DNA from: Flavobacteriaceae bacterium F08102
Lineage (GTDB): Bacteria; Bacteroidota; Bacteroidia; Flavobacteriales; Flavobacteriaceae
Assembly (NCBI GenBank): GCA_023015935.1
Contig: JALKAY010000008.1
Coordinates: 1 to 64,000, forward strand
Length of the DNA stretch: 64,000 nucleotides
Direction: 5' to 3'
A program made the position numbers and the translations under genes. Positions 1 through 64,000 of the stretch are shown here, in pieces. How positions within the stretch are numbered: position 1 is the stretch's first letter; the number at the start of each line of letters is the position of its first letter. The notes below the pieces were generated by a model. It was not told the origin of the DNA. It saw only the letters and a list, made by a program, of their open reading frames with translations, and made no database searches.

Positions 1-831
1 ACCATTACGGGGACCGCTGATTCTTCAGACAACTTAACCGTTGAAGTTGACGATGTGGTTTATACCGAAGGGGATGCTCATTTAGTAGATAACAAGGACA
101 ACACCTGGACTTTAACCATTCCTGAAGCCAATGCTTTAACGGATGGAATCTACGATGTAATCGCTACCGTTTCTGATGGCAATGGAAATACCGCTGTAGA
201 TGGAACAACGGACGAATTGACAATTGACACCACAACTAGCCCAATAGTGCTAACACAGCCTACGGTGAATGTATTAAATGCTAGTGACGCAACTCCGACC
301 CTTACAGGAACCGCTGATTCTTCAGATAACTTAACCGTTGAAGTTGACGATGTGGTTTATACCGAAGGAGATGGACATTTAGTTGATAATAATGACAACA
401 CCTGGACTTTAATCATTCCTGAGGCCAATGCTTTAATGGATGGAATCTACGATGTAATCGCTACCGTTTCTGATGGCAATGGAAATACCGCTGTAGATGG
501 AACAACGGACGAATTGACAATTGACACCACAACTAGCCCAATAGTGCTAACACAGCCTACAGTAAATGCATTGAATGCTAATGATGCGACTCCGACCATT
601 ACGGGGACCGCTGATTCTTCAGATAACTTAACCGTTGAAGTTGACGATGTGGTTTATACCGAAGGAGATGGACATTTAGTTGATAATAATGACAACACCT
701 GGACTTTAATCATTCCTGAAGCCAATGCTTTAACGGATGGAATCTACGATGTAATCGCTACCGTTTCTGATGGCAATGGAAATACAGCCAATGATGAAAC
801 ATTGAATGAAATAATCATTGAAACTATAAAA
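1..831 (+). repeat. 297-bp tandem repeats encoding Ig-like domains
   Basis: Units begin at bases 1, 298 and 595, exactly 297 bp (99 codons) apart. The third unit diverges after about base 784. Long blocks are identical at DNA level between units, including synonymous positions, while a few short stretches differ (for example ACGGGG against ACAGGA). The array continues upstream of the window. Confidence 0.93.
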
Positions 832-1473
832 TCAGATCTTACCATCCAAAAAACAGCAGATCAGGTAAATCCATTAGTTGGAGAAATACTCACTTTTACC
901 ATTACCGTACACAATACTGGAAACACGGTCTTTACTAGTGTAGAAGTTGAAGAAGAAATTCAAAATGGGTTTAGCTTTATAAGTGCCACAGCCTCACATG
1001 GAGAGTACAATGCAACGAGTGGAATATGGAAAATTGAAAGTTTAGGAGCGAATGAAACCGCTAGTTTAAAGGTCAAAGTGAAGGTGAATCCAGATGGAAT
1101 CCATCACAACACTGCATTAATTAGATCTTCAAATCCTATAGATAATGATGGTAATAATAATGCAGTAACTGTAGAGGTGAACTTAAGTTGCCTTACAGTA
1201 TACAATGAATTCACACCGAATAACGATGGCTCAAACGATACATTTAGAATAGAATGTATAGAAAATTATCCGTCGAGTAAATTACAGATTTTTAATCGGT
1301 ATGGTAATCTCGTATATGATGTTAAAGGTTATAAAAATGATTGGAATGGAGTTGCCAATGTACGTGGGGTAGTTGCCAAAGGAAAAACACTTCCAGAAGG
1401 AACCTACTTCTACTTACTCCGTATCGAAGAGCTAGGTAAAGTAATCAAAGGATGGATTTACATTGCCAAATAA
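1..1473 (+). CDS. C-terminal part of a giant secreted Ig-like repeat protein with T9SS type B sorting domain (5' end outside window)
   Basis: The reading frame is open from base 1, so this is the C-terminal 490 residues of a longer protein. It contains at least two and a half near-identical 99-residue bacterial Ig-like (Big) repeats, then a DUF11-type domain (roughly bases 835-1190, beginning SDLTIQKTADQVNP), then a gliding-motility-type C-terminal domain starting near LTVYNEFTPNNDG and ending KGWIYIAK. That last module is the type B signal that sends proteins through the type IX secretion system. The protein is therefore probably a surface adhesin or filament. The downstream PorP/SprF-like gene, 50 bp away, fits the usual pairing of such adhesins with a dedicated SprF-like partner. 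The GTG at base 55 is not a real start. Confidence 0.88.
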   Translation, partial: TITGTADSSDNLTVEVDDVVYTEGDAHLVDNKDNTWTLTIPEANALTDGIYDVIATVSDGNGNTAVDGTTDELTIDTTTSPIVLTQPTVNVLNASDATPTLTGTADSSDNLTVEVDDVVYTEGDGHLVDNNDNTWTLIIPEANALMDGIYDVIATVSDGNGNTAVDGTTDELTIDTTTSPIVLTQPTVNALNANDATPTITGTADSSDNLTVEVDDVVYTEGDGHLVDNNDNTWTLIIPEANALTDGIYDVIATVSDGNGNTANDETLNEIIIETIKSDLTIQKTADQVNPLVGEILTFTITVHNTGNTVFTSVEVEEEIQNGFSFISATASHGEYNATSGIWKIESLGANETASLKVKVKVNPDGIHHNTALIRSSNPIDNDGNNNAVTVEVNLSCLTVYNEFTPNNDGSNDTFRIECIENYPSSKLQIFNRYGNLVYDVKGYKNDWNGVANVRGVVAKGKTLPEGTYFYLLRIEELGKVIKGWIYIAK

Positions 1474-1523
1474 GCCAAAGCGAACTGTCATTAAATTAAT
1501 ACCAACGTCAAAATATTAAAAAA

Positions 1524-2447
1524 ATGAAAAATCATAAAGTACATATACTAATGGTCATCATATTTACCTTTAGTTACAAGCTAAGTGTGGCACAACAGCA
1601 AACACAGTACACACAATATAGGTTCAATACCCTTTCTATAAATTCGGCTTATGCTGGGACAACAGGTGGTTTTGAAGCATCGATCATGCATAGATCACAG
1701 TGGATGGGATATGCTGGTGCACCAGTTACACAATCTTTATCACTGGATGGTAAACTTGGTGAATCTATCGGTTTAGGATTAAATGCTTTTAGCGATAAAA
1801 TTGGTCCATCGAATGAAGTTGAGATCAAAGGTGCTTTTGCATACCAATTAACTTTAGGGACTAATACCACGTTATCATTAGGTATAAATGTAGGGATGGA
1901 AATTTTAAATGTAGATTGGTCAAAAGGAACCTATTACGACGATAGTGATGTGGTATTTAATGAAAACATCAATGAATTAAGACCTGTTTTTGGAGCTGGT
2001 GGGTTTTTGTACGGTGAACAATGGTATTTGGGAGTCTCTGCCCCAAATTTATTGACGAAAAACAGTTATAAACCAGGCGAGGAAGTCGTATTTCAAAGGG
2101 AAAACCACTATTATTTAATGGGAGGATACGTTTTTAATATTTCAGATAATTTAACGTTTAAACCAGCAATTCTTGCCAAAATTGTTGAAGGGGCACCCAT
2201 ATCGGCCGATTTTTCAGGAAATTTTATGATCAATGAAAAAATCACATTCGGAGGAGCATATCGTTTGGATGATTCTATTAGCGGAATGCTAGGGCTATAT
2301 TTAAGTAAAAATCTATTCATTGGTTATGCATACGACTTCTCCATCTCTGAGCTGACGAAGCACAACGATGGATCACATGAAATTGTCTTACAATACGCAC
2401 GTCCAAATTCAAATCAAGCTATAGAGACATTTCGCAGATTCTTTTAA
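1524..2447 (+). CDS. PorP/SprF family type IX secretion system outer-membrane protein
   Basis: A 307-residue protein with a signal peptide ending near VAQQQ. The mature start QYTQYRFNTLSINSAYAG is the family hallmark of PorP/SprF, and the remainder alternates short beta-strands as in an outer-membrane barrel. Family members work with the T9SS; Flavobacterium johnsoniae SprF is needed for surface display of the adhesin SprB. The gene follows the repeat adhesin by 50 bp in the same direction, so it is most likely its dedicated partner. The start ATG follows an A-rich leader, typical of this phylum. It is probably co-transcribed with the preceding gene. Many paralogues exist per genome, so no specific symbol is given. 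Confidence 0.9.
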   Translation: MKNHKVHILMVIIFTFSYKLSVAQQQTQYTQYRFNTLSINSAYAGTTGGFEASIMHRSQWMGYAGAPVTQSLSLDGKLGESIGLGLNAFSDKIGPSNEVEIKGAFAYQLTLGTNTTLSLGINVGMEILNVDWSKGTYYDDSDVVFNENINELRPVFGAGGFLYGEQWYLGVSAPNLLTKNSYKPGEEVVFQRENHYYLMGGYVFNISDNLTFKPAILAKIVEGAPISADFSGNFMINEKITFGGAYRLDDSISGMLGLYLSKNLFIGYAYDFSISELTKHNDGSHEIVLQYARPNSNQAIETFRRFF

Positions 2448-2515
2448 CCTTATGCTGTGATGATGATATGAATACGTGAATGTTATTTATAACAATAACA
2501 CTAAAATTATTTGTT

Positions 2516-3124
2516 ATGCATACTAAAAATTACTTCTTAATAGTCGCTGTAATTGGCGTACTGTTAATTGCAATGCCCACAGTAAATGCGCAAGGTAAAT
2601 CGAGTCTTGCCTTGCGAATGGGACTAAACAATGCTAAAATACTACATACTGAATTGCACACTAAATCGGATATTTATGCAGGACTCGCCTTGTCGGTTAA
2701 ACTTTCTGAAATGTATGTACTTCAACCTGAAATAACTTATTTACGTCAAGGAGGTAAATCTAAACGAAGCACAGCTAATGATATCACTATCAACTATATT
2801 TCAATAGGTTTGACTAACAAACTATTCACACAAAGTCAGCGATTTCACTTCATGTTAGGACCTAGTTTAGCCTTTAATTATGATGATAATTTATTTTATC
2901 TCACCAATGATTCAGCTGAAAAATTTAAAATAACCCCAATTGACCTATGTATTATGGGAGGTGTTGGGTTTAATCTAGGCACTGGAATCGATATTGAATG
3001 CAGGTATAAACAAGGACTGATCGATTTAGATTTTAAAGATGACGGAGCTTATGGAAGCTCTACTGAAAGGGCGCAATTAAACAAAGTCATTCAGATAGGA
3101 ATTAATTATACATTTAACTTTTAA
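2516..3124 (+). CDS. small outer-membrane beta-barrel protein (PorT-like porin family)
   Basis: I place the start at the ATG at 2516 because it gives a clean signal peptide (MHTKNYFLIVAVIGVLL..., cleavage after VNAQ); the upstream in-frame ATG at 2480 would add 12 unneeded residues. The 202-residue product then has GKSSLALRMGLNNAKI, amphipathic strands and a terminal ...IQIGINYTFNF with a C-terminal aromatic residue, as expected for an 8-10 stranded outer-membrane barrel. The family includes PorT-like and generic porin-family proteins of Bacteroidota. It lies 68 bp after the PorP/SprF gene and before a strong terminator, so the three genes may form one unit. The exact role is unknown. Confidence 0.75.
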   Translation: MHTKNYFLIVAVIGVLLIAMPTVNAQGKSSLALRMGLNNAKILHTELHTKSDIYAGLALSVKLSEMYVLQPEITYLRQGGKSKRSTANDITINYISIGLTNKLFTQSQRFHFMLGPSLAFNYDDNLFYLTNDSAEKFKITPIDLCIMGGVGFNLGTGIDIECRYKQGLIDLDFKDDGAYGSSTERAQLNKVIQIGINYTFNF

Positions 3125-3160
3125 GCCTTTGATTTAGCGATTATTTAAAGAACACAGGTT

Positions 3161-3212
3161 TGCCGAATTATTGGGGTTGATTTTAACTCCAATTTTTCGG
3201 CATTTTTATTTT
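3161..3212 (+). terminator. Rho-independent terminator after the PorP/SprF-barrel unit
   Basis: TGCCGAA (3161-3167) pairs with TTCGGCA (3196-3202), with further inner pairing (ATTGG with CCAAT, GTT with AAC). A T-rich tract (3203-3212) follows. Confidence 0.8.
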
Positions 3213-3282
3213 AAATTAAAAATTAGGTCTCTAAAAGCAAGGAATCTGTAGGGCTAGCGTAAAATATTAAAAAAAAACGTGG

Positions 3283-3309
3283 TTGTTTGCGTTAACTTTT
3301 ATAGTTTTG
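3283..3309 (+). promoter_or_regulatory. probable housekeeping promoter for tRNA-Leu
   Basis: TAGTTTTG at 3302-3309 matches the Bacteroidota -7 consensus TAnnTTTG. A TTG at 3283-3285 lies 16 bp upstream as a possible -33 box. The tRNA begins 16 nt after the -7 element. Confidence 0.55.
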
Positions 3310-3325
3310 CAGCCTCATAATAATT

Positions 3326-3409
3326 GCACACGTGGCGGAATTGGTAGACGTGCTAGCTTGAGGGGCTAGTGTCCATTAGGACGTGCAGGTTCAAGTCCTG
3401 TCGTGTGCA
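3326..3409 (+). tRNA. tRNA-Leu (anticodon GAG)
   Basis: The acceptor stem GCACACG (3326-3332) pairs perfectly with CGTGTGC (3402-3408), with discriminator A at 3409. The D-arm is TGGCGGAATTGGTAGACG, the anticodon stem CTAGC/GCTAG frames the anticodon GAG at 3360-3362, a long variable arm typical of class II leucine tRNAs follows, and GGTTCAAGTCC forms the T-arm. CCA is not encoded. It reads CUC/CUU codons. Confidence 0.97.
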
Positions 3410-3630
3410 CTATTTTAACATAAACGCGTTTTCGTTAGGGAATCTCTTCACTAATAAGTCTAAATTTTAGTCTACGTTTTAGTCGATCCTTGAAATATAA
3501 ACGTAAAACTCCAGTTTATTTGTTAACTTTACTACGTAACTTTGAAGTCATTAAGATGGGTGTCGATTTTCGGTACTCTTTTTGCAGATAATTAACAAAT
3601 TGTATTTATTTTTATTAGTATCATTGCGCT

Positions 3631-4452
3631 ATGTATAGAAAAATCACCCTTTTTATTGTCTTGTTAGCGAGTCTATCTAGCGTTCAAGCCCAAATAAATC
3701 AAAAAAAATCTGTGACCATTCTCAAGGGAACCATTATAGATTTTAACACGAAGGAGCCGTTGTCAAGAGCACATATTCTAAACTTAAATTCCGTGGAAGG
3801 AACTACAACAAATTCTGCTGGAAGATTTGAAGTTCCTGCGGTTGCGAATGATACCTTACTGATCTCATTTTTAGGATATCAATCTGTCAAATTGAAAATT
3901 ACCAATGACATTCTCAAAGGAAATGAGTTAGAGATAGCGATACACCAAAAACGCATGGAAATCGACGAAGTAACTGTAAAGGCTCATAATCTCATTGGCG
4001 TACTCGTAGTGGATGCTAAAAATGTTCCAGAAGAAAAGTATAAACGAATTCATATTGAAGGACTTCCACAAACTTATGAAATTGGTAAGCCTAAAGCGAA
4101 AGAATATGCGGGTGTAGGAGCCGCTATTTTTAACCCCGTAGATTTTTGGTATAACAAGTTTGGAAAAAAGCCACGAGAACTTAGAAAGTTAAAGAAAATT
4201 AAAGAAGAGGATCGCTTAAGAGACCTAATGGATGTTAATTTTAGTAGAGAAGTTCTTATGAGCTATATGGATATGAGTAAAAAAGAACTAGATGAGTTGC
4301 TTGCTGGATGTAATTACTCTAATAATTTTGTTAAAACTGCAAGTGATTTGCAAATTATTGAAGCCGTTATGGATTGCTATGAAAATTATAGAGCACTTCA
4401 AAAAGGTAAAGTCAGTAAAGAAAAAATTAGTATAAAAGACAGTATTCATTAA
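3631..4452 (+). CDS. secreted protein with carboxypeptidase-like regulatory domain
   Basis: A 273-residue protein with a signal peptide (MYRKITLFIVLLASLSSVQAQ). Residues about 28-115 form a CarboxypepD_reg-like beta-sandwich (LKGTIIDFNTKEPLSRAHIL, then a GRF and FLGYQSVKLKI pattern), the same fold that begins TonB-dependent receptors. The rest is a charged helical tail of about 150 residues without a recognised domain. It has no barrel, so it is not a receptor itself; it is probably periplasmic or bound to the inner leaflet of the outer membrane. It stands alone between the tRNA and a convergent terminator. Function is unknown. Confidence 0.75.
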   Translation: MYRKITLFIVLLASLSSVQAQINQKKSVTILKGTIIDFNTKEPLSRAHILNLNSVEGTTTNSAGRFEVPAVANDTLLISFLGYQSVKLKITNDILKGNELEIAIHQKRMEIDEVTVKAHNLIGVLVVDAKNVPEEKYKRIHIEGLPQTYEIGKPKAKEYAGVGAAIFNPVDFWYNKFGKKPRELRKLKKIKEEDRLRDLMDVNFSREVLMSYMDMSKKELDELLAGCNYSNNFVKTASDLQIIEAVMDCYENYRALQKGKVSKEKISIKDSIH

Positions 4453-4470
4453 AATGAATAGCTTTACATT

Positions 4471-4507
4471 AAAAAGCCCCTTAAAACTTGGTTTTAAGGG
4501 GCTTTTT
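4471..4507. terminator. bidirectional terminator between convergent genes
   Basis: A perfect 17-bp inverted repeat (4471-4487 with 4491-4507, loop TTG) has an A-run on its left and a T-run on its right. It can end both the carboxypeptidase-like-domain gene and the minus-strand prohibitin unit. Confidence 0.93.
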
Positions 4508-4522
4508 ATGTATTATGGTTTC

Positions 4523-5359
4523 TTATTGATTCCCTAAAATTAATGGTAATCCATCTTTTTGACTACCTACAATAACAATTTTTGTATTTGGTGATTTTGC
4601 CAATTCTAAAGTTGCTTCAATCCCTTTATCACGTAAAATTTGATCGTTTAATGAAGCGCTCAAAATTCTATTTGCATCTGCTTTTCCTTGTGCTTCGATT
4701 ATTTGACGTTTTGCTTCTTTAGCAGCTTTTTCTAATCTAAATTCATACTCAAGTGATTCTTGCTCTTGCCCCAATTTACGTTCAATTGCATCTTTAATGG
4801 AGGTTGGTAGTGTTACATCACGAATCAAAACATCATTTAGTTGGATATATTCGTCATCTAAAATCAACTTTGTTTCGTCAAAAATTTCTTTTTGAATTAC
4901 ATCTCGCTTACTTGAATAGATTTGTTCTGGTGTATACCTTCCAATAACACTTCTAGCGGCAGAACGGATTGCAGGTTTAATTACCCGGTCTAGGTAATTT
5001 TCACCACGTTCACGGTGCAGATAGCCAATTTTATCTGACTGAGGTTGATACCAAGCAGTTGCATCGATGTTAATATCTAATCCATTAGAAGAAAGTACTT
5101 TCATATTTTCAGATAATTCTTGTTGTCGTACTTCATAAATAAAGACTTTATTCCAAGGCAATACAAAATTCAATCCTTCACCTAGCGCTGGTTCATCAAC
5201 CACTACTCCATTTCCTAATGTTTCATATAGTACGCCAGCTTGTCCAGAACCAATGGTTACCATAGATCTCGACAAAAAAATGATTACGATAATAGCGATG
5301 ATTACTATCGGGACAATTCCTCTAGGAACTTGTACGGGGGCATTGTTGTTACTACTCAT
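4523..5359 (-). CDS. prohibitin family (SPFH/Band 7) membrane protein
   Basis: A 278-residue protein with one N-terminal membrane anchor (residues about 14-31, GIVPIVIIAIIVIIFLS), followed by an SPFH domain (GQAGVLYETLG ... LNFVLPWNKVFIYEVRQQEL) and a charged coiled-coil stretch with EFRLEKAAKEAKRQIIEAQGKA, ending in a conserved segment with a predicted ILGNQ end. Such proteins form ring-like scaffolds on membranes and often regulate FtsH-type proteases or membrane microdomains. It is the last gene of a minus-strand set with the von Willebrand-type protein and fabG. Its gap to the upstream gene is 63 bp. Confidence 0.9.
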   Translation of the reverse strand: MSSNNNAPVQVPRGIVPIVIIAIIVIIFLSRSMVTIGSGQAGVLYETLGNGVVVDEPALGEGLNFVLPWNKVFIYEVRQQELSENMKVLSSNGLDINIDATAWYQPQSDKIGYLHRERGENYLDRVIKPAIRSAARSVIGRYTPEQIYSSKRDVIQKEIFDETKLILDDEYIQLNDVLIRDVTLPTSIKDAIERKLGQEQESLEYEFRLEKAAKEAKRQIIEAQGKADANRILSASLNDQILRDKGIEATLELAKSPNTKIVIVGSQKDGLPLILGNQ

Positions 5360-5422
5360 GGTGTTTTAATTTTAGTTTATATAGTTAATGATGATTAAAA
5401 TGTGATTAAAGTTGACCTTGTT

Positions 5423-7450
5423 TTAAATTAAGCCTCTGTATTTTCTAATTAACCATTCTAAGGAAAATAAAACTATTAACAGGCTCAATAACCATCCAAT
5501 CTCGATCAGTGATTTAAGTGTTTCTTTACTGTATTGTACGGTTCTAAATCGTGGCGTTTCTACCAAGTTGTCAATTAATTGATCTACTTGATCAATCGAA
5601 TAAGCTTTACCTTCTGAGGTAGTAGCTAGTTGCAATAAACCTTGACTATTTGAGGTTGATAGCTGTTGTTCAATATCGTAATCAAGTACCCTGAAGTATC
5701 CACTTTTTTGAATTTTTTGACCTTTTACGTCAACCGTAAAATGATAAGTCCCAGGGTCAAGATCACCTAAATTTAAAGCAAAGGTATTGTTTTTTAAAGC
5801 AAAAGGGATGGTTCGCTTGTTCTTATTCGACTGATTGGTAATCGTAATATGTAGTTCTCCTGAAGGATCAAAGACGTAATTAGCGTCGTAATAATATGCG
5901 TTAAATTTGAGAAGTCCATTAGAATATACAATAGGGTCAAAATGAACTTCTAAGCGTTCCGCACGTTTCGTTGAAGATAAATATTGGATGATTTTATGTA
6001 AAAACTCATCAAATGCTACAGGCGATTTTTGTTCAATTTCGGTTAACATTCTCCATTTCCAAATACCTTCACCAAAGAGTACAGCCCCCCTGAGGCCATC
6101 AACTGTAAAGGTACTTAGTAAAGGATCTTTAGTTGAAAATGTTTCAATGCGTTGAAACAAAATAGTTTTAAAAGGTTGTTTAAAAGAGATCTGACCAAAG
6201 GCACCTTTTAAAGGTGCAAAACTGGCGAAATCTATATCTTTAATAATGAATTCATCAAATTCTAGGTTGAATTCGGCTCCGAATTCTTCAGTAGTAGATG
6301 AAGTGTTTTTTGAAAAGTAAGGTTGATTTTGATTTAAAAATGTCCAATCTGTTTGTAAGCCCGTAATGTAAAACACATTGGTTTTAGTTTTATTGAGTGT
6401 TTCAAATACCTTGGTGAATTCAACGGTAGGTTGATATAAAATAACCATTTGATAGTCATTGATATTTAAACCTTTAGTTAAATCATCTTCAATAACTACT
6501 TTAACCAATTCATTGGTTTCAATTGAACGTTTTAACATACCAAGATCTGGATGTTTCATATGAGACAAGAGCAGTATTTTAGCTTGTTCGTCAATAACCT
6601 CTATACTGAAATTGGAACTATTATTAATGGTGTTATGTTCTGCATCAAGTTCCGCAATATGTGCTACAAAGTGTTTTAGTCCTGTACTATTGGCCGGTAA
6701 GTTTACCTGTATATGCTGTGTGTTTTGTTCAGGAGAAAACGAAAGCATCGTAGAATATACTGTATGCATCCCATGACGGATTGTAAATTGTTTCGTCACC
6801 TTTTGCTTACCCTCATATTGCAGAAAAACTTCTACAGGAAAGTGATTGTGTAAGTTTGTATACGCATTAACATTTAGTTGGTTAATTTTCAGGTCTTCAT
6901 AGTGGGTTGTATCACCAACAATGACTGGGAAAACAGGTTGTTTGGAATCGTAGAAGGTATAGTCATTCCCATAATTCTGGTTTCCATCACTTAGCATAAC
7001 AATGGGAGCTAAATCATTTCTATACACTTCGTTTAGACTTTCTAGCGCATGAATAATATTGGTTTGTGATATCGAAAATGATAAAGAGTCAAGTTGGTTT
7101 AAATTAGCTCCAAATGAGTAATAATTTACGTTATATTTCTCATTCAGCGCGTTGTTTTCTCTAATTTTTTTTAAAGTTGCTTTAACCTGATCTTCTGAAT
7201 TTGAATATGCAATAGAACGAGAATTATCAACAGCTATATTTAATATGGGTTTAACATCAATAAGTTGTTTTGTTATTAGTTGAGGATTAATCAATAGTAC
7301 GAGTAATACAAAAACTGACAAAAAACGCAAACTGGCTAAAACCAGTGTTTCATTTGTTCTTTTTTTTGCCTTGTAATAATATTGAAAATAACTAACCAAT
7401 GAGGCTATAACGACCGCAAGAAGTAATAATAAAATTGTCTCTGTCGTCAT
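5423..7450 (-). CDS. membrane protein with von Willebrand factor A-like domain
   Basis: A 675-residue protein with two N-terminal membrane segments (about residues 4-22 and 36-56) and one near the C-terminus (about 648-667). Between them is a large periplasmic part beginning with a VWA-like fold: a metal-site motif DNSRS at residues 75-79 (DxSxS) and a later IVMLSDGNQNYG strand. No enzyme motif is visible. The architecture resembles the BatA-like and chloride-channel-like VWA membrane proteins common in Bacteroidota. It starts 9 bp after fabG, so the two are surely co-transcribed, but a link to fatty acid synthesis is not established. Function unknown. Confidence 0.75.
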   Translation of the reverse strand: MTTETILLLLLAVVIASLVSYFQYYYKAKKRTNETLVLASLRFLSVFVLLVLLINPQLITKQLIDVKPILNIAVDNSRSIAYSNSEDQVKATLKKIRENNALNEKYNVNYYSFGANLNQLDSLSFSISQTNIIHALESLNEVYRNDLAPIVMLSDGNQNYGNDYTFYDSKQPVFPVIVGDTTHYEDLKINQLNVNAYTNLHNHFPVEVFLQYEGKQKVTKQFTIRHGMHTVYSTMLSFSPEQNTQHIQVNLPANSTGLKHFVAHIAELDAEHNTINNSSNFSIEVIDEQAKILLLSHMKHPDLGMLKRSIETNELVKVVIEDDLTKGLNINDYQMVILYQPTVEFTKVFETLNKTKTNVFYITGLQTDWTFLNQNQPYFSKNTSSTTEEFGAEFNLEFDEFIIKDIDFASFAPLKGAFGQISFKQPFKTILFQRIETFSTKDPLLSTFTVDGLRGAVLFGEGIWKWRMLTEIEQKSPVAFDEFLHKIIQYLSSTKRAERLEVHFDPIVYSNGLLKFNAYYYDANYVFDPSGELHITITNQSNKNKRTIPFALKNNTFALNLGDLDPGTYHFTVDVKGQKIQKSGYFRVLDYDIEQQLSTSNSQGLLQLATTSEGKAYSIDQVDQLIDNLVETPRFRTVQYSKETLKSLIEIGWLLSLLIVLFSLEWLIRKYRGLI

Positions 7451-7459
7451 AGGTGTGTC

Positions 7460-8206
7460 TTATGTTAGCATTCCTCCATCCACATTCAACGTTTGTCCTG
7501 TGATATATGTTGATAAATCTGAGGCTAAAAAAATACAGGCATTTGCGATATCCTCTGGCGTTCCACCTCGTTTTAACGGAATTGCTTCTCTCCAACCCTT
7601 TACCGTTTCTTCTGGTAAAACCGCCGTCATTTCAGTTTCAATAAAACCAGGAGCAATAGCGTTACAACGAATGTTTCTAGAGCCCAATTCTAAGGCTACC
7701 GACTTCGTAAATCCTAAGATTCCTGCTTTCGAAGCTGCATAATTTGATTGCCCAGCATTTCCTTTAATCCCCACCACTGAACTCATATTAATAATAGAAC
7801 CTTTTCGTTGTTTCATCATCGGTTTAATAATTGCTTTGGTTAGGTTAAAAACCGACTTTAAATTTACTTCAATAACCTTATCGAAATCTTCTTCTGAAAT
7901 TCTTAAAAGTAAATTGTCTTTGGTAATTCCAGCGTTATTCACTAAAATTTCAATAGAGCCAAATTCAGCTAAAACTTCTTTTACCAATTCTTGTGCAGCA
8001 TCATAATTTGCTGCATTTGATTGGTATGCTTTTGATTTTACGCCTAAGGCATTTAATTCAGCTTCCAAGATTTCTGCAGCTTCTTTAGATGAGCTATATG
8101 TAAAAGCCACATTCGCACCTTGCTTGGCAAAACTTAATGCAATTCCCTTTCCAATCCCTCTGGTAGCACCAGTAATTAAAGCTGTTTTATTTTCTAGTAG
8201 TTTCAT
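7460..8206 (-). CDS. fabG: 3-oxoacyl-[acyl-carrier-protein] reductase
   Basis: A short-chain dehydrogenase (248 residues) that reduces 3-oxoacyl-ACP with NADPH in type II fatty acid synthesis. It has the cofactor loop TGATRGIGKG, the NNAG motif, the catalytic Ser in NMSSVVG, Tyr and Lys in YAASK, and the C-terminal ITGQTLNVDGGM end. I chose the ATG at 8206 (MKLLENKTALITG) over the upstream in-frame ATG at 8233 because the family starts there and because a TATATTTG promoter box overlaps the longer form. It leads a unit with the VWA-like and prohibitin-like genes. Confidence 0.95.
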   Translation of the reverse strand: MKLLENKTALITGATRGIGKGIALSFAKQGANVAFTYSSSKEAAEILEAELNALGVKSKAYQSNAANYDAAQELVKEVLAEFGSIEILVNNAGITKDNLLLRISEEDFDKVIEVNLKSVFNLTKAIIKPMMKQRKGSIINMSSVVGIKGNAGQSNYAASKAGILGFTKSVALELGSRNIRCNAIAPGFIETEMTAVLPEETVKGWREAIPLKRGGTPEDIANACIFLASDLSTYITGQTLNVDGGMLT

Positions 8207-8230
8207 TTCAATAAGTTCATTAATGGGAAT

Positions 8231-8238
8231 CAAATATA
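8231..8238 (-). promoter_or_regulatory. -7 promoter element for fabG
   Basis: On the minus strand this reads TATATTTG, an exact match to TAnnTTTG, 24 nt upstream of the fabG ATG at 8206. No clear -33 TTG was found. It supports the shorter fabG start. Confidence 0.45.
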
Positions 8239-8272
8239 GTAAATTTGTTGGCTAAAAATGACGCTTGGTGAT

Positions 8273-8307
8273 AAAAAAAAGCTCACTTGATGTGTCAAGT
8301 GAGCTTT
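8273..8307 (-). terminator. terminator of the lpx-efp-sucD operon
   Basis: On the minus strand GCTCACTTGA pairs with TCAAGTGAGC around a four-base loop (8281-8304), flanked by a run of eight T (8273-8280). It lies 25 bp after the sucD stop and before the fabG promoter. Confidence 0.9.
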
Positions 8308-8331
8308 ACAATTTTAACGTATCAATACCAC

Positions 8332-9207
8332 TTATAGTCCCATAACTTCGGCTACTTTTTTTCCAATTTCAGCGGGTGAATTCACCACGTGAATTCCATT
8401 GGCAGCTAAAATTTCCATTTTTGCTTGTGCGGTATCATCTTTTCCACCAACAATCGCACCGGCATGTCCCATGGTTCTACCAGCAGGTGCCGTTTGACCC
8501 GCGATAAATCCGATAACAGGTTTACGATTCCCGTCTTCTTTAATCCATTTTGCTGCATCTGCCTCTAATTGCCCTCCAATTTCACCAATCATCACAATAC
8601 ATTTAGTTTCCTCATCATTCATCAAAAGTTCAACAGCCTCTTTGGTGGTGGTTCCAATAATTGGATCTCCTCCAATACCAATAGCAGTGGTGATTCCCAA
8701 TCCTTGTTTCACCACTTGATCAGCTGCTTCATACGTTAAGGTTCCGGATTTCGAAACAATCCCTACACTTCCCTTTTTAAAGACAAATCCGGGCATAATT
8801 CCAACCTTAGCCTCACCTGGTGTAATCACACCTGGACAATTTGGGCCAATTAAACGGCAATCTCTATCATCTATATAGGCTTTAACTTTTACCATATCTG
8901 CTACAGGTATTCCTTCAGTAATACAAATGATTACTTTAATTCCGGCTTCAGCAGCTTCCATTATAGCATCGGCAGCAAAAGCAGGTGGTACAAAAATAAT
9001 ACTGGTATCAGCGTTAGCTTTTTCAACGGCCTCGGCAACTGTATTAAACACAGGTTTGTCTAAATGCATTTGCCCTCCTTTCCCTGGAGTAACCCCTCCT
9101 ACGACATTCGTTCCATATTCAATCATTTGGCTAGCGTGAAATGTTCCTTCACTTCCCGTAAAACCTTGGACAATTATTTTCGACTCTTTATTGACTAAAA
9201 CACTCAT
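8332..9207 (-). CDS. sucD: succinyl-CoA synthetase alpha subunit (ADP/GDP-forming)
   Basis: This subunit binds CoA and carries the phosphohistidine that forms during conversion of succinyl-CoA to succinate with ATP or GTP formation in the citric acid cycle. Visible marks are [13 protein letters not shown] and GGVTPGKGG of the CoA-binding fold, IGPNCPGVI, and the active-site histidine in [11 protein letters not shown]. The start at 9207 ([10 protein letters not shown]) gives 291 residues, close to the usual 289-290; the upstream ATG at 9234 would add KQKKVKN-type sequence and overlap the candidate promoter. sucC is not in the window. It is the last gene before a strong terminator. Confidence 0.95.
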
Positions 9208-9231
9208 GTTTTTAACTTTTTTTTGTTTGGA

Positions 9232-9239
9232 CAAATGTA
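9232..9239 (-). promoter_or_regulatory. possible internal promoter for sucD
   Basis: The minus strand reads TACATTTG, an exact TAnnTTTG match, 25 nt before the chosen sucD start. The upstream TTG triplets are only about 14 bp away, shorter than usual, so the call is tentative. It would let sucD be transcribed separately from the lpx genes. Confidence 0.4.
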
Positions 9240-9270
9240 GATTTTACAAGCTACAATTGAAAGTAATTAT

Positions 9271-10206
9271 TTAAAAATTATTGACTTTTTCTATGATTTC
9301 AGGCAAGACTTTAATTCCTGCCAATTCTCGGTATTTTTTACGTGCATCATCACAGGGTGATCCAAAATACGCACGACCGCCTTTTAAACTTTTCGCAACA
9401 CCTGACTGTGCATATACAGTAGCGCCTTTTCCGATCGTAATACCACTGATAACGCCAACTTGCCCCCATAGTGTTACATCGTCTTCTAAAATGGTACAAC
9501 CCGCAATACCTACGTGTGATGCAATTAAACAATTTTCTCCTATAACAGTATCGTGTGCTATTTGGACTTGATTGTCAATTTTTGTACCCTTTTTAATCGT
9601 AGTTGCTCCTGTAACACCTCTATCAATTGTACAAGAAGCACCAATATCAACATTATCTTCTATGATAACTTTACCACTTGAAAGTAATTTGTCGTACCCC
9701 TCAGGCCTTTTCTTATAATAAAATGCATCAGCCCCTAACACCGTATTTGCATGAATAGTAACACCATTACCAATCTCACATCCATCGTAAATAGTTACAT
9801 TGGGGTGTATAATACAATCGGCTCCTATTTTCACATTATTTCCAATAAACACATTGGGTTGTACTATGGTATTCTCTCCTATGATTGCAGAAGGAGCAAT
9901 ACGCGAACTCGCAGATAAAAAAGGATTAAAATAATTGGCTAATTCATTAAAATGACGAAAAGGATCATCTGAAATTAATAAACTTTTCCCTTCTGGACAG
10001 TCCACCTTTTTATTAATAAGGATTACGGTTGCTGCTGAATTTAATGCTTTTTCATAGTATTTAGGATGATCCACAAAAACAATATCCCCAGGTTCTACCA
10101 CATGAATTTCATTCATACCTGAAACAGTAAAATTCTCATCACCAACATATTCAACATCAATAATTTGAGATATTTCAAGTAATGTATAGCTTTTGGGAAA
10201 TTTCAT
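9271..10206 (-). CDS. LpxD-like UDP-3-O-acylglucosamine N-acyltransferase paralogue
   Basis: A 311-residue left-handed beta-helix acyltransferase. It has an LpxD-type N-terminal domain (ending near FNPF) followed by hexapeptide repeats (IGENTIVQPNVFIGNNVKIG ...) and the catalytic-type segment VQIAHDTVIGENCLIASHVGIAG, ending in a helical tail. LpxD adds the second hydroxyacyl chain to UDP-glucosamine in lipid A synthesis. A full-length LpxD is encoded at 13018-14052 in the same operon, so this copy is a paralogue that may use a different acyl chain or substrate. It starts 5 bp after efp. Specificity cannot be read from sequence. Confidence 0.85.
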   Translation of the reverse strand: MKFPKSYTLLEISQIIDVEYVGDENFTVSGMNEIHVVEPGDIVFVDHPKYYEKALNSAATVILINKKVDCPEGKSLLISDDPFRHFNELANYFNPFLSASSRIAPSAIIGENTIVQPNVFIGNNVKIGADCIIHPNVTIYDGCEIGNGVTIHANTVLGADAFYYKKRPEGYDKLLSSGKVIIEDNVDIGASCTIDRGVTGATTIKKGTKIDNQVQIAHDTVIGENCLIASHVGIAGCTILEDDVTLWGQVGVISGITIGKGATVYAQSGVAKSLKGGRAYFGSPCDDARKKYRELAGIKVLPEIIEKVNNF

Positions 10207-10211
10207 AGCAA

Positions 10212-10778
10212 TTATTCTTTAACGCGCTCTTGGTAGGTCCCCTTTTCTGTTTCAATTTTCACTTTATCACCTTCATTGATAAACAAGGGAACATTCACCG
10301 TTGCACCGGTTTCTACGGTTGCTGGTTTAGTCGCATTTGTAGCTGTATTTCCTTTAACACCAGGTTCCGTATGCGTCACTTCCAAAATGACACTTGCAGG
10401 CATTTCTACCGCTAATGGCAATTCGTCTTCAGCTCTAACTATCACCGTTACCACTTCACCTTCTTTCATCAGATCAGGGCTATCTAAAATGGTTTCTTGT
10501 AATTCAATTTGCGAATAGTCATCGTTATTCATAAAGTGATATCGATCTCCATCTTTGTATAAATATTGATATTTACGTGTTTCTACACGAACTTCATCAA
10601 TTTTATGTCCTGCAGAAAACGTGTTATCTAAGACTTTTCCCGTAGTGAGACTTTTCAACTTAGTTCTCACAAAGGCAGGGCCTTTACCAGGTTTTACATG
10701 TTGAAAATCAACTATTTTATAAGTGTCATTATTATAAATGATACATAATCCTTTTTTAATGTCTGAAGTCGTCGCCAT
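10212..10778 (-). CDS. efp: translation elongation factor P
   Basis: A 188-residue protein with the three EF-P OB/KOW domains. It enters the ribosomal E site and relieves stalling at polyproline stretches. The N-terminal domain shows VKPGKGPAFVRTKLK, in which Lys32 is the position equivalent to the residue modified in many bacteria; none of the known modification enzymes is encoded nearby. The C-terminal end is ...GDKVKIETEKGTYQERVKE. It lies 60 bp after lpxA and 5 bp before the second lpxD-like gene, the arrangement usual in this family of bacteria. Confidence 0.96.
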   Translation of the reverse strand: MATTSDIKKGLCIIYNNDTYKIVDFQHVKPGKGPAFVRTKLKSLTTGKVLDNTFSAGHKIDEVRVETRKYQYLYKDGDRYHFMNNDDYSQIELQETILDSPDLMKEGEVVTVIVRAEDELPLAVEMPASVILEVTHTEPGVKGNTATNATKPATVETGATVNVPLFINEGDKVKIETEKGTYQERVKE

Positions 10779-10838
10779 AGCTAAAGGGTTGGTTTTATAT
10801 CTGATTAATTAGTATTCGTGTATTATTGGTGTTTCGTA

Positions 10839-11624
10839 TTAATTTGTACTAAAATAGCCTTTCATGATTCCTCGTTGAGAATCTCTTATAAATTGTAAGA
10901 TTTCATCGCGTTCAGGAGTAGCTTCCATTTCTGCTTCAATAATTTGAACAGCTTGAGTATTGTTAAAATTTTGTTGATATAGAATTCTGTAAATATTTTG
11001 AATTTCTCTAATTTTCTCAGAAATAAATCCTCTCCTTCGCAATCCAACTGAATTGATTCCCACATACGATAATGGCTCTCTGGCAGCTTTAACATAAGGA
11101 GGAACATCTTTTCGAACTAAAGATCCACCTGTAACAAATGCATGTTGACCAATTGACACAAATTGATGTACGGCAACCAAGCCTGCAAGAATAACATTAT
11201 CACCAATGGTAACATGTCCTGCAAGGGTTGAATTATTTGAAAAAATACAATTGTCTCCCACTAAACAATCATGTGCTATATGACAATACGCCATAATTAG
11301 GCAATTTTTACCAATCACTGTTTTCATGCGATCTGATGTACCCTTGTGAATGGTAGCACACTCGCGAATAGTCGTATTATCGCCAATGATGACTGTTGTT
11401 TCTTCATCATTGTATTTTAAATCCTGAGGAGGTGCTGAAATTACAGCTCCGGGAAATATATTACAATTTTTTCCGATCCTAGCCCCTTCCATGATGGTCA
11501 CATTGGAACCAATCCATGTACCATCACCGATAATGACGTTATTGTGAATAGTGGTAAACGGTTCTACAACTACATTCTTGGCTATTTTGGCACCAGGATG
11601 TATATATGCTAAAGGCTGATTCAT
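10839..11624 (-). CDS. lpxA: acyl-ACP--UDP-N-acetylglucosamine O-acyltransferase
   Basis: A 261-residue trimeric left-handed beta-helix enzyme that begins lipid A synthesis by moving a 3-hydroxyacyl chain to UDP-GlcNAc. The start AYIHPGAKIAKNVVVEPFTTI and the catalytic segment YCHIAHDCLVGDNC are clear, as is the C-terminal helical region with RRRGF. It follows lpxC/fabZ by 5 bp in the same operon. Confidence 0.96.
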   Translation of the reverse strand: MNQPLAYIHPGAKIAKNVVVEPFTTIHNNVIIGDGTWIGSNVTIMEGARIGKNCNIFPGAVISAPPQDLKYNDEETTVIIGDNTTIRECATIHKGTSDRMKTVIGKNCLIMAYCHIAHDCLVGDNCIFSNNSTLAGHVTIGDNVILAGLVAVHQFVSIGQHAFVTGGSLVRKDVPPYVKAAREPLSYVGINSVGLRRRGFISEKIREIQNIYRILYQQNFNNTQAVQIIEAEMEATPERDEILQFIRDSQRGIMKGYFSTN

Positions 11625-11629
11625 TCTAT

Positions 11630-13021
11630 TTAAGATCTTTTGACTATTTGCGCCATTAATTCGGCTTCAACCACTAATTTATTATTTGCATACCCATAGG
11701 CTTGCATATGACAAATTCCTCGTCTAATCGGTGTTATTAATTCTGCTTTAAAAATCAAGGTATCCCCTGGTAAAACTTTACGTTTAAATTTCACATTATC
11801 CATTTTCATAAAATACGTGAGGTAATTTTCAGGGTCTGGTACTGTACTCAACACCAATATACCTCCTGTTTGAGCCATTGCTTCAACTTGTAGAACCCCT
11901 GGCATCACAGGTGCTCCTGGAAAATGTCCAACGAAAAAAGATTCATTCATTGTTACATTTTTCATACCAACAACACTCATGTCTGTTAATTCTAGAATCC
12001 TATCTATCAATAAAAATGGTGGACGGTGTGGTAGAATTGACATGATCTGATCAATGTCCATTAATGGAGGTTGATTTAAATCAAATTGAGGAACATTATT
12101 CCGTTTTTCAATTTTAATCAATTTAGATAATTTTTTCGCAAATTGTGTATTGATACTGTGGCCAGGTTTATTTGCAATTACTTTTCCTCTAATTTTTATT
12201 CCAATTAAAGCTAAATCCCCAATCACATCCAACAGCTTATGACGGGCGGCTTCATTTGGATAATGTAAGGTGAGATTATCTAGGATTCCATTTGGTTTAA
12301 TGGCTATATTGTCCTTTTTAAAGGCTTTTCTCAATTTGTCCATGGTGCTTTCTGAGATCTCCTTATCCACGTAAACAATCGCATTATTAAGATCACCACC
12401 TTTTATTAAATCATTGTCTAGTAACATTTCTATTTCATGTAAAAAACTAAATGTTCTAGCTTCAGAGATTTCCGCTTTAAAATCCGACATACGCTTCAAG
12501 GTAGCATTTTGTGTACCAAGAACTTTGGTACCAAAATCAACCATGGTGGTAATTTCATACGTGTCAGATGGCATCACCATAATCTCACTTCCAGTACTCT
12601 CATCTTTATAACTCACAATTTCCTTGACGATATACTCTTCAACTTCAGCCTCCTGCTCAACAATACCTGCTTTTTCAAGAGCTTCGATAAAGAATTTTGA
12701 AGAACCATCCATAATTGGAGGTTCTGGCGCATCGAGTTCAATGTTTATATTGTCAATTCCCATTCCTACAATAGCAGCAAGAACGTGTTCAGAGGTGTGA
12801 ATTTTCACCCCATTTTTTTCGAGATTCGTACCACGTTGCGTATCTACAACATATTCAGCCTTAGCCTCAATCATCGGACTTCCTTCTAAATCAACTCTTG
12901 TAAAGGCATACCCAAAATTTTCTGCAGCTGGCTTAAACGTTAATGTAACGTGCTTTCCAGTATGTAATCCTACACCTGTTAAAGAAACTTCTCGTTCAAT
13001 AGTTTTTTGCTTAGTACTCAT
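11630..13021 (-). CDS. lpxC/fabZ: bifunctional UDP-3-O-acyl-GlcNAc deacetylase / 3-hydroxyacyl-ACP dehydratase
   Basis: A 463-residue natural fusion. The N-terminal 300 residues are LpxC, the zinc enzyme of the committed step of lipid A synthesis, with SLTGVGLHTGKHV, the zinc motif HTSEHVLAAI, and HKLLDVIGDLALIG. The C-terminal part is FabZ, with ILPHRPPFLLIDR and the catalytic region GHFPGAPVMPGVLQVEAMAQ. FabZ dehydrates the hydroxyacyl-ACP that LpxA would otherwise use, so the fusion joins competing branches of fatty acid and lipid A synthesis. This fusion is standard in Bacteroidota. Its ATG overlaps the lpxD stop by 4 bp, indicating translational coupling. Confidence 0.96.
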   Translation of the reverse strand: MSTKQKTIEREVSLTGVGLHTGKHVTLTFKPAAENFGYAFTRVDLEGSPMIEAKAEYVVDTQRGTNLEKNGVKIHTSEHVLAAIVGMGIDNINIELDAPEPPIMDGSSKFFIEALEKAGIVEQEAEVEEYIVKEIVSYKDESTGSEIMVMPSDTYEITTMVDFGTKVLGTQNATLKRMSDFKAEISEARTFSFLHEIEMLLDNDLIKGGDLNNAIVYVDKEISESTMDKLRKAFKKDNIAIKPNGILDNLTLHYPNEAARHKLLDVIGDLALIGIKIRGKVIANKPGHSINTQFAKKLSKLIKIEKRNNVPQFDLNQPPLMDIDQIMSILPHRPPFLLIDRILELTDMSVVGMKNVTMNESFFVGHFPGAPVMPGVLQVEAMAQTGGILVLSTVPDPENYLTYFMKMDNVKFKRKVLPGDTLIFKAELITPIRRGICHMQAYGYANNKLVVEAELMAQIVKRS

Positions 13022-14052
13022 TTCACCTTAGATGCTTTTATTATTTTTTCTAATTCGTCTACTTTATCAACTAATTTACCGAAATTTTTAAAGTGAACAT
13101 ATGATTTGTTAAAATCAGAATAGGGTAAAGCGGGACTTCCCTGAACAACTTCATTATCTTTTAAACTTCGGCCAATTCCTGATTGTGCTTGAATACGCAC
13201 ATTATCACCGATCTTAATATGACCAACAATCCCAACTTGACCTCCAATTTGACAATTCTTGCCAATTTTTGTTGATCCAGCAACTCCAGTTTGTGCGGCA
13301 ATCACCGTATTCTCACCTATCTCAACATTATGAGCAATTTGAATTTGATTATCGAGCTTTACTCCTTTGCGGATGATGGTTGATCCTAAAGTGGCACGGT
13401 CTATGGTCGTTCCTGACCCGATATCTACGTTATCTTCAATAATTACATTTCCGGTTTGTGGTACCTTATTATATACCCCCTTTTCATTTGGGACAAAACC
13501 AAAGCCATCACAGCCAATAATTACCCCTGAATGAATGACACATTGCTTACCTATGATAGATTCTGAATACACTTTTGAACCAGCAAACAAGGTTGTTCCA
13601 TTGTTAATTTTCACATTATCTCCAATATACACATTGGGATATATTTTAACATCATCGCCAATACTCACATTTTCACCAATATATACAAAGGCTCCTAAAT
13701 ACACATTTTCACCAAAACTCGAGCTTGGATGTACAAAGTTTGGCTCTTCAATTCCCGATTTATTTAGTTTAACTTGATTGTAAAATTCTAGTAAGGTAGA
13801 AAATGCCTTATAGGAATCTTCTACCTTTATCAAGGTTGCGGTCACCGCCTTTTCAGGAATAAAACTCTTATTAACAATAGCTACTGAAGCATTTGTGGAA
13901 TATAGATAAGACGTATATTTCGGATTGGACAAAAAGGTAAGTGACCCTTTTTCTCCTTCTTCGATTTTAGAGAGTTTAAACACCTCTTCGTTCGGGTTCC
14001 CTTCAATTTCTCCTTGTAGGATTTCCGAGATTTGTTGCGCAGTAAATTTCAT
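13018..14052 (-). CDS. lpxD: UDP-3-O-(3-hydroxyacyl)glucosamine N-acyltransferase
   Basis: A 344-residue LpxD, the usual length, with an N-terminal uridine-binding domain (KFTAQQISEILQGEIEG, TLEF region), a long hexapeptide-repeat helix and the catalytic segment IQIAHNVEIGENTVIAAQTGVAGS, then a C-terminal helix. It adds the N-linked hydroxyacyl chain in lipid A synthesis. It is the first gene of the lpxD-lpxC/fabZ-lpxA-efp-lpxD2-sucD operon. The start codon is only 5 nt from a candidate -7 box, so the transcript may have almost no leader. Confidence 0.95.
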   Translation of the reverse strand: MKFTAQQISEILQGEIEGNPNEEVFKLSKIEEGEKGSLTFLSNPKYTSYLYSTNASVAIVNKSFIPEKAVTATLIKVEDSYKAFSTLLEFYNQVKLNKSGIEEPNFVHPSSSFGENVYLGAFVYIGENVSIGDDVKIYPNVYIGDNVKINNGTTLFAGSKVYSESIIGKQCVIHSGVIIGCDGFGFVPNEKGVYNKVPQTGNVIIEDNVDIGSGTTIDRATLGSTIIRKGVKLDNQIQIAHNVEIGENTVIAAQTGVAGSTKIGKNCQIGGQVGIVGHIKIGDNVRIQAQSGIGRSLKDNEVVQGSPALPYSDFNKSYVHFKNFGKLVDKVDELEKIIKASKVK

Positions 14053-14057
14053 TGCTG

Positions 14058-14083
14058 CAAAAGTATAAAAAAAAATGCCTCAA
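14058..14083 (-). promoter_or_regulatory. candidate promoter of the lpx operon
   Basis: On the minus strand TACTTTTG (14065-14058) is an exact TAnnTTTG -7 match, with TTG at 14083-14081, a spacer of 15 bp. Transcription would begin at or next to the lpxD ATG. Confidence 0.4.
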
Positions 14084-14113
14084 AAAATGCTGTTGACTAC
14101 TAAATTACGTAGT

Positions 14114-15298
14114 TCACTCTTTCGGAGAGGTAACAAAATATTTTACAACGGGTTGCGTAAGCGTTAAAAGATTTAAATGTTCTGAAGATGAACTAAGCTC
14201 TTTAATCATTCCATTTTTATATAAAATTTCAATTGGCTGTTTCTTAGCATTATAGGCTCTATGCGTGATTTCTCCTTGAAAAATAAATTGTTGAGCATCG
14301 CTATACTTCGCTTTTAACTCATTCAAATAAGCTTGGTCAAAAGGTTCATTTGAGATGCGTATCTTTGGAAATTTACGTCCTAATAAAGCTTTGCACAAGG
14401 TTGCCAACACATGATCTTCACTTTTTGTCCACTCTTTAATCGCCATAATAACATCTACATCATCAATGGTTGCGAATTGAACGAGTGTCTCATGGGTAAA
14501 TGACGCATGTGGTCGAGTAAGTAAATAGGTTAGTCCTGGGCTACTACATTCCAATTCATTATGTCGAAATAACGCTTGAGCTCTTTCAAATATTTTAACC
14601 AAGAGATGATCGGCAACTAATCCCGTTTTGTGCAGATATACCATCCAATACATTAATCGTCTAGCAACAATAAATTTTTCAATAGAATAAATTCCTTTTG
14701 CTTCAACCACAATACGATCATCCACTACATTTAACATAGAAATAATCCGATCTACATTAATGTTCCCTTCGGTTACGCCAGTATAAAAACTATCTCGTTT
14801 TAAATAGTCTAAGCGATCAATATCAAGTTGACTCGAAATCAGTAAGGAAAAAAACTTTCGAGGATATTCGCCTTTAAACATTTCAATCGCCAAATTCAAT
14901 TTTCCGTCAAAAAGAGTATTCAACTCCTGCATAAAGCGCAATGAAATTTCTTCGTGTCGAATATCACTTACAATACTGTGTTCTAAGGTGTGCGAAAATG
15001 GACCATGTCCAATGTCATGTAATAAAATCGCTACCAATAAGGCTTCTTCTTCAGTTTTTGAAATATCAATCTTTTTTCGACGTAATACTTCTACTACCTT
15101 TTCCATCAAATGCATAGCCCCAAGCGCGTGTTCAAATCGTGTATGATGAGCACCTGGATATACATAATACGATAAACCCATTTGCGAAATCCTCCTTAAC
15201 CGCTGAAAATAAGGATGTTCAATGATATCGAAAATTAATTCACTGGGAATGTGAATAAATCCGTAAATTGGGTCATTAAAAATTTTAAATTTGTTCAA
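14114..15298 (-). CDS. HD-domain phosphohydrolase (dNTPase-related)
   Basis: A 394-residue protein with an HD superfamily core: RTSQ-like start region HHTRFEHALGAMHL, the metal motif LLHDIGHGPFSH, and a distal aspartate in LDIDRLDYLKRDSFYTGV. This layout is that of YdhJ-like and dGTPase-related HD proteins, which hydrolyse nucleotides, but the real substrate is not known. It diverges from porX, with 61 bp between the two start codons, and is separate from the lpx operon downstream (61 bp gap). Confidence 0.85.
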   Translation of the reverse strand: MNKFKIFNDPIYGFIHIPSELIFDIIEHPYFQRLRRISQMGLSYYVYPGAHHTRFEHALGAMHLMEKVVEVLRRKKIDISKTEEEALLVAILLHDIGHGPFSHTLEHSIVSDIRHEEISLRFMQELNTLFDGKLNLAIEMFKGEYPRKFFSLLISSQLDIDRLDYLKRDSFYTGVTEGNINVDRIISMLNVVDDRIVVEAKGIYSIEKFIVARRLMYWMVYLHKTGLVADHLLVKIFERAQALFRHNELECSSPGLTYLLTRPHASFTHETLVQFATIDDVDVIMAIKEWTKSEDHVLATLCKALLGRKFPKIRISNEPFDQAYLNELKAKYSDAQQFIFQGEITHRAYNAKKQPIEILYKNGMIKELSSSSEHLNLLTLTQPVVKYFVTSPKE

Positions 15299-15321
15299 GT
15301 AAATACCTTTTTAAATTTACA

Positions 15322-15329
15322 CAAAAGTA
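15322..15329 (-). promoter_or_regulatory. possible -7 element for the HD hydrolase
   Basis: The minus strand reads TACTTTTG, an exact TAnnTTTG match, 24 nt upstream of the start at 15298, in the short divergent spacer with porX. The nearest TTG is about 24 bp away, so no -33 box is claimed. Confidence 0.35.
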
Positions 15330-15359
15330 GAGCAATAATCTTAAACATCTATACAAGGA

Positions 15360-16904
15360 ATGAATGCAATAAAAATATTATGGGTTGATGATGAAATTGA
15401 ATTATTAAAACCACACTTATTATTTTTAGAAAAAAAGAACTATTTAGTCGATACCTGTAATAACGGAGCAGAAGCAATAGAAACTGTAGAGGATGGAAAT
15501 TACGATGTTGTTTTCTTAGATGAGAATATGCCTGGACTATCAGGAATAGAGACTTTGACACAAATCAAAAGTAAGCTGCCCAATCTTCCTGTGGTCATGA
15601 TTACGAAGAGTGAGGAGGAATACATTATGGAAGAAGCTATTGGTTCTAAAATCGCCGATTATCTTATAAAGCCCGTAAATCCAAATCAGATCTTATTAAG
15701 CTTAAAGAAAAATCTAGATCATTCGAGGTTAGTCTCTGAAAAAACGACCTCTACGTATCAACAAGAATTTAGAAAAATTACCATGGATTTGGCCATGGTA
15801 AATACCTATGAAGAGTGGATTGAACTTTATAAAAAACTAATTCATTGGGAAATTGAATTAGAATCGATCGCTGATCCAGGAATGATTGAGATTCTAGAAA
15901 GTCAAAAAACCGAAGCCAATTCTCAATTCTTCAAATTTATTCAAAATAATTATCAAGATTGGTTTAATTCGAGTGATAAACCCCTCTTGTCACACGAACT
16001 TTTTAAAGAAATTATTGTACCACAAATAAAGGATCAAAAAACGTTATTTGTAGTGATTGATAATTTGCGTTATGATCAATTACGGGTCTTAGAACCTATC
16101 ATTAATGAATACTATAAAAAAGAAGAAGAATACAGTTATTTTAGTATACTTCCGACGGCGACCCAATATGCGAGAAATGCTATTTTTTCTGGACTTACTC
16201 CTTTGCAAATGGAAAAACAGCACCCGACACTTTGGAAGAATGATACAGATGATGGTGGAAAAAACTTACATGAGGCTGAATTTTTACAAGCGCAGATAAA
16301 TCGACTAAAACTAACAATTAAACACGATTATTTTAAGATCACAACCCTCTCTAAAGGACAAGAATTAGCAGCTAACTTTAAATCTATAAAAGATAATGAC
16401 TTAACCGTTGTAGTCTATAACTTTGTAGACATGCTTTCTCATTCGAGGACTGAAATGGATATGATTAAGGAATTGGCAAGTGATGATAAAGCCTACCGAT
16501 CTTTAACGTTAAGTTGGTTTAAAAATTCACCGCTATTATCCATGATTCAAAAAGCTCAAGAATATGGCTTAAAATTAATTATCACCACTGATCACGGAAC
16601 CATTAATACCAAACGACCAACCAAAATTATCGGTGAAAAGAGCATCAGTTCTAATTTGCGATATAAAACAGGACGCAGCTTAACGTATAATGAGAAGGAA
16701 GTCTATGCAGTTAAAAAACCCAGTGATATTCAATTGCCTGAGATACACATGAGCAGTTCCTTTGTGTTTGCCAAAGAAGATTATTTCTTTGCCTATCCCA
16801 ACAACTATAACCACTTTGTAAAATACTATAAAAACACGTATCAACACGGAGGAATTTCGCTAGAAGAGATGATCATTCCATGTATCGTCATGGAACCCAA
16901 ATAG
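15360..16904 (+). CDS. porX: PorX: response regulator fused to PglZ alkaline-phosphatase-like domain
   Basis: A 514-residue protein with an N-terminal receiver domain (KILWVDDE, phosphoacceptor Asp54 in VVFLDENMPG, Thr82 and Lys104) and a C-terminal PglZ domain of the alkaline phosphatase superfamily (VVIDNLRYDQLR near residues 230-240 and TTDHGT). This layout is specific to PorX, the response regulator that, with the kinase PorY and sigma factor SigP, controls type IX secretion in Porphyromonas and Flavobacterium. The phosphatase-like part is reported to act on cyclic or linear oligonucleotides in related proteins; here that is only inference. No PorY gene is in the window. Confidence 0.93.
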   Translation: MNAIKILWVDDEIELLKPHLLFLEKKNYLVDTCNNGAEAIETVEDGNYDVVFLDENMPGLSGIETLTQIKSKLPNLPVVMITKSEEEYIMEEAIGSKIADYLIKPVNPNQILLSLKKNLDHSRLVSEKTTSTYQQEFRKITMDLAMVNTYEEWIELYKKLIHWEIELESIADPGMIEILESQKTEANSQFFKFIQNNYQDWFNSSDKPLLSHELFKEIIVPQIKDQKTLFVVIDNLRYDQLRVLEPIINEYYKKEEEYSYFSILPTATQYARNAIFSGLTPLQMEKQHPTLWKNDTDDGGKNLHEAEFLQAQINRLKLTIKHDYFKITTLSKGQELAANFKSIKDNDLTVVVYNFVDMLSHSRTEMDMIKELASDDKAYRSLTLSWFKNSPLLSMIQKAQEYGLKLIITTDHGTINTKRPTKIIGEKSISSNLRYKTGRSLTYNEKEVYAVKKPSDIQLPEIHMSSSFVFAKEDYFFAYPNNYNHFVKYYKNTYQHGGISLEEMIIPCIVMEPK

Positions 16905-17011
16905 GTGAAGTAATTTTTTAACAACTTTACTAAATTTGTTATCAAGTTTTACCTGTTTTTTTGTGATTATTCATAATAAAAACCTCAAATTTGCGGCAAA
17001 AATTTCACTTC

Positions 17012-18076
17012 ATGAAAAAGCACAATTTTAGCGCGGGACCATGTATTCTTCCGCAAGAGGTTTTAAAAAAAGCCTCTGAAGCCATTTTAAATTTCAACAA
17101 CGATAACCTATCCTTAATTGAAATATCTCATCGAAGTAAGCCTGTAGTTGATGTAATGAATAAGGCTCAACAATTAGTTCTCGAGCTTTTAGGTTTAGAA
17201 AATAAAGGGTATAAAGCGTTGTTTTTACACGGTGGTGCCAGCCTCGAGTTCTTAATGACTCCTTATAATTTACTTCCAATTGATGGAAAGGCCGCCTATT
17301 TAGATACGGGTACTTGGAGTGCTAAAGCCATAAAAGAAGCAAAGCTATTAGGTAATATAGAAATCGTTGCATCCTCAAAGGATAAAAATTACAGCTATAT
17401 TCCTACCGATTACACGGTTCCAGATGATGCTGCATACTTCCATTGTACAAGTAATAATACCATCTATGGTACGCAGATGAAATCTTTCCCAAACGCTAAA
17501 GGATATCGGGTATGCGATATGAGTTCTGATATATTCTCTAGACAATTAGATTTTTCATCTTTTGATTTAATCTATGCCGGAGCTCAAAAAAATATGGGAC
17601 CCGCAGGAGTAACCCTCGTGGTAATTAAAGAAGAAATTTTAGGTAAAACAGGAAGGTCAATTCCTTCTATGCTCGACTATAAACTACATATTGATAAAGA
17701 GAGTATGTTTAATACACCCCCTGTTTTTGCCTTATACGTCTCAATGTTGACTTTGGAGTGGCTTAAAAATTTAGGGGGAATTCCTGCTATTGAAAAAATT
17801 AACCAAACCAAGGCAGCAATGTTATACGATGAGATCGACAACAATCCCTTATTTGAAGGAGTTGCTGTGAAATCTGATAGATCCATGATGAATGCAACCT
17901 TTACACTCACTGATCTAACCTTGACTGATAAGTTTGATAAACTATGTGAACAAGCTGGCATTAATGGTTTAAAAGGGCATCGTTCTGTGGGTGGATATCG
18001 TGCAAGTATGTACAACGCATTGCCCTTAGAAAGTGTAGAAGTATTGGTTAACGTAATGAAAAATTTAAAAAAGTAA
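17012..18076 (+). CDS. serC: 3-phosphoserine/phosphohydroxythreonine aminotransferase
   Basis: A PLP enzyme of 354 residues that converts 3-phosphohydroxypyruvate to phosphoserine. Marks are MKKHNFSAGPCILP, LFLHGGASLEF, the PLP lysine in YAGAQKNMGPAGVT, and the C-terminal HRSVGGYRASMYNALP. I start it at 17012, which gives the family N-terminus; an in-frame ATG at 16991 adds only seven residues. It leads a tightly packed set, with serA starting 1 bp after its stop codon. Confidence 0.96.
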   Translation: MKKHNFSAGPCILPQEVLKKASEAILNFNNDNLSLIEISHRSKPVVDVMNKAQQLVLELLGLENKGYKALFLHGGASLEFLMTPYNLLPIDGKAAYLDTGTWSAKAIKEAKLLGNIEIVASSKDKNYSYIPTDYTVPDDAAYFHCTSNNTIYGTQMKSFPNAKGYRVCDMSSDIFSRQLDFSSFDLIYAGAQKNMGPAGVTLVVIKEEILGKTGRSIPSMLDYKLHIDKESMFNTPPVFALYVSMLTLEWLKNLGGIPAIEKINQTKAAMLYDEIDNNPLFEGVAVKSDRSMMNATFTLTDLTLTDKFDKLCEQAGINGLKGHRSVGGYRASMYNALPLESVEVLVNVMKNLKK

Positions 18077-18077
18077 G

Positions 18078-19028
18078 ATGAAAGTATTAGCAAATGACGG
18101 GATTGCACAAAGTGGTATAGTAAACTTGGAAGCCGCGGGATTTGAAGTAGATTTAACAACTGTAGCGCAAGACCAATTAATTTCATATATCAACGAACAT
18201 GCGATTGATGTATTATTGGTGAGAAGTGCAACGACTGTTCGTAAAGACCTAATTGACGCTTGTCCTTCATTGAAAATTATAGGGCGCGGAGGTGTTGGAA
18301 TGGATAATATTGATGTTGAATATGCACGTTCTAAGGGCTTACACGTAATCAATACACCCGCAGCCTCATCGCATTCTGTAGCTGAATTAGTGTTCGCACA
18401 CCTTTATGGAATGGCAAGGTTCCTTCACGATTCAAACAGAAATATGCCTTTAGAAGGCGATTCTAATTTTAAACTCCTCAAAAAAGCCTATGCTAAAGGA
18501 ACTGAATTAAAAGGAAAAACCTTAGGGTTGATTGGCCTTGGTCGAATAGGACAAGCAACGGCAAAGATTGCTATTGGAGCAGGAATGAAAGTTATTGCTT
18601 TTGATCCGTTTATTGATGAAGCCAATATAGAATTAGAATTCTATGACGGACAAACGGTACATTTTAATATTCAGACAATTTCAAAAGAAGAAGTCCTTTC
18701 ACAAGCTGATTTCATTTCATTACACGTTCCTGCCCAGAAATCTTATGTGCTAGGAGCCCCTGAATTTGAGCTGATGAAAAATTCGGCAATGATTGTCAAT
18801 GCAGCTCGAGGAGGTGTTATTGATGAAGTTGCTTTAGTAAAAGCCATTGAAGATGGTAAAATTGCAAATGCGGCATTGGATGTTTTTGAAAGTGAACCAA
18901 CACCAGAAATTCAATTATTGATGAATCCTAATTTATCATTAACACCGCATATTGGCGCTGCAACCACCGAAGCGCAAGAAAGAATTGGAAGTGAACTAGC
19001 AAGTCAAATCATTGACTTATTGAAATAA
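18078..19028 (+). CDS. serA: D-3-phosphoglycerate dehydrogenase (short form)
   Basis: A 316-residue NAD-dependent D-2-hydroxyacid dehydrogenase that opens serine synthesis. It has a Rossmann motif GLGRIG at residues 153-158, VNAARGGVIDE with the catalytic Arg, a Glu in ALDVFESEP and the catalytic His in LTPHIGAAT. There is no C-terminal ACT or intervening regulatory domain, so serine feedback through ACT is not expected. Its position right after serC supports the phosphoglycerate role over other hydroxyacid substrates. Confidence 0.92.
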   Translation: MKVLANDGIAQSGIVNLEAAGFEVDLTTVAQDQLISYINEHAIDVLLVRSATTVRKDLIDACPSLKIIGRGGVGMDNIDVEYARSKGLHVINTPAASSHSVAELVFAHLYGMARFLHDSNRNMPLEGDSNFKLLKKAYAKGTELKGKTLGLIGLGRIGQATAKIAIGAGMKVIAFDPFIDEANIELEFYDGQTVHFNIQTISKEEVLSQADFISLHVPAQKSYVLGAPEFELMKNSAMIVNAARGGVIDEVALVKAIEDGKIANAALDVFESEPTPEIQLLMNPNLSLTPHIGAATTEAQERIGSELASQIIDLLK

Positions 19029-20264
19029 ATGGCTGTAATAAAACCCTTTTGTGCAGTAAGAGCAAAACGCGATAAAGTTGCGTTGGTGTCGTCACGCTCT
19101 TATGAAGCATATTCACCCGCTGAATTAGGTGCACAATTAGATTTTAATCCATTTTCATTTTTGCATATAATCAGTCCTAGTTATAAATACAACGAAGATA
19201 TTTCACCTGAACAACGATTTGAAGTAATACGAGATAATTACCTAAACTTCAAGTCGCTATCTTATTTTTCAAAAGATGAGAAACCTGCGTATTACATTTA
19301 TAAAAAAGTAACGGAAGAATATACTTGTACGGGGATTATTGCTGCTGCGAGTAGTGAAGATTATAAAAATAAAGTGATTAAACCGCATGAGGATACGCTT
19401 AAAAAAAGGGAAGTTCTTTTTGAAAAATATCTTAGACATGTTGGGTTTAATGCTGAACCTGTGCTCCTCACCTATCCCGACAATGAGTTTCTTGGTCAAC
19501 TTTTCGAGCAATACGAATCGCGTAGAGCAGAATATGAATTTACCACTGAAAATCACGTTACTCATTATCTCTGGGTAGTTAATGATACTGAGCGCATCAG
19601 TCAAATTGAACGAGAATTCGCTCGCATGGAGCGAATTTATATAGCCGATGGACATCATCGCACGGCATCATCAAGTTTATTAACTGAACATTCTAAAGCG
19701 AGAAATCCACATCATAACGGTACCGAAGCATATAATTACTTTATGAGCTACTTGATTCCTCAATCATCGCTGATAATTTCTGAATTCAATCGGCTTATCA
19801 AAGATCTCAACGGTATGAGTAAAGCCACATTCCTAGAGGCATTGTCAAAATGGTTTATTATTGAATTCAAAGGCGATCAATTGTATCATCCTAGTCAAAA
19901 GCACGACTTTAGTATGTACTTAGATAATGGATTTTATAAACTTAGTTTACGAAACAAGAAACAAAACCTTCAAAATCCAGTAGCTAATTTAGACACCCAA
20001 ATTTTATATAACACAGTTTTAAAACCATTGCTTGGTATTAAAAATGTTCGTAAAGATAGGCGACTTCAATACGCCAATAGTAAACAAGGCGCTGTCTATT
20101 TAAAACAACAAGTCGATTCTGGACAGTTTAAAGTAGCTTTTGGTCTTTACCCTGTCAGCATAGAAGATTTAAAGACAATTGCTGACGCGGCATTAACGAT
20201 GCCACCAAAAAGCACATATATCCGTCCCAAATTGAGAAGTGGATTAACTATTTATGAATTTTAA
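19029..20264 (+). CDS. DUF1015 family protein in the serine operon
   Basis: A 411-residue cytoplasmic protein of DUF1015. Conserved features are the start VIKPFCAVRAKRDKV, IKPHEDT at residues 117-123 and the box ADGHHRTASSS starting at residue 206, the family signature. The gene abuts serA directly (no gap) and is followed by yggS. No classical phosphoserine phosphatase (SerB) is seen in the cluster, so an enzymatic role in serine or phosphoserine metabolism is a reasonable inference. The DGHHR box resembles that of ParB-fold serine kinases such as SerK, but this was not tested. Function is not established. Confidence 0.85.
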   Translation: MAVIKPFCAVRAKRDKVALVSSRSYEAYSPAELGAQLDFNPFSFLHIISPSYKYNEDISPEQRFEVIRDNYLNFKSLSYFSKDEKPAYYIYKKVTEEYTCTGIIAAASSEDYKNKVIKPHEDTLKKREVLFEKYLRHVGFNAEPVLLTYPDNEFLGQLFEQYESRRAEYEFTTENHVTHYLWVVNDTERISQIEREFARMERIYIADGHHRTASSSLLTEHSKARNPHHNGTEAYNYFMSYLIPQSSLIISEFNRLIKDLNGMSKATFLEALSKWFIIEFKGDQLYHPSQKHDFSMYLDNGFYKLSLRNKKQNLQNPVANLDTQILYNTVLKPLLGIKNVRKDRRLQYANSKQGAVYLKQQVDSGQFKVAFGLYPVSIEDLKTIADAALTMPPKSTYIRPKLRSGLTIYEF

Positions 20265-20265
20265 G

Positions 20266-20916
20266 ATGAGTATTGCTAGCAATTTACAAAAAGTAAAATC
20301 ACAGTTACCAAAAAATGTCACCTTAGTTGCGGTATCTAAAACCAAACCCGTAGCTGATATTTTAGAAGCATATAACGCAGGTCAACGCATTTTTGGAGAA
20401 AATAAAATCCAAGAAATGGTTGATAAACAAGCCCAATTACCTTCGGATATTCAATGGCATATGATAGGTCATTTACAGCGAAATAAAGTGAAGTACATGG
20501 CCTCTTTTGTTTCGATGATTCATGGTGTTGATAGCGGGAAAACCCTTTTAGAAATTAATAAACAAGCGAACAAACACAACCGAATTATCGACTGTCTACT
20601 GCAAGTTAAAATTGCAGAAGAAGAAACTAAATTTGGTTTATCAGAAGATGAAGTTTGTCATATTTTAAACGATCCTAAAATCCAATCCATGGAAAATTGT
20701 AGAATTGTGGGACTCATGGGAATGGCTACTTTTACTGATGATACCTTACAAATTGAACGTGAATTTGAACATCTATACCAGTTTTATTCATCCCTACAAC
20801 CCAAACATCCATATTTTAAAACCCTTTCCATGGGCATGAGTGGTGATTACAAAATAGCGATAAACCTAGGAAGTACGATGGTTCGATTAGGCAGTCTCAT
20901 TTTTGGTGCTCGCTAA
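20266..20916 (+). CDS. yggS: YggS/PLPBP family pyridoxal phosphate homeostasis protein
   Basis: A 216-residue single-domain alanine-racemase-fold PLP protein. The PLP lysine lies in LVAVSKTKP, and RIFGENKIQEM, WHMIGHLQRNK and SMGMSGDYKIAI are family motifs. It balances cellular PLP rather than catalysing a pathway step. I use the ATG at 20266, one base after the DUF1015 stop; an in-frame ATG at 20254 would overlap that gene. Its place behind two or three PLP or amino acid genes fits a serine-operon role. Confidence 0.92.
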   Translation: MSIASNLQKVKSQLPKNVTLVAVSKTKPVADILEAYNAGQRIFGENKIQEMVDKQAQLPSDIQWHMIGHLQRNKVKYMASFVSMIHGVDSGKTLLEINKQANKHNRIIDCLLQVKIAEEETKFGLSEDEVCHILNDPKIQSMENCRIVGLMGMATFTDDTLQIEREFEHLYQFYSSLQPKHPYFKTLSMGMSGDYKIAINLGSTMVRLGSLIFGAR

Positions 20917-20964
20917 GGTGTATAAAAACACACAATTCACTATCTTTCCACTCAAATTTTAAAC

Positions 20965-21519
20965 ATGTCAGGGCAAAATCGTAGAACAAAGCAGGCCAAA
21001 ATATTACGAATATTTAGAAAAATTCACCGTACAGCTGGCGCCTTATTGTTCGTCTTTTTTTTTATAGTTTCTGTTTCAGCAGCCTTATTGGGATGGAAAA
21101 AAAATAGTGGAGATAGTTTATTACCAAAAGTTCGCACTGGAAATACGTCTCACCTTGAAAGTTGGTTGCCATTAAACACCCTTTTACAACAGGCTAATCA
21201 AGAAATGTCAGGGAGCAATAGCCGTTTAGACCGAATCGATATTCGACCTGATAAAGGGGTCGTAAAATTTTTATTTATGAACCGTGAAGAGGTTCAAGTG
21301 GATGGTGCCACAGGAACCGTGTTATTCCGTGGAATGCGACGGTCAGATCTCATTGAAAATATTCACGACGGATCTATTCTTGATCAATATTTTAAGACGA
21401 ACGGTATAATTAAATTATTCTATTCGACATTAATGAGTATTTCCCTACTGCTTTTTACAATCACGGGATTTTGGCTTTGGTATGGTCCCAAGCGGATGAG
21501 AAAATCTGGACGCAATTAA
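20965..21519 (+). CDS. PepSY-associated TM domain protein
   Basis: A 184-residue protein with two membrane helices, about residues 26-46 and 152-172, joined by an outer domain with a PepSY-like pattern (VQVDGATGTVLFRGMRRSDLIENIHDGS). The IRKIHRTAGALLFVFFF start and ITGFWLWYGP end match PepSY-TM family members, which are inner-membrane proteins often linked to iron or reductase systems. It follows yggS by 48 bp. No partner is visible and its role is unknown. Confidence 0.82.
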   Translation: MSGQNRRTKQAKILRIFRKIHRTAGALLFVFFFIVSVSAALLGWKKNSGDSLLPKVRTGNTSHLESWLPLNTLLQQANQEMSGSNSRLDRIDIRPDKGVVKFLFMNREEVQVDGATGTVLFRGMRRSDLIENIHDGSILDQYFKTNGIIKLFYSTLMSISLLLFTITGFWLWYGPKRMRKSGRN

Positions 21520-21790
21520 TTCGTTCAATTTGCTATCTGTGCCCCTTAAATTCAAACTAGATTATCCCTTTTTTTTCTTATTTCAACCCTTTACCCTAAT
21601 TCAATTAACGAAGAAAACGCACATATCTCCTTTGCTAATTAGATGCAAAATAATAGCTGTAAACTCTATTTAACACAATTTTTAATTGAGTATATACTAT
21701 TTGTGGTTTTTTGGAGTTATTAATCTTATACACAATACCCTAATTCGTATGTAGAGACATTTACTTTCAGTTAATTTTAATATCATTTCG

Positions 21791-22852
21791 ATGAAGAAAG
21801 TACTCATTTGTCTTTTTGCAAGTTTCACTATTTTTTCTCTTAGTGCGCAAACCCAACTAAAAGCCGATGGGAGAAGTGATACCTATGAATTAATTAACAA
21901 CATGCTAGCTCCTGGTTATGATATTCTAGCAGTTCCTGATTGTTCACATGCTGATTTTGGCAAACACATTGATCAAGTTTTTGATCAAGAACTTAATCAA
22001 TATGTTTTTAGATTTCACGCACATAGTAATGAGGATAATGATGAATGTCAACACGAGTCACAACAACGCTGCGAAATAAAGGTGACTCAGCAATCTCCTA
22101 CATCCTTGTTAGGTGCCGAGAAAGAAACAATTACGTACACGTGGAAATTTAAATTAGGAGCCGACTTCATTCCCTCTAAAAAGTTCACCTATTTACATCA
22201 GTTACACGCCTTGGGAGGTGAAGATGAATCAACTCCTTTATTTGCATTGAATGCTCATAAAGGGACTTCTGATCAACTCAGTTTAATTTATGCCAATGGT
22301 GATCGAAATTCTGTATTACTTACTAAAGAACTAGAACCATTCAAGGGGACTTGGATTAGCGCCACGGAAACCATTACATTTGGCGAAATTGGCGCATATC
22401 AAATTGAATTGAAAAATGTGGATACGGGAGACGTGTTATTTTCTTATAAAAAAGAAGCTATTCAAACATGGAAAACGGATGCCTCTTGTGTTTGTCCTTC
22501 TTGGGGAATATTCAGAAGTCTAGATTCTGAAGATGAAATCAAAGATGAAATTGTAGTCTATTCTGATATTACGGTAGAAAAAAGTGATGCATTGTCTACC
22601 TTTAGAAAATCTATTGATCGAGGAGATATTAGTATTTTTCCAAATCCCACTTCTACAAAAGCGAACATAAAAGGAGATTTAAAAGACTATGATCATGTTG
22701 TCTTATGTGATAGTTTTGGGAAAGAGATACAACATAAAGTCTCGCTATTAACCAAAACAGTGGATTTATCTCAATTAAAAAATGGAATATATTTTGTTGT
22801 CTTTAAAAAGGATAACAAAATTAGTTCTGTAAAAAAAATATTAAAATTATAG
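21791..22852 (+). CDS. secreted polysaccharide-lyase-like protein with T9SS type A sorting tail
   Basis: A 353-residue protein with a signal peptide (MKKVLICLFASFTIFSLSAQ), a central jelly-roll-like region of about 240 residues, and a C-terminal type A sorting domain (ISIFPNPTSTKANIKGDLKDY ... ISSVKKILKL). In the middle, RCEIKVTQ, TYTWKFKLGADF, LHALGG, and a late SWGIFRS with VVYSDITV recall the concanavalin-A-like fold of heparin-lyase-type polysaccharide lyases. I can not name catalytic residues, so the activity is tentative. T9SS would export it to the surface. It has its own terminator. Confidence 0.6.
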   Translation: MKKVLICLFASFTIFSLSAQTQLKADGRSDTYELINNMLAPGYDILAVPDCSHADFGKHIDQVFDQELNQYVFRFHAHSNEDNDECQHESQQRCEIKVTQQSPTSLLGAEKETITYTWKFKLGADFIPSKKFTYLHQLHALGGEDESTPLFALNAHKGTSDQLSLIYANGDRNSVLLTKELEPFKGTWISATETITFGEIGAYQIELKNVDTGDVLFSYKKEAIQTWKTDASCVCPSWGIFRSLDSEDEIKDEIVVYSDITVEKSDALSTFRKSIDRGDISIFPNPTSTKANIKGDLKDYDHVVLCDSFGKEIQHKVSLLTKTVDLSQLKNGIYFVVFKKDNKISSVKKILKL

Positions 22853-22890
22853 CGAACCTAGTGTTTACCTAAAAAGTTTTTTAACCCTGC

Positions 22891-22915
22891 ATAGTCTACG
22901 TAATAGACTATTTTT
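22891..22915 (+). terminator. terminator after the lyase-like gene
   Basis: ATAGTCTA (22891-22898) pairs with TAGACTAT (22904-22911) around a five-base loop, followed by four more T. It lies 39 bp after the stop codon. Confidence 0.65.
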
Positions 22916-23324
22916 CAACAAAAATAGGTTTCAGTGGATTATTAAATAAACTTTCAATACCATCAAAATATGCTTCGCTTGCATCGTTCGATTCATCTAA
23001 AAGACTATTTCGATAAAGCAAACTTACCAAGCTTCCAGGGAAACTGCCATGAATATTGAACATCTAAATTCCGCGTTTTAAAATTAAAGTATCATCATAA
23101 GTCACTTTTACCACAGAGGTTTGATGCACAACTTCCAAAACTCTAGGAGTAGGATTAACTTGAATAAAGTCTTTAGCTTCTGTGCATGTTTGCCAACATG
23201 AATCATCTAATATGGCGTCTATTTTAGGCTATTTTGAGGTTCGTTCAATGTAAAGGTGCTTAGTTTGCACAAGAATGGTTAAAGACCAAAGTCCAACAAT
23301 AAGCGTTAAGGATGATTTAAGGTT
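22908..23324 (-). pseudogene. decayed N-terminal remnant of a DUF5916 family protein
   Basis: On the minus strand one frame reads a signal-like start (SLTLIVGLWSLTILVQ), then HLYIERTSK, a TAG stop (23231-23229), PKIDAILDDSCWQTCTEAKDF, IQVNPTPRV, VVKVTYDDTLILKRGI, another TAG (23066-23064), MFNIHGSFPG and a final stop at 22910-22908. PKIDGILDD-W plus the NPTP and YDDT strands is the start of DUF5916 proteins, with a CBM9-like module. It has no usable start codon, two in-frame stops and only about 140 of the roughly 800 residues expected. The remainder is absent. Confidence 0.75.
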
Positions 23325-23381
23325 TCAATTGACTGCGACGTGACTCGATAATGGTCTCTATTTTTTATCTTATTTATAAAG

Positions 23382-24386
23382 TCAATGCATGATTTTAAAG
23401 ATAAGTTCTTTTAATATATCTGCATTGGTAAGGTTATGTCCACCTACGCCCTTACCTTTGAGATCAGCTTCCCGTAAATAACCAATAATTTGAGATACTT
23501 TACGCATTGGATAGTTCTTTGCAGCAACTTGATATTCTCCATAGCGATACGGATTAATTCGCAATACATTTACTACATTTTTTTTTGATTTATCCGACAA
23601 GCTATGATAAATAAACAGCTGTGTGAAAAAACTATTTAAAAGAGCAATGGTCATTACGATTGGATTACTTTTTGGATTTTCGCCAAAATAGTTAATAATT
23701 TGATTGGCCTTGACTATTTGACGACCTCCAATGGCTCGCTGTAATTCAAAATTATTAAAATCCTTACTGATACCTATATTCTCTTCAATGTGCTCTGCAG
23801 TTATGGTAGATTTTGCTGGTAAAATAATCATTAACTTTTCTAGCTCATTATTTATTTTAGATAAATCAGTGCCTAAAAATTCTAACAACATCATAGCAGC
23901 CTTGGGTTCTATTTGAAACCCCTTCCCAGAAAGAACTCTTTTAATCCAATCCCCTATCTGATTTTCATATAGCTTTTTACTTTCAAATAAGATCCCATTC
24001 TTAGCAATACTCTTACTTAATTTTTTTCGTTTATCAAGTGTTTTGTATTTATAACAAATAACTAATACCGTCGTTGGTTGAGGGTTTTCAACGTACCCTA
24101 CTAAATTTTCAATCGTTCTAGATAATTCCTGTGCCTCCTTAACAATGATCACTTGTTTTTCAGCCATCATTGGAAATCGCTTGGCATTGCTCACAATCTC
24201 ATCGATCGAAACATCTCTTCCATATAAAACCATTTGATTAAATCCCTTTTCCTCTTCCGTCAAAATATGCTCCTCAATATAGTTAGAAATCTTATCAATA
24301 TAATACGGTTCCTCACCCATTAGAAAGTAAACAGGCTTTGTATTACCGGCTTTAATATCAGAAACTATTTGGTTTATGGTATTCAT
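23382..24386 (-). CDS. holA: DNA polymerase III subunit delta
   Basis: A 334-residue clamp-loader subunit. It has the DNA polymerase III delta N-terminal fold (KPVYFLMGEEPYYIDKIS), ...QVIIVKEAQEL, the middle AAA-like domain (LLEFLGTDLSKINNELEKL) and a C-terminal collar region. It opens the beta clamp together with delta prime and the tau/gamma subunits. It diverges from the HsdR_N gene, with 27 bp between starts. The length is normal. Confidence 0.95.
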   Translation of the reverse strand: MNTINQIVSDIKAGNTKPVYFLMGEEPYYIDKISNYIEEHILTEEEKGFNQMVLYGRDVSIDEIVSNAKRFPMMAEKQVIIVKEAQELSRTIENLVGYVENPQPTTVLVICYKYKTLDKRKKLSKSIAKNGILFESKKLYENQIGDWIKRVLSGKGFQIEPKAAMMLLEFLGTDLSKINNELEKLMIILPAKSTITAEHIEENIGISKDFNNFELQRAIGGRQIVKANQIINYFGENPKSNPIVMTIALLNSFFTQLFIYHSLSDKSKKNVVNVLRINPYRYGEYQVAAKNYPMRKVSQIIGYLREADLKGKGVGGHNLTNADILKELIFKIMH

Positions 24387-24413
24387 TTAAGAAAAAATGG
24401 TCATTTTTGTACA

Positions 24414-24851
24414 ATGAGGGATTTGAATTTACCCAGCGTAAAATTTAAGGTCAAAAATACAGAAAATAAGCAGTTTATTTTTGATATTATTCGTAAAAAA
24501 TACATTGTCCTCACCCCAGAAGAATGGGTGCGTCAGCACGTGATCCATTTTTTGCATGAGTACAAAGGCTATTCGCGATCTTTAATTGCTGTAGAGAAGC
24601 AGCTTAAGTTATATTCGCTCACCAAGCGTTTTGATATTTTGGTATTTGATCGTTCAGGACACCCCTTTATAGCCGTTGAATGTAAAGCTCCGTCTGTACC
24701 AATTCGTCAAGACACCTTTGATCAAATAGCACGCTATAATATGACCCTAAAAGCAAAATATCTTATGGTGACAAATGGTTTAAAACACTATTTTTGCTCA
24801 CTCAACGAGCAAGGATATTCCTTTTTAGAAGATATCCCTAAGGCAAAATGA
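24414..24851 (+). CDS. orphan HsdR N-terminal (PD-(D/E)xK) domain protein
   Basis: A 145-residue protein with the nuclease fold of the type I restriction enzyme HsdR N-terminal domain. The core motif is Asp74 (RFDILVFD) and Glu89-Cys-Lys91 (AVECKAP), and TPEEWVRQHVIHFL precedes it. There is no helicase part and no hsdM or hsdS nearby, so it is not a restriction system. I start it at ATG 24414, which matches the usual N-terminus (MRDLNLPS). Such solo domains are common next to holA in this group. Its substrate is unknown. Confidence 0.87.
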   Translation: MRDLNLPSVKFKVKNTENKQFIFDIIRKKYIVLTPEEWVRQHVIHFLHEYKGYSRSLIAVEKQLKLYSLTKRFDILVFDRSGHPFIAVECKAPSVPIRQDTFDQIARYNMTLKAKYLMVTNGLKHYFCSLNEQGYSFLEDIPKAK

Positions 24852-24882
24852 TAAAAACAGCCATTAATAAAAATTTACCTAA

Positions 24883-25884
24883 TTGAACGTTTCTATTGTT
24901 ATATTAAATTGGAATGGAAAAAGTCTCCTAGAAACTTTTTTACCATCAGTGTTGCAGTATCGTGATGGAGCCGATGTATATGTAGTTGACAATGCTTCTA
25001 CTGATGACTCCGTTACTTTTTTACAAACTAATTTTCCGGAAGTTACCCTTATTGAAAACAACAGTAATGGAGGATTTGCAAAGGGATATAACGATGCATT
25101 AAGCAAGATAAATGCGGATGTATATGCCCTCGTTAATTCAGATGTAGAAGTTACTGAAGGATGGATTTCTTCTGTCGTAGCATACTTTAAAACACATCCA
25201 GAAGTAGCAATTATCCAACCTAAAATTCGTGATTATAAGTCCAAATCATCCTTTGAATATGCAGGTGCTGCTGGAGGTTTTATAGATCAATATGGGTATC
25301 CCTATTGTAAAGGACGTATTTTCAATACCTTAGAAGAAGATATCAACCAGTACAATGTCCCTGATCGTATATTTTGGGCTTCAGGGGCTTGTTTTTTTAT
25401 ACGTGCAAAAGTTTTCCATCAACTCAACGGGTTTGATGAAGATTATTTTGCACATCAAGAAGAAATTGACTTGTGTTGGAGAGCTTTTAATGCGGGGTAT
25501 AAGTGCGCATATATCCCTAGCTCTGTCATTTACCACGTTGGTGGTGCTACCTTAGATGCTGCCAATCCTAAAAAGACTTATCTTAACTTTCGGAATAGTT
25601 TATTGACCATGCTCAAAAATTTACCTAAAAATCAACTATGGTCAATCCTTATTTCAAGATTGTTTCTCGATGGTATCGCAGGTCTTAAGTTTCTCAGTGC
25701 GTTTAAATTTTCACATTTTTTGGCGGTAATTCGTGCTCATTTTAGTTTTTACGGCATGTTCCCTCGATATTGGGCAAAGCGAAAAGATCTTTTAACTAAA
25801 AAAACAAATTATTACAATCATCGCCATATAGTTTGGCAATATTTTATCCGTGGGAGAAAAACATTCACTTCCCTAAAAAAATAA
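24883..25884 (+). CDS. glycosyltransferase family 2 protein
   Basis: A 333-residue GT-A-fold protein. The start is a TTG directly after an in-frame TAA stop, and it gives the standard start MNVSIVILNWNG. It shows VYVVDNASTDDSV, NNSNGGFAKGYN, the NSDVEV segment carrying a DxD-like metal site and ASGACFFIRAKVF, with the W-R-ED-like catalytic region (DEDYFAHQEEIDLCWR). It probably transfers a sugar in envelope or polysaccharide assembly; sugar and acceptor are not visible. It starts 31 bp after the HsdR_N gene. Confidence 0.92.
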   Translation: MNVSIVILNWNGKSLLETFLPSVLQYRDGADVYVVDNASTDDSVTFLQTNFPEVTLIENNSNGGFAKGYNDALSKINADVYALVNSDVEVTEGWISSVVAYFKTHPEVAIIQPKIRDYKSKSSFEYAGAAGGFIDQYGYPYCKGRIFNTLEEDINQYNVPDRIFWASGACFFIRAKVFHQLNGFDEDYFAHQEEIDLCWRAFNAGYKCAYIPSSVIYHVGGATLDAANPKKTYLNFRNSLLTMLKNLPKNQLWSILISRLFLDGIAGLKFLSAFKFSHFLAVIRAHFSFYGMFPRYWAKRKDLLTKKTNYYNHRHIVWQYFIRGRKTFTSLKK

Positions 25885-25950
25885 CAAAATTTGAGCTTAC
25901 CCTATTTACCAGGGTAACTGCATAGAAGTACCTACCTGATAATTCATTGC

Positions 25951-28023
25951 TTATTCAGGATATGATATCCGCAGGTGATAAATATTATTGAGCTTCTTTT
26001 TAATTACCTTTTTAATGAGTTGGATTTCTTTAAAAGTGATGTCTGCATTCATAAATTGGCCCTGTGCCATTTGACCAGCAACAATTTTATCTATTAATTC
26101 ATCAATGAGTTGTGCACTGGGTTCTTTTAAGCTTTTTGATGCCGCTTCAGCAGCATCACACATCATTAATATTGCGGTTTCTTTAGAAAAAGGAATGGGT
26201 CCTGGATATCTGAAATCTTCAATATCGAGTAATGCTGGATTTGACGACTCTTCTTTTTTATAAAAGTAATACACCGTAGAAGTCCCGTGATGCGTTCGAA
26301 TAAAATCTATAATCCGATCAGGTAAATGATATTTTTTAGCTAGCTCAATCCCATTTAACACATGTTTTATTATAATGTTAGCACTATCTTTTGGAGTGAG
26401 TTCATTATGTGGGTTTACTGAGGTAGATTGATTTTCTGTAAAGTAATTTGGATTTAACATTTTACCAATATCATGATAGAGTGCTCCTGTACGAACAAGC
26501 ATCGCATTCGCTCCAATTTCGTTTGCCGACGCTTCTGCTAAATTAGCAACTTGCATTGAATGCTGAAATGTACCGGGTGCTTTCTCAGCGAGTAAACGCA
26601 ATAATTTAGAATTGGTGTTTGACAATTCCAATAAAGAAACATCCGAGATAAGGCCAAATATTTTTTCGTACACCAAAATTAAAAACAAAGATAAAAAAGA
26701 CAATATTCCATTGAGTGCAAACATGGCAAAATACCCCCAATTAATCCCTTGTGTCCTTCCCTCTTGAATTATTGTAAAGGCAAAATAGGTAAGCATGTAA
26801 ATTCCCGTAATTTTACTTATCGATATAAATAAATTGGCACGTTGATGTAATTCGGTTACCGTTAAAATGGTAATCATTCCCGCAACAATTTGCAAAAAGA
26901 TAAACTCAAAGCTCTCAGGAACCACAAAACCTAAAAGAAGTACAGTTAAAACATGTGTGAATAAGGCCAGCCGCGCATCAAAAAATGCTTTTACAACAAT
27001 TGGCAGAATGGGTAAAGGAACCACATAAAGATAATCTACCTTATACTTCACTACCAAGGTGACAATCAAAAACAGTAGAAATACATTAAAAAAGATAAAG
27101 GTTACCTTGGTATTGTCTTCGTATATATCGACCCGATATTTTTTAAGAAACAACAATAACATTAATAAGGTAAGGGCAACTAAAATAATATATCCAAAAA
27201 GAATCCAATTATAATTAGATTCATTCCAAACTTGCGTGTTATATTCTTTTTTTAATGAATTTAGGATGGCAAATTTACGTCCTTGGACCACATCGCCTTT
27301 AGAAATAATACGCTCATTTTCTGTTATTAAACCTTCAGTAAGTGCAATTGAATTAAGATCTTCTTGAATCATTTTATCCGTTAAGTCACTGTCATAGGTT
27401 ACATTTGGCTTCAGCGATTTTAATAAGATTTCAGATATTTCAGCACGTATATTTTTATATCTTGAAGTATTGAAATAGGTTTCAATTCGCTGACGAAGTG
27501 TTGTTTCATTGAAAAAATTATCAAATACAATTGTACTAATAACATTTCCTTTTCTCAATCCAACCAATTGCTTGGGTTTTGCTTTATGTTGATCTTTGGT
27601 TGCAATAAGGCCTTTGTTATAAATTGTATTCACAAATTGCTCAGTAAACTCTATTAAACGCCCCATATTGACGTTTTGCATAAGAGAATCTTGTGCAATA
27701 GCTTTCAAATTGGCATTTACATCAGCAAGTATGGTTTCCTTCACTTGCTCATCAAAACTAAAATACAGTTTTCGATTGGCTAGAATTTCTTCTCGTTCCT
27801 TTTTTAGCTGTTCATCTGTTTTCTGTATAGAAAAGTCAAAAGGAGCAAATAAATTTTCATATTCCCATGGTTTTCCATTTTGAAAATCATATTTAAAATG
27901 TCCACCTTTTGGGAAAAAATATACAATTGCAATCGACGTAAGCATAAACAGGCTAAACTTGTATATCGCCGCGTGATTCTTAAAAATAAGGTTATAAAAA
28001 TTTCTAAAATTGAAATTGGCCAT
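25951..28023 (-). CDS. 7TM-HD family phosphohydrolase (PgpH-like, probable c-di-AMP phosphodiesterase)
   Basis: A 690-residue membrane protein with an N-terminal anchor (residues about 20-40), a large extracytoplasmic 7TMR-HD domain to about residue 270, seven membrane segments (about 275-460), and a C-terminal HD domain with FQHSMQVANLAE, GALYHDIGKM, and the HHGTSTVYYFY segment. This is the layout of Listeria PgpH, which degrades cyclic di-AMP. The metal ligands are present (H...HD...H...D). It diverges from the thiolase gene. Not verified that this organism uses c-di-AMP. Confidence 0.9.
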   Translation of the reverse strand: MANFNFRNFYNLIFKNHAAIYKFSLFMLTSIAIVYFFPKGGHFKYDFQNGKPWEYENLFAPFDFSIQKTDEQLKKEREEILANRKLYFSFDEQVKETILADVNANLKAIAQDSLMQNVNMGRLIEFTEQFVNTIYNKGLIATKDQHKAKPKQLVGLRKGNVISTIVFDNFFNETTLRQRIETYFNTSRYKNIRAEISEILLKSLKPNVTYDSDLTDKMIQEDLNSIALTEGLITENERIISKGDVVQGRKFAILNSLKKEYNTQVWNESNYNWILFGYIILVALTLLMLLLFLKKYRVDIYEDNTKVTFIFFNVFLLFLIVTLVVKYKVDYLYVVPLPILPIVVKAFFDARLALFTHVLTVLLLGFVVPESFEFIFLQIVAGMITILTVTELHQRANLFISISKITGIYMLTYFAFTIIQEGRTQGINWGYFAMFALNGILSFLSLFLILVYEKIFGLISDVSLLELSNTNSKLLRLLAEKAPGTFQHSMQVANLAEASANEIGANAMLVRTGALYHDIGKMLNPNYFTENQSTSVNPHNELTPKDSANIIIKHVLNGIELAKKYHLPDRIIDFIRTHHGTSTVYYFYKKEESSNPALLDIEDFRYPGPIPFSKETAILMMCDAAEAASKSLKEPSAQLIDELIDKIVAGQMAQGQFMNADITFKEIQLIKKVIKKKLNNIYHLRISYPE

Positions 28024-28172
28024 GCTAGGTTCAACAATAAAGTTAATCGCAATGTAAAAAAAAATGACGACTTAACTCAATTGGACACAAAGTATAAATT
28101 TAATTTAATAATAAGCCTATAAATCCCTAAATTCGCGCATACAAAAAAGTAAATTATCAAAGATTAAATAAA

Positions 28173-29348
28173 ATGAAAGACGTTGTAATTGTATCTGCTG
28201 TTAGAACCCCAATGGGAAGTTTTTTAGGAAGCTTATCAACAGTATCTGCCACGGAATTAGGAGCAACCGCAATTAAGGCTGCATTAGAAAGAATTAAGCT
28301 TGACGGATCGGCCGTTGATGAAGTTTTAATGGGTTGTGTTTTACAAGCTAATTTAGGACAAGCTCCTGCAAAACAAGCGGCCCTTTATGCAGGTTTACCA
28401 CAAGATACACCATGTACAACTGTCAATAAGGTTTGTGCATCTGGAATGAAAGCAGTCATGCAAGGTGCACAAGCTATTAAATCGGGAGATTCCGAAATTG
28501 TAGTTGCTGGCGGTATGGAGAATATGTCCATGGTTCCACACTACATACAAGGACGTCAAGGTCATAAATTGGGAAATATAAATGTAACGGATGGTTTGAT
28601 AAAAGATGGATTGACCAACGTTTATGACAATCAGCACATGGGAACTTGTGGCGATTTATGTGCAAAAGAACACCATTTTTCGAGAGAGGATCAAGATGCC
28701 TTTGCAATTGAATCTTATAATCGTTCTGCAAAAGCTTGGGAAGCTGGGCGCTTTGAAGAAGAAGTAATTCCCGTAGAAGTTCCACAACGCAAAGGAGGTC
28801 CCATCATAGTAAGAGAAGACGAAGAGTATAAAAACGTAAAAATGGATAAAATTCCAACCTTACGTCCAGTTTTCAGCAAGGATGGTACCGTTACTGCTGC
28901 CAACGCTTCAACATTAAATGACGGTGCCGCAGCTTTAGTTTTAATGAGTGCCGAAAAAGCAAAAGAATTAAATTTAACTCCGCTTGCTACCATTAAAGGC
29001 TATGCGGATGCATCTTTAGCTCCTGAATGGTTTACAATTGCTCCAGCAAAGGCCATCCCAAAGGCATTGGATAAAGCTAATGTTCGTATTGAGCAAATTG
29101 ATTATTTTGAATTTAACGAAGCATTTTCGGTAGTGGGACTAGCCAATACTAAACTCTTAAACCTTGATCCTGAAAAAGTGAATGTAAATGGAGGTGCTGT
29201 TTCTTTAGGTCATCCACTTGGATGCTCTGGAGCAAGAATTATTGTCACCTTAATAAATGTATTAAAACAACAGAACGGTAAGTTAGGAGCTGCTGCTATC
29301 TGTAATGGAGGGGGTGGAGCTAGCGCGATTGTGATTGAAAACAACTAA
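28173..29348 (+). CDS. acetyl-CoA C-acyltransferase (thiolase)
   Basis: A 391-residue thiolase, probably an acetoacetyl-CoA thiolase. Its catalytic Cys lies in NKVCASGMKAVM near residue 89, the His in NGGAVSLGHPLGCSGAR and a second Cys in the same segment, with CNGGGGASA at the end. It makes or cleaves acetoacetyl-CoA, or a longer chain in beta-oxidation. The substrate length cannot be told from sequence. The C40 peptidase gene starts 9 bp later, so they are probably co-transcribed, although a functional link is not known. Confidence 0.94.
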   Translation: MKDVVIVSAVRTPMGSFLGSLSTVSATELGATAIKAALERIKLDGSAVDEVLMGCVLQANLGQAPAKQAALYAGLPQDTPCTTVNKVCASGMKAVMQGAQAIKSGDSEIVVAGGMENMSMVPHYIQGRQGHKLGNINVTDGLIKDGLTNVYDNQHMGTCGDLCAKEHHFSREDQDAFAIESYNRSAKAWEAGRFEEEVIPVEVPQRKGGPIIVREDEEYKNVKMDKIPTLRPVFSKDGTVTAANASTLNDGAAALVLMSAEKAKELNLTPLATIKGYADASLAPEWFTIAPAKAIPKALDKANVRIEQIDYFEFNEAFSVVGLANTKLLNLDPEKVNVNGGAVSLGHPLGCSGARIIVTLINVLKQQNGKLGAAAICNGGGGASAIVIENN

Positions 29349-29357
29349 TGCTTACAC

Positions 29358-30128
29358 ATGAAATACGGTATTTGTAATTTAACACTGATTCCGCTTCGTG
29401 CAAGTGCAGATCATCGCAGCGAAATGGTGTCACAATTACTGTTTGGTGAAGCGTATAAAGTCACTCAAGCCAATAAATTATGGTTAAAAATAGCGGTGGT
29501 TGATGATGGTTGTGAAGGTTGGATCCCGATAGAACAACATCTAGAAGTATCAAAAGAATTCTTTCGAGAAGTTAAAAATTCCCCCATGATACTGAGCGAT
29601 GAATTAGTTGATGTTTTAGAAAATGAACAAGGACAACTTACCACAATTGTTATGGGGAGCCGATTACCTTTACTTGACAAGAATAGACTGTGTTTAAATG
29701 AACACACTTATCATTATCAAGGAAGGGTTACAACAGGAAAACTAGAAAAAACAAAGTTGATTCCAACCGCATTTCGTTATGAGAATGTACCCTTTTTATG
29801 GGGAGGAAAAACCCCTTTTGGTTTAGATAGTGCTGGTTTCACACAAATTGTATACAAACTCAATGGAATCCATTTAAAGCGAAATGCTGCAGCGCAAGCC
29901 ACTCAAGGTGAAGCGTTGAGTTTTATTGAAGAATCTTCTCCAGGTGATTTGGCATTTTTTGACAATCAAGAGGGTGAAATTATTCATGTGGGCATGATTT
30001 TAGAGAATCACCATATTATTCATGTTGACGGTAAAGTTCGCGTAGACCAATTAGATCAAAGTGGAATTTTTAACAGAGCACTTCAAAAACACACCTATAA
30101 ATTAAGGGTAATTAAAAAGGTAGTTTAA
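29358..30128 (+). CDS. NlpC/P60 (C40) family protein with catalytic Cys replaced by Ser
   Basis: A 256-residue protein with an N-terminal SH3-like region (residues about 1-65) and a C-terminal NlpC/P60 domain (about 140-255). The family motif is F-G-(I/L)-D-C-S-G-F; here it is FGLDSAGF, with Ser at residue 158 instead of Cys. The His (IIHVG, residue 210) and the third residue region (IIHVDG) are kept. Without the Cys it should not cleave peptidoglycan stem peptides normally; it may bind them. It has no signal peptide, which is common for this subgroup. It could still act with a serine or be a non-enzyme. Confidence 0.82.
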   Translation: MKYGICNLTLIPLRASADHRSEMVSQLLFGEAYKVTQANKLWLKIAVVDDGCEGWIPIEQHLEVSKEFFREVKNSPMILSDELVDVLENEQGQLTTIVMGSRLPLLDKNRLCLNEHTYHYQGRVTTGKLEKTKLIPTAFRYENVPFLWGGKTPFGLDSAGFTQIVYKLNGIHLKRNAAAQATQGEALSFIEESSPGDLAFFDNQEGEIIHVGMILENHHIIHVDGKVRVDQLDQSGIFNRALQKHTYKLRVIKKVV

Positions 30129-30203
30129 TACCTAAACCATATGGACAAAGCAATGCTATTTACCTAAAGTAGATGCTTCGTATTACCTAATTTCATTTAA
30201 CGT

Positions 30204-30240
30204 AAAAAAAACTCCTTTGTCGTATCAAAGGAGTTTTTTT
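30204..30240. terminator. bidirectional terminator
   Basis: CTCCTTTG (30212-30219) pairs with CAAAGGAG (30226-30233), flanked by an A-run on the left and a T-run on the right. It serves both the C40 gene and the converging TPR gene. Confidence 0.9.
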
Positions 30241-30256
30241 GAGGGGGTAATTCTTT

Positions 30257-31552
30257 TTATTTTCTTGAAGCATCCCAAATTGCTTTCATGGCTTTGTACT
30301 CATCTTCCATTTCTACATTTTCATACATACTCATAAGGGTACGCACAATATCTAAATTTTCAGGATCTAAATCATAAGCCTTTTTATAAAAAGGAATAAC
30401 TTGTTTATATAACTCGGCTTGTTTGGCCTTAATTTCGTCGTATTTCTTAAAGTTATTTAAATTTTCATTCATTTCATCAACAAGCGCTTTGTCTGCTTCC
30501 AACATTGCCGCTCCTTTATTTAAATAAGCATCTGTGTAATTAGGATCAAGTTCAATGGCTTTGTCATAATTTTTAAGCGCCCCTTCAATGTCTCCTTGTT
30601 CTTGATTAATTACCCCAACATTAAAATACAAATTAGGATTATTTGGATCTTGTGCAATGGCTTCTTCCATGGCTCTTTTAAAACCTGGTTTATCATTGAG
30701 TTTTAATAAAACATTAGCTTCAGTCAAAATTAAATTTAAATCTTTAGGGTATAATTTTCTCGCATCAGATACCGCTTTCATCGCTTTCTCTGTCTCGCCT
30801 TTTTCAACTAATAGCAGGGCAATATTTTTAATTACATCTCCTTTTTTAGATTCCGATTTGATTTCTTTTGGATCGCTATATTGACCTGATTTTACCATCA
30901 AATCCATTTGATCTTTCGAACTGAAATCTTCACGCTCACCAGTTTCTTTATTCAATGCGGAATAACGTGTTGTAATTCCTGAATAATTCATATCTCTTAA
31001 CCTCGTAAAATAATCTAATGCCGTATCAAAATCATTATCTAAATAAGCGGCATTGGCTGCATATTCTAAAAAAGTAGTGTCTTTAGGGCTTAATGCATAG
31101 GTCTGATACAATGATTCTTTAGCACTTTTATAATCTTTATTTTGATATTCTTTAATTCCTTTATTAGAAACATCAGATATCAATGAATTAAGAAGTGGTC
31201 TTGCAACCTCACTGTATTTAGCTTTTCCCGTTTTCTTTTCAAAATCGAGTAAATTTTGAAAGGTTTTAGCCGCTTTATCATACGCATTTGCATCTAAAGC
31301 AGGATTCTTTTTTCCTACTTCATAATAGGTTTTCGCTTTCAAAAAATAAAATTTAGCTTTCAATTTGTTGTCAGCCGATGCAATGAGGCTTTCCGCTTGA
31401 TCGATCGCTGTTTTAGCCGCTGCTACATCGCCCCCTTTAAGTGCTTTATCAGCTGCTTTTAGCTCATCTTTTTGAGCATAACTAGTCAATCCCAAACAGA
31501 TAGCTAGTATCAGTAACACGTGTTTTTTGTGGTTTGTCTTAAAAATGTTCAT
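30257..31552 (-). CDS. secreted tetratricopeptide repeat protein
   Basis: A 431-residue protein. I use the ATG at 31552, giving MNIFKTNHKKHVLLILAICLGLTSYAQ as signal peptide; the longer version would run back over the gyrA end. The mature part is a TPR solenoid, with clear repeats such as NLYFNVGVINQEQGDIEGALKN and NYTDAYLNKGAAMLEADKAL. It starts 10 bp downstream of gyrA, an arrangement seen in many Flavobacteriaceae, so it is probably co-transcribed. It is likely a periplasmic scaffold protein; partners are unknown. Confidence 0.85.
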   Translation of the reverse strand: MNIFKTNHKKHVLLILAICLGLTSYAQKDELKAADKALKGGDVAAAKTAIDQAESLIASADNKLKAKFYFLKAKTYYEVGKKNPALDANAYDKAAKTFQNLLDFEKKTGKAKYSEVARPLLNSLISDVSNKGIKEYQNKDYKSAKESLYQTYALSPKDTTFLEYAANAAYLDNDFDTALDYFTRLRDMNYSGITTRYSALNKETGEREDFSSKDQMDLMVKSGQYSDPKEIKSESKKGDVIKNIALLLVEKGETEKAMKAVSDARKLYPKDLNLILTEANVLLKLNDKPGFKRAMEEAIAQDPNNPNLYFNVGVINQEQGDIEGALKNYDKAIELDPNYTDAYLNKGAAMLEADKALVDEMNENLNNFKKYDEIKAKQAELYKQVIPFYKKAYDLDPENLDIVRTLMSMYENVEMEDEYKAMKAIWDASRK

Positions 31553-31562
31553 TGGTTTTAAT

Positions 31563-34085
31563 TTATAGTTCTTGTTCGTTTGTTGGTTCTTCATTGTCTA
31601 GGTTTTCAATTTCCGTGCCATTTTCAAGATCCTCATCATCTACCGTATCTTCATGCATAACTTTTGCTACAGCAGCGATAGAATCATCTCCTTTTATATT
31701 AATTAATCGAACACCTTGGGTGGCTCTACCCATTACACGTAAATCACCAACAGCCATGCGAATAGTAATTCCAGACTTATTGATAATCATCAAATCATCT
31801 TCATCATTTACATTCTTAATTGCCACTAAATTACCTGTTTTTTCGGTAATATTAATGGTTTTTACACCTTTTCCTCCTCTATTGGTAATTCGATAATCTT
31901 CGAGACTAGATCTTTTTCCATATCCTTTCTCTGAAACCACAAGCACATCACTCTCCATATCATTTAATGAAATCATACCAACAACTTCATCATCCTTGTC
32001 ATTTAATGTTATTCCACGAACACCAGAAGCATTTCTTCCCATCGGTCTCGTTTTGCTCTCTTCAAAGCGTATGGCTTTACCCGATTTAACAGCAATCATA
32101 ATTTGGCTATTACCATCGGTTAATTTAGCTTCTAATAACTCATCCCCTTCTTTAATGGTAATGGCATTAATACCATTGGTTCTAGGTCGAGAATACTGTT
32201 CTAACGATGTTTTCTTTATTTGACCATTTTTTGTAACCATAACCACATAGTTATTGTTTACATACTCTTCGTCTTTTAAATCTTGGGTACAAATAAATGC
32301 TTTTACTTTATCGTCTGGTTCAATATTGACAAGGTTTTGAATTGCTCTTCCTTTAGACGTCTTCGCTCCTTCTGGAATTTCATAAACCCTCATCCAATAC
32401 ACTTTTCCTTTTTGAGTGAAAAACAACATGTATTGGTGATTGGTCGCAACAAATAAATGTTCAAGAAAATCTTCATTCCGTGTAGAAACACCTTTTTGCC
32501 CTCGACCACCTCTATTTTGTACTTTATATTCGTCTAAGTTTGTTCTTTTTACGTAACCGGCATGAGAAATCGTTACAACAACTTGAGAATCTGGAATCAT
32601 ATCTTCGATACTTAAATCTCCACCAGCATATTCTATAGTAGAACGACGTTCATCCCCATATTTTTCTTTAATTTCAATAAGCTCTTCTTTTATAATCTCC
32701 ATGCGACGATCCTCATTGGATAAAATCTCTTTTAAATCAATGATTAATGCCATAATTTCATCATATTCAGCACGCAATTTATCTTGCTCTAAGCCTGTTA
32801 ATTGTCTTAGACGCATTTCAACAATGGCTTTCGATTGAATCTCACTTAACTCAAATCGCTCCATTAACTTCTCTCTCGCTTGATCAGCATTGCCTGAAGC
32901 TCTAATTATTTTAATTACTTCATCGATATTGTCTGACGCAATAATTAGCCCTTCTAATATATGTGCTCTTGCCTCCGCCTTTTTTAGTTCAAATTTAGTT
33001 CTGCGAACCACAACTTCATGACGGTGATCCACGAAATGCTTAATCAAATCTTTGAGATTTAACAATTCGGGTCTACCATTCACTAAGGCTATATTATTTA
33101 CGCTAAATGAAGTTTGTAATGCAGTATATTTATAAAGCTTATTAAGTACAATATTCGGAATAGCGTCTCGTTTTAAAACATACACCAATCGTCTACCCAT
33201 TCTACTAGTTTCATCACGAACCGTAGCAATACCTTCTATTTTATGCTCATTTACCAAGTCGGCTGTTTTCTTCATTAAATCGGCCCCATTTACTTGGTAA
33301 GGTAATTCAGTTACCACGATACACTCTCGACCATTTATTTCTTCAAAAACCGTTTTTGCACGTATAACAATTCTTCCGCGCCCCGTATGGAATGCATCTT
33401 TCACACCATCATATCCATAAATGATCCCTCCTGTTGGGAAATCTGGTGCTTTAATATGTTGCATTAAGCCATCTATATCAATATCATTATTTTCAATATA
33501 GGCAATGGTTCCATTAACAACTTCTGTTAAATTATGCGGAGCCATATTCGTAGCCATACCAACAGCAATCCCTGAAGCTCCATTTACCAATAAACTAGGT
33601 ATTCTGGTGGGTAATACCGTAGGTTCTTCTAACGTGTCATCAAAATTTAAGCGATGATCTACAGTATCCTTATCAATATCAGCAAGCATTTCTTCAGAGA
33701 TTTTTTTCATACGCACCTCCGTATAACGCATCGCCGCCGGGCTATCTCCATCTGGAGAGCCAAAGTTTCCTTGTCCATCAACCATTTCATAACGCATACT
33801 CCAATTTTGAGCCATTCTGACCATTGCGTCGTAAACAGAGGTATCTCCATGTGGATGATACTTACCTAAAACTTCCCCAACGACTCTCGCCGATTTCTTA
33901 TGGGCTCCTGTTGCCTTAATCCCCAATTCGTGCATGCCAAATAAAACTCTTCTGTGTACGGGCTTTAAACCGTCCCTTACATCTGGTAATGCTCTAGATA
34001 CAATCACAGACATTGAATAATCAATGTATGATGACTTCATTTCATCCTCAATATTGATGGGAATTAATTTTTCACCTTCCGCCAT
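31563..34085 (-). CDS. gyrA: DNA gyrase subunit A
   Basis: An 840-residue subunit that cuts and rejoins DNA. It has the winged-helix and tower region with [45 protein letters not shown] (Thr at the Escherichia coli Ser83 position) and the catalytic Tyr in [10 protein letters not shown], then the C-terminal beta-pinwheel with [10 protein letters not shown], the GyrA box. The acidic tail ending [11 protein letters not shown] is normal. The presence of the box supports gyrase rather than ParC. It diverges from clpC, sharing a 221-bp spacer. Confidence 0.97.
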
Positions 34086-34197
34086 AAACTTTAGTAATTT
34101 TTAATGTTAAATAATAAGCCCCCAAGATACAACAAATCCTATTTTTCATACTTATTTATGTTCTAAATTATTATCATTACTTATTAACAAAAAACCC

Positions 34198-34226
34198 TTG
34201 TGATTAGGCTGTTTTTCATAGTTTTA
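34198..34226 (+). promoter_or_regulatory. candidate clpC promoter
   Basis: TTG (34198-34200), an 18-bp spacer and TAGTTTTA (34219-34226), close to the -33/-7 pattern TTG...TAnnTTTG. The leader would be about 75 nt. No CtsR-like or other operator was recognised. Confidence 0.5.
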
Positions 34227-34306
34227 CAGTGAACCTAAAATTAGAGAATGACTTTTGTAAGTCATATATAAAAAAAAGGACTAATTTTACAGTATAAATC
34301 GAATTT

Positions 34307-36856
34307 ATGGACGACAATTTTTCACCAAAAGTTAAAGATGTGATTGCTTACAGTAAAGAAGAAGCATTACGTTTAGGTCACGACTTTATCGGCACAGAGC
34401 ACTTAATGTTAGGACTGTTGAGAAAAGGAAATGGCGATGCAATAGACATTTTAAACACCTTAGCCATCGATTTGGGTATGCTGCGCAAAAAAATCGAAGG
34501 ATTAAGTCCGGCGAATCCAGATCTCTCCATTCCAAATGACAAAAAAAGTTTACATCTGACAAAGCAAGCTGAAAAAGCTTTAAAAACAACTTTTCTAGAA
34601 GCGAAACTTTTTAAGAGCAAAGCAGTGAGTACGGCACATTTATTGTTGTGTATTTTGAGGAATGAAAATGATCCAACGACCAAATTACTCAATAAATTTG
34701 ATGTTGATTACGAAGAAATCAAATCTATATTCAATCAATTATTTATGGATGAACAAGACCTAACAGAAGGACCCAAAGCAGAAAATACTGGTAGCGGAGA
34801 ATTTGATGAACCCAAACCCAACCCATTTGAAGGAAGTGCAAAACCGAGTAAATCAAGTTCCAAGTCAAAAACGCCTGTACTCGATAATTTTGGACGCGAC
34901 CTTACCAGGCTGGCTGAAGAAGGACGTTTAGATCCTGTCGTTGGACGACAAGAAGAAATTGAACGCATCTCACAAATTTTAAGTCGTCGTAAAAAAAACA
35001 ACCCCATTCTTATCGGTGAACCAGGGGTTGGTAAATCGGCCATAGCCGAAGGCCTTGCGTTGAGAATTATTCAACGTAAAGTTTCACGCATCTTATTCAA
35101 CAAACGAATTGTTTCTTTAGATTTAGCAAGCTTAGTTGCTGGAACAAAATACCGCGGACAATTTGAAGAACGCATGAAGGCACTGATGAATGAATTAGAG
35201 AAGAACGATGACATTATTTTATTCATTGATGAAATACATACCATTGTAGGTGCTGGAGGAGCAACAGGATCGTTAGACGCTTCAAATATGTTTAAACCAG
35301 CTTTAGCACGCGGAGAAATACAATGCATCGGTGCTACAACCCTCGATGAATTTAGACAAAATATTGAAAAAGATGGAGCCTTAGAACGAAGATTTCAAAA
35401 GGTTATGGTAGAACCTACTTCTGTAGAAGAAACCATCCAAATTTTAAACAATATTAAAGATAAATATGAAAATCATCACAATGTAATATATACTCCAGAA
35501 GCTATAGAAGCCTGTGTGAAATTGACCAATCGTTATATGACAGATCGATTTTTACCAGACAAAGCGATTGATGCTATGGATGAAGCTGGATCTAGAATCC
35601 ATATTACCAATATCGTCGTCCCTAAACAAATTCTTGAATTAGAAAAACAGTTAGAGGATGTTCGCGAACTAAAAAACAAGGTGGTAAAAAGTCAAAAATA
35701 TGAAGAAGCTGCCCGCTTAAGAGATGATGAAAAGCGAATTGAGAAAGAATTAGAAACTGCGCAAATTGAATGGGAAGAACATTCTAAACGACATAAGGAA
35801 ACCGTAACAGAAGACAATGTGGCAGAAGTAGTTTCAATGATGACTGGAATTCCAGTGAATCGAATTGCAGAGGCAGAAAGCGCTAGATTAGCCGATTTAC
35901 ACAACCTAATTAAAGGTAAAGTCATTGGTCAAGACGAGGCTGTTAATAAAGTCGTAAAAGCGATTCAACGTAATAGAGTGGGGTTAAAAGACCCAAACAA
36001 ACCGATTGGATCCTTTATTTTCTTAGGTCAAACTGGCGTTGGTAAAACCCAATTGGCTAAAGTACTGGCAAAAGAGCTTTTTGATTCTCAAGACGCTTTA
36101 GTTCGTATTGACATGAGTGAATATATGGAGAAATTTGCCATCTCTAGATTAATTGGAGCTCCTCCGGGTTATGTCGGTTATGAAGAAGGCGGCCAATTGA
36201 CTGAGAAAATTAGACGTAAGCCATATGCAGTCGTTCTTTTAGATGAGATAGAAAAGGCCCACCCCGACGTATTTAATATGTTACTACAGATTTTAGACGA
36301 CGGATATATTACGGATAGTTTAGGTCGTAAAATCGACTTTAGACATACCATTATCATAATGACCTCAAATATCGGATCAAGACAATTAAAAGATTTTGGT
36401 GCGGGTGTTGGATTTGGAACTGCAGCGAAAAAAGAACAAGCAGACGCTCATGCGAAAGGGGTTATTGAAAATGCCCTTAAAAAGAGCTTTGCACCTGAGT
36501 TCTTAAATCGTATTGATGATGTTATCGTATTTAACGCCTTAGAAAAGAAAGATATTCACGCTATTATAGATATCGAATTAGCAAAATTACTAAAACGTAT
36601 TGATGGATTAGGGTACACGTTAACCCTTAGTGATAAAGCGAAGGATTATATTGCCGACAAAGGTTTTGATCGTCAATATGGTGCTCGCCCATTAAAACGA
36701 GCTATTCAGAAATACATCGAAGATGCATTGGCAGAAGAAATTGTGAATTCTAAGCTCAAAGAAAATGACTCCATATTTATGGATCTTGACGAAGAAAAAG
36801 ACGAATTAACCATTAAAATTAAAAAATCAAAAAAATCGGTAGAGAATAAAGAATAA
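34307..36856 (+). CDS. clpC: ATP-dependent Clp protease ATP-binding subunit ClpC
   Basis: An 849-residue AAA+ unfoldase. It has an N-terminal Clp repeat domain (residues 1-145), the first AAA module with GEPGVGKSA near 237, a middle region with a UVR-like segment (KKSQKYEEAARLRDDEKRI), and the second AAA module with GQTGVGKTQ near 574. The ClpP-binding loop has VGFG-like residues near GAGVGFGTAAKK. It delivers substrates to ClpP. Length and order fit ClpC rather than ClpA or ClpB. It stands alone between its promoter and a terminator. Confidence 0.95.
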   Translation: MDDNFSPKVKDVIAYSKEEALRLGHDFIGTEHLMLGLLRKGNGDAIDILNTLAIDLGMLRKKIEGLSPANPDLSIPNDKKSLHLTKQAEKALKTTFLEAKLFKSKAVSTAHLLLCILRNENDPTTKLLNKFDVDYEEIKSIFNQLFMDEQDLTEGPKAENTGSGEFDEPKPNPFEGSAKPSKSSSKSKTPVLDNFGRDLTRLAEEGRLDPVVGRQEEIERISQILSRRKKNNPILIGEPGVGKSAIAEGLALRIIQRKVSRILFNKRIVSLDLASLVAGTKYRGQFEERMKALMNELEKNDDIILFIDEIHTIVGAGGATGSLDASNMFKPALARGEIQCIGATTLDEFRQNIEKDGALERRFQKVMVEPTSVEETIQILNNIKDKYENHHNVIYTPEAIEACVKLTNRYMTDRFLPDKAIDAMDEAGSRIHITNIVVPKQILELEKQLEDVRELKNKVVKSQKYEEAARLRDDEKRIEKELETAQIEWEEHSKRHKETVTEDNVAEVVSMMTGIPVNRIAEAESARLADLHNLIKGKVIGQDEAVNKVVKAIQRNRVGLKDPNKPIGSFIFLGQTGVGKTQLAKVLAKELFDSQDALVRIDMSEYMEKFAISRLIGAPPGYVGYEEGGQLTEKIRRKPYAVVLLDEIEKAHPDVFNMLLQILDDGYITDSLGRKIDFRHTIIIMTSNIGSRQLKDFGAGVGFGTAAKKEQADAHAKGVIENALKKSFAPEFLNRIDDVIVFNALEKKDIHAIIDIELAKLLKRIDGLGYTLTLSDKAKDYIADKGFDRQYGARPLKRAIQKYIEDALAEEIVNSKLKENDSIFMDLDEEKDELTIKIKKSKKSVENKE

Positions 36857-36898
36857 GGATGGAAGATTTTTACTTTTAAAAAACATGTTAATCAGTAT

Positions 36899-36925
36899 AA
36901 AAATCCCTCCAATGAGGGATTTTTT
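36899..36925. terminator. bidirectional terminator after clpC
   Basis: AATCCCTC pairs with GAGGGATT around CAAT (36910-36913), with an A-run on the left and T-run on the right. It lies between the convergent clpC and the TonB-plug gene. Confidence 0.88.
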
Positions 36926-36959
36926 ATGGCAACTCTCCTGTTTCACATCCCATTTAGGT

Positions 36960-39434
36960 TTATTTCATTCCATTTTCACTACTAAAAGTAGTTAAATATG
37001 CACCAGGAATTCCATTCACACTCATGGTCTCAATAGACACTTGTATTTTTTTTGCAATATCTGAATTAAAGAATCTAACAGTCGCTTTCCCATTGTCATC
37101 GGTTACCACTGATGAATTCCAATATAAGGTGGCTCGATAATCAGGCTTGTTCTGTAAATCTTCTTCTACATCATATTTAGGACTATAAAATTCCTTCGAA
37201 ATACCATGTCCATAAATTTTATGTTCTTCAGGCACTACATACGCTGTTTCCCGCTCTACACTATCAGGTCGAACACCTCTATAAGTATATATTAAAATAA
37301 CTCCACCAGCCCCTCGTACCCCATACATGGAGGTTGAAGCACCTTTAAGAACTTCTATACGTTCTATATCCTGTACAGGAAAGCTTTCAATCATACTTTC
37401 TGGTACAATCACATTATCGAGAACCCATAAGGGGCCTCCTCCCCGATTACTCGCCCCACCTCTAATCGTAATTGAACCATCTCCAGACACCATTACTCCT
37501 GCCACTCTACCAATTAACAAATCAGATACCCGAAATGCACCTGGAACATCTTCTGAAAAAATTGTAGCATCAGGCTCAATACCATAATTGGGTTCTGTTT
37601 GCCTTCGTTCTTCTACGGTCTTTGGTTTAAATTTCGCTTTTAATTGTACCTCATTTAATAAAATACCTTCATTATAAATAGAGTCTGCATACCGCGATCT
37701 TAAGGCATACTCTCGATAGGTTTTCGCATTACTCAACGCTCCATTATGCTCAATGCTTTGTTGATTAACGCTATAATTTGAACTCGGTAAAGCTATTTTC
37801 TCTTTATCCAACACAACTTGCAAATTTGAATAAGGACGATTATCAGCTCGAAACGCCTTAAATTCAAAGGCTATTTCTCCTCGCAAATTGAGATTATCAA
37901 CTTCAAACCTCCCTTGATCGTCTGTAAGAGCATTGTAAATCATGATTCCTTGAGCCGATCTGCAAAAAACTTCTACTATTTTATTTTGTAGCGGCTTTTG
38001 TTTTTTATTCACATAGGCAGTCCCCGAAACCTTCAACCCATTTTGTACTTTAAATTGTTTTTCATACGTCTTTTTTTCCCAAACGTCATTCCAAACAAAT
38101 CGCCGCCAACCATGTGTAAGCAAGGTTAAATCTAATTTCTGTTTTTCCCTTCTATTTTGGGCATTAAAAAGTTCTCCAGGATTCGCTATATACCCTCTAA
38201 TATCAGATTGAAGATATATATAGTTAAGCATATTCATATCGTGATTCCCTTTCTGTATTTGATCATAATCGGTAACTGCAATAGACATATCCACCTTTAC
38301 AGGTTCGCCTTGTGCATCTGTCACTTCAATATCCAAAGAAACTTCATCTCGCTTATCAAAAACTGTTTGGTTAGGAGTGACTGAAATTTTAAGCTCATCA
38401 CGATGATTAACAAAGACAATACGCTCACTCCAAGGGCGTTTTTCTCCATCCAAAAGTGTCATGGTAACTACCCCCGTTGGCAATCCTTTGGTTGGAGCTT
38501 TAAAATGTAAAGCACCTTTATCATTAAAATAATACTTTCCTTTATGAAATAGTTTTTGACGAGTATGTACTATAAAATAAAAGGGTTGATCGCGTAAACG
38601 CTCTGTCGCTTGAACTTTTATATTGATATAATCAGTATAATCTGAATTGACTGTCATCGCATATCCTTCATCCATCACTTCTGGTAAGGGATACTTTGTG
38701 CCATCGGTAAGTACCGCCGTATATTGTTCATTGCGCTTAGGGGTTAAATAAAAAAATCCCTCCCCTTGAAAGACAGTTTTCATGAAGGCAACCATATTCC
38801 CCTTTGAATCGATTATATTTCCTTCTACTGATTTTGCCAAACCATCCTTGCCAATCGCTTTGAAAGCGATAACTCCCTCTAAACCAGCCACAGCATATCC
38901 ACCTTCTGGAAAAAACTGAAGATCCGTACTAGCTGTGTAAGTATTAGTAATGTCTTTAAGTTGCTCTTCTGACGCTATTTCTACAAGCTTTGAAAAAAAG
39001 AAAGCATCATCAACATCATTTCGCATCCAATGGGTATAGGCTCGGAGTTGATACTTGCCACTTACAAGGTCATTGGGCAAGCTTATTACTCCATCCGTTC
39101 TTCCCTGAAATAATTCCTGTGTTTGACTATGTATAATCTCTCCCTTAGGACTAACCAAGTCAACATAAAGCAATTTACTGGTAGAATACGCATAATTTGC
39201 ACCTAAGACAACGTAGCCACTAAACCAAATATCTTCCCCTGTAATATACACATCACTATTGGTATGCAAATAGACTTTCTCAACAGGATTATTATTTCGA
39301 TAAAAATCCAATCTACCCTCTAAAATATTGAGAAGAGTATCATTTGCATTACCAATTCCAACGGTGCTAATTTGAGCGTACATCGAGCTCAACGTCGTAC
39401 AAAAAACGAATAGATAAAAAATCAATTTTCTCAT
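36960..39434 (-). CDS. MG2-like protein with TonB-receptor plug domain but no barrel
   Basis: An 824-residue protein with a signal peptide (MRKLIFYLFVFCTTLSSMYAQ). Near residues 50-145 is an alpha-2-macroglobulin MG2-like region (VEKVYLHTNSDVYITGEDIWFSGYVV), then several beta-sandwich domains, then a carboxypeptidase-like segment near 470-560, and a TonB receptor plug near 640-745 (DATIFSEDVPGAFRVSDLLIGRVAGVMVSGDGSITIRGGASNRGGGPLWVLDNVIVPE ... KGASTSMYGVRGAGGVILIYT). The 22-strand barrel is absent. Such proteins occur widely in Flavobacteria and might sit in the periplasm or help a barrel partner. Function unknown. Confidence 0.85.
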   Translation of the reverse strand: MRKLIFYLFVFCTTLSSMYAQISTVGIGNANDTLLNILEGRLDFYRNNNPVEKVYLHTNSDVYITGEDIWFSGYVVLGANYAYSTSKLLYVDLVSPKGEIIHSQTQELFQGRTDGVISLPNDLVSGKYQLRAYTHWMRNDVDDAFFFSKLVEIASEEQLKDITNTYTASTDLQFFPEGGYAVAGLEGVIAFKAIGKDGLAKSVEGNIIDSKGNMVAFMKTVFQGEGFFYLTPKRNEQYTAVLTDGTKYPLPEVMDEGYAMTVNSDYTDYINIKVQATERLRDQPFYFIVHTRQKLFHKGKYYFNDKGALHFKAPTKGLPTGVVTMTLLDGEKRPWSERIVFVNHRDELKISVTPNQTVFDKRDEVSLDIEVTDAQGEPVKVDMSIAVTDYDQIQKGNHDMNMLNYIYLQSDIRGYIANPGELFNAQNRREKQKLDLTLLTHGWRRFVWNDVWEKKTYEKQFKVQNGLKVSGTAYVNKKQKPLQNKIVEVFCRSAQGIMIYNALTDDQGRFEVDNLNLRGEIAFEFKAFRADNRPYSNLQVVLDKEKIALPSSNYSVNQQSIEHNGALSNAKTYREYALRSRYADSIYNEGILLNEVQLKAKFKPKTVEERRQTEPNYGIEPDATIFSEDVPGAFRVSDLLIGRVAGVMVSGDGSITIRGGASNRGGGPLWVLDNVIVPESMIESFPVQDIERIEVLKGASTSMYGVRGAGGVILIYTYRGVRPDSVERETAYVVPEEHKIYGHGISKEFYSPKYDVEEDLQNKPDYRATLYWNSSVVTDDNGKATVRFFNSDIAKKIQVSIETMSVNGIPGAYLTTFSSENGMK

Positions 39435-39522
39435 GATCTGAATTAATACTTTAGGATTTAAATGTAGTTTAAATTCAGCTCAATAAAAAATTGTTAATCA
39501 ATTAACTATGAAATTCAACTTC

Positions 39523-41094
39523 TTATCTCGTTGTTGTTTCATTTTGCTTCTCATTTTCTGCGTCTTTTTGTGGGTTTGTTGCTGGCGGTTTTTGAAACAA
39601 ATCGATAAATGCTTCGGGTAAATAATTGATAATATCTGAAGCTACAAACGTTTCAAAGACCATGTCTTTCATAGCCAAATCGGCTGTTCTACCATGTAAA
39701 TAAACACCAAAGATTGCAGCCTCTAAGGCTGAATACCCCTGAGCAATCAACGCAGTTATCATTCCGCTTAATACATCTCCACTCCCAGCCGTAGCTAGTC
39801 CAGGATTCCCTGTTGAATTAAAATATAGCATCGTTGATGAAGCGATAGCCGAATAAGCACCTTTGAGTACTACAATAACTTTATATTTGGATGCAAATGC
39901 CCGTAATTTATCTAATTTTTCATAATCATTTTTCCAGGTCCCAACCAAGCGTTCAAATTCTTTTGGATGTGGAGTGAAAATGGAATTTTCAGGGATTTTT
40001 TCTATTAAGGCTTGGTTTTTGGCTAAGAGGTTAATTGCATCTGCATCAATGACTAATGGGAGTTTATTTGTTTTAATAAAAGAAGTAAAACCTTTTTCTG
40101 TTTTCTTATCCGTTCCTAATCCCATTCCAATACCTATAACCGTTGCAGCAGTAACGGGAGATACGGTTTCTAAATGATCTTCTTCCCCAATTTCAACCAT
40201 CACTTCGGCAACCGAGGTTTGCATAATTTGATATCCGCAAGCGGGAACTCGGGCGGTAACTAAACCACTTCCCATATGAATTGCGGCCTTTGCACTGAGT
40301 ACCATTGAACCTATTTTCCCTTTACTTCCACCAATAATGAGTGCATGCCCATAGTCTCCTTTATGCGAGAATTTCTTTCTAAATTTATAAATGGGTAATA
40401 CATCGGGTTTAGTAATTAAGTAATTTAATGGTTTAACTGCTTGCATAAACGCATTATCTAATCCAATTACAATGACTTCCCACGATCTGACAAACGCTTC
40501 ATTTTCAGGTAGAAAAAAACTAATTTTTGGCGTTTCAAACGTCAAAATATGATAGGCTTTAATCACCGCATCAAAATCTTCCACAGGTTTTTCTGCAAAC
40601 ATTCCAGACGGTAGGTCAATTGACAATACGTAAGCATCTGAAGCATTGATATGTTGAATGATACTTTTAAGTACATTTGCTGGACTTCTAGACAGTCCTA
40701 TCCCAAAAATAGCATCCACCACCATATCATTTCGAGAAATTTCAGGAAAATCATCATCGCAAGTGATCATTTCTGGCCAAACACCAATTTCTTTTAATTC
40801 ATCATATTTTTTTAAAAAAACCTCAGAACGATCGTTACTGCAATTGACCACATAGGTTTGTACATTGTACCCGTATTGTTTTAAATGCCGGGCCATAACC
40901 AACCCATCACCACCATTGTTTCCCGTACCACAAAACACTTTAATCGTAATTTGATCTCCTTTTAATCGCCTGTGAATCCATTGAAAACACAACGTTCCAA
41001 CATGTTCCATCAAATCGGAAATACTTATTTTGTTTTTTTCTGTAGTTATTTTATCTGCTTCATATAATTGAGCAACAGAAAGTATTTTTGGCAT
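39523..41094 (-). CDS. nnr: bifunctional NAD(P)H-hydrate epimerase / dehydratase
   Basis: A 523-residue fusion that repairs hydrated NADH and NADPH. The N-terminal YjeF_N part is the epimerase (FCGTGNNGGDGLVMARHL), the C-terminal carbohydrate-kinase-like part is the ADP- or ATP-dependent dehydratase (GGSKGKIGSMVLSAKAAI, TPHPKEFERLVG, NPGLATAGSGDVLSGMI). The tail after about residue 495 is low-complexity and charged. It is alone on the minus strand, 326 bp upstream of the first ECF locus. Confidence 0.95.
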   Translation of the reverse strand: MPKILSVAQLYEADKITTEKNKISISDLMEHVGTLCFQWIHRRLKGDQITIKVFCGTGNNGGDGLVMARHLKQYGYNVQTYVVNCSNDRSEVFLKKYDELKEIGVWPEMITCDDDFPEISRNDMVVDAIFGIGLSRSPANVLKSIIQHINASDAYVLSIDLPSGMFAEKPVEDFDAVIKAYHILTFETPKISFFLPENEAFVRSWEVIVIGLDNAFMQAVKPLNYLITKPDVLPIYKFRKKFSHKGDYGHALIIGGSKGKIGSMVLSAKAAIHMGSGLVTARVPACGYQIMQTSVAEVMVEIGEEDHLETVSPVTAATVIGIGMGLGTDKKTEKGFTSFIKTNKLPLVIDADAINLLAKNQALIEKIPENSIFTPHPKEFERLVGTWKNDYEKLDKLRAFASKYKVIVVLKGAYSAIASSTMLYFNSTGNPGLATAGSGDVLSGMITALIAQGYSALEAAIFGVYLHGRTADLAMKDMVFETFVASDIINYLPEAFIDLFQKPPATNPQKDAENEKQNETTTR

Positions 41095-41420
41095 AAGAAC
41101 TAATTTTATTTAGCGAATTTTTCAAGCTGCAAATTACAATAATGAATTGAAAAATTATATGAATTTGGTAAATTCCTAACACATGGTAAAACAAAAAGAA
41201 GCCCTTTATGTTTGACTATCTTACTACGAATGCGTACGCTTCTCAAATTATTCAGTTTGTTTGTAATTATCTTGTCTTTTCCTACATCAGTTTAAAAAAT
41301 TCTAAATCCCAAATTCAGTCAAAAAACCACAATCAAAACCCCCATATAGCGCACAAATCAATGATTATAAAGTGTTAGTTTGAAGTGAATAGTCAATTCC
41401 TAAGCAAAAAAAATAGATAC
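41095..41420. other. gene-free spacer between nnr and the first ECF sigma gene
   Basis: Read in all frames, this 326-bp AT-rich stretch has no ORF with coding look; a nine-codon ORF at the centre is not convincing. I recognised no terminator, RNA gene or repeat in it. It is the left border of the ECF/SusC region. Confidence 0.5.
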
Positions 41421-42035
41421 TTACTCATTATTACTGTTCGTTATAATACATGATTTTGGATAAAAAAATAGCAAAATACTTTGTACTCGCTGCTTCATTT
41501 TTTTACGTAAAGTAGAAAATGCAATCGTAATTTGTGACTCTACCGTTTTTACACTCAGATCTAAATAATCCGCAATTTCATGATTCGTTAATCCCTCTTT
41601 TTTACTCAGCAAGAAAATTCGCTTACATTTTTTTGGTAACTGCTGAATTTCCTCATTCATCAAATTAATCATTTTCTCAATTGATTCAGCTTCTTTTTCT
41701 GATCCTTTAAGGATGCGTTCTAAGGTCTCAACATACAATTGATCTAAGATCAATACCGCTTTATTTTTTCTATACTGATTGATAAATTCATTGTAGACAG
41801 ATTTGTACAAATAATTCTTTAAGGATTTTGTTATGCTTAAATTTTTCCGATTTTCCCATGTTTTTAAAAACACATTTTGTACCAAATCTTGAGCTATAGC
41901 ACGATCATTGTTTAAACTCATCGCATAGGCAAATAGACGCCGATTATAGGTTTGAACCAAATACGTATATGCTTCTACCTCTCCTTTTTTTAAGGAACGT
42001 AGAAAATCATTTTGATTGAGCTCGGAATACTTCAT
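41421..42035 (-). CDS. ECF RNA polymerase sigma factor, locus 1
   Basis: A 204-residue sigma-70 family protein of the Bacteroidota ECF type. Region 2 shows FAYAMSLNNDRAIAQDLVQNVFLKTWENR and region 4 has LPKKCKRIFLLSKKEGLTNHEIADYLDLSVKTVESQI. I use the ATG at 42035 (MKYSELNQ), which lines up with the start of the paralogue at 51616. It points away from fecR, 392 bp apart. FecR and the STN domain of SusC very probably release it on ligand binding. It is close in sequence to the locus 2 sigma factor. Confidence 0.93.
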   Translation of the reverse strand: MKYSELNQNDFLRSLKKGEVEAYTYLVQTYNRRLFAYAMSLNNDRAIAQDLVQNVFLKTWENRKNLSITKSLKNYLYKSVYNEFINQYRKNKAVLILDQLYVETLERILKGSEKEAESIEKMINLMNEEIQQLPKKCKRIFLLSKKEGLTNHEIADYLDLSVKTVESQITIAFSTLRKKMKQRVQSILLFFYPKSCIITNSNNE

Positions 42036-42057
42036 GCGCTTCTGCAATTGCTATTTT

Positions 42058-42065
42058 CAAAGCTA
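42058..42065 (-). promoter_or_regulatory. housekeeping -7 element of sigma gene, locus 1
   Basis: The minus strand reads TAGCTTTG, an exact TAnnTTTG match, 22 nt before the sigma start codon at 42035. A possible TTG is about 14 bp upstream. Confidence 0.45.
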
Positions 42066-42378
42066 CTATTTTTTTTTCACAAAAAAGAGTTTCTGAAAGT
42101 TACAGTGAGATGCTTTATGAGGAGACTCTTTAGAAGTACTGGGTTTAAAGAACCTACTGTACCCCAGTAATCATACGATAGAGCAAAAAATAATGAATCA
42201 TGGTCACATAGGGATAAATTAACGTAGTTGTACGCTAGATATATGTTTATTAAACATCAATTCGTGACAGGTATTTTTCTTATGAAACTAACTTCCACTA
42301 TTGGCACCTATAATTATGATTAAAGCAAAATGAGGATGGTTTAAACAAATTTTTTCTCAAATACTTTCGCCAAATTTA

Positions 42379-42406
42379 GGGGTATTGAGTTTTGGCTTTG
42401 TCCTAA
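42379..42406 (+). promoter_or_regulatory. candidate ECF promoter of fecR locus 1
   Basis: GGGGTA (42379-42384), 15-bp spacer, GTCCTAA (42400-42406), 21 nt before the fecR ATG. The same layout and spacing occurs before the two other fecR genes. The spacer (TTGA..TTTGGCTTT) is also shared with locus 2. This suggests recognition by the locus sigma factor. The rest of the 392-bp divergent spacer holds no ORF; a 7-bp inverted repeat at 42137-42169 was seen but is not explained. Confidence 0.6.
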
Positions 42407-42427
42407 CCACAACAAGTTCCATATAAA

Positions 42428-43585
42428 ATGAATTCAAATCTTGAACATTTAATAGTAAAATTCTTAAATAAATCAGCCACAACGGAAGAATTAAACAGCT
42501 TAACACGTTTGATGAATGATCCCGAGAATCAAAAACTTTTTGAAGATTTCATTCGTGTAAATCATCAGCTCAATCACGCAATCGATATTTCAAACGAGAA
42601 ACAAACCTTAAGGGTGTTGATGCGTAAAATTAATCAAGATACCCAACGTACAACCAAAGTAGTTTGGCAACGACGCTTGATCTATGCAGCTGCGGCTTCG
42701 ATTATATTAAGTTTTGGAATTTGGTTTAACACAAAGTCAACATCGCTTAATACTGTACTTCCCAAAAGTATCACTAATCAAATTGAAGTAGGATCAGATA
42801 AGGCTATTTTAACCTTAGAAGATGGTAAAGAGGTCACCTTGGCAAAAGGAAATGAATTTCATGCTGACCATATTAAAAGCAATGGAGAAACCTTAATTTA
42901 TGCTTCAGGAGGCACCGCTAATAAAACAGCCATTACCTATAATACTTTAACTATTCCACGCGGCGGTGAATTCTTTTTACAATTGAGTGACAGTACAAAA
43001 ATTTGGTTAAACTCAGCTACAAAATTAAAGTACCCAGTTGATTTTTCTATGGCGAAGACTAGGCAAGTTGAGCTAGTCTATGGAGAGGCTTATTTTGAAG
43101 TGAGTTCAAGTGATCAAAATGATGGCAAAGCCTTTAAGGTGCTTTCGAGAGATCAAGAGATTGAAGTACTTGGAACTGAATTTAACGTAAAAGCATACGA
43201 AGAAGAGCAGTCGACCTATACCACGTTGGTTCATGGTAAGGTTGCGGTAAATGTTGATGATAAGACCATGAATTTATATCCAAACCAACAAGCCATTGTG
43301 ACAGCTAATAAATCGATAAAAATTACCCCTATTGAGGTGTACAATGAAATTGCATGGAAAGATGGAATTTTCAGTTTTGAAGGAAAAACATTAGCAGAAA
43401 TTATGACTGTATTATCGAGGTGGTATGATATGGATGTAGTATTTCAAGAAGATTCCTTAAAAAACAAACAGTTTGTGGGGGTACTGGGAAGAGAACAAGT
43501 AATTGAAGAAATATTGGAAACAATCAAACGACTAGGAGCCATTAATGCCTATGAAATTAATCATAAAAAAATCATTTTAAAATAG
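42428..43585 (+). CDS. FecR family anti-sigma protein, locus 1
   Basis: A 385-residue protein. Residues 1-80 are a cytoplasmic anti-sigma region (NLEHLIVKFLNKSATTEEL...), about 82-102 a membrane segment (RLIYAAAASIILSFGIWF), and a periplasmic FecR domain follows (GGEFFLQLSDSTKIWLNSATKLKYPV, VYGEAYFEVSSS, EVLGTEFNVKAYEEE) with a C-terminal DUF4974 part (GKTLAEIMTVLSRWYDMDVVF). It binds the ECF sigma factor until the STN domain of SusC signals. The start codon follows the ECF-type promoter by 21 nt. A stem-loop follows 4 nt after the stop. Confidence 0.92.
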   Translation: MNSNLEHLIVKFLNKSATTEELNSLTRLMNDPENQKLFEDFIRVNHQLNHAIDISNEKQTLRVLMRKINQDTQRTTKVVWQRRLIYAAAASIILSFGIWFNTKSTSLNTVLPKSITNQIEVGSDKAILTLEDGKEVTLAKGNEFHADHIKSNGETLIYASGGTANKTAITYNTLTIPRGGEFFLQLSDSTKIWLNSATKLKYPVDFSMAKTRQVELVYGEAYFEVSSSDQNDGKAFKVLSRDQEIEVLGTEFNVKAYEEEQSTYTTLVHGKVAVNVDDKTMNLYPNQQAIVTANKSIKITPIEVYNEIAWKDGIFSFEGKTLAEIMTVLSRWYDMDVVFQEDSLKNKQFVGVLGREQVIEEILETIKRLGAINAYEINHKKIILK

Positions 43586-43589
43586 AAAA

Positions 43590-43630
43590 GGAACGAAGCG
43601 TAGAAATTTGACGAGATCTCACTCCGCTCC
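43590..43630 (+). promoter_or_regulatory. imperfect stem-loop between fecR and susC, locus 1
   Basis: GGAACGAAG (43590-43598) faces CTCCGCTCC (43622-43630); seven of nine positions pair, the rest are A-C mismatches. There is no following T-run, so it is not a classic terminator. Corresponding structures occur at the same place in loci 2 and 3. The susC leader after it is conserved (TTAACTAAC, then AATTTATGGAA). Confidence 0.45.
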
Positions 43631-43684
43631 CTATATTCAAGTATTAATCAATAAAAATTTTTATTAACTAACACACGCAAATTT

Positions 43685-46600
43685 ATGGAATTTAATTTAA
43701 CTAAGGTGATTTCCGCTCACAGGAAAAAAACCTTGCAACTGCTTATGAGAGCTTTCTTATTCTTATTTTGTACCACCGTTTTCAGCTTTTCGAGCGGAGA
43801 TGTTTTCTCTCAACACGCAAAAATCACCATTGATTCAAATCGGACAATCACTGTAGATGAAGTTTTTAAAATTATTAAGGCGCAAACTGATTATAGATTT
43901 ATCTATACTCAAGGTATGTTCAAAGACTTCCCTAAAGTTGAACTAAAAAAGGGAACTATTAGAGCCAATAAACTCTTAGAATTAAGCCTTTCAAAAGATG
44001 ATTTTGAATTTAAAGTTTCTAAAAACAAAACCATTGTCATTTTTGAATCCCCTACGAAAAATGTAGTTAAAGCTATTCCACAACAACAGATTAATGGAAG
44101 CATTAAAGATGAAAATGGAGAACCTTTACCAGGAGCTACAATACAAATTAAAGGGACTATCAAAGCGAGTTCTTCTGATCTAAATGGAAATTTTACCATT
44201 GCTGCTAATCTTAACGATATTCTGGTCATTTCTTATATTGGTTTTGCTACACAAGAAATTACGATAACCAGCGAGGAAGATCTCCTCATCGTTTTAAAAG
44301 AATCGATAGGAACTTTAGACGAAGTACAAATCATAGCTTATGGTACCACTACCAAAAGAAAAAGTACGGGGACAATTACTACCGTAAAAGCCGAAGCAAT
44401 TAACCAACGTCCTGTAGACAATGTTATCCAAGCACTACAAGGACAAGTATCTGGCTTGTCTATATCAAGTAGTAATGCAGGAATTGGCTCACCCCCACAA
44501 ATACTTATTCGTGGGATTAATTCAATTACTTCTGGGACGAATCCGCTCATAATTATTGACGGAGTAATTATGAATGAAAATCCTGGAGGACTATTAGGTG
44601 GCTCATCTGCAACCAATAATTATCAAGACGGACTTAGCATACTAAATAGTTTAAATCCAAACGACATTAAAAGTGTAGACGTTTTAAAAGATGCCGATGC
44701 CACCTCGATTTATGGATCTAGGGGTACCAATGGGGTCATCCTTATCACAACCAAAGGAGCACGGATTGGTGAAACACAAGTTACTATGAATGTTTCTACT
44801 GGGATTTCAAGAGCTGCGACAGTAACTGAACGCCTAAATACAAAACAGTATCTTGAAATGCGTCAGGATGCCTTTGCCATGGGGAATGTTTCTTCTACAT
44901 CGGCCATTAATCCGATCACACCAGACAACTACAATGCTCCTGATTTAACTTTGTGGGACCAAACAGCGTATACTGATTTTACACGCTTAGAAGTTGATAA
45001 TCCAGCGCCGAGTTATAATGCAGATATTTCTTTATCCGGAGGAACAACAGAAAACAATTTTATCACTTCTGTCAGTTATGCCAAAAAATATGATACTTAT
45101 ATTTTTGACCCTTACCAAGAGCGATATAACTTTCGTTTTCAATACAATCACCGTTCTAAAAACAACAAATTAAAACTGAGCATAAACTCCACTATGGGTA
45201 TTGATAATCAGAAGTTTACCACATTAAATGTTTCAGGTACTACCGCAGTTTCTTCTGTCAACGCCCCAAATTATGAATGGTATAATGAAGATGGATCATA
45301 TAACTATGGAGCTGGCCAAGGCTATATTAGTGGGTCCTATTACAACTCGCTACCCAACAAACATATTGATCGGTTTTCAAAAACCTATAACACCATGCTT
45401 TCGGGTCTTTTATCCTACGAATTTTTTACAGGTATTACGGGAAAAATACAGGTGAATTATGGATCACAGCGCAATAATTACAAATGGATATACCCAACAC
45501 CAGCCATTAATGTACAAAACACATATCAACCAGTTCCAACTGCGCGCTTTTCAACTGCCCTATTCCAGTCATTGAATATAGAGCCACAACTTACTTATTC
45601 AACAACGGTGTCAAAAGCATCTATAACAGCTTTGGTAGGGGCTACCTTTTTAAAAGATTCTAATGATAATACAGGAAATCAGATATCAGATCCAGGAGAC
45701 GACAGCTTACTCTATAATTACAGTGCAGGTACTAGTACAGCCACTTCATCATCCAGTGTAAATAAATTCAACTCAATATTTGCTCGTCTTGGTGTTGAGT
45801 GGGATGAAAAGTATATTACTAATATCACTTTTAGACGCGATGGATCGTCTCGGTTTGGGCCTAGCAATCGTTATGCCAATTTTAGTTCTATAGGTCTTGC
45901 TTGGATTTTTACAGAAGAGGAATGGTTAAACGATAGTGAGCTTATAAGTTTTGGTAAATTACGAGGAAGTATCGGAAATACAGGAAATAATAATATTGGC
46001 AATTATAGATACTTAAGCTTATTGGGATCTCCGTATCAACAATATCAAGACAATGCACAATTAGACCCAGGTGGGTATGCTAATCCTGATGTTCAATGGG
46101 AAGAAACAAAAAAAATGGACCTTGGATTAAGTCTTGGTTTTTTAAATGATAGATTCTTACTAAATGCAACTTATTATAAATCGCTCTCATCTAATCTACT
46201 CGTTGAATTACCTTTAACAACTCAAACTGGCTTTAGTTCTTATACCGGTAATTTCGATGGTGAAGTACAAAATACGGGAGTTGAATTTGAATTGACGTCT
46301 AACAATTTAAAACCAACCAATTCATTTGGATGGAAAACAACCTTTAATTACACGCATAATAAAAATATCCTTAAAAAATACGACGGTTTAGAGGGCTCGC
46401 CTTATGCAAATACCATGGAAGTAGGTCGTGCACTTCCAAGTACCAATTCAAGATTGCGATTTTTGGAAATGCCTTACCATTTTAGTGGAATTAACCCTGA
46501 AAATGGAATCCCAATTATTGAAGATGCAAGTGAAGATGGTCGCGTAGATTATAATGATTATTTAAATAATGCTGCTTGGATTGGACCTTCAACTCCTACT

Positions 46601-47089
46601 GATTGGGGTGGAATGACCAATACCCTTAGTTATAAAGGGTTCACCTTGGATATTTTTCTTCAATTTTCGAATGGAATTTTTAGTAAATGGAATTTTTGGG
46701 GGCGCAGTATTGGAGAACTATATAATGTATCTACTGATGTGATAGACAACTACTGGAAACAACCTGGTGACGTAACTAAATACCCAAGATTATACACTGG
46801 GGTCACTGGAGATTATACTTATATAGCGCCTCTAGATAACTATTACGCTACGAGTACTGCCAATCTGTACAAAGGGTATTACATCCGATTAAAAAATGTG
46901 CGATTGGCCTATGATCTTCCTGCAAGTTTATTATCAAAATTACATATTAGAAATGCACAAATTTATGTAAGTGGTGAAAACCTTGGTGTATATACCCCTG
47001 AAAAACTCTATAAAGACCCCGAAACATTTTGGCCTCTTAGTTCAGGAGCTTTAAGAACCATTACTACTGGAATCCGAGTGTCATTTTAA
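43685..47089 (+). CDS. SusC/RagA family TonB-linked outer-membrane transporter with STN domain, locus 1
   Basis: A 1134-residue protein. It has an N-terminal leader with the membrane-crossing segment LLMRAFLFLFCTTVFSF, an STN domain at about residues 48-115 (ITIDSNRTITVDEVFKIIKAQTDY..., which contacts FecR), a carboxypeptidase-like domain at about 138-218 (INGSIKDENGEPLPGATIQIKG), a plug (PVDNVIQALQGQVSGLSISS ... DADATSIYGSRGTNGVILITTKG) and a large C-terminal beta-barrel ending IRVSF. It imports a bound substrate with TonB energy, with the next gene as lid. The substrate cannot be read from the sequence. Confidence 0.94.
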   Translation: MEFNLTKVISAHRKKTLQLLMRAFLFLFCTTVFSFSSGDVFSQHAKITIDSNRTITVDEVFKIIKAQTDYRFIYTQGMFKDFPKVELKKGTIRANKLLELSLSKDDFEFKVSKNKTIVIFESPTKNVVKAIPQQQINGSIKDENGEPLPGATIQIKGTIKASSSDLNGNFTIAANLNDILVISYIGFATQEITITSEEDLLIVLKESIGTLDEVQIIAYGTTTKRKSTGTITTVKAEAINQRPVDNVIQALQGQVSGLSISSSNAGIGSPPQILIRGINSITSGTNPLIIIDGVIMNENPGGLLGGSSATNNYQDGLSILNSLNPNDIKSVDVLKDADATSIYGSRGTNGVILITTKGARIGETQVTMNVSTGISRAATVTERLNTKQYLEMRQDAFAMGNVSSTSAINPITPDNYNAPDLTLWDQTAYTDFTRLEVDNPAPSYNADISLSGGTTENNFITSVSYAKKYDTYIFDPYQERYNFRFQYNHRSKNNKLKLSINSTMGIDNQKFTTLNVSGTTAVSSVNAPNYEWYNEDGSYNYGAGQGYISGSYYNSLPNKHIDRFSKTYNTMLSGLLSYEFFTGITGKIQVNYGSQRNNYKWIYPTPAINVQNTYQPVPTARFSTALFQSLNIEPQLTYSTTVSKASITALVGATFLKDSNDNTGNQISDPGDDSLLYNYSAGTSTATSSSSVNKFNSIFARLGVEWDEKYITNITFRRDGSSRFGPSNRYANFSSIGLAWIFTEEEWLNDSELISFGKLRGSIGNTGNNNIGNYRYLSLLGSPYQQYQDNAQLDPGGYANPDVQWEETKKMDLGLSLGFLNDRFLLNATYYKSLSSNLLVELPLTTQTGFSSYTGNFDGEVQNTGVEFELTSNNLKPTNSFGWKTTFNYTHNKNILKKYDGLEGSPYANTMEVGRALPSTNSRLRFLEMPYHFSGINPENGIPIIEDASEDGRVDYNDYLNNAAWIGPSTPTDWGGMTNTLSYKGFTLDIFLQFSNGIFSKWNFWGRSIGELYNVSTDVIDNYWKQPGDVTKYPRLYTGVTGDYTYIAPLDNYYATSTANLYKGYYIRLKNVRLAYDLPASLLSKLHIRNAQIYVSGENLGVYTPEKLYKDPETFWPLSSGALRTITTGIRVSF

Positions 47090-47112
47090 TTAAAACTTAA
47101 ACGAAAATAACC

Positions 47113-48561
47113 ATGAAAAATATAATAAAATCTCAATTTAAGCTATGGTCATTGACACTATGTCTTATCATCATGACTGTATCTTGTAATGAAGAATATT
47201 TAGATATTCCACTCCCATCTAATGCTTTAGCAGCTGAAGGAGCTTTTTCAAGTATCGGTGCGATCGACCAAATGATGAGCCAATTGCATTTCGATTTTGC
47301 AGACAAAGTTGTAGCGCGTTATAGTATGAATCGTCAATTTGAACCCTATAGTGACAATGGATATAATGCCCGAAACTTGGATCTTTATTTGACCAACAAC
47401 CTCACGCCTATTGATGAGGGGCTTTACAGTTGGTCAGCACTTTATCGCGCTATATTTACGGCAAATTTTTTACTCGAAGGTTTACCTGAAGCAGATGCTC
47501 CCGAATTAGATGAGCCCACCCGAAATGAACATATTGCTGCTGCAAGCGTTGTTCGGGCATATGCGTATTACCAATTGGTACGTTTGTATGGTGATGTTCC
47601 TTTAATTATATCTACCAATGCAAAAGAAAATCAATTTTTACCTCGAAGTCCGAAAGCCGAGGTTTATACATTAATTGAAAATGATTTATTAAATGCCATT
47701 GCGAAAGCGCCAGCAAATCCTGGTGAAGCCTATTTTATCAATAGTAAATATATTCCACAAGCCATCTTAGCGGATGTTTATCTTACCCAAGAAAAATGGA
47801 GTGAAGCTGAAGCGATGGCTGATGCGGTAATTTCAAGCGGACATTATGTTTTAGATACCCAAATTGAAAATGTATTTTTACGAAGCAGCACCGCTACGAT
47901 AATGGCAACGGGCTATTCTTCTGTTTTTTCTGAAGCTGAAAAAAACTTAGCCTATCCTGGAGCTGACCAATGTCCTGCTAATCTCAATCCTTTTTTTAGA
48001 ATATTCTTTGAAGATAGAATGTTTGCCTTAAGTGAAAGCCTTTTGAATAGTTTTGAGCCAGGTGATTTAAGAAAGGAAAAATGGGTTGCATTTAGTAACT
48101 TCAACAACTATCCTGACCCTTCAGAACGTTATTTTGCTGAAAAATATAAGTTTTTTGGATATTATAGGGCATCTGATCCTGCACCAGGAAAAGAAGAGGA
48201 TAACAAATTTATCCGGTTAGCAGAAGTTATTCTTATTCGTGCAGAAGCTAGAGCACATTTAAATGACTTAGAAGGTGCTGCAGACGATTTAGATGCCATT
48301 CGGAACAGAGCCAACCTTGACGATACCACGGCTAGTACCCAAGCCGAATTAATAGAAGCAATACTACACGAACGTCGTGTTGAGTTGTTCTTTGAAAATG
48401 GTAAGCGTTGGTATGATTTAGTACGAACAGGAACAGCCGATGCCGTTTTAAAAGTACTCCCCTATAAAACGGGGTGGACAGCTGATAAAGTACTAATGCC
48501 TATCCCTAAAGACGAAATAGATAAAAGTGGGAATGTGTTAACACAAAACCCCGGATATTAA
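47113..48561 (+). CDS. SusD/RagB family outer-membrane lipoprotein, locus 1
   Basis: A 482-residue surface lipoprotein with a lipobox (LCLIIMTVSCNEEY, Cys at about 25) and the TPR-like core (AASVVRAYAYYQLVRLYGDVPLI, FLPRSPKAEVYTLIENDL, ILHERRVELFFENGKRWYDLVRTG) and the NPGY end typical of the family. It forms the lid of the transporter encoded 23 bp upstream. A strong terminator follows 11 bp after its stop, so the SusC-SusD transcript ends here. Confidence 0.94.
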   Translation: MKNIIKSQFKLWSLTLCLIIMTVSCNEEYLDIPLPSNALAAEGAFSSIGAIDQMMSQLHFDFADKVVARYSMNRQFEPYSDNGYNARNLDLYLTNNLTPIDEGLYSWSALYRAIFTANFLLEGLPEADAPELDEPTRNEHIAAASVVRAYAYYQLVRLYGDVPLIISTNAKENQFLPRSPKAEVYTLIENDLLNAIAKAPANPGEAYFINSKYIPQAILADVYLTQEKWSEAEAMADAVISSGHYVLDTQIENVFLRSSTATIMATGYSSVFSEAEKNLAYPGADQCPANLNPFFRIFFEDRMFALSESLLNSFEPGDLRKEKWVAFSNFNNYPDPSERYFAEKYKFFGYYRASDPAPGKEEDNKFIRLAEVILIRAEARAHLNDLEGAADDLDAIRNRANLDDTTASTQAELIEAILHERRVELFFENGKRWYDLVRTGTADAVLKVLPYKTGWTADKVLMPIPKDEIDKSGNVLTQNPGY

Positions 48562-48572
48562 TTGCTAATACG

Positions 48573-48608
48573 AAAAAAGGCTTTACTTTTTTGTAAAGCC
48601 TTTTTTTT
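48573..48608 (+). terminator. terminator after susD, locus 1
   Basis: GGCTTTAC pairs with GTAAAGCC around six T (48587-48592), preceded by six A and followed by eight T. Confidence 0.92.
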
Positions 48609-48757
48609 AATCTTTACGCTCTTGCATTCATTATAAACGGTACATTTCTTTTGATACGAATTAAATTAGCTAATTTTTATATTAACTCACAACGCATCAT
48701 AATTCGTAAAATGAGTGAAACATAATTAATGAGGCTACGGTTCAACCTTTACATAAA

Positions 48758-48765
48758 TAATTTTG
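48758..48765 (+). promoter_or_regulatory. -7 element for the TlpA-like gene, locus 1
   Basis: TAATTTTG is an exact TAnnTTTG match, 60 nt before the start codon. The adjoining -33 box is weak. It suggests this gene has its own promoter, separate from the SusCD operon. Confidence 0.4.
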
Positions 48766-48825
48766 CCAAAATTTAAAGGGCTGTACCTATTATAACTAAC
48801 ACAAGAATCTTTTAAAAATGAATTT

Positions 48826-50820
48826 ATGAATATGAACACCCTCTTTGTTTTAGGCATTTTATTGTGCTTCCCTGTGCTTAGCAAAGCACAATCTAATTTC
48901 AGCATAAGTCCGTCCACTCCACAACCTGGACAACTTATTACTTTTACCTATACACCCCCAGATGGATTAGTCACAGATACAGCACCACTTCGTTGTGATG
49001 CATATAAATTCGGTATGTATCACGACCAAATGGAACTCTCCTATTTTCCAGTAAACATTGAATTAATTGAACTGACAAAAAAAGGAAATACCTATACGGG
49101 ACAAGTAAAATCGGATGTCAACACACGATTTCTATCCTTCACCTTCTCGAGTGGTGCTATGACCTATGGCTATACTAAAGGTGGCTTAGGAGTATTAACG
49201 GGAAGTTTAGACACAAACCACAATCAAGGATACAGTACCTTATTTTACGATGCGGATGGACAGGATCTGCCCTATTCAAATGTATTTGGAGCACGGTATT
49301 TAGAGCGACTAGGGGTCAATAACAACGAATTGTTTATCGAAATGTACGAACGTGAACTCGCTATAAACCCATCTTCTAAAGTCGCTGTACTTCCTGGAAT
49401 GATTCGCGTGTTAAACACGATGAACCCTGAATTAGCCAAGAAAAGAGCGCAACTTGAATTAGAAAAAGTATTTAATAATGGAATGAACAGTGAAGAAGAT
49501 TATCTACTTGCAGGAGCATTGTTTAGATACCTTGGATTGTATGTAGCCGAGAAGTATTTTTTAGAACGCGGTAAGGAATTATTTCCTAGTTCAACAGGCT
49601 TATTTGGCATCCGAAGATTGCAAGATAAACTTACCTCAGAAACTAACCCAACCATTCAAAAACAGCTCAAAGACCAAATTGAAAAACTTTATGCCGCAGC
49701 CTCTCCAGGATATCGAATTTTCGTACTAAATACCCATCAGATCATATATTACAAACGAAATAATACATTAACCAACAATCAAAAAGCTGAAGCTGATTTT
49801 CCTTTTTCTTTTTACGGAACCATGGCTTGGGCAGGGAAAATAGATCCTCTTATTGACAAAAAAGATCCAACAGTACTCACCTTACTCAACCAACATTACG
49901 CCTATACCCTTACTCGTTGGAAAAGTTTAAAGGCAAATCGAAACCAAGTTCCAGCATCCTCTTCAGAAAAATATATGACTACCACAGAGCGATGGAGAGA
50001 TGTCAATGATAGACTAGCATATTTAAATTATCAATATGCAAGCTATTACAATTGTGTACATGAGTACAAAAAAGCATTTCGATATGCAAAAAAAGCATTT
50101 CAACTAGTTGAAGATGGAAACTTTATGTTTAATCGGGCAACTAAAATCAATGACCTCTATGTGTCGCTCATAGAGAAAATTTCCCCAAAAAACAGTAAAA
50201 ATATCCTTGAAAAGTCCATTGCAGGCAATCGATATACTACGGCTATGACCAAAAAATTAAAAAACATTTATATCGATCAACATAAAACTGAAGCAGGTTT
50301 TAAGAAATATTACAGGGCTTTAATCAAGTCGAATAACCATTTTAATAAAGAGATCGAAAGCCTTTTAATACATAAACCTGCCCCAAAATTTTCACTTTTA
50401 AATGTGGACGGAGAAGAAGTTACCAAGGAAAGCCTCAAAGGCAAAATTGTAGTCCTTGATTTTTGGGCTACCTGGTGCGGACCTTGTATTGCAAGTTTCC
50501 CAGCAATGGCAGAATTAAAAGCATATTTTAGTGTCAATGACGATGTTGAATTTGTATTCGTTAATACAGGAGAGCGAAACTTTTCGTCTTACGATGAATT
50601 AAATGAAAGAATATCTAATTTTTTAATAGAACGGGCATTAGATTTCAATGTAATTCTCGACGCACAACACTCTATGGCTTCAGATTTTACCGTTGGCAAT
50701 CTTCCTACCAAAATTATTATAGATAAACAAGGGAATATACGCTATAAGGTGGTTGGATATGAAACCGATAGCCAGCGCTTAATCTTAGAGATGAATACCA
50801 TGATTAATTCAATAAAATAA
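48826..50820 (+). CDS. secreted thioredoxin-fold (TlpA-like) protein, locus 1
   Basis: A 664-residue protein with a signal peptide (MNMNTLFVLGILLCFPVLSKAQ). The first 500 residues contain a beta-sandwich start and a helical, tetratricopeptide-like middle (KYFLERGKELFP, KAFRYAKKAFQLVEDG). The C-terminal 150 residues are an AhpC/TSA-TlpA thioredoxin domain, with the redox pair Cys551-Gly-Pro-Cys554 (DFWATWCGPCIASFPAM) and a later cis-Pro region (VGNLPTKIIID). It may be a disulfide reductase or isomerase in the periplasm. It lies after the SusD terminator, so it is a neighbour rather than a sure operon member. Confidence 0.85.
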   Translation: MNMNTLFVLGILLCFPVLSKAQSNFSISPSTPQPGQLITFTYTPPDGLVTDTAPLRCDAYKFGMYHDQMELSYFPVNIELIELTKKGNTYTGQVKSDVNTRFLSFTFSSGAMTYGYTKGGLGVLTGSLDTNHNQGYSTLFYDADGQDLPYSNVFGARYLERLGVNNNELFIEMYERELAINPSSKVAVLPGMIRVLNTMNPELAKKRAQLELEKVFNNGMNSEEDYLLAGALFRYLGLYVAEKYFLERGKELFPSSTGLFGIRRLQDKLTSETNPTIQKQLKDQIEKLYAAASPGYRIFVLNTHQIIYYKRNNTLTNNQKAEADFPFSFYGTMAWAGKIDPLIDKKDPTVLTLLNQHYAYTLTRWKSLKANRNQVPASSSEKYMTTTERWRDVNDRLAYLNYQYASYYNCVHEYKKAFRYAKKAFQLVEDGNFMFNRATKINDLYVSLIEKISPKNSKNILEKSIAGNRYTTAMTKKLKNIYIDQHKTEAGFKKYYRALIKSNNHFNKEIESLLIHKPAPKFSLLNVDGEEVTKESLKGKIVVLDFWATWCGPCIASFPAMAELKAYFSVNDDVEFVFVNTGERNFSSYDELNERISNFLIERALDFNVILDAQHSMASDFTVGNLPTKIIIDKQGNIRYKVVGYETDSQRLILEMNTMINSIK

Positions 50821-50914
50821 AGTTACCCACACAAGTTTATTTTTGACGTTTAAAAGTTTTAATATCCCCCTAATCTATCAACTTAAACAGTAACTACCCC
50901 ATCAAGGCCCTAAT

Positions 50915-50952
50915 AAAAAATCACTCCTTCATCTCTTAGAGTGATTTTTTTT
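50915..50952. terminator. bidirectional terminator
   Basis: AATCACTC pairs with GAGTGATT around a 12-base loop (50927-50938), with A-run and T-run flanks. It separates the TlpA-like gene from the converging locus 2 sigma gene. Confidence 0.8.
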
Positions 50953-51028
50953 AGGATAAAATATTATTCCAAATTTTACCTATAATTTGCCTAATTCTAT
51001 TTGCTTGAACTAACTATAAAATTGATTT

Positions 51029-51616
51029 TTATTTCAAATTAATCTTGTAAAAAAAGAGTAAGATATTGAGTAATCTTTTATTCATTTTTTTTCTAAGTCT
51101 CGAAAAAGCTTTTGCAATTTGAGCCTCAACCGTTTTAACACTTAATTCAAGATATTCAGCAATTTCAATATTGGTTAGTCCCTCTTCTTTGCTCAACAAA
51201 AAGATACGTTTACATTTTTTTGGTAGTTTCTCAATTTCTTTTCTCATCACACCGATTAACCGTTCTGTAGATTCAGTATCAGTTTCATCAATAATTTCAT
51301 CTAAGGTTTCAACATATCGTTTTTCTAACGCCACTAAAGCTTTATTTTTCCGATACTGATTGATAAATTCGTTATAAATTGATTTGTATAAAAAATTCAA
51401 CAGCGATTTTGTAATTTTTAATTGTTTTCTTCGCTCAAACGTCTTCAAAAACACATTTTGAACTAAATCTTCTGCCATGGCTTTGTCATTAATTAAACTC
51501 ATAGCATAGGCAAACAATTTCTCGTTATATTCTCTTACCAAAAAGGTAAAAGCTTCTTCATCGCCATTTTTAATGGCCTTCAAAAAGGTAGGGTCATTTA
51601 CAGAATAGTCTTTCAT
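51029..51616 (-). CDS. ECF RNA polymerase sigma factor, locus 2
   Basis: A 195-residue ECF sigma factor closely related to that of locus 1. Region 2 is FAYAMSLINDKAMAEDLVQNVFLKTFERR, region 4 is LPKKCKRIFLLSKEEGLTNIEIAEYLELSVKTVEAQI. It points away from fecR, with 113 bp between starts. The shared promoter spacer with locus 1 suggests the two sigma factors could act on each other's promoter. Confidence 0.93.
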   Translation of the reverse strand: MKDYSVNDPTFLKAIKNGDEEAFTFLVREYNEKLFAYAMSLINDKAMAEDLVQNVFLKTFERRKQLKITKSLLNFLYKSIYNEFINQYRKNKALVALEKRYVETLDEIIDETDTESTERLIGVMRKEIEKLPKKCKRIFLLSKEEGLTNIEIAEYLELSVKTVEAQIAKAFSRLRKKMNKRLLNILLFFYKINLK

Positions 51617-51635
51617 AAAAAAGGTTAATACTTGT

Positions 51636-51643
51636 CAAAACTA
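51636..51643 (-). promoter_or_regulatory. housekeeping -7 element of sigma gene, locus 2
   Basis: The minus strand reads TAGTTTTG, an exact TAnnTTTG match, 19 nt before the start. This is like the boxes of loci 1 and 3. No good -33 was seen. Confidence 0.45.
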
Positions 51644-51679
51644 CTGTTTTTTTTTTAAGAATAAATTAACTAAAAAGTA

Positions 51680-51707
51680 AGGGTATTGAAATTTGGCTTT
51701 GTCATTC
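51680..51707 (+). promoter_or_regulatory. candidate ECF promoter of fecR locus 2
   Basis: AGGGTA (51680-51685), 15-bp spacer, GTCATTC (51701-51707), 22 nt before the fecR ATG. From GGGTATTGA through TTTGGCTTTGTC it matches locus 1 with two differences between. Confidence 0.6.
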
Positions 51708-51729
51708 TAATAAACCAGCATTCGTAAAA

Positions 51730-52893
51730 ATGAATCAAAACATTGAACAATTAATCATAAAATTTCTCAATAAATCGGCCTCTGTTAGTGAATTAGACCT
51801 GTTAGAGAAATTACTGGAAGATAAAAATAACCAGGTTGTATTTAAAGAGCTGGTTCGTGTAAACCATTTATTAAATCGAACTGTATTTGATATTCAATCA
51901 GAAGATTTACTTCAAGTTTTACTAGAGAAATTAAGAAATGAAAAGAAGCAATCATTAAGAGTAAAACGAAATAAAAGGATTACTTATGTGGCAGCAGCGG
52001 TTCTCATTATGAGTCTTGGAATTGGATTGTTTATGCGTAAGTATACCACTTCAGATTCATTAAAACCGGTTATTATCAATAGTAATATCAATGTTGGAAC
52101 CAACAAGGCGGTATTAACATTAGAAGATGGCTCCAATATAACGCTAGAAAAAGGAAACCAATATAAGGCTGAAAATGTACAGAGTAACGGTGAGAAATTA
52201 GTTTATCACGAAGATAAAACTGCTATAAATGCTTTAGATGTTCGGTATAATACCTTAACCATCCCACGAGGTGCTCAATTCTATTTACAACTGCCAGACA
52301 GCACAAAAATTTGGCTTAATTCTGATAGTCAATTGCGGTATCCTACAACATTTCGTAAAGCAGAAACACGAAGTATTGAATTAGTTTATGGAGAAATTTA
52401 TTTAGAAGTCGCCCCAAGTAAGAAACATAATGGAATGCATTTCAAAGTGAGATCGAGAGACCAAGAAGTAGAGGTCCTGGGTACAGAATTTAATATAAAA
52501 GCTTATAAAGAAGAACAAAAAACCTATACCACTTTAGTCAATGGTTCAATATCACTTCATGTTGATGGAAATGTAAAACTATTACACCCTAACGAACAGG
52601 CTGTAGTAAGTTTAAATCAATCTATAAAAATTTCACCCATTGAGGTATACGATGAGATCTCTTGGAAAGATGGAGTTTTTAGCTTTAAAGGTAAAACGTT
52701 AGAAAAAATTATGACCGTATTATCAAGATGGTATGATATTGACTTCATCTTTGAGAACCCTTCCTTAAAAGGAATGAAATTCGTAGGTGTACTCGGGAAG
52801 AATCAAGAAATAACAGAAATATTAAAAACATTAAAAAACATAGGAACAATAACGAATTATCAAATTAATGATAAAACCGTAATCCTTAAGTAA
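51730..52893 (+). CDS. FecR family anti-sigma protein, locus 2
   Basis: A 387-residue membrane protein with the same layout as its locus 1 paralogue: anti-sigma part (NIEQLIIKFLNKSASVSEL), membrane helix (KRITYVAAAVLIMSLGIGLFM), FecR domain (GAQFYLQLPDSTKIWLNSDSQLRYPT, VYGEIYLEVAPS, EVLGTEFNIKAYKEE) and DUF4974 end (GKTLEKIMTVLSRWYDIDFIF). It starts 22 nt from the ECF-like promoter. A stem-loop follows 6 nt after its stop. Confidence 0.92.
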   Translation: MNQNIEQLIIKFLNKSASVSELDLLEKLLEDKNNQVVFKELVRVNHLLNRTVFDIQSEDLLQVLLEKLRNEKKQSLRVKRNKRITYVAAAVLIMSLGIGLFMRKYTTSDSLKPVIINSNINVGTNKAVLTLEDGSNITLEKGNQYKAENVQSNGEKLVYHEDKTAINALDVRYNTLTIPRGAQFYLQLPDSTKIWLNSDSQLRYPTTFRKAETRSIELVYGEIYLEVAPSKKHNGMHFKVRSRDQEVEVLGTEFNIKAYKEEQKTYTTLVNGSISLHVDGNVKLLHPNEQAVVSLNQSIKISPIEVYDEISWKDGVFSFKGKTLEKIMTVLSRWYDIDFIFENPSLKGMKFVGVLGKNQEITEILKTLKNIGTITNYQINDKTVILK

Positions 52894-52899
52894 GGTAAA

Positions 52900-52940
52900 G
52901 GAACGAAGCTTAGAAATTTGGCCATATCAAACTTCGCTCC
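52900..52940 (+). promoter_or_regulatory. stem-loop between fecR and susC, locus 2
   Basis: GGAACGAAG (52900-52908) pairs with CTTCGCTCC (52932-52940), eight of nine bases. The loop segment TAGAAATTTG is shared with locus 1. No T-run follows. It lies 6 nt after the fecR stop. Confidence 0.5.
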
Positions 52941-52991
52941 ATTTACTCAATATTAATCAATAATAATAATTATTAACTAACGCACAAATTT

Positions 52992-55900
52992 ATGGAATTT
53001 AAATTAACTGAGAAGTTTTCCAATTTTCGGAAAAAAACGCTCCTTTTGCTTATGAAAACCTTCATTTTCTTGTTTTGCACTTCAATCTTCAGTTTCACTT
53101 CTGTAGATATATTCTCACAGAATGCAAAAATTACAATTGACCGAGATAAGGTAATTAGTGTTGATGAAGTTTTCGAAATTATTAAAGATCAAACTGATTA
53201 TCGTTTTATTTATCGAGAACATATGTTTGCCAATTACCCCAAAATACACCTTAAAAAGGGAAGTATCAAGGCCAACACGTTACTGAAACGAAGTCTAGCA
53301 TCAGGAAATTTTTATTTTGATGTTACTTCGAGTAAGACCATCATAATTAAAGAGAAAAATCCAAATCAACCTATACAATCTAGACTTCAGCAAGAATATA
53401 AAGGTACTGTAAAGGATGAGAACGGAATGCCTATTCCAGGTGTAACTATTCTAATTAAAGACACTAAAATTGGGACGTCAACTGATTTTGATGGCAAATT
53501 TTCAATTCAGGCCAAACAAGGGTCATTTCTCGTATTCTCCTCAATTGGTTATGTAACAAAAACCGTAGAACTCGGTACTAGCACCACCGTTAATTTAACG
53601 CTTGAAACCGACGTAACCACCTTAAATGAGGTAATATTAACAGGGTATAATACCATTATTGAGAAAAAAAATGCAGGTTCAATTACCAAAATAAAAACCA
53701 AAGACATTCCTGCTTGGAGTCCAAAGATTGACAATTTAGTTCAAGGTCAAATTCCAGGATTGGCCGTGACACAAAGTTCTGGAGAAGTTGGATCAGTACC
53801 TATCGTAAAAATCCGTGGGACCTCTACGTTAACAGGTAATACCTCTCCACTATGGGTCATTGATGGTGTGGTACTAGAAGACCCTGTTCCTTTAACACCT
53901 GCAGAATTAAATACGCCCGATTTAGTGAATAGAATTGGAAATTCCCTATCAGGGATCAATCCTCAAGATATTGAATCTATTACGGTCTTAAAAGACGCTT
54001 CAGCATCAGCAATATATGGGGTTAGAGCAGCTGGTGGTGTTATTGTTCTTACTACAAAACGAGGAGTAACTGGAAAACCAATCATTAACATCAATGTTGG
54101 CGCAACCGTTACCCAACGTCCACGTTATGATGATTTTAATTTAATGAATTCAAAAGAACGAATTGGCATTGAACAATATTATTATGATAGTGGCCTGCAA
54201 TATTACAATGCAGATGCGAATATACATTCAGTTGGTTTAGCTGGTGCGTATGCTAGGTATAAGAATCGTGATTTAGCTACCTGGGAAGCATATGAAAATG
54301 AAGTTCGAAAAGCCCAAACCTATAATACCGATTGGTTTAAGGAATTATTTAGAGATGCCATAGGGACCAATACAAATTTCAACATTTCAGGTGGAAGTGA
54401 AAATATTAATTATTATGCCTCTTTATCATATTTAGATCAGGAAGGAACAGATATTTTAACTAAAAACAAACGTTATAATGGTTCTATAAAATTAAATGCC
54501 CAATTAAACGATAAATTTGATTTAGAATTATATTTATCGACCTTTGTTACACAACGTTCTTCCTACCCTTATAGTTATGTCCCTTCAGGAATTTCTAATT
54601 TCACAAGAGCGACCCCTACTCCCTTTAATTATGCTATTAACACAAGTAGAACATTTCCTTTGTATACAGAAGACGGAAGTCCATACATGTACAGAGGGCA
54701 CAGTGACTTCTATTTGTTTAATATCATGAATGAATACAATAACTCCAATCAAGAAACTAATACAAACAGTCAAAGTTCAAGACTGTCCTTAAATTATGAT
54801 ATTCTTGATAATTTAAAATTATTCGGTGTATTTAACTACACAAAAAGTAGTCAATTAAATGAAACTTATTATAAAGAGAATACGAATCAAGTTGCTGGTA
54901 TAAGACGCTCAAATTATGGTGAACCAGCTCCCGAAGATAGTAATTTACCCAGTGGAGGTGTCATTTTCTCAAACACTAATTTTCAGAATTATTATATGAC
55001 GCGAGTTGCCTTGGAATATATGCCCTTAGATACAGAAGAACAGTATTTGAAGTTCTATGGAGGTGGTGAATATCGAGTAAATAGTTATCGAGGAGATAAT
55101 ACGATTGGTTGGGGCTATTTACACGATCGAGGACGTGTGGTAGCAACAAGTGAAAATATAGGTGAGGAATTAGCTGGAGCACCTTACTTAACGATAAGGG
55201 ATTACACCACTAAATCGGCCTCATACTTCGGAGTACTTACTTATTCCTTATTTAACAAGTACGTAATAAATGGAAACATACGTTATGATGGCTCTAATCT
55301 TTTTGGATCTAGTCCAAAATATCGTTGGGAACCAGCATGGTCAGTTTCTGGACGGTGGAATTTAATGGAAGAAGACTTCTTAAAAGATGGTATATTTAAT
55401 AATTTAGCCATACGCGCCTCTTATGGATTACAAGGCTCTACAAATTCGCAAAACACACCACAAATTGTGGCATCGTTTCTAAATCCAGCGTATTGGTCAA
55501 ATTTGAATTTACTTACCATTTCTTCACCAGCAAATCCCGATTTAAGATGGGAAAAAACGTACAGTACGAATTTCGGATTAGATTTTGCAATTTTTAATAG
55601 TCGAATTCAAGGAGCTATTGACGTTTACAGTCGTTTAAGTAAAGACTTAATAACAAATACGAGAATATCTGAAGTAAACGGTTTTTCAACACTTCCTATT
55701 AATTTTGCCGATGTATCAAATAATGGGGTTGAATTTGGATTGACCACGCGAAATATCCGTGCAAGTAAACCAAATTTCAATTGGAGTACTACAATTAATT
55801 TTGCGTACAATAAAAATGAAGTTAAAAAGGTAAATGTAGATCCTGTGGTAGCGCGAATGTTATCTCCATTTCCTTACAAACCCGATGCTGCCGTAGTAGG

Positions 55901-56543
55901 TAAACCTTTAAATTCATTGTATTCCGTTGATTACAGTCATTTAGATGATAACGGGGTTGCACATTTTAACCTAGCGAATGGAGATGTAACAACTTCGTCA
56001 AGAAATTTAGAATTTGGGATTGAAGACCTTGTCTACAATGGTCCAATTGAAGCTCCATACCAAGGTGGATTTACGAATCTTTTTGAATATAAAAACTTTA
56101 AATTATCCGGTTTATTTACTTATGGTTTTGGAAATTATTTTAGAAAAGATGAAATTCTCGCTTCATGGATGTATTCACCGGATCAAAATTTAAGCAAAGA
56201 ACTCCTAAACGCATGGAAGGAACCTGGGGATGAAAACTTCACAAACATTCCTCATATTCAGAATGAAACCGGCGCAAACAATCACAAATACTTTTGGAAT
56301 AAAAGTGATATTAGAGTGATTAAAGGAGATTATTTACGGTTGAGCAATGTTACGCTTCAGTACAATCTTCCTGAAAACTTTTTAAAGAAGTTAAACTTCT
56401 CACGTGCCTTTATTCAATTAGAAGGAAACAACTTATTGTTGTTTGCAAATGATGGTTTAGATGGCTATGATCCTGAAACATTCCCTTACAGATCGCTCCC
56501 TATTCCAACGTCTTTTATGTTGAGCTTTAATGTTACCTTTTAA
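52992..56543 (+). CDS. SusC/RagA family TonB-linked outer-membrane transporter with STN domain, locus 2
   Basis: A 1183-residue transporter with leader segment LLMKTFIFLFCTSIFSF, STN domain at about 48-115 (ITIDRDKVISVDEVFEIIKDQTDYR), a carboxypeptidase-like domain near 134-215 (YKGTVKDENGMPIPGVTILIKD), plug (IDNLVQGQIPGLAVTQSSGE ... KDASASAIYGVRAAGGVIVLTTKRG) and a barrel ending FMLSFNVTF. The mature N-terminus is similar to locus 1, while the barrel differs strongly, so the substrates probably differ. It begins 51 nt after the stem-loop. Confidence 0.94.
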   Translation: MEFKLTEKFSNFRKKTLLLLMKTFIFLFCTSIFSFTSVDIFSQNAKITIDRDKVISVDEVFEIIKDQTDYRFIYREHMFANYPKIHLKKGSIKANTLLKRSLASGNFYFDVTSSKTIIIKEKNPNQPIQSRLQQEYKGTVKDENGMPIPGVTILIKDTKIGTSTDFDGKFSIQAKQGSFLVFSSIGYVTKTVELGTSTTVNLTLETDVTTLNEVILTGYNTIIEKKNAGSITKIKTKDIPAWSPKIDNLVQGQIPGLAVTQSSGEVGSVPIVKIRGTSTLTGNTSPLWVIDGVVLEDPVPLTPAELNTPDLVNRIGNSLSGINPQDIESITVLKDASASAIYGVRAAGGVIVLTTKRGVTGKPIININVGATVTQRPRYDDFNLMNSKERIGIEQYYYDSGLQYYNADANIHSVGLAGAYARYKNRDLATWEAYENEVRKAQTYNTDWFKELFRDAIGTNTNFNISGGSENINYYASLSYLDQEGTDILTKNKRYNGSIKLNAQLNDKFDLELYLSTFVTQRSSYPYSYVPSGISNFTRATPTPFNYAINTSRTFPLYTEDGSPYMYRGHSDFYLFNIMNEYNNSNQETNTNSQSSRLSLNYDILDNLKLFGVFNYTKSSQLNETYYKENTNQVAGIRRSNYGEPAPEDSNLPSGGVIFSNTNFQNYYMTRVALEYMPLDTEEQYLKFYGGGEYRVNSYRGDNTIGWGYLHDRGRVVATSENIGEELAGAPYLTIRDYTTKSASYFGVLTYSLFNKYVINGNIRYDGSNLFGSSPKYRWEPAWSVSGRWNLMEEDFLKDGIFNNLAIRASYGLQGSTNSQNTPQIVASFLNPAYWSNLNLLTISSPANPDLRWEKTYSTNFGLDFAIFNSRIQGAIDVYSRLSKDLITNTRISEVNGFSTLPINFADVSNNGVEFGLTTRNIRASKPNFNWSTTINFAYNKNEVKKVNVDPVVARMLSPFPYKPDAAVVGKPLNSLYSVDYSHLDDNGVAHFNLANGDVTTSSRNLEFGIEDLVYNGPIEAPYQGGFTNLFEYKNFKLSGLFTYGFGNYFRKDEILASWMYSPDQNLSKELLNAWKEPGDENFTNIPHIQNETGANNHKYFWNKSDIRVIKGDYLRLSNVTLQYNLPENFLKKLNFSRAFIQLEGNNLLLFANDGLDGYDPETFPYRSLPIPTSFMLSFNVTF

Positions 56544-56558
56544 TTTAAAATTAAAAAA

Positions 56559-58001
56559 ATGAAATCTATATATATAAAATTATTGCTTTTAATAAGCCTT
56601 CTTTTTACTTTTTCTTGCGACAAAGCCTTAGAAGAAGAACCGCAGAACAAATTAAAACCACAAACCATTAGTGATTATGATGAACTATTAAATTATGGGT
56701 ATCCAACCACCAAAGATTATGGGACTGTAGTTCCTTTGGATTACTATGTAGAAATGATGACAGACGATCAAGACATTCGTTATTTGAATGTTGATCGCGG
56801 TGAATATCCTATGCATCCTTTCACTTTTGAAAGCACACATGAACATGGTTCTATGCTTAATGGATATGACCAATCTTGGAAGAATTTTTATAAAAGCATC
56901 TATTACGCAAATGTAGTTGTTGAAAATGTGGATGGGGCTGATGGAGATCCTTCTGCTATTGCTTATACAAAAGGAGAAGCGATGGTGCTGAGAGCCTTTG
57001 CCTATTTCAAGCTAATTAATCTTTATGCAGCACCTTACGATCCTGCTACTGCCAGCACAGACTTAGGCGTTCCGTTAAAACTAGATCCTACGGTTCAAGC
57101 CGAATCTTACACCCGTAATACAGTTCAAGAAGTGTATGATCAAATTAATTTGGATTTAGAAACTGGAATTAAATTGATGGAAGATAATGATCAGCGAATT
57201 ACTTCTAAATTTAAATTAACACCTATTTCCGCTAATTTATTAGCTTCAAGGGTATATTTATATCAAAAAGATTACGAAAACACTATTCATTACGCGAGCC
57301 GTACAATTGAGCTTAATAATCAATTGTTTGACTTGTCTCATAACACTATTGCCTTTGCCCAAACAGGTTGGGGATACGGACAAGGAACGCATTATTTAGA
57401 TCCAGAAAATGAGAATGTTTTATTCGTTTATGGATCCAATGAAATGTATTATTACGTTTACTATCCAGGTGCCTTAGCTATCTCAGATGATTTCATTGAT
57501 ATTTTTGAACCAGGTGATTTGCGCTTTTATTACTTTACATATGTCAAAGGTGCATTAGGAAGAAGTTATTTTAAATTTAGACCATTTCCTAATCGAACAG
57601 GACAACCGATAAGAGGTTTTCGTGTAGAGGAAGCCTATTTAAATAGAGCAGAAGCCTATGCTATGACTTCAAATCCTGAGAATGCCTTAGCAGATATCAA
57701 CACCATTAGAAAAACTAAATTTGATGCTTCTTTTGACGTTAACAGCGATTATTATAAGTATACCACAGCCGAATACAACACAGATCAAAAGGTCATTGAC
57801 GCTGTCCGTGAAGAGCGAAGACGTGAATTATTTGGGGAATTCCATCGATGGTATGATTTAAGACGATATGGAATGCCTGAAATTACCCATTATTACGATA
57901 ATGAAACCTATACCTTGCCAGCTAATGATCCACGGTATATTCTTCAGATTCCTCAAATTGAGTTAGACTACAATCCATTAATGCAAAAAAATCCACGATA
58001 A
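56559..58001 (+). CDS. SusD/RagB family outer-membrane lipoprotein, locus 2
   Basis: A 480-residue lipoprotein (lipobox LLFTFSCDKAL) with SusD core (AMVLRAFAYFKLINLYAAPYDP, LKLDPTVQAESYTRNTVQEVYDQI, DAVREERRRELFGEFHRWYDLRRYG). The end is NPLMQKNPR, normal for the family. It is the lid of the SusC 15 bp upstream. The sequence is much different from the locus 1 SusD, consistent with a different ligand. Confidence 0.93.
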   Translation: MKSIYIKLLLLISLLFTFSCDKALEEEPQNKLKPQTISDYDELLNYGYPTTKDYGTVVPLDYYVEMMTDDQDIRYLNVDRGEYPMHPFTFESTHEHGSMLNGYDQSWKNFYKSIYYANVVVENVDGADGDPSAIAYTKGEAMVLRAFAYFKLINLYAAPYDPATASTDLGVPLKLDPTVQAESYTRNTVQEVYDQINLDLETGIKLMEDNDQRITSKFKLTPISANLLASRVYLYQKDYENTIHYASRTIELNNQLFDLSHNTIAFAQTGWGYGQGTHYLDPENENVLFVYGSNEMYYYVYYPGALAISDDFIDIFEPGDLRFYYFTYVKGALGRSYFKFRPFPNRTGQPIRGFRVEEAYLNRAEAYAMTSNPENALADINTIRKTKFDASFDVNSDYYKYTTAEYNTDQKVIDAVREERRRELFGEFHRWYDLRRYGMPEITHYYDNETYTLPANDPRYILQIPQIELDYNPLMQKNPR

Positions 58002-58014
58002 AGGCAACTATATT

Positions 58015-58899
58015 ATGAAAAAAATTATAAATACTTTCAAATACGCTATACTTACTTTATTGGTGAGTTTGGCAGCTTGCAGCAACGAAACTATATTACA
58101 AGCAGATTACGAAGCACCAAATGAGTTACCATTAAATTTGGTTCCTGGAAGCCCCTTAAATGATCGAATCTTAGAGTTATATGATAATTTTGGTATCGTC
58201 GTTTATACGGATGTTAACAATCCAAGAATGTATAAGGACTTAGTGTCTGAAGAAGGCCTTATAATAGGCGATAGAATGGCAGCAGATACAGCTGCTGCCT
58301 TAGTGTACATCGATATGATTGAAAAAGAATTTGTAAATACACTTCCCGAATCAATGGAGGACTTAATCCCCAGAAACTTTTACCTATTTAAAAATGAATT
58401 AATTACAGGTACAAGTGCTTATAATAAGTATGAATATCTCTCAAAGTTGTGGTATAACAGTAATGGAGATTTAACTGTTGGTGGTTTAAATAACGCTTCA
58501 TTGGATAGCGTAAAACTTAAACAAACCTTCTATTATGGTTTGTCAAACATATTGAGAAACGATCCGATTAATATGAGTGCTTATTATCAACCCTTTGTCG
58601 ACCTTAAAACAGATGCAGGAGTATATTATTGGCAAGTATATACTCTTGAAGGTGCGTATGAACGTGGATATTTAAGCGACAATCAAAATTTGATTAAATC
58701 ACACCAACAGGACTTCGATTTATTTGCTGCCTGGGCAGCGACTACGCCTTCAGATATCAGAGAAGATTTATTAAGTCAATATCCACTGATGCGACAAAAG
58801 TACAACTTAGTAACGGCCATGTTCAGACAAGCTGGCATCAATTTAGAAACGGTTAGTGAGCAGTGGGCAGAAAGTGATTTTAATCCAATCAATAATTAG
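58015..58899 (+). CDS. SusCD-associated lipoprotein of the zinc metallohydrolase (HExxH) family, active site lost
   Basis: A 294-residue lipoprotein (lipobox LAAC, Cys22). Length, order and neighbours match the substrate-import-associated zinc metallohydrolase lipoproteins that sit beside SusC/SusD. At the helix where the family has HExxH, this protein has Tyr-Gly-Leu-Ser-Asn (residues 174-178 in TFYYGLSNILRN). The later acidic ligand region (HQQDFDLF, near 230-237) also lacks the expected Glu. It should not bind zinc in the usual way; it may bind a peptide or assist the transporter. It starts 13 bp after susD. Confidence 0.72.
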   Translation: MKKIINTFKYAILTLLVSLAACSNETILQADYEAPNELPLNLVPGSPLNDRILELYDNFGIVVYTDVNNPRMYKDLVSEEGLIIGDRMAADTAAALVYIDMIEKEFVNTLPESMEDLIPRNFYLFKNELITGTSAYNKYEYLSKLWYNSNGDLTVGGLNNASLDSVKLKQTFYYGLSNILRNDPINMSAYYQPFVDLKTDAGVYYWQVYTLEGAYERGYLSDNQNLIKSHQQDFDLFAAWAATTPSDIREDLLSQYPLMRQKYNLVTAMFRQAGINLETVSEQWAESDFNPINN

Positions 58900-58907
58900 G
58901 GAAAAAT

Positions 58908-60398
58908 ATGAAGAAATTAGGCGCGAAAATAACTCATATATTCATGGTTTTTATACCAGTGATTAGTGTCGGTTGTGCCAATCTTAAAATTGATGAACCC
59001 ACAAAAATTATTGTTTCAGGACATGTAGCGAATATTCTTGATACCACTGTGAATTTCTCTTATTACAAATATGACTTATTAGAAAATTTAGCAACGCAAC
59101 CTGTTAATTTTGATGATAACGGTAATTTTAAAATGCAAATTGATTCTAAAAAACCATTAAAAGGATGGTTTTCATTTGGAAAAGAGCCTGTGACAAGAAA
59201 ATTCACATTCACGACCAATCAAGGAAAAGATTCAACGATGACACAAGGAACTTTTGATTTTAAAATGCTTTACCTTTATTTAAAACCTGGTGACAGTGTC
59301 CATATCATAACCGATGCAAATGACCTTAATTCGAAAACTGAATTTCATGGTAATATAAATGATGATATTGCTTTTACCATTGAGGAAGAAAAACGATTTA
59401 ATGATTATAAACATAAATTTCTTCGAAATTGGTATGATGTCAGTCAACGAAAACCTAAGGATTTTATCAAATCTGTTGAAAATTTGTATAACGAAAAAAT
59501 GGCATTCTTAAAGGAATTTCAAAAATCAAACTCACTGAGTGAGGAGTTGATTAATTTTTATAAGGCTAATGCTTTTTCTAGTTTAATTAGTTCTAAAATA
59601 AATTATCCGAAAACGTATGCTACTTATAATGAGGGATCCACGTTAATTTTACCCGATGATTATTTTGATTTTTTAGAATCCGTTCGTTTACAAGAGGATA
59701 TTCCTCAAAATGGCATAGGTTATTTTTACAATCTAAAATCGTATCTCACTAAAAAGTATGAAATTTATCAAAATATTTCATCTGAACCCGTTGATTTTTA
59801 TGATTGGATTTCTACCGAACTTCCTGAAAAAATCAGGTATCAATATATGGCATATTCTCTAGCAGGAGACTTCTCGAAACGCTTATACGAGGCCTTCAAC
59901 GAAAATTGTCCATATCCAGAAATGGCAAAAGTAGTCCGGGAAAAATATCAACACCTCGAAGGAATGCTTGAAGGAAGTGAAGCGCCCAACGTGACTTTTG
60001 AAACCATTGATGGAACAAAGGTTATGTTGAATGAATTAAGGGGAAAATACACTTATATCGATTTATGGGCAACTTGGTGTGGACCTTGTATTAAAGAAAT
60101 TCCTAGTTTGCAAAAAGTTGAAAAGCTATATCACGGAAAGAATATTCAATTTGTGAGCGTTTCTTTTGATAGTGAAAAAGATCATGACAAATGGGTTCAT
60201 TATGTGAAGAATAATGGGTTAACAGGTCTTCAATTTATTGCCTCAAAAGAGACTCATACGATTTTGTCAAAGCAATATAACATTAAAACGATTCCGCGAT
60301 TTATATTGTTAGATCCTGACGGTAAAATAATAGACGCTACGGCGCCATTTCCTTCTGATCCTGCCCTGATAAAACTTTTTGAAAAACACCATATATAA
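58908..60398 (+). CDS. TlpA-like thioredoxin-fold lipoprotein, locus 2
   Basis: A 496-residue lipoprotein (lipobox SVGC, ISVGCANLKI). Residues about 30-150 form a beta-rich domain of the kind that begins many Bacteroidota TlpA proteins (VSGHVANILDTTVNFSYY), the middle is helical, and residues about 360-496 are a TlpA thioredoxin domain with Cys391-Gly-Pro-Cys394 (IDLWATWCGPCIKEIPSL) and IKTIPRFILLD. It is likely a periplasm-facing disulfide reductase. It starts 8 bp after the metallohydrolase-like gene, so here it is clearly in the operon. A terminator follows at once. Confidence 0.9.
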   Translation: MKKLGAKITHIFMVFIPVISVGCANLKIDEPTKIIVSGHVANILDTTVNFSYYKYDLLENLATQPVNFDDNGNFKMQIDSKKPLKGWFSFGKEPVTRKFTFTTNQGKDSTMTQGTFDFKMLYLYLKPGDSVHIITDANDLNSKTEFHGNINDDIAFTIEEEKRFNDYKHKFLRNWYDVSQRKPKDFIKSVENLYNEKMAFLKEFQKSNSLSEELINFYKANAFSSLISSKINYPKTYATYNEGSTLILPDDYFDFLESVRLQEDIPQNGIGYFYNLKSYLTKKYEIYQNISSEPVDFYDWISTELPEKIRYQYMAYSLAGDFSKRLYEAFNENCPYPEMAKVVREKYQHLEGMLEGSEAPNVTFETIDGTKVMLNELRGKYTYIDLWATWCGPCIKEIPSLQKVEKLYHGKNIQFVSVSFDSEKDHDKWVHYVKNNGLTGLQFIASKETHTILSKQYNIKTIPRFILLDPDGKIIDATAPFPSDPALIKLFEKHHI

Positions 60399-60438
60399 TA
60401 AAACGAGTAGTCTTGAATGTAAGACTACTCGTTTTATT
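60397..60438 (+). terminator. terminator of the locus 2 operon
   Basis: A perfect 18-bp inverted repeat (60397-60414 with 60421-60438, loop GAATGT), overlapping the stop codon, with a T-rich end. Confidence 0.9.
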
Positions 60439-60940
60439 TTTTTAATGAGAAAGTTTCAGGACTTACGCCACTAGAATCTTCAATATTTATCTAAATACGT
60501 TTAAAAATTATGCAGGTTTAACGCTTTTGTTAACCAGCCTTAAAGAATTTACGGTACTACAACCATATCATTTTCAACACCCATTCCAATTAAAGAAATT
60601 GTTTGCATTGAAGTTCATTCCATTCTAAAAAAAGTGAAAATGCCATGTAAGAAATCGAACAAGTTCATTTTTTTATCTGTAGCTTTTAAGGTGAGCCTTA
60701 TCAATTGGTTTTAATCAATAAAAACGTTTACAATGTAGCAATGAATGATTTTCGACTTCCTGTTAAAAACAAATGGCTTTGTTAATGATTCAAACTCAAT
60801 AAATTATAAGCATATAACTCCGTCTTATGGTAGGTACAGAAGTCTGTAATTAATTCATTGCAAACATTAAAATATTAAAATATTAAATTTTAGTTAAAAT
60901 TTTATTGCTAGTTTTACAACATAAATAAGCTCATCAACTT
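60439..60940. other. spacer between loci 2 and 3
   Basis: A 502-bp AT-rich region. Short ORFs, such as the 24-codon one at 60640-60714, look random. Two copies of AAATATT lie near 60869-60885, just upstream of the sigma promoter. No RNA gene, transposon end or repeat was recognised. Confidence 0.5.
60909..60916 (+). promoter_or_regulatory. -7 element of sigma gene, locus 3
   Basis: TAGTTTTA, one base from TAnnTTTG and equal to the clpC box, 24 nt before the TTG start. Distance is similar to the other sigma genes. Confidence 0.4.
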
Positions 60941-61522
60941 TTGAAAAAAAAGGAAATCCATATAACTCCAGAGAACATTATTTCTCGTCTTCGTAATGGA
61001 GAAGTTGTGGCATACGAAACCTTATTTCGATTGTACTATAGCAAGTTATTACACTTAGCCAAAAACTACCTTGTTTACAAAGAAGATGCAGAACATATTG
61101 TACAAAACATCTTTTTAAAGCTTTGGGAGCAAAAAGAAAAATTCGAACATGTTACCAATGTAAATAATTACTTGTATAGTATGTGTAAAAATGCGTGCTT
61201 AGATCAGCTCAAACACGAAAAAATTAAAGCTAAATACGCTGAACAAATTTCTAACAAAACCGCTATCAATAGAGCGTTTATATTAGATGAAGCTGCTTCT
61301 CTCCTACTCGAAAACGAATTGGAAAGTCAAATCTATAAAAGCATCGAACTCTTACCTTCGAAATGTAAAAAGGTCTTCATGAAAAGTCGCATCGAGGGAC
61401 TCAACCACAAAGAAATTGCAGATGAATTGGGAATCTCAAAAAAAACAGTTGAAAACCACATTACCAAGGCATTAGGTCACATGCGACTTCAACTAAAAGA
61501 ATTTTTAACACTTTTTTTGTAA
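60941..61522 (+). CDS. ECF RNA polymerase sigma factor, locus 3
   Basis: A 193-residue ECF sigma factor. Region 2 shows KNYLVYKEDAEHIVQNIFLKLWEQK, region 4 shows LPSKCKKVFMKSRIEGLNHKEIADELGISKKTVENHI. The start is a TTG; an in-frame TAA lies 15 nt upstream and no ATG intervenes. Unlike loci 1 and 2 it points the same way as fecR, which starts 63 bp later. It is more distant from the other two sigma factors than they are from each other. Confidence 0.92.
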   Translation: MKKKEIHITPENIISRLRNGEVVAYETLFRLYYSKLLHLAKNYLVYKEDAEHIVQNIFLKLWEQKEKFEHVTNVNNYLYSMCKNACLDQLKHEKIKAKYAEQISNKTAINRAFILDEAASLLLENELESQIYKSIELLPSKCKKVFMKSRIEGLNHKEIADELGISKKTVENHITKALGHMRLQLKEFLTLFL

Positions 61523-61540
61523 TTTTTTTCATTCTGACTA

Positions 61541-61568
61541 GGGGCATCTTAGCCCTTAATCGTTTATT
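61541..61568 (+). promoter_or_regulatory. candidate ECF promoter of fecR locus 3
   Basis: GGGGCA (61541-61546), 15-bp spacer, GTTTATT (61562-61568), 17 nt before the fecR ATG. It has the spacing of loci 1 and 2 but a different spacer and one change in each box. Confidence 0.5.
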
Positions 61569-61585
61569 CTATAATTAGGACCATT

Positions 61586-62743
61586 ATGCGTGATCAAGAA
61601 ATACTCAACTACGTAAAAGGGAATGCTACCGTTGAAGAACAACGGCAATTGGAACAGTGGATTCAAGCCTCTGAAGAAAACGCCAATTACTTCAATCGTT
61701 TAAAAGCATTCTATATTGCGACAACATTTGACACTTCAATTAACCAAAATGAAGTGGAACAGAAGTTGTCTTCCTACCTAAAAAAGGTATCTACTAATAA
61801 ACTGAAAGTTCAAACCAAATCAAGACGCTTGTATTGGTATGTTGCAGCTGCAGCTTCTGTTGCTGTACTCATTGTGTTAGGTACAACTAATAGAAAATCA
61901 CAACGAGATAACCTACCAAAGCAAGTCATAACAAAAAGCCCCATCCAAATAGGTACGGATAAAGCTACATTGACCTTAGAAGATGGTTCTATAATTCCTT
62001 TAGGACAAGGATCCCAATATTCAGCAGAAAATGTAATTAGCAACGGAAAACAACTTATTTACAATGCCACACAAATGGCAAACCCTGACAAAATAGCCTA
62101 TAATACATTAACCATTCCACGCGGTGGTCAGTTTTATGTAAAATTAAATGATGGAACAAGAGTTTGGCTAAATTCTGAAAGTAAATTGAAATACCCAACA
62201 ACTTTTACTAAAGGAGAACCCCGAAAAGTTGAATTGCTCTATGGAGAAGCCTATTTTGAAGTATCTCCTAGTACGTTACACAAGGGGGCTTCTTTCCAAG
62301 TATTTTCAAGTGACCAAAAAATAGAAGTGCTCGGTACTGAATTCAACGTAAAAGCCTATCGTGAAGAATCAGATACCTATACGACCTTGGTGGGAGGAAA
62401 AGTAGTTATTAATACCAAAGAGCAGGAACAGATTTTGATACCTAACCAGCGTGCTACGGTACAAAATGGAAAAGTTGTCCATGTGGAGAATGTTGATGTG
62501 GAAGATATTATTTCTTGGAAAGATGGAATATTTGCTTTTAAAAATTTATCGTTAAAAGAAATAATGAAAGTACTTTCTCGATGGTACGATGTTGAAGTTT
62601 CTTTTACTAATTCAAGTTTAAAACAAGTCGAATTTAATGGTAAATTAAAAAAGAATCTCAGTATTGAAGAGATTATGAATACCATTAAACGCACCAATCA
62701 TATCGATTATAAAATTGTAGACAAAACAATTATTTTTATGTAA
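61586..62743 (+). CDS. FecR family anti-sigma protein, locus 3
   Basis: A 385-residue membrane protein: cytoplasmic part (EILNYVKGNATVEEQRQLEQWIQ), membrane helix near 84-104 (YWYVAAAASVAVLIVLGTT), FecR domain (GGQFYVKLNDGTRVWLNSESKLKYPT, LYGEAYFEVSPS, EVLGTEFNVKAYREE) and DUF4974 end (NLSLKEIMKVLSRWYDVEVSF). Its 17-nt distance to the GGGGCA-type promoter is like the others. It should control the sigma factor 63 bp upstream. Confidence 0.92.
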   Translation: MRDQEILNYVKGNATVEEQRQLEQWIQASEENANYFNRLKAFYIATTFDTSINQNEVEQKLSSYLKKVSTNKLKVQTKSRRLYWYVAAAASVAVLIVLGTTNRKSQRDNLPKQVITKSPIQIGTDKATLTLEDGSIIPLGQGSQYSAENVISNGKQLIYNATQMANPDKIAYNTLTIPRGGQFYVKLNDGTRVWLNSESKLKYPTTFTKGEPRKVELLYGEAYFEVSPSTLHKGASFQVFSSDQKIEVLGTEFNVKAYREESDTYTTLVGGKVVINTKEQEQILIPNQRATVQNGKVVHVENVDVEDIISWKDGIFAFKNLSLKEIMKVLSRWYDVEVSFTNSSLKQVEFNGKLKKNLSIEEIMNTIKRTNHIDYKIVDKTIIFM

Positions 62744-62750
62744 AAAAAAT

Positions 62751-62792
62751 GGGGATTGGTTCATATTTCTCACGACACAAACCAAAAACCCC
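62751..62792 (+). promoter_or_regulatory. stem-loop between fecR and susC, locus 3
   Basis: GGGG (62751-62754) pairs with CCCC (62789-62792) and TTGGTT (62756-62761) with AACCAA (62780-62785), interrupted by small bulges. Its sequence differs from loci 1 and 2 but the position, 7 nt after fecR and 42 nt before susC, is the same. Confidence 0.5.
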
Positions 62793-62834
62793 AAGTTATA
62801 TTAATTAAATCAAGTTTAACTAACATTCAAATTT

Positions 62835-64000
62835 ATGGAAAATAAATTTATGAACACTTTTTTCTTTAGAAGAAGGAAGCTATTCAAAACGCTTATGAAG
62901 ACCTTTATCTTATTATTTTGCACTTCGGTTTTTAGTTTTTCGGCAGAAAATCTACTCTCTCAAAATGTAAAAATAAAATTCGAAACGGACAGAACACTGT
63001 CTATTGATGAGGTTTTTGACGTTATAAAAAATCAAACTGATTACACGTTTATTTACCGGTCAGACCTCTTTAAAAATTCTCCAAAAATTTCTGTAAAAAA
63101 AGGCGTTATTAGAGCCAATAAATTATTGGGGTATACCTTATCTGGCTATAATTTAAAATTTGATATTTCAAAAAATAACACCATTGTCATTGAAGATGAC
63201 AAGCAGGTTATCGAAAATCGAAAATTGCGTCAGCAACCAATTACAGGGAAAGTTATAGATGAATATGGAGAACCTATGCCTGGTGTTGCTATTATCCTCA
63301 AAGGTACCACCATTGGTACTACTACTGATTTTGATGGAAATTACAGTATCAACGCAAAATCAGGAGATGTTCTTGTAGTTTCATTTATAGGATACAATAC
63401 CCAATCTATTCCAGTTAAGAATGATATGGTAATCAATATTGCCATGACAGTTGACTTGAACCAGCTAGAAGAAGTCGTGATCTCTACTGGATATCAAAAA
63501 ATCTCAAAAGAAAGAGCTACAGGTTCTTATGAAACTGTAGCAAAAGCCCAACTTGAGAAACCATCTTCAAGTATCGCCGAACGTTTAGTTGGGATGGTTG
63601 CCGGGGTTCAAACTACCACAAATGCAAATGGAAACATAGAATTCCAAATTCGTGGAAAATCGAGTTTATTTGCTGATGCACAACCTTTAATCGTATTAGA
63701 TGGTTTTCCTATTGAAGGTGGTTTTGAAACCATTAACCCTAATGATGTAGAAAGCATCACCGTATTAAAAGATGCTGCCGCAGCCTCTATTTGGGGAGCT
63801 AAATCAGCCAATGGTGTAATTGTAATTGTTACCAAAAAAGCAAAAAAAGGAAGAACAAATGTTTCTATTTCGTCATTTGTGAAAACTTCAAGTAAATTGG
63901 ATTTAGACTATGTCTTGAGTAGAGCAAACGCTGCAGAAACCATGGAATATGAACAACGTGCCTTTGACTCTGATTTCTTTAAAGGGTTAATTGGTGGTCC
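62835..64000 (+). CDS. SusC/RagA family TonB-linked outer-membrane transporter with STN domain, locus 3 (3' end outside window)
   Basis: The frame is open to the end of the window (388 complete codons). It has leader segment KTLMKTFILLFCTSVFSFSA, an STN domain (SIDEVFDVIKNQTDYTFIYR), carboxypeptidase-like domain (ITGKVIDEYGEPMPGVAIILKG) and a plug (SSIAERLVGMVAGVQTTTNAN ... KDAAAASIWGAKSANGVIVIVTKK), reading into the barrel. The start ATG at 62835 is in the conserved AAATTTATGGAA context shared by all three susC genes. A susD gene should follow beyond the window. Confidence 0.93.
   Translation, partial: MENKFMNTFFFRRRKLFKTLMKTFILLFCTSVFSFSAENLLSQNVKIKFETDRTLSIDEVFDVIKNQTDYTFIYRSDLFKNSPKISVKKGVIRANKLLGYTLSGYNLKFDISKNNTIVIEDDKQVIENRKLRQQPITGKVIDEYGEPMPGVAIILKGTTIGTTTDFDGNYSINAKSGDVLVVSFIGYNTQSIPVKNDMVINIAMTVDLNQLEEVVISTGYQKISKERATGSYETVAKAQLEKPSSSIAERLVGMVAGVQTTTNANGNIEFQIRGKSSLFADAQPLIVLDGFPIEGGFETINPNDVESITVLKDAAAASIWGAKSANGVIVIVTKKAKKGRTNVSISSFVKTSSKLDLDYVLSRANAAETMEYEQRAFDSDFFKGLIGG

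Follow-up and report, generated by a model that had tools for sequence, protein, structure and literature searches.

A probable non-catalytic relative of the M93 zinc peptidases encoded between SusD and a TlpA-type lipoprotein

Directly after its SusC and SusD genes, the locus studied here encodes a lipoprotein, X, which its sequence, its modelled fold and its gene position make very probably kin to the M93 peptidases (TIGR04549; PF15890 Peptidase_Mx1; MEROPS M93, BACCAC_01431; PDB 4l7a, 9urd), the reference family for X. In X, conserved, non-ligating residues take the place of the two histidines and catalytic glutamate of HExxH and of the glutamates of EDxxE. The conversion of a peptidase into a non-catalytic subunit is well supported, and ligand binding, by analogy, is the likeliest role. 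On balance we favour X as a non-catalytic M93 descendant serving as a SusCD subunit, whose former cleft would bind or position a substrate for hand-over.

Results

Organisation of the locus

The SusC/SusD context given to X in the preliminary description was borne out by the order of the open reading frames (ORFs) and by matches to TIGR04056, PF14322 and PF07980. In the window, that is, the whole stretch of 64,000 nucleotides that was analysed, the locus comprises:

51029..51616, minus strand: ECF-type sigma factor, divergent gene heading the locus (ORF; assigned by eye)
51730..52893, plus strand: FecR-type anti-sigma factor (PF16344, 9.7e-19; PF04773, 3.9e-17)
52992..56543, plus strand: SusC/RagA-type TonB-linked outer-membrane transporter (TIGR04056, 656.7 bits, cut-off 368.25)
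56559..58001, plus strand: SusD/RagB-type lipoprotein lid (PF14322, 5.1e-25; PF07980, 2.5e-18)
58015..58899, plus strand: X, putative M93-like lipoprotein without zinc site (ORF, alignment, hhalign, fold search)
58078..58080, plus strand: codon of the X lipobox Cys22, its sole cysteine
58534..58548, plus strand: YGLSN of X (174-178), aligned with HExxH, within predicted helix 165-181 (model, MAFFT, hhalign)
58708..58722, plus strand: QDFDL of X (232-236), at the EDxxE position, in predicted helix 230-243 (model, MAFFT)
58908..60398, plus strand: TlpA/AhpC-type thioredoxin lipoprotein with WCGPC (PF00578, 1.6e-17)

The X frame is intact, with an ATG start 13 bases 3′ of the SusD stop, a length of 294 amino acids and a lipobox leading up to Cys22. 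It sits between the SusD gene and the TlpA-type gene, and a TlpA-type gene occupies the matching position at L002/L069, L004, L005 and L006/L070. The model of the TlpA partner (pLDDT 51) shows, besides the thioredoxin end, a beta domain and a helical region. The lipoprotein export signal of Bacteroidota lies in the residues that follow the lipid-bearing cysteine. These are acidic in X and SusD (CSNET, CDKALEEE) and lysine-rich or neutral in the TlpA proteins; by this rule, the cell surface is the probable location of X and SusD, and the periplasm perhaps that of the TlpA-type lipoprotein.

Positions 41421-64000 of the window hold three consecutive sigma-FecR-SusC loci (partly assigned by eye), the first two also with SusD and a thioredoxin-type protein, the third running past the window end; X is present only in the middle one. 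A leader, TAACTAAC...CAAATTT, lies just 5′ of the SusC start in all three (43650-43684, 52955-52991 and 62800-62834), as well as in L004 (TAACTAAC) and L005, and is absent from L070. We considered Fur regulation of the X locus on the basis of a Fur-like site with four mismatches before SusC, and rejected it because the site falls in this leader, common to the window's other SusC genes and to L004 and L005; upstream of the X locus there is no Fur-box match beyond this leader motif. At the other end of the window (1-1473), a frame open at the left edge encodes, as judged by eye, near-identical tandem Ig-like repeats and a C-terminal gliding-type sorting end.

The zinc site is missing

We aligned X, its three orthologues and one paralogue with 27 M93-family proteins (32 in all, MAFFT). 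HExxH is present in its columns in 23 of the 27 members, and YGLSN of X aligns with it; hhalign gives the same register, with SNIL of X under SHIL of M93, so that both methods confirm the placement made in the preliminary description. Its suspicion that the third ligand was missing also proved right. In the EDxxE columns, where 26 of 27 members carry the motif (L067 has DDFAE), Q232 of X stands under the first glutamate, which from the Glu-zincin pattern would be the third zinc ligand, and L236 under the last. An alternative HxxxH elsewhere in X, named beforehand as grounds for giving up the claim, was looked for and does not exist, H230 being the only histidine and Cys22 the only cysteine. 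Indeed, each of the four orthologous proteins has a single histidine (H230, H232 in the same column, H118 and H256), at sites that are mostly unshared, and none has a cysteine near a possible metal site. With one histidine per protein, a histidine-based zinc site is not possible.

YGLS and Q232 are kept in all four proteins (X, L004, L005, L006), QDFDL is invariant among them, and N178 is found in three, L006 having a glycine. As YGLS and Q232 are common to the relatives, a sequencing error is excluded. Close homologues retaining HExxH had been expected to inform the case, and the search for them ended with L004, L005 and L006, which lack the motif as well. The paralogue, P0002, is also without HExxH, and two alignments disagree by three columns over which of its residues stand at this position (SGYFQ versus TYFSG).

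Kinship with M93

X is recognised by none of the Pfam and NCBIfam models, and a PDB sequence search returned nothing credible; it has no match to TIGR04549 at E ≤ 10 and none to PF15890 at E ≤ 1. The bridge to the family is P0002, encoded in the same genome within a locus of the same SusC-SusD-X-TlpA order and 24% identical to X over residues 8-285 (E 7e-10). P0002 weakly matches TIGR04549 (E 0.0029) and PF15890 (E 0.05), in both cases below the family cut-offs (16.9 bits, cut-off 75; 13.4 bits, cut-off 25.6). A profile of the four orthologues and P0002, trimmed of signal peptides, matched all M93 rows in hhalign with a probability of 93.5% (p 2e-7) and the HExxH rows alone with 60.6%, versus 0.1-0.3% for the control families TlpA, DUF4302, DUF4856 and SusD. 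When P0002 was left out the match was lost (5.0 and 1.5%, with controls up to 1.1%). A full-length comparison had given 97%, which we downgraded since it included signal peptides and HExxH-less rows.

The five-row AlphaFold2 model of X is mostly helical (mean pLDDT 56, pTM 0.57). Foldseek placed both chains of 4l7a first (E 4.5e-4 and 8.1e-4), the next row having E 2.1. In VIA-align, 4l7a gave Z 13.7 over 210 residues at 4.2 Å, the next row having Z 8.0, a score to be read knowing that the helical model is of low confidence, that chance alone can give a helical model a Z near 14 without kinship and that AlphaFold2 may have learned 4l7a. The rows after 4l7a are other zincins, the catalytic part of anthrax lethal factor and PPEP-1. 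The M93 profile itself has two credible PDB matches, 4l7a (4.5e-66) and 9urd (3.3e-70); a third, at E 0.16, was judged not credible.

We accept the kinship as very probable because of the wide gap to the next structural row and because of the gene position, and the relation to the zinc lipoprotein family claimed in the preliminary description thus finds support in the bridging paralogue and in the superposition, which gave no ground for abandoning the zincin fold. The fold and the descent of X are supported, albeit indirectly, by sequence and model. The features that define TIGR04549 place X outside that family, as a derived relative that is not catalytic.

Two further observations concern related loci. 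In the paralogous locus (own genome, C11), the TlpA gene that follows P0002 is split in two separate frames (L069:4668-5297 and L069:5664-6041) and therefore probably broken; an intact 462-residue TlpA homologue comes next, at L069:3189-4577. At L041:2956-4065 and L042:2930-4087, 370-residue lipoproteins with no library match and no HExxH directly follow SusD. They were considered as a second bridge to M93 and dropped, as hhalign aligned only their signal-peptide end.

Orthologues and selection

Orthologues 67, 65 and 63% identical to X occur in Winogradskyella marina (L004), Gelidibacter salicanalis (L005) and genome G094 (L006), in loci with the same SusC-SusD-X-TlpA order, and the frame is open in 4/4. 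Between X and these three, pS is 0.74, 0.78 and 0.96 and pN 0.21, 0.22 and 0.28; dN/dS is finite for one pair only (0.08), the TlpA neighbour giving 0.16 and 0.10. As synonymous sites are saturated while pN stays at 0.21-0.28, X is under purifying selection and is not decaying. The preliminary description spoke of a destroyed motif: the loss stands, but the decay that the word implies does not, as the replacement is conserved under purifying selection.

Among the mature positions, 131 of 272 are invariant in the four orthologues. The 21-residue segment round residue 232 is 81% invariant (rank 2 of 252 segments), the best, at 233, reaches 86%, and the one at 176 has 52% (rank 77/252). From these ranks, the conserved core is the third-ligand helix and not the HExxH helix.

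X is rare, being found in 2/397 genomes of the bacterial family both by sequence and by the five-row profile, and in neither of two genomes of the same genus; in the species-level collection it has two named relatives. The profile also matched 4/395 phylum genomes, and three of these matches, short and partial (E 0.002-0.005), were excluded from the relatives of X. G094 carries both an X-type locus (L070) and a locus with HExxH (HEYCH, L074).

In 3/3 related loci, the gene after TlpA encodes a protein of 357-360 residues with a GENH stretch (L004:8303-9418, L005:8402-9484, L070:10253-11326). The sole library match, that of the L070 protein to the Tiki/ChaN family, is weak (E 0.08), and at E 0.01, in a search without positive control, the protein was not found in the window's genome.

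A parallel HExxH-less group

The stronger point lies outside the window: loss of HExxH also marks operons of the iron capture system (ICS) type. TIGR04549 occurs in 22/296 genomes of the order (17 above cut-off) and 12/247 of the phylum. HExxH is missing in 4 of the 27 M93 proteins, namely L022 and L023, near-copies of each other (HHFAK), L032 (NNTAK) and L067 (HQFAK). The catalytic glutamate and the second histidine are gone in all four; EDFAE is kept in three, with DDFAE in L067, and all four score above the TIGR04549 cut-off. Three entries were left out of the count, a fragment (L031) and parts of L030 and L066 (L033 and L068), and L024-L028, weak matches that are other zincins, fell below the alignment cut.

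We examined the neighbourhoods of the four HExxH-less proteins (L071, L072, L073, L082) and, among the 23 HExxH proteins, those of 10. SusC, SusD and DUF4302 adjoin the M93 gene in 14/14, SusC being in two pieces at L078 and L083. All four HExxH-less loci continue with a 200-residue protein and DUF4856, which at E 1e-5 is the case in none of the ten others, and the association of HExxH-less M93 proteins with ICS-type operons is one that holds among these loci. The layout SusC-SusD-M93-DUF4302-200 aa-DUF4856 is the icsC-icsH order.

In a tree built without the motif columns (and without the partial L021), the five rows related to the window protein and the four ICS-type rows form separate, well-supported groups, so that the absence of HExxH needs two changes. 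We read this absence as loss, because related zincins have the motif. A single origin of the nine HExxH-less proteins is disfavoured by the tree but not rejected by the AU test (p-AU 0.238); given this and the long branches present, two separate losses are only the likelier history.

Discussion

Proposed role of X

In the mechanism that we favour, X would carry its lipid on Cys22, would probably reach the cell surface along with SusD, and would probably stand beside SusC/SusD as an extra subunit, by analogy with the utilisomes. It is predicted to retain a zincin-like fold of two subdomains, whose former cleft most likely holds a substrate, perhaps a peptide or a peptide-bearing ligand, for SusCD; once import is complete, a periplasmic TlpA-type thioredoxin would act, on disulfides for example. 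That X lies on the surface, docks on SusCD and binds a ligand is what we infer here, as is the nature of that ligand; a peptide, heme or a metal carrier are all possible, with no Fur site speaking for iron. The HExxH-less lineage that occurs in parallel in ICS-type operons lends weight to the receptor reading.

X could instead be purely a scaffold that steadies the SusC-SusD lid, controls its opening or brings in another lipoprotein, with a cleft that binds nothing. We regard this as rather unlikely. The average conservation of the former HExxH segment agrees with it, and conserved stretches elsewhere, such as residues 120-160, could be contact surfaces. However, few parts of X are as conserved as the third-ligand stretch, which is on the cleft side.

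It is improbable that X is still an enzyme, with a cleft rebuilt for other chemistry at another site or with another metal. The conserved polar residues Y174, S177, Q231, Q232, D233 and D235 would be material for such a site, but the single, mostly unshared histidine and the absence of any cysteine except the lipid anchor speak against it, as does the fact that Pfam and NCBIfam recognise no known catalytic motif. Nor do we give much credence to the view that X is no zincin at all, but an unrelated SusCD-linked lipoprotein whose likeness to M93 stops at its length, its position and a poor model. The silence of the M93-family models on X, the failure of the orthologues alone to match M93 and the low confidence of the model would all fit. 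Against this view stand the link from X through P0002 to TIGR04549 and PF15890, the contrast between the trimmed profile and the four control families, and the zincins in the top structural rows. Finally, a functionless remnant of a decaying enzyme, to which the patchy distribution might point, can practically be discounted in view of four open frames, saturated synonymous change at low pN and conserved replacement residues.

The non-catalytic, substrate-binding reading of X has a wider bearing. The third or fourth lipoprotein of SusCD importers varies, and what it does is often guessed from the name of an enzyme; automated annotation also gives labels like 'substrate import-associated zinc metallohydrolase' to proteins unable to hold zinc. 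The absence of the motif in loci of ICS layout, and again in a thioredoxin-linked locus, suggests that such subunits can bind and not cut, and one scaffold with and without its zinc site can be compared directly in comparable operons. We would go further only tentatively, in a conjecture we hold with somewhat less than even confidence: SusCD importers might repeatedly convert the M93 peptidase into a substrate receptor, once in the ICS-type lineage, with EDFAE/DDFAE kept, and once in the window lineage, with both motifs lost and DUF4302 exchanged for a thioredoxin lipoprotein. The name 'zinc metallohydrolase' would then mislabel an entire functional class, and the ICS would grip transferrin by means of a pseudopeptidase. 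In the open-licence literature (subscription papers being mostly outside it), we found nothing joining SusC/SusD with a pseudoenzyme and nothing on 9URD.

Comparison with known systems

Like X, the M93 proteins are lipoproteins of about 290 residues encoded directly after SusC and SusD, with a GF(I/L)(T/S) and a DF stretch near the third-ligand helix, and X shares their predicted fold, its low-confidence model matching 4l7a (Z 13.7). Unlike them, X has neither HExxH nor EDxxE, escapes the family models and is followed by TlpA instead of DUF4302. Indeed, DUF4302 is absent from the window's own genome (0/1), in a search whose positive control matched in Bacteroides ihuae.

The ICS of Capnocytophaga canimorsus and its Riemerella counterpart share with the X locus the order SusC, SusD, M93-type lipoprotein, and the ICS-type loci examined also share an M93 protein without HExxH (4/4). 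They differ in that the X locus has no DUF4302, no 200-residue protein and no DUF4856, TlpA standing in their place, and in that the ICS-type M93 proteins retain ED/DDFAE. According to PMC5429918, Riemerella B739_0103 to B739_0098 are homologues of C. canimorsus icsC to icsH, are raised under iron limitation (table values of 3.06-3.81, which we take as log2) and include the icsE homologue B739_0101, annotated 'substrate import-associated zinc metallohydrolase'; every ICS polypeptide, IcsE included, is reported there as necessary for iron uptake from serotransferrin. From the shared gene layout, IcsE would itself be without HExxH. Transcription of B739_0103 is up in a fur mutant, as reported in PMC7976709. 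PMC10434189 lists negative fold changes for Bacteroides thetaiotaomicron BT3958-59 and BT3961 (DUF4302), which may speak against a simple iron story.

A further parallel is offered by the levan and dextran utilisomes of Bacteroides. PMC7618045 describes SusC as a platform for further lipoproteins, with surface lipoproteins sitting on the SusC lip, one of them non-catalytic (SGBP). These are glycan systems, whose binding proteins are apparently not zincin-like. By gene order, the X locus resembles them in having a SusCD pair with additional lipoproteins, probably surface-exposed in the case of X, of which one would bind and not cut.
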